A stretch of 35,919 bases of DNA from a bacterium (GTDB taxonomy: Bacteria > Patescibacteriota > Patescibacteriia > Patescibacteriales > GWC2-42-12), in assembly GCA_030649205.1 (NCBI GenBank), contig JAUSGE010000046.1, positions 1 through 35,919 of the forward strand. The letters are read 5' to 3'. The notes beneath the pieces were generated by a model. The model was not told the DNA's origin. It was given only the letters and a program-made list of their open reading frames with translations, and did no database searches. This document shows, in pieces, positions 1 through 35,919 of this stretch. The position numbers and the translations under genes are program-made. Position 1 is the stretch's first letter. Every line of letters begins with the position of its first letter.

Positions 1-140
1 CAGTGAGCCTTTTGTGCAATTGTTGCTTGTTCATAGGTTGAATGTTAATTATTAAAAAACATTCAACCTTATCAGAAAATCAGAATTTGGTCATTGTTCA
101 CTTTTATCTTTTAAATGTTCACTTTTATCTTTTTGATAAC

Positions 141-169
141 AGAGCCTGTCGTGAGCTTGTCAAACGAGC
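141..169. repeat. Dispersed-repeat-like fragment (gagcctgtcgtgagcttgtcaaacgagc) abutting the pilT stop
   Basis: Resembles the widespread GACAGGCTC/GACAAGCTC short repeat seen in many environmental bacterial genomes; only one copy in the window. Confidence 0.4.
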
Positions 170-1225
170 TTAAATTATCCTAAACTTCTCCAGCAATTCC
201 GGATTATTCATATGGGCTTGGGCGGTTTCTTTGGAGATGATTTTACTGTCGTACAGCCTTTTTAAATCATGGTCCAGGCTGATCATGCCGTCCTTGGAAC
301 TGGTTTCAATCACGGTTTTGATCTGGGCAATTTTATTTTCCCTGATTAAATTGGACACGGCCGCGGTGTTGGTCAAAATTTCTCTGGCCGCCAGCCGGCC
401 GCCCTGGGTTTTGGCAACCAGCCGTTGTGAAATTACCGCGGCCAGCGTCATGGACAACTGCATCCTGACCTGGGTCTGCTGATGCGGCGGAAAAATATCA
501 ATCACGCGGTCAATGGTCTGCGCCGCGCTATAGGTATGCAAGGTAGCCAAAACCAAATGTCCGGTCTCGGCCAAAGTAATAGTGGCGGCGATGGTTTCCA
601 GGTCGCGCATCTCGCCCACCATGATAACATTCGGATCCTGCCTTAAGACATGTTTTAAGCCATCGGCGAAAGACACCATATCAGTCCCCAACTGCCTTTG
701 GATGACTACGCTTTTATCATGTTTGAATCTAAACTCAATCGGGTCTTCCAGGGTGACGATGCTGCAGCTTCTATTTTGATTAATATAATTAATCGCGGCC
801 GCCAAGGTGGTTGATTTGCCGCAACCGGTTGGACCGGTTACCAAAATTAAGCCTTGCTGTAAATTCACCAAGTCGTAGACCACTTTCGGCATCAGCAGAT
901 CTTCCATGGTGGGAATTTTATCCGTAATTACTCTGGCTACCAGCCCGACGTTATCCCTTTCATAGAGCAAGTTCACTCTAAACCTAGCTTCAGCTTCATT
1001 CTCGTAGCCAAAATCTAATTCCTTATCGCTCATGAATCTTTTCTTTTGCACATCGCTTAACAGGGATAAAGACATCTGTTCAACGTCTTTTCTGGTCAAC
1101 AATTTTTTTGGTTCAATTTCATGCAGTTCGCCGTCTACTCTTAACAGAATTGGCGCGTTAACCACTAGATGAACGTCAGAAGCGTTTTTTTTAACCGCCA
1201 GCTGAAAAATTTCTTGAATATTCAT
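170..1225 (-). CDS. pilT: Type IV pilus retraction ATPase PilT
   Basis: Walker A GPTGCGKSTTLAA, GEMRDLETI, ASDVHL N-terminus, AETGHLVLATLHT. Confidence 0.96.
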   Translation of the reverse strand: MNIQEIFQLAVKKNASDVHLVVNAPILLRVDGELHEIEPKKLLTRKDVEQMSLSLLSDVQKKRFMSDKELDFGYENEAEARFRVNLLYERDNVGLVARVITDKIPTMEDLLMPKVVYDLVNLQQGLILVTGPTGCGKSTTLAAAINYINQNRSCSIVTLEDPIEFRFKHDKSVVIQRQLGTDMVSFADGLKHVLRQDPNVIMVGEMRDLETIAATITLAETGHLVLATLHTYSAAQTIDRVIDIFPPHQQTQVRMQLSMTLAAVISQRLVAKTQGGRLAAREILTNTAAVSNLIRENKIAQIKTVIETSSKDGMISLDHDLKRLYDSKIISKETAQAHMNNPELLEKFRII

Positions 1226-1229
1226 ATTA

Positions 1230-1258
1230 TTGACAAAAATTATTAAAAATGCTATAAT
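1230..1258 (+). promoter_or_regulatory. Sigma70-type promoter TTGACA-N17-TATAAT upstream of the prepilin gene
   Basis: ttgaca 1230-1235, 17-nt spacer, tataat 1253-1258; both hexamers perfect. Confidence 0.85.
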
Positions 1259-1285
1259 TCTATATTAATTAAATAAATTAATTTT

Positions 1286-1702
1286 ATGGCTAAAATTACT
1301 AATAATAAAGGTTTTAGTTTAACGGAAATAATGGTTGCAGCCAGCATTATCGGTTCAGTGGCTAGTTTGGCCGGCGCAAAATTAAATGACGCATTGCCCT
1401 TGGCGCGCGATGCCCAGCGTCAAGCCAACGTCCATCAGGTGCAAACCGCGCTTAATTTATATTACAATGATCATGAACAATATCCGGTTTCGGCCGGCAG
1501 CGAGCCAACGGCAGAAGGCTGGCAGTTAATCAAGAAAATTTTGGAGTCAGAAGATAATACTTACGTGCCGGAAATGCCTCAAGACCCCTTAAATACCGGC
1601 CAATATATTTTTAAATACTGGAGCGACGGGCAAAAATTTAAAATTACTTATGATACCGAAGACCCGCTGGACCGGTCGCCGCAAGTAGCCTGGGGATTGT
1701 AA
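1286..1702 (+). CDS. Type IV prepilin / pseudopilin-like protein
   Basis: GFSLTEIMVAASIIG prepilin cleavage/methylation motif, then a GspG-like region (LNLYYNDHEQYPV). Confidence 0.9.
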   Translation: MAKITNNKGFSLTEIMVAASIIGSVASLAGAKLNDALPLARDAQRQANVHQVQTALNLYYNDHEQYPVSAGSEPTAEGWQLIKKILESEDNTYVPEMPQDPLNTGQYIFKYWSDGQKFKITYDTEDPLDRSPQVAWGL

Positions 1703-1795
1703 AATATCTTAAACAGCTTCATCCGGCTCGAAAATTGTTTATAAGCGCATACAGTTTGCCGTTCGGATTAATTCCTTAATTTTACGAGCAGACAT

Positions 1796-1908
1796 ATGAT
1801 TTTTAGGCTGAATTTGCTGTTAAGAAAATGGCATGTTTGAGTCCCGCCGCGGCGGGACGAGTTTGCCATTTTTAGGCAAATTCAGCCGTGCCGATAGGCA
1901 AAAATCAT
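1796..1908. other. 113-nt nested long hairpin between the convergent prepilin and rnc genes
   Basis: 1796-1804 pairs with 1900-1908; 1806-1817 with 1876-1887; 1825-1833 with 1864-1872; apical palindrome gtcccgccgcggcgggac at 1841-1858. Confidence 0.85.
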
Positions 1909-1948
1909 CCTGGATGCGAGTAAATTCAAGAATTAATCCTTATATTTT

Positions 1949-2641
1949 TTACCAATTTTTATTTTTCAAACCTTCTTCGGCCGCGGCCACTTGCGCTTCC
2001 TGCTTGGAAGTGCCTTTGCCTTGAGAAATTAACTCGTCATGCAAATACAGCCCAACCACGAACTCCTTGGCATGATCAGGTCCGGACTCGCTTAAAACTT
2101 TATAGTGCGGCGTGATGCCGGAAGTTTCCTGGGATTTTTCCTGAAATTTTGATTTAGGATCAAGATAAAGCTTATTCTTCAAAATGTTGTCCAATTTGGA
2201 CAAAATGAAAGCTTTAACAAACTTTTTGGCCGGCTTAATGCCCTGATCCAGATAAATCGCGCCAATCACCGCTTCCATGGCGTTGGCTAAAATGTATTGC
2301 CGCGCCTTGGAATTTTTATCCTTGGATTCGCCCTTGGACAAATACAAATATTTCTCCAAACCCAGCTCATTGGCCACTTCGGCCAGCATCCGGTAATTCA
2401 CCAAGCTGGCGCGCCAGTTAGTCAGGTCGCCTTCCGGCGTGTCCATAAATTCATGGAATAAAATTTCGGTCACGATAATTTCCAAAACCGCGTCGCCCAA
2501 AAATTCCAAACGCTCATTATGATGCAGTTCAAAATCAGGGTGCTCGTTTAAATAAGAGCGGTGCACCACTGACTGCTTAAGCAGATCGGGGTTCTTAAAT
2601 TTTATGTCTAGAATTTCTTCCAGTTTGGCAAAGTCTTTCAT
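1949..2641 (-). CDS. rnc: Ribonuclease III
   Basis: [19 protein letters not shown] signature, C-terminal dsRNA-binding domain. Confidence 0.97.
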
Positions 2642-3135
2642 TGAGATAAATTATCAGCCGCCGCTTCTACGGCCGGCCCGCCTAGACTCGGCGAGGCCGA
2701 CTGCTCGGTTTTTTTAATGGAACCGGCCACATCTTTATAGATCGCGCCTAGCACGCCATTGACGAATTTGCCGGATGATTCGCCGCCGAAAGTTTTGGCG
2801 ATTTCAATGGCTTCGTTAATCGCGACCTTGGCCGGAATGTCTTTATTAAAGACCAGTTCATAAACCCCGATGCGCAGGACGTTGCGGTCAACGATGGTAA
2901 TCTGATCCAGCGGCCATTCAGTGGCGTACCGGCTGATATAGCGGTCAATTTCTGCCAGATTATCCGTTACGCCATTGATGATGGATTTAACAAAGCCATG
3001 GTCATTGAATTTGGGCGCGAACTGCCTAAAATTCAGCTCAATCAGCTTATTCAAATTTTGCGCTTGCTTGCCGTTAAAATCCCAGGAGAACAAGGTCTGC
3101 ATGGCGATAGTTCTGGCCAGATGTCGGTTGGACAT
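2638..3135 (-). CDS. nusB: Transcription antitermination factor NusB
   Basis: [25 protein letters not shown]-like and [26 protein letters not shown] motifs. Confidence 0.95.
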
Positions 3136-3150
3136 AAACTTATTTTATCA

Positions 3151-3205
3151 ATCAGATAAAATTTTATGGCCGTAGAGCTTTGCTCGCTATAAAATTTTAT
3201 CTGAT
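3151..3205. other. Hairpin with a perfect 17-bp stem between rpmF and nusB
   Basis: atcagataaaattttat (3151-3167) is the reverse complement of ataaaattttatctgat (3189-3205); 21-nt loop. Confidence 0.9.
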
Positions 3206-3259
3206 ACTATATAATTTTTGAAAGCATTGAAAACTTTTTCTAAAAAAGTTGTCAAAGGT

Positions 3260-3478
3260 TTATTTCTTTTCTTTTTTTACTTTAGATTTAATCTTAAGGA
3301 CCTGTCTGCCTTTATAAGTGCCGCAGAAACCGCAGGCCGTATGCGGCAAAACCGCTTGGCCGCATTTGGGGCAAGAATTTAATTTAACTTTTTTTAAAGC
3401 CTGATGCGAGCGGCCGCGGCGGGCTTCGCTTCTGGATCGGCGTTTAGCTGGTACGGACATAGAAAATTTAAAAATCAA
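3260..3478 (-). CDS. rpmF: 50S ribosomal protein L32
   Basis: VPAKRRSRSEARRGRSHQAL and zinc-ribbon CPKCGQAVLPHTACGFCGTYKGRQVL. Confidence 0.96.
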   Translation of the reverse strand: MIFKFSMSVPAKRRSRSEARRGRSHQALKKVKLNSCPKCGQAVLPHTACGFCGTYKGRQVLKIKSKVKKEKK

Positions 3479-3559
3479 AAATCAAAATGCAAAATTTTAT
3501 TAAATAAATAAAAATAAGCCTGAATTTATGATTTATGGTTATTTATTAAAATTAACTTT

Positions 3560-3589
3560 ATTATAACTTAAAAAACTTGCTAAAGTCAA
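3560..3589 (-). promoter_or_regulatory. Sigma70-type promoter for rpmF-nusB-rnc (TTGACT-N18-TATAAT)
   Basis: Reverse strand TTGACT (3584-3589), 18-nt spacer, TATAAT (3560-3565). Confidence 0.7.
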
Positions 3590-3591
3590 GA

Positions 3592-4617
3592 TTAAACAAT
3601 CAGCTTGTCCTGCCCGCTCTTTTTCCGGCCCAGATGCGCGTAGGCCGTGTCCGTGGCCACGCGTCCGCGCGGCGTGCGGTCCAAAAAGCCGAGCTGCATC
3701 AGATATGGCTCATAGACTTCTTCCACCGTGGCGATATCTTCGGCCGTGGACGCGGCAATGGCCGACAGCCCGACCGGGCCGCCGTTAAACTTATCAATAA
3801 TCACTTCCAAAATTTTCCGATCCACCCAGTCCAAGCCCAGCTCGTCCACTTCCAAGAGGCTGAAAGCCCGCCGGCAATAATCCAGATTAATAGCGCCGTC
3901 GCCTTCCACCTGGCAGTAATCGCGCACCCGCTTTAATAGCCGATTGGCCACGCGCGGCGTGCGGCGGGAACGTTTGGCAATCTCCTCGGCCGGCTCGGCC
4001 GGCAAGGACAGGCTTAAAATTTTGGCGCTGCGCTCAATTATTTTTTTGATGTCTTGATCCTGATAAAAATCCAGATGATAGGTCATGCCGAAGCGGTCGC
4101 GCAAGGGCGAGGACAGCAAACTGATTTTGGTGGTGGCGCCGATGATGGTAAAGCGCGGCAAATCAAGGCGCAGAGTCCGGGCCGACGGCCCTTTACCGAT
4201 GATGATATCCAGAGCGTAATCTTCCATAGCCGGGTATAATATTTCCTCAATGGTTTTATTTAGCCGGTGGATTTCGTCAATAAATAAAATGTCACCGGCG
4301 TTTAAGTTGGTTAAAATCGCGGCCAGGTCGCCGGATTTTTCAATGGCCGGACCCGAAGTAATCCTGATGTTGGCGGCTAACTCATTAGCAATAACGTGCG
4401 CCAGAGTGGTTTTGCCTAACCCGGGCGGGCCGTATAATAAAACATGCTCAATGGCTTCTTTTCTGCCTTGAGCCGCTCCCAAAAAAATCCTAAGATTTTT
4501 CTTAATATTATCCTGCCCCACGAAGTCGGCCAGCTTCTGCGGCCGCAGAGTTAAATCCAGGGTTTTGTCGTCGCCCGCCTCCTCCGGCGCGATCAAGCGT
4601 TCGTTTATATCGGTCAT
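3592..4617 (-). CDS. ruvB: Holliday junction branch migration helicase RuvB
   Basis: [65 protein letters not shown]. Confidence 0.97.
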
Positions 4618-4682
4618 ACTGGCATTTTACCCGCTTACGCCTTTTTCGGCAACTCGCTTTCTTTATTAAATTAATTTTTATC

Positions 4683-5078
4683 TTATTTATTTAAATAAGT
4701 AATGGTAAACTGCAAAATCGCGGCGAATGATACCCAAAGCAAATAAGGAATCTGCGCATAAGCTATCCAGCGCGCCTGCGGCCAGATAACAGCTATCGCC
4801 CAGATTAGAGTGGCCAATATCAAGAGAATATCAATTGAGGCCAATAAGTTATTTTTGAGGCCGAACTGAATGGGCGTAAAAGCAAAATTAAAAATCAAAT
4901 TAAGAATAAACGGCAAAGCGATCATAAAAGTAATTTGTTTTTGCCAAGCCATTAAAAACACTTTGCCGAAAGAAATCGCGATCAGAACATAAAGAAACGT
5001 CCAGACCGGACCGAACAGCCAGGCCGGCGGCGACCACGAAGGCTTGATTAATTGCGAATACCAGTTGTAGGCGTTCAT
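4683..5078 (-). CDS. TspO/MBR family membrane protein
   Basis: KPSWSPPAWLFGPVWTFLYVLIAISFG, multi-TM, YLLWVSFAAILQF. Confidence 0.9.
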   Translation of the reverse strand: MNAYNWYSQLIKPSWSPPAWLFGPVWTFLYVLIAISFGKVFLMAWQKQITFMIALPFILNLIFNFAFTPIQFGLKNNLLASIDILLILATLIWAIAVIWPQARWIAYAQIPYLLWVSFAAILQFTITYLNK

Positions 5079-5163
5079 ATGTTGGTTATTTATTATATTA
5101 GATACTACAATTATATCATTTTCAAATAAACCAACGCGACTAACTCGTCGGCTCTAGTATTTA

Positions 5164-6549
5164 TTAATTGTTGTCTCCTTTCTCTATTATTTCCTCAACC
5201 TTCTTTTTTGCCTCATCCGATAATTCTTTGGCCTTTTTTCTAGCTTCGTGAGATTTAATCACTAAATCAGATATTTTTTGCTGAATTTCTTTTGATAAAA
5301 TCGGAACTTTAAATTTTCTAAGATTTTTTGCATAAATATATGGTTGCGCCAATCCACTTTTATTCATTTCGGCTTGCATTCTTCCGACGGATGAATTTAA
5401 AGCAAAGCCTAAATATACTGGATTTATTTTATTCTTATCCGCTCTAATTAAATTTATAAAACTTCCTATTGCAATATTTTCTTCTTCTAAATAATTATGG
5501 CAAAAACCAAGATTAGCTCCGACAGAATAATACAAAATGTCATATTTTCTTATCAGATAAATTTTATTTTTTTCGTCATTAAAAAATTCTTTCGAGACTC
5601 GTGGCTCATCCGGATCGGTTAGAAATGAATAATCAATAACCTTGTCTTTTATCCACTTCTGAGAAAAAAATTTAATTTTTCCATCTACGGAATATGGCGG
5701 TTGATTTCCGTTATTTATAAAAGAAGTTATATTTTCTAAAAAATCCCAACCATTCTTATAGTTTTCAATTTTTTTTATTATATATTTATATTTGGAATGG
5801 AAATATTCAGCATCAATACGATTAGCATTTTTTACCTCTGACAAATTAACGACAGAAAATAAACTTTTGTCTGTTTCAAAATCTTTTAGTCCCAATTCTT
5901 CCAAAAGAAAACTTTCAGCTTGCTGGTATAATTTCTCTGATCGTTGGAAACTCTCCCACGAATCATTGGATAACTTTTCAATTTTCTTTTGGACATTCAT
6001 TGGCAAAATGGCAATTTTCATTTGTTTTAATTCCTCCGCGTTAACATTGGCCTGATTTACCGCTCGCCGTAAAAATTTTTTTATCTGCCTTAAACCATAT
6101 TTTGAATTTAAAAAAATATTCAGGTAGTCCGGCAAAATTTCCCCATATTCTTTGGTTTGTAATCTAATAAGATAAGATGCAAACGTTGATTTAATATCTA
6201 ACTTAAATATTCCAGTTCTGCCGACGAATTCTTCCGAGTTAACGCGATTGAATAAAACATCATTTTTTTCCAACTTAAAATTATCAAATATTTTATCGGA
6301 AATATCCGCGAATCTGACCCGGTCATTAAATAAAAAGGCGTCGTCAATGTTGTTCATCTTAAACATCGGGTAGCCTTTTTTCTCGTCGTTCATATCTAGA
6401 GACAATCCGTATTGGCATTTTTTTAAAATTTCGCTGATCGGTTTCCAGTTTCCTTTAGTAAAATCAATAAAATACTCCGGCTGATAATATTCGGCATCCA
6501 GCCGCAGAGCGCCTTCAAGTTGAGATTTTTGGATGATAGAATAGGCCAT
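5164..6549 (-). CDS. Restriction-modification specificity subunit (HsdS-like, two TRDs)
   Basis: Two repeated target-recognition halves (RLDAEYYQPEY... / RIDAEYFHSKY...) each followed by a helical spacer (QKKIEKL..., QQKISDL...). Confidence 0.88.
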   Translation of the reverse strand: MAYSIIQKSQLEGALRLDAEYYQPEYFIDFTKGNWKPISEILKKCQYGLSLDMNDEKKGYPMFKMNNIDDAFLFNDRVRFADISDKIFDNFKLEKNDVLFNRVNSEEFVGRTGIFKLDIKSTFASYLIRLQTKEYGEILPDYLNIFLNSKYGLRQIKKFLRRAVNQANVNAEELKQMKIAILPMNVQKKIEKLSNDSWESFQRSEKLYQQAESFLLEELGLKDFETDKSLFSVVNLSEVKNANRIDAEYFHSKYKYIIKKIENYKNGWDFLENITSFINNGNQPPYSVDGKIKFFSQKWIKDKVIDYSFLTDPDEPRVSKEFFNDEKNKIYLIRKYDILYYSVGANLGFCHNYLEEENIAIGSFINLIRADKNKINPVYLGFALNSSVGRMQAEMNKSGLAQPYIYAKNLRKFKVPILSKEIQQKISDLVIKSHEARKKAKELSDEAKKKVEEIIEKGDNN

Positions 6550-6550
6550 A

Positions 6551-7273
6551 TTATCTTGATTCTGACATAATAATACTCATTTTTTCTGTTTCTAAAGTTT
6601 TTTCTATAAAATCTTTCAACACATCAAAATGCAAAAAATCAACGCAAAAATACTGTGATGTAAATGCATTTTCTTCACGCCACCTATACCAATAATCAAA
6701 GCCAAAAATAGAGTGTTTGACGGATTGTTTATTATTTAAATCGTTGACATTTTCTATTTCATAAATTCCGCTGACGCCGCCATAAACAACCAATGGATAA
6801 TATATCCCCCTTATACCTTGTGCATATTTGAAAAAAAGTAATGATTTAGCAGCTTGAGTAAATGCTAAAAAAACGTCACTATTACCAGAAGAATCATACA
6901 ATTTAGATATTTTATCTCTAACAAGATAGTGATGAACAGAATTAGTTCGTGTGAAAATACCGTCCTGATAAATACTATTTAATATGATCGCCTTTTTGCT
7001 CTTATCTTTATCATTACGGTGCAATCTGAATGCAATCTCATTTTTAAAGTATTTACATTCTATAAATAAAAAAATGAAAAAATTATTACCAGAAAAATTA
7101 ATATCAACTCTTTTTTTTGCAACAATATCAATTTCTCGAGGTTTCCCCGTTGTATCATCATAATAATAAGAGCTTAACTCAACATCCCACTTTAAACTCT
7201 CCAATAATTCTACAACTTTAATGTGTAAATTATTGCCACTCTTTTCAATTATTTTTTCTAGATTTTTTTCCAT
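6551..7273 (-). CDS. Putative PD-(D/E)XK nuclease-like protein inside the RM operon
   Basis: REIDIVAKK...FFIFLFIECKYFK resembles a D-x(n)-E-x-K restriction-endonuclease core; located between the methylase and S genes. Confidence 0.5.
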   Translation of the reverse strand: MEKNLEKIIEKSGNNLHIKVVELLESLKWDVELSSYYYDDTTGKPREIDIVAKKRVDINFSGNNFFIFLFIECKYFKNEIAFRLHRNDKDKSKKAIILNSIYQDGIFTRTNSVHHYLVRDKISKLYDSSGNSDVFLAFTQAAKSLLFFKYAQGIRGIYYPLVVYGGVSGIYEIENVNDLNNKQSVKHSIFGFDYWYRWREENAFTSQYFCVDFLHFDVLKDFIEKTLETEKMSIIMSESR

Positions 7274-7276
7274 AAT

Positions 7277-9205
7277 TTAAAAATTAACCTTTTGATCATT
7301 CGCGAACTTCCCAAACTCCTCCGCAATCTCGTCTAAATCATGATCAATAATTTTCTTCCCCTCCATATTAAACATAACATTGCCGTCTTTGTCTTTTCTA
7401 TAAATATATTCTCCCGACGAATCTTTTCCGCCTTTTTTTGAAACCGCCATGAAAATTTGATAGTCTTTGGGCGCTTCCTCGCCTTCTCTGAATTTCTGTA
7501 AAAACATAACAGATGTTTTTGCACCGGTGTGCGGCTTAAAAGTATTGCCGTGCAGGCCGACAACCGCCAACAGCCTGGCCTTATTTAAAATAAATTTTCT
7601 TACATATTCCATCTGCGTATTATTCAAAACTCCCTGCGGCAAAACTATAGCCATGCGCCCGCCAGGTTTTAAAAAATTTAAATCTCTTTCAATAAAAAGA
7701 ACATCGCGCGAAACTTTATTTTGATGCTTTGAAGTTTTTTCAAAATCTTTATTCCACTTAAAACCGAGGTCATACTTATTAAGCAGGATTCCTTTAATCT
7801 CTCCGGCAAAGGGTGGATTGGTTAAGACAATATCAAAATTAAAATCGCTCATTTTTTCCTGATTACGCCTATTTTCTTCGCTGTCTTTAAATGTCCTTAA
7901 AAACGGGCGAAAGCGCGTTCTGGTTTCTTCATTCCAAATTTCCGAGTCAAGAGAATTGGCGTAAGTTACATTAGTCTTTCCGTCTCCGGCTATTAGCATC
8001 ATAGCTTTACCGATTTTTACCGAGCGCGGGTCAAAATCAATGCCAAAAAGATGCTTTTCCGCATAGTCTTTTTGCTTTACGTCGGTACTGCTGCCGTATT
8101 TTTCTTTGGTCAGTTCATTTTGCCACACATATTGCATGGCATGGAGTAAAAAACCGCAGCTTCCGGCCGCCGAATCAATAATAAAATCTTTTGAAGCCGG
8201 GGCTAACATTTTTACCGCCATATCAATAACGTGCCGCGGGGTAAAGTACTGACCCTTTTCACCCTTCGCGTCCAAATTAATAAGATATTCAAAAGCGTCG
8301 TCAATAATCTGGAGATTTGAGCCGAAGAGCCTATGCTTTTGCAGGAGCGAAACCGCCGGCACGACAACATTCTCCGGTATTTCTATTTCGTCATTGGCTT
8401 TAAAAACATCGCGCCATTGGCTTTTGGCATCTTCAAACAGGCGCGAAAGATTATTTAGATTTTCCTTATTCGTCGCTCCGGCGATTATCCTAAATCGCCT
8501 GTTTTCATTTCTGGGAGTTTCAATTTCATCATAAAGTTTCGCGTAAATCAGTTTAAATATTTCATCAAAAGAATCAACTCCGCAATTGGCTAAAACGACT
8601 TCCTGCAAATCATAAATCAGCTGTTTTAAATTTAAAATTTCGTCCAGATCTTCGTAAGCAATCTTCTTGGAGCGTACATCCTCCACGGTTTCATTAAATT
8701 TTGGAATCTCTATAAGATCTTCAAAAAGGTTCGGATCGGTTCTTAAAATATTATTTTGAATTTTCCCATCAGTTAAAACCAATATCGGCGCTCCGGTGGC
8801 GTTGGCATAACTTTTTAGCTGTCCCAATCCGTCTTTAACGTCAGGCTTTTTCACTTCAACCATTAAATACGGAGTTTTTCCATCATCGCGATAAATAACA
8901 ATATCAGCCCTCTTTTTCCCTACCTCCCTGCCGAATTGCACATCAACTTCAACATCAATCCGATCAAGCGGATATTTATAAAAATTGATCAATTTATAAA
9001 CCATTAATTGGCGAATGATTTCTTCCGGCTTGGCGACTAAATTTTTACTTCTCTTTAAGCATTGTAAATAATATTTCCCGTCTTTTTCTGAAAAATCCAA
9101 AACCTGCTCCGGGCTTATTTCCTCAAATACGGATAACCCGTATTGCATATCGGTATTCTTAAATATTTTACCAATAATTTCACTGGCTAATTTTTGATTT
9201 GCCAT
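7277..9205 (-). CDS. Restriction-modification fusion: N-terminal PD-(D/E)XK (HsdR_N-like) plus N6-adenine methyltransferase (HsdM-like)
   Basis: N-term VDVQFGREVGKKRADIVIYRDDGKTPYLMVEVKKPD; methylase motifs DSAAGSCGFLLHAM and FDIVLTNPPFAG. Confidence 0.88.
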   Translation of the reverse strand: MANQKLASEIIGKIFKNTDMQYGLSVFEEISPEQVLDFSEKDGKYYLQCLKRSKNLVAKPEEIIRQLMVYKLINFYKYPLDRIDVEVDVQFGREVGKKRADIVIYRDDGKTPYLMVEVKKPDVKDGLGQLKSYANATGAPILVLTDGKIQNNILRTDPNLFEDLIEIPKFNETVEDVRSKKIAYEDLDEILNLKQLIYDLQEVVLANCGVDSFDEIFKLIYAKLYDEIETPRNENRRFRIIAGATNKENLNNLSRLFEDAKSQWRDVFKANDEIEIPENVVVPAVSLLQKHRLFGSNLQIIDDAFEYLINLDAKGEKGQYFTPRHVIDMAVKMLAPASKDFIIDSAAGSCGFLLHAMQYVWQNELTKEKYGSSTDVKQKDYAEKHLFGIDFDPRSVKIGKAMMLIAGDGKTNVTYANSLDSEIWNEETRTRFRPFLRTFKDSEENRRNQEKMSDFNFDIVLTNPPFAGEIKGILLNKYDLGFKWNKDFEKTSKHQNKVSRDVLFIERDLNFLKPGGRMAIVLPQGVLNNTQMEYVRKFILNKARLLAVVGLHGNTFKPHTGAKTSVMFLQKFREGEEAPKDYQIFMAVSKKGGKDSSGEYIYRKDKDGNVMFNMEGKKIIDHDLDEIAEEFGKFANDQKVNF

Positions 9206-9209
9206 ATTT

Positions 9210-9851
9210 TTATTTTACTTTACTTAGATTTAAAATAACTTTTCCATCAAAAAATACTTCGCCGGGAATAATTATAATATTTTTATAATTCGGATTTTCC
9301 GGCTTAAGATATCTTTTACCGCCGTCAGCAACGAATCTTTTTACAGTAGTACCTTGATCAGTTCTCGCCAGCACAATATCACCGCTTTTAAACTCTTTAG
9401 CCTTTTTTACTAAAAGCATATCGCCATTATCAATGCCGGCATTTGTCATTGAATCTCCATAAACTTTTACGACAAACAGTTGTTCATTTGATTGATTAAT
9501 TTTTTCGTCCTTAACTATCTGTCCCGGAAGAGGCATCCAGGTAAAAGAAGTTTCTTCAAGCGTCTCAATAAAAGGGCCTGCCGCTGTTCCGCCAACGACA
9601 GGCGCTAACTGATCTTTATTTAATATTTTATAACCTAAAGGTAAAATTGTTATGCCTCTAGCCTGGCCTTCTGACCGCACAATATACCCCTTAACCGTAA
9701 GCGCATCCAAATAATTTAATACTGCTTGGTTGGAAACTACATCCAATTCGTTTTTTAAATCAGCCAAAGTGGGAGGGAAACCGGTTGATTCTATATTATT
9801 ATATATTATTTCCAATACTTTTTTTTGCTTTGGAGTAATATTTTTTATCAT
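9210..9851 (-). CDS. LexA-like S24 family transcriptional repressor
   Basis: LexA-type winged helix (TPKQKKVLEIIYNNIESTGFPPTLADLK), Ala-Gly cleavage site GGTAAGPF, catalytic YGDSM and GTTVKRF. Confidence 0.9.
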   Translation of the reverse strand: MIKNITPKQKKVLEIIYNNIESTGFPPTLADLKNELDVVSNQAVLNYLDALTVKGYIVRSEGQARGITILPLGYKILNKDQLAPVVGGTAAGPFIETLEETSFTWMPLPGQIVKDEKINQSNEQLFVVKVYGDSMTNAGIDNGDMLLVKKAKEFKSGDIVLARTDQGTTVKRFVADGGKRYLKPENPNYKNIIIIPGEVFFDGKVILNLSKVK

Positions 9852-9870
9852 ATATTTATATTATATATGA
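9848..9870. promoter_or_regulatory. Candidate operator dyad TCATATAT-N7-ATATATGA over the lexA-like -10, TSS and start codon
   Basis: Perfect 8-bp arms at 9848-9855 and 9863-9870. Confidence 0.5.
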
Positions 9871-9888
9871 CCAAAATATGACTGTCAA
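9860..9888 (-). promoter_or_regulatory. Sigma70-type promoter TTGACA-N17-TATAAT for the lexA-like/RM operon
   Basis: Reverse strand TTGACA (9883-9888), 17-nt spacer, TATAAT (9860-9865); start codon begins at 9851. Confidence 0.85.
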
Positions 9889-9897
9889 ATAATAAAA

Positions 9898-9917
9898 AAT
9901 GGCTTTTTTAAGCCATT
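9898..9917 (-). terminator. Rho-independent terminator of the DnaQ-family gene
   Basis: AATGGCTT-N4-AAGCCATT followed by a T-rich tract on the minus strand. Confidence 0.7.
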
Positions 9918-9970
9918 ATAAAAATAGTTATCCACAGTTTTATTGAGAGAAAAAATGATTATTAACTGAC

Positions 9971-10768
9971 TTACGCCTTTTTCGGCAACTCCCCGTTTAG
10001 GGCATTTTTGATGATGTCCTTGGTCTCCTGGGAAAAATCAGCGGACATAATCCACCGCAAAAAGCCCGGGTCTTGCTTAACCACTTCGGCTAGCGGCTGG
10101 CCTTTGTATTTGGAAAAAGAAAAATGCGCCTGGCCGTTGCGCCAAAAAAATTTCCGCTCATTGTCAACGTAGCGGCCGTCGGACGCGTGATGAATTTTAT
10201 AAATATAATCCCAATCCCTGATTTCGCTGTATTGATCAAGCTGCTGGCCTAAAATTTCCGCGGTCGCTTCCACGTCTCCCAGAGCGCTGTGCGCCTCCTC
10301 ATGGTCTTTGCCGCAATAAAATTTATAAGCCGCGGACAAAGTGCGCGGCTCCATGTGGTGGTAAATCGTTTTGGAGTCAATGATTTTCGCGGCCGCGTAA
10401 TCAAAGCCCATGCCGACGCGCAAAAACTCGCGCCTAAGCATGGGCAAATCAAAATTCGCAATGTTAAAACCGCCGTAATAGCAATCATTAAAAATCGCCC
10501 AAAAATCCTGGGCTTTTTCCCTGAAAGTCGGCTGGTCTTTAACCTGTTCATCCGTAATGCCGTGCAGTTCCGTTACTTCGGCCGGAATGCCCATTTCCGG
10601 ATTTAAAAAAACATCCCCCTTGCTAGCCACGCCGTTAGGCATGATTTTTAAATAAGCAATCTCTATTATCCTGTCCAAAGAAACCGACAAGCCGGTTGAC
10701 TCAATGTCAAAAATCACCAGCGGCTTGTCCAGCTTGATCAGCTTGGTTATTTTATTGTCTTTAATCAT
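9971..10768 (-). CDS. DnaQ-like 3'-5' exonuclease (DEDD family)
   Basis: [52 protein letters not shown]. Confidence 0.92.
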
Positions 10769-11364
10769 AAATTATTATTGGCCCCATTCCAATCAACAAT
10801 CTGCCAAAAAGCTTCTATAAATTTAGCGCGTTCGTTTTTGTAATCTAAATAATAGGCATGCTCCCAAACATCCAGCGCCAGCAGAACTTTAAACTGCGGC
10901 AATAAATTAACATTATGCTTTTCAATTTGCATGAGCAAAAGCTGATCGTTTTTTTGGCAATAGGCCAAGGCCGCCCAGCCCGAGCCTTCCGCGCTTAAAG
11001 CGGCTTGTGAAAATTCTTTTTTAAACCTGTCCAGACTGCCAAATTCCGCATTTATTTTTTCGGCCAGCTCTCCCGACGGCTCGCCGCCTCCGCCTTTGGT
11101 CTTAGGGGCCAAGCTTTTCCAGAACAAAGAATGCAAAATATGGCCGCTTACCTGAAACGACAGCTCCTTCAAAGTCGCTTTCATGTCCACATCGTCATTT
11201 TCCGCTCTGGCCTTGGCCAGTTTGTCCAGCGCCAAGTTGGCGCCGTTGACGTAAGCTAAATGATGTTTGTCATGATGCAATTTTAATTGCTCTTCGGAGA
11301 TATATGGCGCCAGCTCATTATAGCCGTATGGCAGGTCAGGTAGTAAATATTGTTTTTGTTGCAT
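10765..11364 (-). CDS. Superoxide dismutase (Fe/Mn)
   Basis: [59 protein letters not shown]; start placed at the internal Met because the upstream extension is encoded in a dispersed repeat. Confidence 0.95.
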
Positions 11365-11371
11365 ATTACTT

Positions 11372-11485
11372 ATGCCATTGCGAGGAGTCCGTACTCGGGC
11401 GACGAAGCAATCTCCGGTTAAGAGCTGCATATGTGCCATTGAACCGGAGATTGCTTCGCCCGCTAACGCGGAACTCGCAATGACA
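11372..11485. repeat. Dispersed palindromic repeat, family A copy 1
   Basis: tgccattgcgagg...gaagcaatctccggtt...aaccggagattgcttcg...ctcgcaatgaca; both ends inverted. Confidence 0.85.
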
Positions 11486-11519
11486 GTTTAACTTTTTAAA
11501 TATACCCTCTCTGGATTAA

Positions 11520-12086
11520 TTATTTATTAAACAAAAGCTTATAAAATTTTTTATATTCTTTTTTATCATACCTGGCGCGCAACATGGCGTTCACCAGCTC
11601 TGTTTCATAAAAATTCGGCTCATCCGCTAATTGTAAAAATTCATCATAACTAATTAACTTGCTGGTAATTTTTTCCCCAGCGTCCAGCTTCTGCGGCTGC
11701 CAGTAAAGGCAATCGCGCGCGATGTAAGTATAAACTGTCCAAATCATTTTGCCCACCGGATTGATCGCCTGCCGCAATTTCCAGTCGCGCGCCACATAAC
11801 CGGTTTCTTCCAACAGTTCCCGCTTAGCCGCATTCAAAGGAGTTTCGCCCGGTTCCAATCGGCCGCCGGCCAAGCCTAAAAATGTCCTAGGCTGATTAGG
11901 CTGCTGCTCATTTAAAACCAAAATTTTGTCGCCCACTACCGGAATAACCTGCGCTGTGTCCGGGCGTTTAAGCATTTCAAAAGTCGCCACCGAACCGTCA
12001 AACATTTTCTGCGGCCATTGCCAAACTTCAAAAATTTCTCCTTTAAACACTGGCTTGGCGTTTTTTGGCAATCTCTTTTTTTTCAT
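11520..12086 (-). CDS. NUDIX hydrolase
   Basis: GGRLEPGETPLNAAKRELLEETGY Nudix box. Confidence 0.94.
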   Translation of the reverse strand: MKKKRLPKNAKPVFKGEIFEVWQWPQKMFDGSVATFEMLKRPDTAQVIPVVGDKILVLNEQQPNQPRTFLGLAGGRLEPGETPLNAAKRELLEETGYVARDWKLRQAINPVGKMIWTVYTYIARDCLYWQPQKLDAGEKITSKLISYDEFLQLADEPNFYETELVNAMLRARYDKKEYKKFYKLLFNK

Positions 12087-12131
12087 AACTTTATTCTACA
12101 ATACTTCCGAAAATAATAACACCCCCATATA

Positions 12132-12164
12132 AGACACTCGGTGTCCACTGGACACCGAGTGTCT
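12132..12164. repeat. Perfect 16-bp inverted repeat with 1-nt centre
   Basis: agacactcggtgtcca c tggacaccgagtgtct. Confidence 0.9.
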
Positions 12165-12176
12165 GCGTACTATATT

Positions 12177-12234
12177 TATCAAAGCTATAAAAAACATCCC
12201 CGAGAAATCGGGGGTGTTTTTTATAGCTTTGATA
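12177..12234. terminator. Very long bidirectional terminator hairpin (27-bp stem, GAAA loop)
   Basis: tatcaaagctataaaaaacatccccga-gaaa-tcgggggtgttttttatagctttgata; one G:U pair; T-tract on either strand. Confidence 0.88.
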
Positions 12235-12240
12235 ATCAAA

Positions 12241-12573
12241 TTACCAATTGCTTGAACCGCCGCGGCTGCCGCGATCAAAACTTCTGCCGCCGCCGTTGCC
12301 GCCGAAACTTCTTTTCGGCCGGTCTTCCTGCGGTCTGGCTTCGTTGACGGTAATCTGACGACCGTCCAATTCCTTGCCATTGAACATTTCAATGGCGGCC
12401 TGCGCTTCTTCCTCGGTCGCCATTTCCACAAATCCAAAGCCTTTTGATCGGCCAGTCATCTTATCCATGATAATGATGGCTGAAGTCACATTGCCGGCCT
12501 GGGAGAAAGCGTCTTTCAAGGCGCCTTCGGTGGTTGAGTACGAAACTCCACCGACGTATAATTTTTTGCTCAT
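12241..12573 (-). CDS. RRM-type RNA-binding protein with Gly-rich tail
   Basis: KLYVGGVSYSTTEGALKDAFSQ (RNP-2), RSKGFGFVEM (RNP-1), GGNGGGRSFDRGSRGGSS tail. Confidence 0.94.
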   Translation of the reverse strand: MSKKLYVGGVSYSTTEGALKDAFSQAGNVTSAIIIMDKMTGRSKGFGFVEMATEEEAQAAIEMFNGKELDGRQITVNEARPQEDRPKRSFGGNGGGRSFDRGSRGGSSNW

Positions 12574-12675
12574 ACACTTACTTTCCTAAATGTTTTTTAA
12601 TTAAATGTAAGTCGACTTTCTTATTTTGCCTTCACTTAAAAAACATAAGGGAAGTAAAATAACTCTTACAAGGGA

Positions 12676-12704
12676 AGTATAGCCCAGATTAGGTAAAATG
12701 TCAA
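12676..12704 (-). promoter_or_regulatory. Sigma70-type promoter TTGACA-N17-TATACT for the RRM gene, implying a ~95-nt 5' leader
   Basis: Reverse strand TTGACA (12699-12704), 17-nt spacer, TATACT (12676-12681). Confidence 0.75.
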
Positions 12705-12726
12705 GAGGCGCGCTGATATCAGCAAT

Positions 12727-13248
12727 TTACTTCACTAAATCCCCCGCATAATAATCACCCAGCAGACTTTCCGCGTAACTGGAATGCGGGCGGCCAACAT
12801 CCTTGGTCCGGAAAGCTTGCGTGGCTTCTTGGCCGCAATAAGGCACGATCGTGCCGGCTCCGCCCGGATGGGCAGACAAATAGCTGGTAACATCATAAAC
12901 CTTGCCGCTGACAATCAGCCAGCAATCGCCGGCCAAGCTATGTTTAGCCACGCCGGCCGCGCTTAAAGGAGCCGGCCCGGCGGGCTTGGGCGGCGGAGGA
13001 AAAGGCGCTTCTTTCCTTGGCTCGATTTTTTTATTGGCCGGAGTCGTGGACGCGCTGCCGGATTGGCTGTTCCGGCCAGCCTGCTCAACCGGCGAGCTGG
13101 TGGCGATGGGCGCGGATATATTAGTATCTGTTGAGCCGGAGTTATTTGATTCAATTTTAGCTTTTTGGTTAAAAATTAGGCCGGAAATTAAAACCGCGGC
13201 CACCACTGACCAAAAAATAAACAGCGCTGTCCCAATTATTTTTTTCAT
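12727..13248 (-). CDS. Membrane-anchored cytochrome b5-like heme-binding domain protein
   Basis: N-terminal TM (MKKIIGTALFIFWSVVAAVLISG), Pro-rich linker, KVYDVTSYLSAHPGGAGTIVPYCGQEATQAF...RPHSSYAE. Confidence 0.9.
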   Translation of the reverse strand: MKKIIGTALFIFWSVVAAVLISGLIFNQKAKIESNNSGSTDTNISAPIATSSPVEQAGRNSQSGSASTTPANKKIEPRKEAPFPPPPKPAGPAPLSAAGVAKHSLAGDCWLIVSGKVYDVTSYLSAHPGGAGTIVPYCGQEATQAFRTKDVGRPHSSYAESLLGDYYAGDLVK

Positions 13249-13296
13249 ATAACATAGAATAGCACAAATATCAATAAAGTTAAATACCTGAACTAT

Positions 13297-13324
13297 TTGA
13301 CACAGCGGCAAGCTGTGGTAAAAT
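13297..13324 (+). promoter_or_regulatory. Candidate glnA promoter TTGACA-N16-TAAAAT with extended -10 (TGG)
   Basis: ttgaca 13297-13302; tgg taaaat 13316-13324. Confidence 0.6.
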
Positions 13325-13351
13325 TTACAGATAACAAAATTTATAAATTTT

Positions 13352-13404
13352 TACCCTGCTTTGGCAGGCTTTTAAATAACTCTGACTAAAGTCAGGCAGA
13401 AATA
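13352..13404. repeat. Dispersed double-hairpin repeat, family B copy 1 (upstream of glnA)
   Basis: ccctgctttggcagg and ctgactaaagtcag; reverse-complement match to 32988-33043. Confidence 0.8.
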
Positions 13405-13418
13405 TAATAAATAATCTT

Positions 13419-14744
13419 ATGACCAAAGACCAAATTTTGGAAAGCGCGAGGCAGCAGGGAGTTGATTTTATTAATCTCCAGTTCGCGGACATTCTCGGCT
13501 TGGTTAAAGCCGTAACCATTCCGGTTAGCAAACTGGATGAAGCCATTGACCATAACGTCTGGTTTGACGGCTCTTCCATCGAAGGCTTTACCAGAATTTT
13601 TGAGTCAGACATGTTTTTAAAATTGGACCTGGAAACCTTCGCGATTCTGCCCTGGCAAAAGAACACCGCGCGCCTGATTTGCGACGTCTATCTGCCGGAC
13701 GGCCAGCCGTTCCCTGGCGACCCGCGCCAGGTTTTAAAATTGCAGTTAGCTGAAGCGAAAAAGCTGGGCTATATCTATAATGTCGGGCCGGAACTGGAAT
13801 TTTTTCTGTTTAACAAATCAGACCATGGCAAAATAGCGGCCTGGCCGCATGACACGGCCGGCTATTTTGATCTGTCAACCGATCTGGCTCAAGCAATCAG
13901 GCAGGAAATGACCGAAGCCTTAAGAGGCTTAAACATTGACGTGGAAACGTTGCATCATGAAGTGGCGGCTGGCCAGCATGAAATTGACTTTAAATACGCC
14001 GACGCCTTAGTTACGGCTGATCGCGCCGTCACTTTCCGCTACGCCTTAAAAGCCATCGCGCAAAAGCATAATTTGCATGTCACTTTTATGCCTAAACCCA
14101 TAGAAGGCATTAACGGCTCGGGCATGCATGTTCATCAGAGCTTGTTTGATGCGAGTTCCCGGAATAACGCTTTTTTTGACGCTAGCGGCAAATTTCATTT
14201 GTCCGAGTTGGCGCTAAATTTCATCGCCGGCCAGCTCAAGCACGCGCCAGGTTTCGCGGCCGTTACCAATCCCTTGGTCAATTCCTATAAACGCCTGGTG
14301 CCGGGCTACGAAGCTCCGGTCTACGTGGCCTGGGGCCAAACCAACCGCTCGGCCTTAATCCGCATCCCGTCGTTCACGGCCGGACGGGAAAAAGCCGTCA
14401 GGTGCGAACTGCGCTGTCCTGATCCGGCGGCCAATCCTTACCTGGCTTTTGCCGTGATGCTGGCCAGCGGGCTGGACGGAATAAAAAGCAAACTGGCTCC
14501 GCCCGAATCAATTGAAGAAAATATTTTCAAGTTTTCCGACGAACAGGCCAAACAGCATAACGTCGGCAATTTGCCGGAAAATTTGCGCGCGGCTGTTCAA
14601 CTATTGGGCCAAGACGAGGTGGTAAAAAATGCCTTAGGCCCGCATGTCTATGAAAATTTCGTGGCGGCCAAAACCGCTGAATGGGACAGCTACAAAACTT
14701 TTGTCAGCGGCTGGGAGCAAAAAAAATATCTGGAAATCTATTAA
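13419..14744 (+). CDS. glnA: Glutamine synthetase, type I
   Basis: VWFDGSSIEGFTRIFESDM, GPELEFFLF, NGSGMHVHQSLF, KRLVPGYEAPVYVAWG, RCELRCPDPAANPYLAFAVMLASGLDGI. Confidence 0.96.
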   Translation: MTKDQILESARQQGVDFINLQFADILGLVKAVTIPVSKLDEAIDHNVWFDGSSIEGFTRIFESDMFLKLDLETFAILPWQKNTARLICDVYLPDGQPFPGDPRQVLKLQLAEAKKLGYIYNVGPELEFFLFNKSDHGKIAAWPHDTAGYFDLSTDLAQAIRQEMTEALRGLNIDVETLHHEVAAGQHEIDFKYADALVTADRAVTFRYALKAIAQKHNLHVTFMPKPIEGINGSGMHVHQSLFDASSRNNAFFDASGKFHLSELALNFIAGQLKHAPGFAAVTNPLVNSYKRLVPGYEAPVYVAWGQTNRSALIRIPSFTAGREKAVRCELRCPDPAANPYLAFAVMLASGLDGIKSKLAPPESIEENIFKFSDEQAKQHNVGNLPENLRAAVQLLGQDEVVKNALGPHVYENFVAAKTAEWDSYKTFVSGWEQKKYLEIY

Positions 14745-14763
14745 AGATTACCCGCTCATTATT

Positions 14764-14794
14764 AAAAGCCGTAGAAATTATCTACGGCTTTTTT
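14764..14794 (+). terminator. Rho-independent terminator of glnA
   Basis: aaaagccgtaga-aatta-tctacggctttttt. Confidence 0.88.
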
Positions 14795-14819
14795 ATAGGA
14801 TACTGCTGGCTTTGACTCA

Positions 14820-15323
14820 TTATCTTCTTATTTCCTGCCTGATTTCTACCCGATCAGGAAATAAAACGGCTCGGCGCAGAGCTAAACTGTTTAGCAAATC
14901 GCCTGACAGCATGCCATTCTGCAATATCACCGTGTCGCCCAATAACGGATTTCTCATCAGCCGAACTTCATTTAATAATCTGGCATCTATGACATTCCTA
15001 AATCTTACGTCATTCATCAACAAACTATTTAGTCTCAAGTCATTCAACCTTAAGCCGTTAAGCCCAAGATTATTCAGGAGCGTTCCATTATCTTCCAGCC
15101 TGACTTCGCGCCTGATTCTTAAGCCGTCATTCCTGGCTTCCAGTCTGACCCTTAGTCTGGCTTGATCAAATAGATTATTATCATTCAGCCTGATTCTTAT
15201 ATCGCGATTGCCGTCGCGGCCAGAACCGCTGTCCGCTGAAGCCGCGCTAACCGTAAAACCTATTGTTAGCGCCATCACAGACAAAGCTACCAGCATTCCC
15301 TTTAATAATTTTATCTTGCTCAT
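14820..15323 (-). CDS. Predicted exported protein with Leu/Asn/Arg-rich five-residue repeats
   Basis: Signal peptide MSKIKLLKGMLVALSVMALTIGFTVSAASA; LNNLG-LNGLR-LNDLR-LNSLL-MNDVR repeats. Confidence 0.7.
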   Translation of the reverse strand: MSKIKLLKGMLVALSVMALTIGFTVSAASADSGSGRDGNRDIRIRLNDNNLFDQARLRVRLEARNDGLRIRREVRLEDNGTLLNNLGLNGLRLNDLRLNSLLMNDVRFRNVIDARLLNEVRLMRNPLLGDTVILQNGMLSGDLLNSLALRRAVLFPDRVEIRQEIRR

Positions 15324-15364
15324 ATGTTTAATTTTAATTAATTAATTCTTAATAACTTGCTTAT

Positions 15365-15380
15365 ATAGTGTTAACACTAT
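15365..15380. promoter_or_regulatory. 16-bp perfect palindrome atagtgttaacactat in a divergent intergenic region
   Basis: Direct reading; lies between the divergent exported-protein genes. Confidence 0.5.
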
Positions 15381-15561
15381 TAGTTTTTTTCTTAATTAAT
15401 AATCTATACCATATTAATATTAAAAAACTATTAAGCCATATTGACAAAATATAAAATTTTGGTAAGGTTTGATAAAATTAAACTGGACTTTAAAAAAGAA
15501 AGGAGGAAAAACAGTCTGTCAATTGAGTTTTTATTAACTTCAACTTAATGGAGGATTGGTA

Positions 15562-16116
15562 ATGAAATCATTAAAATTTTTGGCAGTGGCGGTTGTGGCA
15601 GTAACTCTATTATCATTATCTGGCTGTTCCGGAGGAGGCGGCGGAGGCGAAGAAGCGCCGGCGGTAGCAAGCGCTACTATCGGGTTTAGGGTAAATGCCT
15701 TGGCCGTGCCCGCGCCGGCCATTGGCGCATTTTTCTTGGACAGGGTTAATAGCGCCGGCCCGGTGGTGGAGGCTATTGGCTCTCCGTTGCCAGTCGTTGG
15801 CAACCAGGCTGTTACTCCATTCAATACCTTGGTGACCGGCACCTACTTTTTCGGCTTCAATGCCCTGGATGTGAATGGCGCCCAGGTGTACGCTGACTCG
15901 GTCAGCACTTTTACGGCCGTAGATTTGACGGTCATAACGGTGATAAATATCAACGGCGTGCCCTTGTTTGATATTAACCCGGCGCAGATCGGCTATCTGC
16001 GGATTCCCCGGCTGGGAATTTTTGATGCCGGCTTTGTAATTTCCGTTGATGGCAACGGAAGCGTTATCCCACAAGCCTTTCCCGGAGGAGCGGGAGGGAC
16101 AATCACAGTGCCTTAA
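15562..16116 (+). CDS. Predicted lipoprotein
   Basis: MKSLKFLAVAVVAVTLLSLSGCSGGGGGG lipobox; GGAGG SD at 15550-15554, 7 nt before ATG 15562. Confidence 0.75.
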   Translation: MKSLKFLAVAVVAVTLLSLSGCSGGGGGGEEAPAVASATIGFRVNALAVPAPAIGAFFLDRVNSAGPVVEAIGSPLPVVGNQAVTPFNTLVTGTYFFGFNALDVNGAQVYADSVSTFTAVDLTVITVININGVPLFDINPAQIGYLRIPRLGIFDAGFVISVDGNGSVIPQAFPGGAGGTITVP

Positions 16117-16127
16117 TTCAACAAAAC

Positions 16128-16158
16128 AAAAGGGTGGACCCATGGTCCGCCCTTTTTT
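16128..16158 (+). terminator. Rho-independent terminator of the lipoprotein gene
   Basis: aagggtggac-ccatg-gtccgcccttttttt-like hairpin with T-tract. Confidence 0.82.
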
Positions 16159-16179
16159 CAATTTATTTAAAATTTGATT

Positions 16180-16614
16180 TTAATTTGGCCGGCGATTTGC
16201 CGCCGCCGCGGAAGAAAAAATTCTGCCGGTAACTGTATTATTTGACCGGTGATCCTGCCTTCTATCCGACTGCCTGTCTTCACGCTTTATATCTAAGGCA
16301 TTGTTGCTGATAACCGCTCGCCGGCCAGTAACCGTATTAGTAAGCGTTCCTCGCCGTTTAGCATTATTACCCGGCCCGCTGTTGTTTGGTTTAACGGCCG
16401 GGCGCCTAGTAACTGCTTTATTGTCAACCACCATGCGCCTAGCGCTGACGCTGCCTTGATTGTTATTAATCGCCCTGCCGATTAACGCCCGCCTGGCCGC
16501 TTGAAAAAAAGGCCCGCCGTCAGCGGCTAAAACCGGACTGTTCGGCAATGCTGCGGCCAGCGCGCCCGCGCCTAGGCCAACCAATACCAATTTATAAAAC
16601 TTAAAATTATTCAT
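16180..16614 (-). CDS. Predicted exported, strongly basic Asn/Arg-rich protein
   Basis: Signal peptide VLVGLGAGALAAALPNSPVLAA; repeated N/R-rich segments (TNTVTGRR, NNTVTGR). Confidence 0.6.
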   Translation of the reverse strand: MNNFKFYKLVLVGLGAGALAAALPNSPVLAADGGPFFQAARRALIGRAINNNQGSVSARRMVVDNKAVTRRPAVKPNNSGPGNNAKRRGTLTNTVTGRRAVISNNALDIKREDRQSDRRQDHRSNNTVTGRIFSSAAAANRRPN

Positions 16615-16698
16615 AGATGCTTGTTAATAATCAATACTTAAAATATAGCACTTTTAATAGTAACTTACAAAGATGAAGTTTTAATTAATTCAATCATT

Positions 16699-17856
16699 TC
16701 ATCTTGCCCGCTTTACCGCTCCGGCCACGGCGCGCGCCACGCGCCTGTCAAAGGGGTTGGGAATAATATAGTTAGCCGACAACTCTTTTTTAGCTACCAG
16801 TCCGGCGATGGCCAAAGCCGCGGCCAGTTTCATTGGTTCGGTAATGGCTTTGGCGCGGCTGTCCAAAGCGCCGCGGAAAATCCCGGGAAAAACCAAGACA
16901 TTATTAATCTGATTCGGGTAATCGGAACGGCCGGTGCAGAAAATTTTTATCTTTGTCCGACGCGCGTTCTCCTGGCTGATTTCCGGATTAGGGTTGGCCA
17001 TAGCGAAGACGATCGGATCATCCGCCATTGCCTCAACCCATTCAGGCTGTAAAACATCAGCTTTGGATACGCCGATAAATACATCCGCGCCGCCAAGAGC
17101 CTGCTCTAAGCCGCCTTGCCTTTTTTCCTGATTGGTTTTTCTTGCCAGCTCTGTTTTATATTTATTCATGCCTTGCCGCCGGCCTTGATAAATTATCCCT
17201 TGGCTGTCGCAGATGATCATATTTTTGCCCGCCACACCGTAATTCAGGAGTAAATTGGCAATGGCCAGGCCGGCCGCGCCGGCGCCGTTAATTACCACGC
17301 GCGCGGAAGCCGCGTCTTTTTTCACCAAGCGCAAAGCATTGATTAAAGCGGCCAACACCACGATAGCCGTACCATGCTGATCATCATGCATAACCGGAAT
17401 ATTTAGCTCTTTTTTTAACCTCTCTTCCACTTCAAAACAGCGCGGCGCCGAGATGTCTTCCAAATTAATGCCGCCAAAACCCACGGCGATTAATTTTACC
17501 GCCTTGATTATTTCTTCCGTATCTTGCGTGGCCAGGCAGATGGGATAAGCGTCCACGCCGCCGAACTCCTTAAATAACACAGCCTTGCCTTCCATTACCG
17601 GCAAAGCCGCCTCGGGTCCGATATTGCCCAGTCCTAAAACCGCCGAACCGTCCGAGACCACGGCCACGGCATTGGCTTTCAGGGTATGGCTAAAGGCCGC
17701 TGTCTTATCGCGCGCGATCAAGCGGCAGACTTCGGCCACGCCCGGCGTATAGGCCAGCGACAGGTCGCGCTTATTTTTCACCGGCACTTTTGAGCGCACC
17801 TCCAATTTTCCTTTTAATTTTTTATGCAGGATTAATGATTGTTTATAATAGTCCAT
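16699..17856 (-). CDS. NAD(P)-dependent malic enzyme
   Basis: RDLSLAYTPGVAEVCRLIA, GNIGPEAALPVMEGKAVLFKEFGGVDAYPICL, HDDQHGTAIVVLAAL, INGAGAAGLAIANLL; start moved to internal Met. Confidence 0.95.
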   Translation of the reverse strand: MDYYKQSLILHKKLKGKLEVRSKVPVKNKRDLSLAYTPGVAEVCRLIARDKTAAFSHTLKANAVAVVSDGSAVLGLGNIGPEAALPVMEGKAVLFKEFGGVDAYPICLATQDTEEIIKAVKLIAVGFGGINLEDISAPRCFEVEERLKKELNIPVMHDDQHGTAIVVLAALINALRLVKKDAASARVVINGAGAAGLAIANLLLNYGVAGKNMIICDSQGIIYQGRRQGMNKYKTELARKTNQEKRQGGLEQALGGADVFIGVSKADVLQPEWVEAMADDPIVFAMANPNPEISQENARRTKIKIFCTGRSDYPNQINNVLVFPGIFRGALDSRAKAITEPMKLAAALAIAGLVAKKELSANYIIPNPFDRRVARAVAGAVKRAR

Positions 17857-17912
17857 AGAACATTTGATAAAAGCCCAAATAAATAATAATATAAAATTCA
17901 TGGCGCTCGCGC

Positions 17913-19097
17913 TTACCAAAAAAAATCTTCACTAATAATGTTTCTCCGGCCGACTCCCAGCTGTGCCAGTATTTTTACCAAATTTTTTTTCATGGATTTC
18001 GGACCGCAAATATAAAAAAGCGGCTTGTTGATATTACGGACGTATTTTTTTATAACCTCCTGATTAACGCGGCCGTTTTCACACTCCGCTGAAACCAGAT
18101 CATGATTGCTTAAAATATAGGCTTTTTTAAACCAACTATTTTTTATGCTCTCCAGTTCCTGTTTACAAATTATATCCGCCGGAGTTTTTATTCCATAAAG
18201 CAAAACGATATTGCGGTTTTTTTCTCTGGTCAATTCGTCTTTTAGCATGCTGATGAACGGCGCGATGCCCACTCCGCCGGCGATAAAAACCAAATCTTTA
18301 GCGCGGTCTTTTACCGTAAAGACGCCGAACGGCCCGTCAACAATAACCTCATCGCCCGGCTGTAAATTTTTAAGCGCCCGGGTAAATTTGCCCTGAATTT
18401 TTACCACAAAGCGCAGTTCATTTTCTTCCGGCGAGCTGGCAATGGTAAAAGGATGGCGAGCGTAGAGCCTGTCCTGCTTCAGCCTTAAAAAGCAAAACTG
18501 ACCGGCCTTAAAATTAAACTTTTTTTCCGGCTTAAGCGTTATCGTGAAAACCTCTTGGTTGTCCTGTTTTACGCTAACGACATAAAATTTTCCGGCGCGC
18601 CTTTGCTTTAATTTGTAATGCGTCCGGTAAACAGCTCCGCCGGCAACCGCCATCAGCAAAATAAAATAAGCCGCTTTTATTTGCCAATAGCCCGAGTCCG
18701 AGCCCAGATTAACCGCGTGGTATAAGCTAAAAAAGAAAAGCGCGTAAGTCAATACATGGATATATTGCCACGCGGCGTAAGATATTCTTTTATAAAGCGC
18801 CGAAGCGATCATGACCGCCATAAAAATATAAAGAGCCATAGCGCCCAGCGCCGAAGGAAGTAATAAAAAATTAGGAATTAGCAAAGGAAGAATTTCCAAT
18901 CCTGACAGCATAAAAAAGACAGGATGCGCCAAAACGAAAAGCGCCGTGAACAAGGAAAATTTTCTCTGAAATTTGATGATCTTATCCATGCCGAAAAATC
19001 GGTCAAAATACCTGGCCGTATCGCCGGAAAAGATGAGCAAAGCAAGGCATAGAAAACCGATTAAACCGGCGATCTGGCCGAGCGAAAATAAAGACAT
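17913..19097 (-). CDS. Ferric reductase-like transmembrane flavoprotein (FAD/NAD(P)-binding)
   Basis: Multi-TM N-terminus with conserved His, RHPFTIASSP FAD motif, VFIAGGVGIAPFISML NAD(P) motif, YICGPKSMKKNL. Confidence 0.9.
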   Translation of the reverse strand: MSLFSLGQIAGLIGFLCLALLIFSGDTARYFDRFFGMDKIIKFQRKFSLFTALFVLAHPVFFMLSGLEILPLLIPNFLLLPSALGAMALYIFMAVMIASALYKRISYAAWQYIHVLTYALFFFSLYHAVNLGSDSGYWQIKAAYFILLMAVAGGAVYRTHYKLKQRRAGKFYVVSVKQDNQEVFTITLKPEKKFNFKAGQFCFLRLKQDRLYARHPFTIASSPEENELRFVVKIQGKFTRALKNLQPGDEVIVDGPFGVFTVKDRAKDLVFIAGGVGIAPFISMLKDELTREKNRNIVLLYGIKTPADIICKQELESIKNSWFKKAYILSNHDLVSAECENGRVNQEVIKKYVRNINKPLFYICGPKSMKKNLVKILAQLGVGRRNIISEDFFW

Positions 19098-19100
19098 AAT

Positions 19101-19541
19101 TTATTTGGCCAAAACTTTAAGCGTGCCCCAATGGCCGTTTTGCCTATGACCCGGCTTAGTGCAGTAATAAATGAATTCGCCGGTTTTGTCCGCGGTAAAT
19201 TCAACTACGGCTTCTTGATTGAGCTGGGTATCGGCGAAGACATTTAACTCATCAATCTTAAAATCATGATTGCCTTTAGTCACGGTGATTTTAATTCTGA
19301 CGCGATCGCCCTGGTTGACTGTGATTTCATTTAGCGAATACTGCGGCTTGGGCTGGCCATCAACCATTTCATAAAAAGAAGTCATGGTGAATTCTTTGAC
19401 CGCCGCTTGATTCTGGCTCGCCGTCTCGGCAACCGGCTGTTTTTTGCCGTTAAACACAAAGACGTAAATTAGCGCGGCCAGGCCGGCCACGATCAATAAC
19501 GAAATCACGATTTTTTTGTTCACCCCGTTAGAAATAGGCAT
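19101..19541 (-). CDS. Membrane-anchored cupredoxin-domain protein
   Basis: N-terminal TM; KGNHDF and YYCTKPGHRQNGHWGTLKV copper-site region. Confidence 0.88.
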   Translation of the reverse strand: MPISNGVNKKIVISLLIVAGLAALIYVFVFNGKKQPVAETASQNQAAVKEFTMTSFYEMVDGQPKPQYSLNEITVNQGDRVRIKITVTKGNHDFKIDELNVFADTQLNQEAVVEFTADKTGEFIYYCTKPGHRQNGHWGTLKVLAK

Positions 19542-19589
19542 ATGTTTTTTTGCCCCGCAGAATTTTGTTATAAAAATTTCTAACGGGGT
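19522..19589 (-). promoter_or_regulatory. 14-bp inverted repeat looping out the cupredoxin translation start
   Basis: accccgttagaaat (19522-19535) and atttctaacggggt (19576-19589) perfect complements; ATG at 19541-19539 in the loop. Confidence 0.55.
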
Positions 19590-19648
19590 TCATAAAAATT
19601 AAATTAATTATATTAGTTTTTGTATTTTAGCATTAAGCGAATTTTTTA

Positions 19649-19984
19649 TCAAAGCAAATCTTTTACTTCGTCTAAAATTTCGGCTGGAATGGCGTTTCGT
19701 TCAGGACTCTTGCCCGGATAGCGCCAGACGCTGATGATTTTATATTGGCCGTCTTTTAATTGATACATGGCCCAAATTTCCATGCGCCATTTTCCGGTTT
19801 TTTTATTAACCGACGCCGGCTGCATCACGGCCGCAGTATTTTCAGCTACGCCCGCTTCTGCCCGGGCCGGATGATTAATCACGCGTAAAATCCTCTGCGC
19901 GGTCAGGCCATAATACTGCATTTTGCCTAAAGCGTGCCCGGTCCAAAAATATCGCTCATTATTTTTCGGCGCTTTAAATTGCAT
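19649..19984 (-). CDS. Conserved hypothetical protein
   Basis: Compact ORF, WTGHALGKMQYYGLTAQRILRVINHP...; good coding character, family not identified. Confidence 0.65.
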   Translation of the reverse strand: MQFKAPKNNERYFWTGHALGKMQYYGLTAQRILRVINHPARAEAGVAENTAAVMQPASVNKKTGKWRMEIWAMYQLKDGQYKIISVWRYPGKSPERNAIPAEILDEVKDLL

Positions 19985-19990
19985 AAAGCA

Positions 19991-20019
19991 TTGTCATTGC
20001 GGACTTGATCCGCAATCCA
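19991..20019. repeat. Short repeat related to family A (ttgtcattgcggacttgatccgcaatcca)
   Basis: Shares TGTCATTGCG/CGCAAT ends. Confidence 0.5.
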
Positions 20020-20044
20020 TTTCCTTATTAAAAATTATAATTTT

Positions 20045-21109
20045 TTACGCCCTGAAATAATTTTTCACGGCAAACTCAAACTGCTCAATAAATAACCGCT
20101 TGTAGTAGCTTAAATTATTTTGCTCGTAAAAAAGAATCACGGCTTTTTTATATTCAACCTCATCCACGTTCCGGTAAGACAGCGGACAAATATCATAAGC
20201 CAAGAGCACGGCGTTGGCAATCAGCCGGCTGGTTCGCTTATTGCCGTCAGCAAACGGCTGGATATAAGCGATTAGCAAGGACAATAATATGGCCTTGGCA
20301 AAAGGATTAGCTTCCCTGTTAACCAAGCCGCAAGTTTTTTCAACTGCCTCCCTAATCTGATATTGATTGTCCAGCGGCTTATATTTAGTGCCGACTATGC
20401 CCACGGCCGACTTTCTCAAATTTCTGGCAATGCCCAAATTTTTGGTTAAGAGGTAATGGATGTCTTCCAGCTTGGCGACCGAAACGGTTTTAAAATTATT
20501 TTTATTTTTTAGAATATAATCCAGCGTGTCTTTATGATTTAAAATCATGGTCGCTTCCGCCGGCTTATGTCCCTTGGCCCGTCTTTGATTTTTTAAGAGC
20601 GCCTCGGTTTCCAAGAGCGAATAGGTATTGCCTTCAATCTGCGATGATTTCCAGCTTAATTCAATAATCAGCCTTAAAAATTCCTGCTGGCGCGAATTTT
20701 TCGGAATTTTTTTAATGTTTTTTTTATATTCATTGTTCAGGACGTTTAAATATTCCGCCTCGGCTCGGGTTAGGATGTTATTTAACAAATTAAAGACGCC
20801 GAGGTCAAAGCTTTGTTTGCCCGTTCGTTTATCGGTTTCAATCTTAAAATATTTTTCCACCTCCACCGGCCGGATTAAATTGTAATAGCCGGACAACTCA
20901 TAAACCGTGGCCCGAGCCTTGCCCCTGGCCGCGGCATATCCAGATTCAAGCAGTCGCTTTAAATCCCGATTAACGGTTATTTTAGAAACCGCCTTGAACA
21001 TGGGCTTTAAACCGCTGATTATTTCCGAAATACCAAGCTCGCCGTTTTTTTCTAAAAGCGCGAGAATATAATCTTGCCTTTTAGTTAAAATTGCTGTTTT
21101 TTTAGCCAT
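20045..21109 (-). CDS. Fic family protein with N-terminal winged helix
   Basis: SSQIEGNTYSLLETEALL, AYIQPFADGNKRTSRLIANAVLL, N-terminal HTH. Confidence 0.92.
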   Translation of the reverse strand: MAKKTAILTKRQDYILALLEKNGELGISEIISGLKPMFKAVSKITVNRDLKRLLESGYAAARGKARATVYELSGYYNLIRPVEVEKYFKIETDKRTGKQSFDLGVFNLLNNILTRAEAEYLNVLNNEYKKNIKKIPKNSRQQEFLRLIIELSWKSSQIEGNTYSLLETEALLKNQRRAKGHKPAEATMILNHKDTLDYILKNKNNFKTVSVAKLEDIHYLLTKNLGIARNLRKSAVGIVGTKYKPLDNQYQIREAVEKTCGLVNREANPFAKAILLSLLIAYIQPFADGNKRTSRLIANAVLLAYDICPLSYRNVDEVEYKKAVILFYEQNNLSYYKRLFIEQFEFAVKNYFRA

Positions 21110-21207
21110 AAAAATCGTATCATTTTTATACTATAATCATATCATAAATGATACAATAATGCAATATCCCTATTTAATAAACTCCGCGAACATGGTAAAA
21201 TTATCTT

Positions 21208-21930
21208 ATGAAAAAATATATTTTGGCCATTGCCATCATCACCCTGGCCAGCCTGTATTTATACCTGGCCAATGCTTATATTTATTACCGCCTGAACAAA
21301 GCCGGGCTGAAACTTCCCGTGCCTCCGACCTCGCTTCAGGCAAACGGCCGGCCGCTCTATGTTGCTTTGGGCGACAGCCTGACCGCCGGCTTGGGCGCGG
21401 AAAAATACCAGGAGTCTTTTCCCTATTTATTGGCTAGGAATTTATCCGGCGGCTCGCCGGCCAGTTTGCGCGTTTTGGCCGTTCCCGGCAATCGCAGCGA
21501 TGACTTAATAAAAAATCAGCTTGAACCGGCGATCGCCGCCCAGCCGGACATTATCACTCTGCTCATCGGCACAAACGACATCCACGGCTTTTACAGCCGG
21601 GAAAAATTCAAAAAAAATTATCAGTTCATTCTGGAACGGCTAGCCAAAGAAACCAAAGCCAAAGTCTACGCTATCAGCATTCCTTGGCTCGGCGCGCCCG
21701 GACTGTTTTCGCCGCCGCTTAATTATTATTTTGATTACAAAACGGCTGGCTTTAATAAAATCATTAAACAGCTAGCCGCGGCCTACGGCGTTGAATATCT
21801 GGACATCGCCGCTCCCACCCGAGCGCTGGGCCGAACCGGCGGCCCGTATTATGCCGCTGATTCGTTTCACCCTTCGGCCGCCGGCTACGCGCTCTGGGCC
21901 GAATTAATCTATAACGGCATCAAGCAGTAG
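21208..21930 (+). CDS. SGNH/GDSL-family hydrolase
   Basis: VALGDSLTAGLGA, IGTNDIHG, DSFHPSAAGYALWA. Confidence 0.92.
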   Translation: MKKYILAIAIITLASLYLYLANAYIYYRLNKAGLKLPVPPTSLQANGRPLYVALGDSLTAGLGAEKYQESFPYLLARNLSGGSPASLRVLAVPGNRSDDLIKNQLEPAIAAQPDIITLLIGTNDIHGFYSREKFKKNYQFILERLAKETKAKVYAISIPWLGAPGLFSPPLNYYFDYKTAGFNKIIKQLAAAYGVEYLDIAAPTRALGRTGGPYYAADSFHPSAAGYALWAELIYNGIKQ

Positions 21931-21947
21931 TTTAATTTAGCCGAATT

Positions 21948-21975
21948 AAAAAACCGCCGAATCAGGGCGGTTTTT
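21948..21975. terminator. Bidirectional terminator between convergent SGNH hydrolase and HU genes
   Basis: aaaaaccgcc-gaatcag-ggcggttttt. Confidence 0.88.
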
Positions 21976-21985
21976 AATTAGCGCT

Positions 21986-22267
21986 TTATTTTCCTTTTAA
22001 CGCGTCTTTTAAAGTTTTGCCGGTTTTGAACTTAGCCACGGTCACTTGAGGGATCTGGATTCTTTCCGACGGCTTCTGCGGATTAACGCCGCCGCGAGCG
22101 TGCCTGGTTTTAGCCATGAAAGTGCCAAAACCGGTTAGAGTAACTTCGTTGCCGGCCTTTAGCTCGGAAATAATGGTGGAAACCAAAGCCTCAACCATAT
22201 CCTCGGCTTGTTTTTTAGTCACAGCCACTTCGGCCGCGATTTTTTCAATTAAGCCCGCCTTGTTCAT
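21986..22267 (-). CDS. HU family DNA-binding protein
   Basis: MNKAGLIEKIAAEVAVTKKQAEDMVEAL...GFGTFMAKTRHARGGVNPQ. Confidence 0.96.
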   Translation of the reverse strand: MNKAGLIEKIAAEVAVTKKQAEDMVEALVSTIISELKAGNEVTLTGFGTFMAKTRHARGGVNPQKPSERIQIPQVTVAKFKTGKTLKDALKGK

Positions 22268-22277
22268 AAATTTAGAG

Positions 22278-23081
22278 TTAATTATTAATAATATTTATAT
22301 ATTTGGTAATCGGCTTGATGGAAATTGCCTTTTTGGCTATTGGATCTATGGCCAAGAAGACGGCGTTAAAAATGGCTGGTCCAGTTTCCGGTATAACATG
22401 CGAAGATTTAATTTGGGTTAAGAAGGTTTTAATCACGCCGGTTTTATCAACCCCTAAAATTCCGTCCGCGAAACCAACCAGGCCGGCGTCGGTAATCATG
22501 GCTGTGCCGGAGCCGGAAATTCGCGCGTCCGCGGTCATAACGTGCGTGTGCGTGCCGATAATCGCTGTCGCTCGGCCATCCAAGTAATGTGACAAAGCGA
22601 TCTTTTCCGAGGTGGCTTCGGCATGCATATCAATAATTATAGCAGATAGGCTATTATTGGCAAGATTAGATAAAATAGAATCAGCTTCTACAAAGGCGCT
22701 ATCATGGTTCATGGACATGAAAACCTGGCCGATTAAGCTGATGAGCAATATTTTATGGTCATTGATTGAAATTTCAACATAACCGCGGCCGGGCGCTTGG
22801 CTGGAATAATTGGCCGGCCGGAGCAAGGTTGGCAGGCTGTCATACAGCTTAAGATGGGCGGCATTGCCGAAGCAGTGATCGCCGCCGGTGAAAGCGTCAA
22901 TGCCCGCGGCCGTCATTTCTTTAAGCGTGCTTTCGGAGACGCCATTACCGTGAGCCAGATTATCAGCGTTAGCGATCACCAAATCAAGCTTAAGCTCTTT
23001 TTTTAAGCCGGGCAGAATTTGCTGAACCGTCCGGCGGCCGATTTTACCGTTGATGTCGCCGATGAAAAGAATGTTTAACAT
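22278..23081 (-). CDS. YmdB family metallophosphoesterase
   Basis: MLNILFIGDINGKIGRR, ADNLAHGNGVSE, DMHAEATSEKIALSHYLDGRATAIIGTHTHVMTAD. Confidence 0.95.
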   Translation of the reverse strand: MLNILFIGDINGKIGRRTVQQILPGLKKELKLDLVIANADNLAHGNGVSESTLKEMTAAGIDAFTGGDHCFGNAAHLKLYDSLPTLLRPANYSSQAPGRGYVEISINDHKILLISLIGQVFMSMNHDSAFVEADSILSNLANNSLSAIIIDMHAEATSEKIALSHYLDGRATAIIGTHTHVMTADARISGSGTAMITDAGLVGFADGILGVDKTGVIKTFLTQIKSSHVIPETGPAIFNAVFLAIDPIAKKAISIKPITKYINIINN

Positions 23082-23093
23082 ATTTTCAAATAA

Positions 23094-23786
23094 TTAACTG
23101 GTACGAATTGTTACTTTTAAATCACCATCATCAGTTATCTCTACAACTAAGCCGTCTTGTTCCAGCTTTTTTAAGAATAAATTAAGGCGCGCTAGGTGTT
23201 TATTTATTATATTTACAGCAACCTTAATATTTTCGTAAGTTAATCTACCCGAAGTTACTTGATCTTCTAAAGATTTTTTTTCTTCGGTTTCAAACTTTAT
23301 AAGATTATTAATTTCTTCGCGAATTAATATTTTTTTCTCTTCATCGTCCACTCCGCTCCAGACCGATTGCGCCAGATCTTGCAGTCTATCCGAATCGCGT
23401 TTTTCCATTATATGTAAAAATAATGGTAATTCGGCATGTTGCTCGCCTTTCTCAAAAATTAATTTTGGAACCAGGATAATATCATCAGCTCTTTTGGGTT
23501 TTTGGAATGATAGACTCGGGGGATTATACAAGCTATGTAATGTAACTTTCTTAAAGTCTGCTCCAGCCATACCTTCTACATCCTCGCTTGATGGATGGCT
23601 TAAATCAACAGTTTTTTGATATGTTTCTAGTGCCTGTTCGGCCAATTTTCCATATTCTAAATTTAAATTCAATTTGTTTAAGATTGATTTTATTTTTTGT
23701 TCAGGTGATTCAGGTCCTTGATTTTTTTGTTGCGGAAGTTCAATGCCCATAGAATTAGAGTTAATAATTAGATTAGTTTTTAGCAT
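23094..23786 (-). CDS. Hypothetical protein between rny and ymdB
   Basis: 231-codon ORF in operon spacing; no recognised domain; start uncertain. Confidence 0.6.
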   Translation of the reverse strand: MLKTNLIINSNSMGIELPQQKNQGPESPEQKIKSILNKLNLNLEYGKLAEQALETYQKTVDLSHPSSEDVEGMAGADFKKVTLHSLYNPPSLSFQKPKRADDIILVPKLIFEKGEQHAELPLFLHIMEKRDSDRLQDLAQSVWSGVDDEEKKILIREEINNLIKFETEEKKSLEDQVTSGRLTYENIKVAVNIINKHLARLNLFLKKLEQDGLVVEITDDGDLKVTIRTS

Positions 23787-23838
23787 GGTTAGAGTCTATA
23801 AAGTCGATCAGCTTTTGACTTTTTTACTTTTAAACTTA

Positions 23839-25356
23839 TTATCTGGCGTATTCGGTTACCCTCATTTCCCTGATCACATTGACTTTTATTTCTCCCGGAT
23901 ATTTTAATTCCTGCTCAATTTTTTTGGCGATGTCTTTGGCTAAATTAATCGCGGCCAAATCGTCTATTTTTTCCGGCGTGACGAAGATTCTAACTTCCCG
24001 TCCGGCCTGGATAGCGTAAGCCTTTTCAATGCCGTCAAACGAAGTGGCGATTTTTTCCAGCTCTTCCAGGCGGTGGATGTAGTTTTCAAAAGTGTCGCGG
24101 CGCGCGCCCGGCCTAGCCGCGGAAATGGCGTCCGCCACTTTAACAATGATGGAAATCAGACCATTGGGCCGGTCGTCATGATGAGTTAGGATGGGAGCGA
24201 TTAACTCTTCGGATAAACCGAATTTTTTGCCGATGTTGGCGCCGATTTCCGGATGAGTGCCCGTGACTTCGTGGTCAACCGCTTTGCCGATGTCATGGAG
24301 CAAGCCGCCTTTCTTAGCCATAGTTACGTCAGCGCCTAATTCTTCAGCGATTAAAGCCGATAAATGAGCCACTTCCACCGAATGCCTTAAGGCGTTCTGG
24401 CCATAGCTGGTCCGGTATTTGAGCCGGCCGAGTATTTGCACCAATTTAGGATCAAAACCGGTTACGCCTACCTCGTATAAAGCTTCTTCGCCGGCCTTTT
24501 TAATATCCAAAGCCAATTCTTCTTTGGCCTGTTTGATGGCGTCTTCAATTTTTGTCGGGTGAATGCGGCCGTCTTTGATTAAGTGGTCCAAGGTCCTTTT
24601 GGCCACATGCCGCCTGATGGGCGAGAAGCCGGAAATAGTAATAGCGTTGGGCGTATCGTCAACAATAATTTCCACGCCGGTCAGCTGTTCTATCACTTTG
24701 ATGTTCCGGCCTTCGCGGCCGATAATCCGGCCTTTCATTTCATCATTGGGCAGGTCAACCGTGGTGGTGGTGATTTCCGTGGCGAAAGTGGAGGCCAGCC
24801 TTTGCATGGCGCCGGCCATTAAATCGCGCGCCTTATCATCCAGAGATTCGGACGACTCTTTTTCCAGTTTATTAATACGCACGATTAAATCATCCTTGAT
24901 CTCATTTTCAATGTTTTTAAACAGAACTTGTTTGGCTTCTTCTCTGGACAAGCCGGCGATTTTTTCCAATTTAGCCAGCTGTTCATCATGAATCTTTTTG
25001 ATTTTTTCTTTGACTTCCTCAACTTTGTTGACTTTGTCATAAAGCAGTTGCTGCTTTTCCTGAAGTTCCAGGAGTTTTTGCGAGAAAATCGTTTCCCTTT
25101 TTTCCAGCCTGGATTGCAAACCGTTAATATCTTGGCGCCGCTTGTCTTCCTCTTTTTTGGCTTCTTCAATGATTTTCAAGGCTTTGCCTTGAGCTTCCAG
25201 AAGCAGTTCTTTTTGCTTGGCCCTGGTTTCGGTTAAGATTTTTTCCGCGCGCGATTCGGCGCTGGAAATTTCAGCCAAACCGCGTTTTTTGCGCGCCCAA
25301 TAGCCAACAAAAAAACCGCCGACTACAGCCAGGATTGCGATAATTACGTAATACAT
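23839..25356 (-). CDS. rny: Ribonuclease Y
   Basis: N-terminal TM, coiled coil, KH domain GRIIGREGRNIKVIEQLTGVEIIVDDTP, HD domain LLHDIGKAVDHEVTGTH. Confidence 0.97.
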   Translation of the reverse strand: MYYVIIAILAVVGGFFVGYWARKKRGLAEISSAESRAEKILTETRAKQKELLLEAQGKALKIIEEAKKEEDKRRQDINGLQSRLEKRETIFSQKLLELQEKQQLLYDKVNKVEEVKEKIKKIHDEQLAKLEKIAGLSREEAKQVLFKNIENEIKDDLIVRINKLEKESSESLDDKARDLMAGAMQRLASTFATEITTTTVDLPNDEMKGRIIGREGRNIKVIEQLTGVEIIVDDTPNAITISGFSPIRRHVAKRTLDHLIKDGRIHPTKIEDAIKQAKEELALDIKKAGEEALYEVGVTGFDPKLVQILGRLKYRTSYGQNALRHSVEVAHLSALIAEELGADVTMAKKGGLLHDIGKAVDHEVTGTHPEIGANIGKKFGLSEELIAPILTHHDDRPNGLISIIVKVADAISAARPGARRDTFENYIHRLEELEKIATSFDGIEKAYAIQAGREVRIFVTPEKIDDLAAINLAKDIAKKIEQELKYPGEIKVNVIREMRVTEYAR

Positions 25357-25584
25357 AAATTTACCGTCTAGCGTCGGAGGTCAATTTTTACAAACAAAAC
25401 AAGGCCAAATATTATTTTAGCTTGGGCAAAATATTTTGAGAGTAGCTTGTAATTTTTGATGTAAGTACCACAAAATTGCTAAATTTAGGCTTGTTCTTAC
25501 TACCTGTAAGCTGTCCGACCGCTGGAAATAGTTATTAATTATTTACAAGATTCAGCTTAACACAGAAGCGCGAGCCTAGCAAGC

Positions 25585-26172
25585 TTATTTCGTAATTATC
25601 TTGTCTATCAAACCATATTTAACCGCTTCGTCGGCGCTCATAAAATGGTCGCGGTCAGTATCTTTCTCAATGGTGGCAATGGGCTGGCCCGTGTGCTTGG
25701 CTAAAATTTTATTAAGTTTTTCCCTGACTCTTAAAATGTGCTCGGAGTGGATTTTGATGTCAGACGCCTGGCCTTCAAAGCCCCCCATAACCTGATGAAT
25801 CAGGATTTCCGAATTGGGCAGGGTGAATCGTTTGCCCTTGGCTCCGGCCGCTAAAAGGACCGCGCCCATGCTGGCGGCCAGGCCCACGCAGATGGTGGAG
25901 ACGTCGGATTTGACGTACTGCATAGTATCGTAAATCGCCAGGCCGGCCGTGACCGAACCACCAGGGGTGTTGATGTAAAATTTTATATCTTTGCCTTTGC
26001 TCTCGGCATCCAAAAATAAAAACTGGGCGATGATGATATTGGCCGTATGATCATCAATGGCTTCGCCTAAAAAAATGATCCGGTCCTTAAGCAGGCGCGA
26101 ATAGATATCGTAAGCGCGCTCAATTTGGCCGGATTTTTCAATAACTGTAGGAATTAACGGCATATGGGTCAA
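25585..26172 (-). CDS. clpP: ATP-dependent Clp protease proteolytic subunit
   Basis: [64 protein letters not shown]. Confidence 0.97.
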
Positions 26173-26245
26173 GGTTAATTGTTAAAATATATTATTTACT
26201 TATTTTAATTTTATTTGTAATATTTTAAATTGTCAAACCGCTCAT

Positions 26246-26376
26246 TGTCATTGCGAGCCATGTACTCATGGCGAAGCAATCTCACAAATAGCGGGTTTAG
26301 ATGAAAGATTGTTGTTCGTGAGATTGCTTCGTCCCCCCGATCGGGTCGGGGGCTAAAGGCGCTCCTCGCAATGACA
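26246..26376. repeat. Dispersed palindromic repeat, family A copy 2
   Basis: tgtcattgcgagccatgtactcatggcgaagcaatctca...tgagattgcttcg...cctcgcaatgaca. Confidence 0.88.
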
Positions 26377-26377
26377 G

Positions 26378-27331
26378 CTATACTATCTTCCACCCCTTCT
26401 CCGTCTTCTTTAAAGCGCCTTGGATGGTGAATCCGGCCGCGCGCGCGTGTCCGCCGCCGCCCAAAACTTGGGCCAGTTGAGTTAGATTAACATTGGACTT
26501 GGAGGTGCGCAGACTGCCCTTAATTCTGCCGTCCGGCAATTCCCGCAACAGCAACAGGCCATTAACTTTGTCCAGGTTGCTTAAAAATCCGGACATGCCT
26601 TCAAGCTCTTCTTCGGTTACTTCCGCCGGCGTATCCTCGGCTTTTAAAATCGTAAAAGCAAAATTATATTTTTGGTTAATTTGCAAATTAGTCATGGCCT
26701 TGCCCCAGGTTTTCATGGAGGCGATGCTTTTATTGCGCCAGGTATTTTCCATAATTTGCGGCAAGCGAGCGCCTTTCGCCAGCATTTCCGAAGCGATATT
26801 AATTGTTTCAGGCGAAGTTGACGGGTAGAGAAAATTGGCCGTATCAGTCAAGATGCCGGTTAGGACGCAGTTGGCCAGGTTTTTATTAAGGGGAATTTTA
26901 TTGGCTTTTAAGAAATAATATAAGATTTCCGCGGTGGCCGCCGCGCCGGGGTCGCGTATTTCCAAGTCAGCGTAATCTTCTATTTTAGGATGATGGTCAA
27001 TTTCTAAAACCCGCTGGCCGGCGCGGCGGCTTAAAATTTCTTTGTCCAATTTAGTCCGCTGAACATTGCCGCAGTCTAAAGCGATTATCAAATCAAAATC
27101 AAACTTGCCGTAATGGGTATTAAATTTTTCCAAGTGCGGTAAAAAATTCAACTGATAGCCAGCCTGATCATGGCAATAAAGCCGGTATTTTTTTCCAGCC
27201 AACTCTAAAACTTCGGCCATTAAACAAGCCGAAGCCAAACCGTCGCCGTCAGGATGGTCGTGGGTGACAACGAGGATGTTGTTAGAAGCTTTTATTAGGC
27301 TATATGCTTTGGTGAAAAGTTGAGTGTTCAT
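26378..27331 (-). CDS. DHH family phosphoesterase (NrnA-like)
   Basis: VTHDHPDGDGLASACLMAEVL, IALDCGNVQR, LEIDHHPKIEDYADL, GGGGHARAAGF. Confidence 0.94.
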   Translation of the reverse strand: MNTQLFTKAYSLIKASNNILVVTHDHPDGDGLASACLMAEVLELAGKKYRLYCHDQAGYQLNFLPHLEKFNTHYGKFDFDLIIALDCGNVQRTKLDKEILSRRAGQRVLEIDHHPKIEDYADLEIRDPGAAATAEILYYFLKANKIPLNKNLANCVLTGILTDTANFLYPSTSPETINIASEMLAKGARLPQIMENTWRNKSIASMKTWGKAMTNLQINQKYNFAFTILKAEDTPAEVTEEELEGMSGFLSNLDKVNGLLLLRELPDGRIKGSLRTSKSNVNLTQLAQVLGGGGHARAAGFTIQGALKKTEKGWKIV

Positions 27332-27437
27332 AGAAAATTTTTAAATTTTTTAATTTTTAATTTTTAAATAATGCTCTAATTTTTAATATTAAAAATTTAG
27401 ACATTAAAAATTATTTATAAAATTAAAAAATTAAAAA
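27332..27437. repeat. ~106-bp nearly pure A/T palindromic spacer
   Basis: Six G/C in about 106 bp; perfect central palindrome aatttttaatattaaaaatt 27378-27397; flanking arms imperfectly inverted. Confidence 0.75.
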
Positions 27438-27782
27438 TTAATTATTACCTTCCTCCTTTATCCGCTTAAACACTTCCTCTATCTCCGCCGCCCGGCTTTC
27501 GGTCGTGTCCAGCGCCCAGTTAAAGCGCGGAATCTGCCTGATGCTTAATTTACGCCTTAAGCTTTGGCTAAAGGCGCGAGAATGCTTGCGCAGGCTGGCC
27601 AAGGCCGTACCCGCGTATTTTTCCGGCAGTATTGAAACGCCAACGCGCGCGTATTTTAAATCCGGCGAGCACTCAACATGGCTCACCGTGATTAAGCCGC
27701 CATTAAGCGGCGCTTCCCTGACGATTAAATTCGCCAGTTCGTATTTCAGTTGTTCGTTTAACTGTTCAATTCGTCTGGGCAT
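27438..27782 (-). CDS. rbfA: Ribosome-binding factor A
   Basis: RRIEQLNEQLKYELANLIVRE, SVECSPDLKYARVGVSI-like motif, IRQIPRFNWALDTTESRAAEIEEVF. Confidence 0.92.
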   Translation of the reverse strand: MPRRIEQLNEQLKYELANLIVREAPLNGGLITVSHVECSPDLKYARVGVSILPEKYAGTALASLRKHSRAFSQSLRRKLSIRQIPRFNWALDTTESRAAEIEEVFKRIKEEGNN

Positions 27783-29761
27783 TATTTTGGCTTTATTTTT
27801 TCCATTTTATAAAATTGCAAAATATCGTCCGCCTGAATTACCGGCTTGCCTTCATAGCTTAAGCCGCACTCCTGGTTAGTCTCCACAATGCTTACATCCT
27901 GTTTGGCGATTTGCAGTTTTATTAATTTTCCTTCGGCCAGAAGCTGTTTTTCCCGCGTGACTTCTATCATGGCGCCGACTTCCGCCCGCCCGTCAATCAC
28001 CCGGCCGCCTACGATTTGCCCCGCTTTTTCCGTGCGGAAAATCGCCAGCACTTTCAGCCGCCCCAGGTCAACTCTTTCCTTTTCCTGTTCCACTAAGCCG
28101 TCGATCTCCGCTTTAAGATCGTTGATTAATTCATAAATTATTTTATAGGTTTTCACCGCTACGCTTTTTTCACGCGCCAATCTCTGCGCCAGGGGAATAA
28201 CTTGAACGTTAAAACCTAAAATTTTCGCGCTTGAAGCTTCAGCTCGCGTAATGTCGCCTTCGGTAATATTGCCCAGGCCCTTGGCGATGATGTTGATTTT
28301 TATTTCCGGAAGTTCAATTTTAGCCAGCGATCCCTCAATTGCTTCTCCCGAGCCCAAGACATCGGTTTTAATTATAAGATTAATGCTTTTAGCGCCGATT
28401 GCTTCTTTCTTTTCCTGGCTGGCTTTTGAGGCGTCTTGGCCTTGAAAACCGATTTTTTTAATTTTAACTTTCTCGCCTTGGCCTACCCGCATAACATCGC
28501 CGATCGCCGGCGCCATTTTTAAGCCGATGATTTTTACCGGCATGGCCGGCAGGGCCTGGTCCACGGTTCGGCCCAGGTGATCATACATGGCTCTGACTTT
28601 ACCATAAAGCAGGCTGTTAAAGGTGAGAGGATCGCCGACTTTAAGCGTACCGTTTTGGATTAAGACCGTGGCCACCGGCCCTTGCCCCCGGTCAAGATGA
28701 GACTCAATAATTGTGCCGCTGGCCGCCGCGTTCGGGTTGGCTTTAATATTCTTTTCTTCTAATGACGCGGTTAAGAGTATCATGTCCAAAAGTTCGCTAA
28801 TGCCGATATTATTCTTCGCCGAGATGGGCAGGCAAACGGTTTTTCCGCCCCAGTCTTCAGCCAAAAGGTTCAGCTGTTCGCTTAATTCTCTTTTGACCAT
28901 GTCAATGTTGGCTGACGGCTTGTCAATTTTATTAATGGCCACGATAAAAGGCAATTTGGCCGCTTCCATGATGCGATACGCTTCAACGGTCTGCGGCTTG
29001 ACGCCGTCATCGGCCGCTACCACTAAAATGGCGATGTCGGCGATGCGCGCGCCGCGGTTGCGCATGGCCGTAAAAGCTTCATGTCCGGGCGTGTCTATAA
29101 AAGTGATTAATTTATCCTGGTGTTTTATTTGATAAGCGCCGATATGCTGGGTGATGCCGCCGGCTTCGCCAGCCACCACGTTGGTCTGGCGGATGGCATC
29201 CAACAGCTTGGTTTTGCCATGATCAACATGGCCCATAACCACGACGATTGGCGGCCTGATCTGCAAATTGGCATCGGCTTCCTGGCTTAAAACCGTTTTC
29301 ATGGTATCGGCTTCTGAAATTTCTTTATCCAGATCGGTTTGCTGGCCGGTTTGGGACGGGACAATATTTAAGCCCAGATCCGCGCCGATAATTGACGCGG
29401 TATCGTAATCAATTTTTTCGTTAAGCGAGCTGAAGATGCTATTTTTCATGAGTTCTGCCAGGATTTTATTAACCGGCGCGCCCGTCAGCGCGGAAAAATC
29501 TCGGATAGTAATAAGGCTGGGAATTTTTATTGCCGGTTTTTCGGCCGTGGACGCGGCCAGTTCGCCGCTTTGTTTTTTTTCCGCCTGTTGCCTGGCTTCC
29601 AGCTGCCTGTTTAAAAACGACCATTCGCGGATAATTTTTTGCGCGGTTTTATTGTCAACTTTAATGGCTTTTTGGCCAATATCAAAACCTAGCCTGGGCA
29701 GTTTATCCAAGAGCTCCTGCGGCGTGACTTTTAAAATTCTGGCCAGTTCGGTTACGTTCAT
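27782..29761 (-). CDS. infB: Translation initiation factor IF-2
   Basis: [67 protein letters not shown]. Confidence 0.98.
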
Positions 29762-29852
29762 GTTTATGGAAGAGACGTCGGACGTCTCTGCTAATTTAAT
29801 TTATTTCATAACTTTACAATAAACTTCGCTAAAAGTCAATTATTATTTTTTA

Positions 29853-29884
29853 TTTTCTGCCCGGCTTTAGCCGGAGTTAGATTT
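29853..29884. repeat. Family B repeat, half copy
   Basis: tttctgcccggctttagccggagttag matches the left half of 32988-33043. Confidence 0.65.
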
Positions 29885-29891
29885 TTGAATT

Positions 29892-29927
29892 TAAAAAAGC
29901 CGTCCGGTACCTCCATCCCCGACGGCT
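29892..29927 (-). terminator. Rho-independent terminator of purA
   Basis: AGCCGTC...GACGGCT with T-tract on the minus strand. Confidence 0.82.
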
Positions 29928-29950
29928 GACTAAAATAAATTTCCAAAATA

Positions 29951-31465
29951 CTATACAAAGATCGTTTGTTCCCGGTCGGCTCCGACCGAGATAATTTTGG
30001 GGTTCATGCCGCTAAGCTTGACAACCCTGCCGATGATATTTTTTAACAGCCTTGGCAGGTTGTTAAAGGATCTGATTTGGCTGGTATCGCAGAGCCAGCC
30101 TGGGAAAGATTCATAGATGGGCTGGCAGTATTTTAAAACCTCGGCCTCCGGAACCGCGGTCAGTAATACTGTGCCATGAGCAAGAAATATGTCGCCCAGA
30201 TTATAATGCGGCCCTTCATACCTGTAAGCCACGCAGATTTTAATTTCTTCACACCGGTCAAACACATCAATCTTGGTTAGAATTACGTTTGGGCCGTTGT
30301 GCTCAATGGCATATCTTAACAGCGGCAAATCCAGCCAGCCGGTGCGCCGCGGCCTGCCTGTGGTGGCGCCGTATTCATTGCCGGCAGATCTTACGGCCAC
30401 GCCTTTGTTAAATCCATCAGCGTCGTTGATGGACACCTCGCCGTAGATTAACTTTTCCTTTTCTTTGGTGATGCCGTCCTTGCCGCACCACTCGGCGGAT
30501 TTGCTCCCGCCGAATTCGGTGGGGAATGGCCCTTCACCCACGCGAGTCATGTAAGGGAATTTAACTACGCCTAAAAACAGATCAATGTCTTTTTCGTCCA
30601 ACCCCGCACCGCGCGCTATGCCAGACGGAGAGCAATTAGAACTTGTTACATAAGGGTAAGTGCCCATGTCAATATCAAGAAGATACGCCTGAGCGCCTTC
30701 AAGCAATAGCCTTTTTCCGTCTTGTTTGGCCTTTCTGACAAAAGCATCGGTGTCCCGGATAAATTGCTTTAACCGCTGGCCGTACCCGCGGTATTGCTCT
30801 ATTATGACGTCAAAATTAAAAATATTTTTTGGATCATAATAGATGCCATTGCTTAAATCCTTATGGTGCATCACTTTTTTTACTAACTCCGGATCATATG
30901 TTTCTAGGAGGGCAATTTTGTCCTCCAAATTCAATGCCAGCCTCTTTTTTAAAATATCCGGGTTTAGCATGTCATTGACCCTCAATCCATCCCTGGCATA
31001 GTGGCCAGTATAAGTCGGACCAATACCCCGTCCAGTAGTGCCGATTCTGCCCTTAGCCGGATCTCCCTTTTTTAATTCATCGGCAATTTTATCTAAAGCT
31101 ATATGTTGCGGCAGGGTAAGTTTAGCGTTTAACGAAATTATCAGATGGTTAAAACTTATCCCTTCTTTTTCCAGAGCCTCCAGCTCAAGAATCAAGACTC
31201 TCGGATCTATCGCCATGCCCGAGCCCAGAATATTTATTTTGCCGTGCTGATCATACAATATGCCGGATGGTACCAGGTGCGTAACAAGCGTCTTACCATT
31301 CGCATTTATTGTATGGCCAGAGTTGGCTCCGCCTTGGCAGCGGGCGATCACATCGGCTTGTTGCGCAAAAACATCTGCGTATTTACCTTTGCCTTCGTCG
31401 CCAAACTGCTGGCCGCCGACGACTAACACCTGAACCCCATTAAGCAATTTTCCATAGCCGTTCAT
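29951..31465 (-). CDS. purA: Adenylosuccinate synthetase
   Basis: VVGGQQFGDEGKGKYADVFAQ, GGANSGHTI, GTTGRGIGPTYTGHYAR, EGAQAYLLDIDMGTYPYVTSSN, EYGATTGRPRRTGWLDL. Confidence 0.97.
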   Translation of the reverse strand: MNGYGKLLNGVQVLVVGGQQFGDEGKGKYADVFAQQADVIARCQGGANSGHTINANGKTLVTHLVPSGILYDQHGKINILGSGMAIDPRVLILELEALEKEGISFNHLIISLNAKLTLPQHIALDKIADELKKGDPAKGRIGTTGRGIGPTYTGHYARDGLRVNDMLNPDILKKRLALNLEDKIALLETYDPELVKKVMHHKDLSNGIYYDPKNIFNFDVIIEQYRGYGQRLKQFIRDTDAFVRKAKQDGKRLLLEGAQAYLLDIDMGTYPYVTSSNCSPSGIARGAGLDEKDIDLFLGVVKFPYMTRVGEGPFPTEFGGSKSAEWCGKDGITKEKEKLIYGEVSINDADGFNKGVAVRSAGNEYGATTGRPRRTGWLDLPLLRYAIEHNGPNVILTKIDVFDRCEEIKICVAYRYEGPHYNLGDIFLAHGTVLLTAVPEAEVLKYCQPIYESFPGWLCDTSQIRSFNNLPRLLKNIIGRVVKLSGMNPKIISVGADREQTIFV

Positions 31466-31516
31466 GAGTTTTCCCTCCTATAATTAAAGTTGGATGTTGC
31501 AAGTTGTTAAAAAGCG

Positions 31517-31563
31517 AAAAGCCTGTTAATAACAGGACTTTTAAATTATTAAAAGCTTAACAG
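31517..31563 (-). promoter_or_regulatory. Candidate attenuator with mutually exclusive hairpins in the purA leader
   Basis: Terminator-like cctgttaataacagg (31522-31536) with T-rich tail on the minus strand; alternative pairing 31523-31529 with 31557-31563; hairpin 31538-31555. Confidence 0.45.
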
Positions 31564-31586
31564 CCAATTTGTTTAAAGTCAAAAAA

Positions 31587-31706
31587 GTGTCCGTTATTGT
31601 GAGCGACCGGAAGGAGCCCTGCCTGCCGGCAGGCAGGGAAGCAATCTCACGAACTCGGATATTAACCGGAGATTGCTTCGCCATGAGTACATGGCTCGCA
31701 ATGACA
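31587..31706. repeat. Dispersed palindromic repeat, family A copy 3 with nested palindrome
   Basis: Right arm ttgcttcgccatgagtacatggctcgcaatgaca is the exact reverse complement of the left arm of copy 2; contains ccctgcctgccggcaggcaggg. Confidence 0.88.
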
Positions 31707-31749
31707 GATACGGATAGGAAGAGGTTGTTAGATATGATATAATATTATT

Positions 31750-32976
31750 ATGCCAAAACAAAAAATTTTAAAATTTCCGGCCGGTTTTCTCTGGGGCGTG
31801 TCCACTTCGGCTTATCAGATTGAAGGCGGCAATGTTAATGACTGGAGCCAGTGGGAAAAATTAGAAGCGAGAAGTAAGAAGCTATCAGCCGAGGGCAAGA
31901 AGCCGGCTGATTATATTTGCGGTTCGGCCTGCGATTCATATAATCGGTATGAAGAGGATTTGGATTTGGTGAAAAATTTAAACTGTGGCGCGTATCGGCT
32001 GGGCATTGAATGGTCAAGAATAGAGCCGGAGCAAGGCCAATGGAATCTAAAAGAAGTAGAGCATTACCGCCAAGTTTTGCAAGCGGCCAAAGCCGGAAAT
32101 TTAAAAATAGTTCTAACTTTGTGGCATTGGACTCTGCCGTTGTGGCTCACGGCCCAAGGCGGCTGGGCGAATAAAAAAGCGGTGGAATATTTCGTGCGGT
32201 ATGTTGAATTGATTGCAGGCGAGCTGGGAAGTTATGTTGATTATTGGGTGATTTTGAATGAGCCGATGGTACATCTGGCCAACGGCTATTTAACCGGCAA
32301 ATTTCCGCCGAACAAAAAAAATATTTTTCAGGCATGCAAGGCCTATAATAATTTGACTAAAGCTCACTTGATGGGCTATGGAATAATTCATAAAAAATTC
32401 AGGCTCGCCAAAGTCGGACTGACCATGCTAACAAACTATTTTGAACCGGCCAGGCGGTGGTGCGCTGGCGAATGGCTGATCGCCAAATTGGCCAACCATT
32501 GCTGGAATGACCGGTTTGTCAAAAAATTAAAAAATAAATTTGATTTTTTGGGGCTGGATTATTATTTTCATGACCGGATTGTCTGGTATCCGCCTTTTAA
32601 AAAGAATCTGAACGCAAGCGTTACTGGCATGGGCTGGGAAATTTTTCCGCAAGGAATTTATAAAGTTTTAAAAAATTATAAAAAATTTAATAAGCCATTA
32701 TTTGTCATGGAGAATGGTCTGGCTGACGCCAAGGATAATAAGCGCGCCAAATTTATTATTGAGCATCTGAAGTACGTGCATCAGGCTATTGGAGAAGGAG
32801 GTGATGTCCAGGGTTATTTCTATTGGTCGCTTTTAGACAATTTTGAATGGGCCGACGGTTTCGCGCCGAAATTCGGCCTATATTCGGTTGACCACAAGAC
32901 TTTTAAACGCTCCGCGCGGCCGAGCGCTAAGGTTTACGCGGAAATTTGCAAAAATAATGCCGTTGAGGTAGATTAA
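31750..32976 (+). CDS. Glycoside hydrolase family 1 (beta-glycosidase)
   Basis: FPAGFLWGVSTSAYQIEGG, ILNEPM acid/base motif, FVMENGLAD nucleophile motif, YFYWSLLDNFEWADGF. Confidence 0.96.
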   Translation: MPKQKILKFPAGFLWGVSTSAYQIEGGNVNDWSQWEKLEARSKKLSAEGKKPADYICGSACDSYNRYEEDLDLVKNLNCGAYRLGIEWSRIEPEQGQWNLKEVEHYRQVLQAAKAGNLKIVLTLWHWTLPLWLTAQGGWANKKAVEYFVRYVELIAGELGSYVDYWVILNEPMVHLANGYLTGKFPPNKKNIFQACKAYNNLTKAHLMGYGIIHKKFRLAKVGLTMLTNYFEPARRWCAGEWLIAKLANHCWNDRFVKKLKNKFDFLGLDYYFHDRIVWYPPFKKNLNASVTGMGWEIFPQGIYKVLKNYKKFNKPLFVMENGLADAKDNKRAKFIIEHLKYVHQAIGEGGDVQGYFYWSLLDNFEWADGFAPKFGLYSVDHKTFKRSARPSAKVYAEICKNNAVEVD

Positions 32977-32987
32977 AAGTATTAATA

Positions 32988-33043
32988 ATTCTGCCCGACT
33001 TTAGTCGGTGTTAATTAAAAAGCCTGCTAAAGCAGGGTAGAAT
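32988..33043. repeat. Dispersed double-hairpin repeat, family B copy 2 (upstream of guaB)
   Basis: attctgcccgactttagtcggtgttaattaaaaagcctgctaaagcagggtagaat. Confidence 0.82.
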
Positions 33044-33053
33044 TTTATTAAAT

Positions 33054-34577
33054 ATGAAAAATCAAATTTTTAAAAAAGACGAATTTTTTGAAAAAATTGA
33101 AGCCATGGGTATGGCCTTGTCTTACGGCGACGTGAGGTTAAAAACCGCTCATTCGGAAGTGGCGCCGAATGATGTTAGGCTGGCCAGCCGATTTTCCCGC
33201 CATGTGCCGCTTAATGCCCCGCTCATTAGCTCTCCTATGGACATGGTAACCGAGCATAAAATGGCTATTGCTTTGGCCATGGCCGGCGGACTGGGCATTA
33301 TTCACCGCGCGCTTACGCCCAAGGACCAGGCCAGAGAAGTGTCGCACGTTAAGTTTTACTTAAACGGTCTGATTCAAAAACCAATCTGCCTGACCGCCCA
33401 GGAAACCATCGGCCAGGTTTTAAAAAGAATTGAAGAAAAAAAATATTCTTTCCGCAGTTTTCCGGTGATAGACGGCAAAGGTCGGCTGGCCGGCTTGATT
33501 TCCGGCAGTGATCTGGAATTTTGCGCTGACCGCCGCGCGACAGTCGGAAAAATTATGACCAGGGCTAAAAATTTAATCACCGCCCAAAGCGGAATTTCTT
33601 TTAAGCAGGCTTTTGCCATTATGACCAAAACCAAGAAAAAAATTCTGCCGCTGGTGGACGGCAAACAAAAATTAGCCGGTATGTTCGTGTATTCTGACGT
33701 TAAAAGAATCGTGACCGGCGGCTCGTCCATGTATAACACTGACGCCAACGGCAATTTGCGCGTGGGCGCGGCCGTGGGCGCGGGCGAAGAAGCGCTGGAG
33801 CGGGCCGAACTGTTAAGAGACAGAGGCGTGGATGTTTTGGTCATAGACACGGCGCACGGCGATTCGCGCGCGGTTTTAGAAACTTTAAAAAAATTGAAAA
33901 GTAAATATCCTGGCCTGGACGTGGTGGCCGGCAATATATCCGAAGCCGAGTCGGCCGAACGCTTAGCCAAAGCCGGAGCTGATGGCATAAAAGTCGGCCA
34001 GGGACCGGGTTCAATCTGCACTACCAGGGTGGTGGCCGGCATCGGCTGTCCGCAAGTGACGGCCGTATATAATTGCGCGCGCGCCTTGCGCGGATCGGGC
34101 GTGCCAGTCTGCGCGGACGGGGGCATAGAATATTCCGGCGATGTTACCGTGGCGCTGGCGGCCGGCGCGGATTCGGTCATGCTGGGCAAGATACTGGCCG
34201 GTACAGACGAAACTCCGGGCGAAGTGTTCATGAGAGACGGCATGCCGGTGAAGCAATATCGCGGCATGGGATCGCTGGCCGCGATGCAAGCCAGTCAAGC
34301 CTCCAGGGAAAGATATTCTCAAGCGGCGACCACTAAAGACAAGCTGGTGCCGGAAGGCATTGAAGCTGTGGTGCCTTATAAAGGCGAAGTAGCCAAGACG
34401 CTGTTTCAAGTTTTGGGCGGTTTGCGTAGCGGTATGGGTTATGTGGGCGCCACTGATGTCAATGAGCTGCAAACCAAGGCCGACTTTTATTACATTTCCG
34501 CAGCCGGCTTAAGCGAGTCCCACCCGCACGGCGTGACCATGGAAAAGCAAGCGCCGAATTATTTGGGCAGAGTGTGA
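33054..34577 (+). CDS. guaB: IMP dehydrogenase
   Basis: SSPMDMVTEHKMAIALAMAGGLGIIHR, two CBS domains, KVGQGPGSICTTRVVAGIGCPQVTA, YRGMGSLAAM. Confidence 0.97.
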   Translation: MKNQIFKKDEFFEKIEAMGMALSYGDVRLKTAHSEVAPNDVRLASRFSRHVPLNAPLISSPMDMVTEHKMAIALAMAGGLGIIHRALTPKDQAREVSHVKFYLNGLIQKPICLTAQETIGQVLKRIEEKKYSFRSFPVIDGKGRLAGLISGSDLEFCADRRATVGKIMTRAKNLITAQSGISFKQAFAIMTKTKKKILPLVDGKQKLAGMFVYSDVKRIVTGGSSMYNTDANGNLRVGAAVGAGEEALERAELLRDRGVDVLVIDTAHGDSRAVLETLKKLKSKYPGLDVVAGNISEAESAERLAKAGADGIKVGQGPGSICTTRVVAGIGCPQVTAVYNCARALRGSGVPVCADGGIEYSGDVTVALAAGADSVMLGKILAGTDETPGEVFMRDGMPVKQYRGMGSLAAMQASQASRERYSQAATTKDKLVPEGIEAVVPYKGEVAKTLFQVLGGLRSGMGYVGATDVNELQTKADFYYISAAGLSESHPHGVTMEKQAPNYLGRV

Positions 34578-34579
34578 TT

Positions 34580-34664
34580 GCCCTCCTTTAAAAGGAGGGG
34601 TAGGGGAGGTTAATTTGTTATTCCGGCTTTTTTGTCATTGCGAGCGTCAGCGAAGCAATCTCTG
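34580..34664. repeat. Composite of a cctcctttaaaaggagg-type repeat and a half copy of family A
   Basis: ccctcctttaaaaggaggggtaggggaggtt then tgtcattgcgagcgtcagcgaagcaatctctgg. Confidence 0.7.
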
Positions 34665-34764
34665 GTTTTTTGGTAAGACATTTTGATATTTTCCATTCTT
34701 TTTTATCAGTTTTTCCATTTAAGTTTTTTTGCTCCGCAGGGTTCTTTTTCTGGAAAAATAACCA

Positions 34765-34905
34765 AAAAGTCGCTCGCCGGAGAAAATTAAGGGAATTTTT
34801 ACGCGAAAGCGAGGTTGGATAATTTATTTGTTTGAGCCGTTTAGGCGAGTTATAAATTATCCCGAGCGAAGCGTAAAAATTCCACTGAATTTTCCAGGCT
34901 CGCGG
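34765..34905. repeat. Large structured palindromic element (MITE- or ncRNA-like)
   Basis: ggaatttttacgc 34792-34804 with gcgtaaaaattcc 34871-34883; ggataattta 34817-34826 with taaattatcc 34853-34862; small hairpins cgcgaaagcg and gccgtttaggc. Confidence 0.7.
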
Positions 34906-35017
34906 TAGTATGACTGGTTTTTTAGTAATTTTGACAGGGGCGCCGGCATTTAATTTAACAGCCTGCGACTATAGCCTAAAATGCTGATGATTTATTCTAA
35001 TAAAATTAATTAATTCT

Positions 35018-35872
35018 ATGCCATACCGAACAAACTACGGCGATCTGCCGAAAGAAAATTCAACGCTGGAAACCGCGAAAATTGTAATTTTGCCCGTGCC
35101 GTACGACGGAACTTCAACCTGGGGCAAGGGCGCGGACAAGGGTCCGTCAGCGATTTTAGAAGCTTCGGCCAATATGGAATTATATGATATAGAAACCGAT
35201 TCTGAAGTTTATAAACAAGGTATATTCACCGCCAAGCCAGTGATAGAGAAAGGCGCGCCGGAAAAAATGGTAAAAAAAGTTAAATTAGCCGTAAGCGAAT
35301 TGCTTGGCCAAAATAAATTTGTCGCGGCTTTAGGTGGCGAGCACTCCATAACAGTCGGCGCGGTCGGCGCTTACGCAGGTAAATATAAAAAATTATCGGT
35401 TTTACAATTGGACGCTCATTCTGATTTGCGTCCGCAATATCTTGGTTCAAAATATAGCCATGCCAGCGCCATGGCGCGGGTACGAGAATTATGTCCGATC
35501 GTTCAGGTCGGCATTAGGAGCATGGATATAATAGAAAAGCCGTTGGTTGATAAAACGCGAGTATTTTTCGCGGAAAATATTTATAACAAAACGGACTGGA
35601 TGGAAAAAGCGATTTCCAAGTTAACTGATAAAGTTTATATTACGATTGACCTGGATGCTTTTGACCCGTCAATTTTACCATCAACCGGCACGCCCGAACC
35701 GGGCGGTTTAGGCTGGTATCAGGTTTTGGAATTTATGAAAAAAGTAATTAGCAGGAAAGAGGTAGTCGGCTTTGATCTGGTTGAATTATGCCCGAATAAA
35801 AACGAGAGATCGTCTGATTTTTTGGCCGCCAAGCTGATCTATAAATTGTTAAGTTATAAGTTTATAAAATAA
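35018..35872 (+). CDS. Agmatinase / arginase-family ureohydrolase
   Basis: LGGEHSITVG, LQLDAHSDLRPQYLGSKYSHASAM, ITIDLDAFDPSILPSTGTPEPGGLGWYQ. Confidence 0.93.
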   Translation: MPYRTNYGDLPKENSTLETAKIVILPVPYDGTSTWGKGADKGPSAILEASANMELYDIETDSEVYKQGIFTAKPVIEKGAPEKMVKKVKLAVSELLGQNKFVAALGGEHSITVGAVGAYAGKYKKLSVLQLDAHSDLRPQYLGSKYSHASAMARVRELCPIVQVGIRSMDIIEKPLVDKTRVFFAENIYNKTDWMEKAISKLTDKVYITIDLDAFDPSILPSTGTPEPGGLGWYQVLEFMKKVISRKEVVGFDLVELCPNKNERSSDFLAAKLIYKLLSYKFIK

Positions 35873-35895
35873 CGGCTTTAAAAATTACAATATTT

Positions 35896-35919
35896 AAAAA
35901 CGCCTTTGCGGGCGTTTAT
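35896..35919 (+). terminator. Rho-independent terminator of the agmatinase-family gene
   Basis: aaacgcc-tttgcg-ggcgttt. Confidence 0.75.

Follow-up and report, generated by a model that had tools for sequence, protein, structure and literature searches.

A Type IIB-like restriction-modification operon of Patescibacteria with a dedicated LexA-type repressor and a slot for exchangeable cargo

A four-gene operon from a member of the Patescibacteriota encodes an enzyme that, judged from sequence, is a Type IIB-like restriction-modification (RM) enzyme, built like known Type IIB enzymes and provided with its own LexA and a slot for cargo. We propose that this enzyme acts as an (RM)2S assembly that is repressed by its LexA, induced by DNA damage and accompanied by an exchangeable effector, and we give this whole model about two chances in three of being right. 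The stretch analysed, hereafter the window, is contig 22, 35,919 nucleotides long, of a 1.22 Mb genome in 50 contigs that is 97.7% complete. The four ORFs of the operon all lie on the minus strand in the order lexA, RM, a 240-aa cargo ORF and S (5' to 3'), separated by 4, 3 and 1 nt. A first-pass annotation of this DNA had described the four minus-strand ORFs at these coordinates, 1-4 nt apart, and had placed them under an S24 regulator of LexA type encoded in the operon itself; both descriptions hold. The genes, and the two domains of the RM subunit, are as follows.

9210..9851, minus strand: LexA-type repressor gene, 213 aa, with Pfam LexA_DNA_bind and Peptidase_S24
7277..9205, minus strand: RM fusion subunit, 642 aa, assigned from Pfam, PDB relatives and AlphaFold/Foldseek
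8702..9028, minus strand: HSDR_N_2 / PD-(D/E)XK nuclease domain of RM, residues 60-168, with E86, D101, E117 and K119, plus Q129
7421..8308, minus strand: gamma-class N6-adenine methyltransferase domain of RM (N6_Mtase), residues 300-595, with motif IV NPPF at 463-466
6551..7273, minus strand: cargo gene of the variable slot, encoding a 240-aa PD-(D/E)XK-like protein, with homologues in the same slot of L091 and L093
5164..6549, minus strand: two-TRD S subunit, 461 aa, with two stretches matching Pfam Methylase_S

The G+C content of this island (0.28-0.385) is below that of the flanking genes (0.41-0.47) and of the window (0.437), which suggests horizontal acquisition.

The RM subunit has its nearest solved relative in RM.BsaXI, a Type IIB enzyme (phmmer E 6.8e-25; profile E 1.5e-49). 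The AlphaFold model of RM (pLDDT 81.5) also finds BsaXI as its top Foldseek match (E 8.8e-26), ahead of Type I M subunits; with a modest overall TM-score (0.45-0.47 relative to the query), the placement of domains may differ between the two proteins. In the profile alignment, E86, D101, E117 and K119 of RM correspond to E73, D90, E105 and K107 of BsaXI, with the residue numbers counted along the printed alignment. In BsaXI, alanine at any one of these four positions abolishes cleavage (PMC11997821). The same four residues are invariant in 20/20 RM homologues, and this invariance, together with the alignment to residues essential in BsaXI, argues strongly that nuclease activity of RM is under selection. 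The HsdR_N-like PD-(D/E)XK core that the first-pass annotation had placed at the N-terminus of the methylase is therefore borne out by the domain match and its complete set of catalytic residues; the loss of catalytic geometry that could have spoken against it did not materialise.

No HsdR motor-nuclease subunit is encoded in the operon, and no ORF of the window resembles an HsdR-type translocase, in agreement with the earlier statement that a translocase is missing there. One could still suppose a Type I system in disguise, in which the 642-aa protein is a methyltransferase only and an HsdR from elsewhere in the genome cuts in trans. Indeed, PADLOC labels RM a Type I methyltransferase (MTase_I PDLC03034, near full-length, 598 bits), and the whole-genome search for hsdR proposed in the first-pass annotation returned two such genes; the label, however, is generic and says nothing of a restriction-competent nuclease fusion. 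Moreover, both hsdR genes are on one contig, C14, and both sit among other Type I genes, so that the claim of an HsdR-free system was not refuted by the search. One C14 cluster is a complete M-S-R; the start of C14 holds S and R, and C34 has a solitary M close to its end, giving two other Type I M genes, one on each contig (these Type I loci are L007-L009). The C14 S-R pair and the C34 M are probably one second Type I system split at contig ends. A match to SWI2_SNF2 is lacking in 11 of the 20 operon-bearing genomes, eight of these being at least 95% complete, in a survey with this one model, which may miss rarer HsdR types or those seen by other helicase models. Considering these 11 genomes and the embedding of the hsdR genes among other Type I genes, the operon is probably HsdR-independent, and supply of HsdR in trans is disfavoured. 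As the nuclease residues are also kept in every RM, a disguised Type I system is very unlikely.

The S subunit consists of two tandem half-repeats, which cross-match in the comparison of loci, and S homologues are present in 20/20 intact operons. The BcgI/BsaXI-like Type IIB arrangement that had been suggested is supported: a nuclease and an adenine methyltransferase share one chain, the PD-(D/E)XK residues are intact, a two-TRD S is separate and the operon is free of HsdR. As in BcgI and BsaXI, an N-terminal PD-(D/E)XK domain, a helical connector and a gamma-class methyltransferase make up RM, and no translocase is present; the four catalytic residues are those given for BsaXI (PMC11997821). 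The proteins differ in size, the solved BsaXI chain having 916 aa and RM 642 aa. Unlike here, a LexA-type head gene or a cargo slot is not mentioned in the portions of the BcgI/BsaXI literature at hand (PMC11997821, PMC3874165). The M2S core of EcoKI-like Type I systems has a homologous methyltransferase domain and S subunit, but here the nuclease is fused to M, the operon has no HsdR motor and the genome often lacks one as well. The first-pass view of the operon as a candidate for an undescribed system thus goes too far as regards the Type IIB-like enzyme; it is the dedicated LexA lineage with its conserved operator, and the LexA-methyltransferase fusions, that look undescribed.

Another filing of the same proteins would make them relatives of MADS or BREX, that is, of a methylation-associated phage block without this nuclease, since RM matches the MAD2 model (303 bits) and S matches MAD5 (110 bits). 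These scores are far under the curated cut-offs of 720 and 400, the generic Type I methyltransferase model scores higher on RM, and no other mad or brx gene was seen within the window. The filing was rejected on its scores, and a relationship of this kind is extremely improbable.

The arrangement was followed through 380 genomes from throughout the phylum and 381 from the class, and the flanks of close homologues were then compared. Both RM and S are present at 20 loci, window included, and 14 of these have a same-strand LexA-type gene upstream. LexA and RM mostly overlap or stand a few bases apart; the spacing is 246 nt in L088 and 41 nt in L089, and in L093 a 118-aa ORF lies between the two. 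LexA is missing at the other six loci, of which L050 has an upstream HTH gene. The recurrence of the LexA-RM-S order in distant genomes indicates that the operon is more than a set of chance neighbours. Of the four-gene order that the first-pass annotation proposed to look for in relatives, this LexA-RM-S part is conserved, but the 240-aa ORF is not supported as a fixed fourth part.

Several other settings of this family were seen. A RadC-like gene replaces LexA upstream of RM in L046 and L053, and also in the truncated L054. In L088, a SMODS/CD-NTase-like gene and a Cap15-type receptor follow S (8508-10057, plus strand), so that CBASS-like genes adjoin the RM operon. The RM family occurs also on plasmids of Klebsiella, cyanobacteria and Bacteroides: on pAQ6 of Picosynechococcus PCC 7002 (L062), a single polypeptide (annotated 6977-10516) combines RM and S, as AloI-type enzymes do; on the Klebsiella plasmid (L063), RM and S occur without LexA, with two DUF262 genes further downstream; and on the Bacteroides plasmid (L066), the order is RM-S-kinase, MADS-like in outline.

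At least one gene lies between RM and S in 14 of the 20 operons, and these genes belong mostly to unrelated families. The contents of this RM-S slot are the following.

L043, L047: DUF3800 cargo
L044: DUF6119 cargo
L045, L091: NYN cargo
L046: Schlafen AlbA_2 cargo
L048: PemK cargo
L049: OLD-like AAA cargo
L053: AAA cargo
L051: RhuM cargo
L090: DUF4145 and a PD-(D/E)XK-like protein
L093, L094: cargo proteins without clear family
Window, with relatives in L091 and L093: 240-aa ORF

On this pattern, the RM-S slot is evidently a hypervariable site for swappable cargo, and the 240-aa ORF is one such cargo. Its protein carries the motif D49, E72-C73-K74, Q140, which is PD-(D/E)XK-like at motif level; six aligned members keep D49, E72, C73 and Q140, and K74 becomes Arg in L056 (ECR). 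No Pfam family covers it, sequence and profile searches returned no PDB relative, and searches of plasmid and viral sequences gave no relative either. AlphaFold gives a weak model for it (pLDDT 59), to which no PDB fold matches significantly; the restriction enzymes AspBHI and MspJI are among the insignificant hits. Tight operon spacing, the motif and the occurrence in the same slot of L091 and L093 would all suit an integral second endonuclease that is required for cleavage. However, in most operons the gene is missing or unrelated genes stand in its place, its G+C of 0.28 is below the 0.385 of RM, and homologues occur outside RM operons, in L042/L055 (apparently one G210 locus) and L056, which makes a required second endonuclease improbable. 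The earlier label of an extra PD-(D/E)XK ORF thus keeps its motif, but a standing as fixed fourth component is not supported, given the hypervariable slot and the relatives outside such operons. PrrC of EcoprrI offers a precedent, being likewise an unrelated effector-like gene carried within a restriction operon (PMC3874165, PMC12707154). In contrast to PrrC, the host enzyme here is Type IIB-like, the cargo families differ by genome and a guarding role of the cargo is putative.

The head gene of the operon has the parts of an autocleaving LexA / S24 repressor. It scores 139.5 bits against an NCBIfam LexA cut-off of 110.95, and has a winged-HTH with the recognition segment SNQAVLNYL, an S24 peptidase with the Ala-Gly cleavage site GTAAGPF, the Ser in GDSM and the Lys in TTVK, with the domain order, cleavage site and Ser-Lys pair shared with such repressors. 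In a tree of 30 LexAs, 12 operon LexAs form one clade with support of 100/100, and the chromosomal LexAs fall mostly in a different clade; the LexAs of L088 and L089 make a third group. The operon-LexA clade retains the Ser of GDSM and the catalytic Lys, and most of its members the Ala-Gly site as well, with a deviating neighbourhood in L090 (SCGP) and L094 (AGGP). In the RM tree, 11 of the 12 RMs from the clade-LexA operons group together, with L046, and the RM of the window falls beside those of L088 and L089 (67% identical). The window operon thus looks recombinant, with RM and regulator from different lines; as its closest RM relatives carry a LexA of another clade, the regulator appears exchangeable.

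The lexA gene is preceded by a consensus promoter, with these elements.

9898..9917, minus strand: terminator-like hairpin, located between the exonuclease gene upstream and the promoter of the operon
9860..9888, minus strand: operon promoter, TTGACA (9888-9883), a 17-nt spacer and TATAAT (9865-9860)
9868..9882, minus strand: predicted LexA operator in the spacer, with the right half-site TGGTCA (9873-9868) separated from the -10 box by two bases

The promoter matches the consensus at 12/12 positions and is the sole such promoter in 5000-10100, and we infer that the hairpin separates the operon from the exonuclease gene. The half-site TRGTCR adjoins the -10 box of the lexA-RM promoter in 12/12 clade operons, ten by the strict pattern and two with one extra spacer base. 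It is absent upstream of 11 control genes, and shuffled controls gave a mean of 0.046 and a maximum of 2 of 12, an optimistic figure as the pattern was derived from the same 12 sequences. The genome-wide count of the full palindrome GACYAWWTRGTC is a more independent check than the shuffles. In six relatives it occurs at 1-2 places per genome, at the operon promoter in five: G116, G015 and G246 have a single place, which is the operon promoter, and G093 and G026 have two, one of which is the operon promoter. It stands at the operon promoter in G385 as well; in G167 it is not at the operon, and it occurs nowhere in the window genome. The window operator has a degenerate left half and forms no perfect palindrome; a good right half with a poor left half is found in L049, L091, L092, L093 and L094 too.

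These distributions bear on whether the regulator is simply the SOS LexA of the host that chances to adjoin an RM gene, as its passing of the NCBIfam cut-off would allow. The genome has three LexA-like genes, and the two others score higher than that of the window; the operon LexAs are a separate clade, and their adjacency to RM is conserved in 12 operons. A global SOS regulator would have its operator upstream of several SOS genes, but in five genomes the palindrome is confined to the operon promoter and no more than one further site. The number of LexA copies, the phylogeny and the operator distribution thus led us to reject the window LexA as the SOS LexA of the cell, an identity that is scarcely credible. 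It differs from other LexA / S24 repressors in having its own clade, its own operator and essentially one RM operon as target.

The main rival on the regulator is a homeostatic autorepressor in the manner of C proteins, which would be absent on entry of the operon, allowing rapid production of the enzyme, and later shut the promoter, its peptidase having no damage-sensing role. That the operator stands at the repressor's own promoter and at hardly any other genomic site is what an autorepressor predicts; this confinement fits damage-responsive control equally well. That most of the clade conserves the cleavage site together with Ser and Lys speaks against plain homeostasis, as do the recruitment of a different LexA, not a plain HTH protein, by two close operons, and the presence of recA, found in 15/16 of these operon-bearing genomes. 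We therefore consider homeostatic autorepression unlikely.

The damage-responsive model that we favour would work in the following way. RM and S would assemble as (RM)2S, with S reading a bipartite site through its two TRDs. Each RM would methylate an adenine of the site; at an unmethylated site, the N-terminal PD-(D/E)XK domains would cut the flanking DNA, presumably on both sides, with no ATP-driven translocation. Transcription would start from the consensus sigma-70 promoter, which the dedicated autocleavable LexA, bound between -35 and -10, would shut. RecA filaments on damaged DNA, arising at phage entry or from the enzyme's own cuts at under-methylated host sites, would cause LexA to cleave itself, thus inducing the operon. 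The third gene, an exchangeable cargo that here encodes a PD-(D/E)XK-like nuclease, would be co-expressed as a probable second-line effector. This has the logic of a feedback: cutting of under-methylated host sites would lead to LexA cleavage, more enzyme and restored methylation; at the same time, damage caused by phage would raise restriction. The LexA switch suggests, at the level of sequence, a defence that is turned up on DNA damage.

LexA domains were also found fused to methyltransferases. In the same genome, on contig C44 (L077), a full LexA is fused to an N6_N4_Mtase domain (507 aa; 2691-4214, minus strand), and a convergent 248-aa ORF without known family (1948-2694, plus strand) may be the endonuclease partner of this fusion. 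In G567 (L124; 1714-4380, minus strand), an 888-aa protein joins LexA to an Eco57I-type methyltransferase with a TaqI_C specificity domain, and in G674 (L125; 1-985, minus strand), a LexA-methyltransferase fusion is cut by the contig end. The LexA parts of these fusions form one supported branch (98/95) of the LexA tree, and thus modification enzymes may have come under LexA control on more than one occasion in the phylum. Twice in one genome (L129, L130), a LexA related to those of L088 and L089 lies upstream of Multi_ubiq, ThiF and DUF6527 genes, the Pfam search covering L129; ubiquitin-like operons may thus be a further kind that LexA heads.

Control of restriction-modification is known to run mostly through dedicated C proteins, autorepression by the methyltransferase or, in Type I systems, proteolytic restriction alleviation. 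We found no LexA or S24 control of RM in the literature searched, of which coverage was incomplete, nor in term look-ups in a 2025 review of restriction biology (PMC12707154). The testable novelty lies in the predicted damage-inducible control of restriction. More broadly, Patescibacteria may hold a lineage of damage-inducible restriction, comprising a Type IIB-like enzyme, a private RecA-responsive LexA and a plug-in effector slot, together with LexA-fused methyltransferases on a separate branch; we offer this wider reading tentatively, at somewhat less than even odds. An RM-dedicated LexA lineage whose operator can be written down makes the choice between damage-inducible and constitutive restriction directly testable, and the variable RM-S slot is where new effectors could be sought in a phylum with little-studied defences. 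If the model is true, restriction, modification and a second-line effector would be tuned jointly by the damage that comes from phage or from the enzyme itself.
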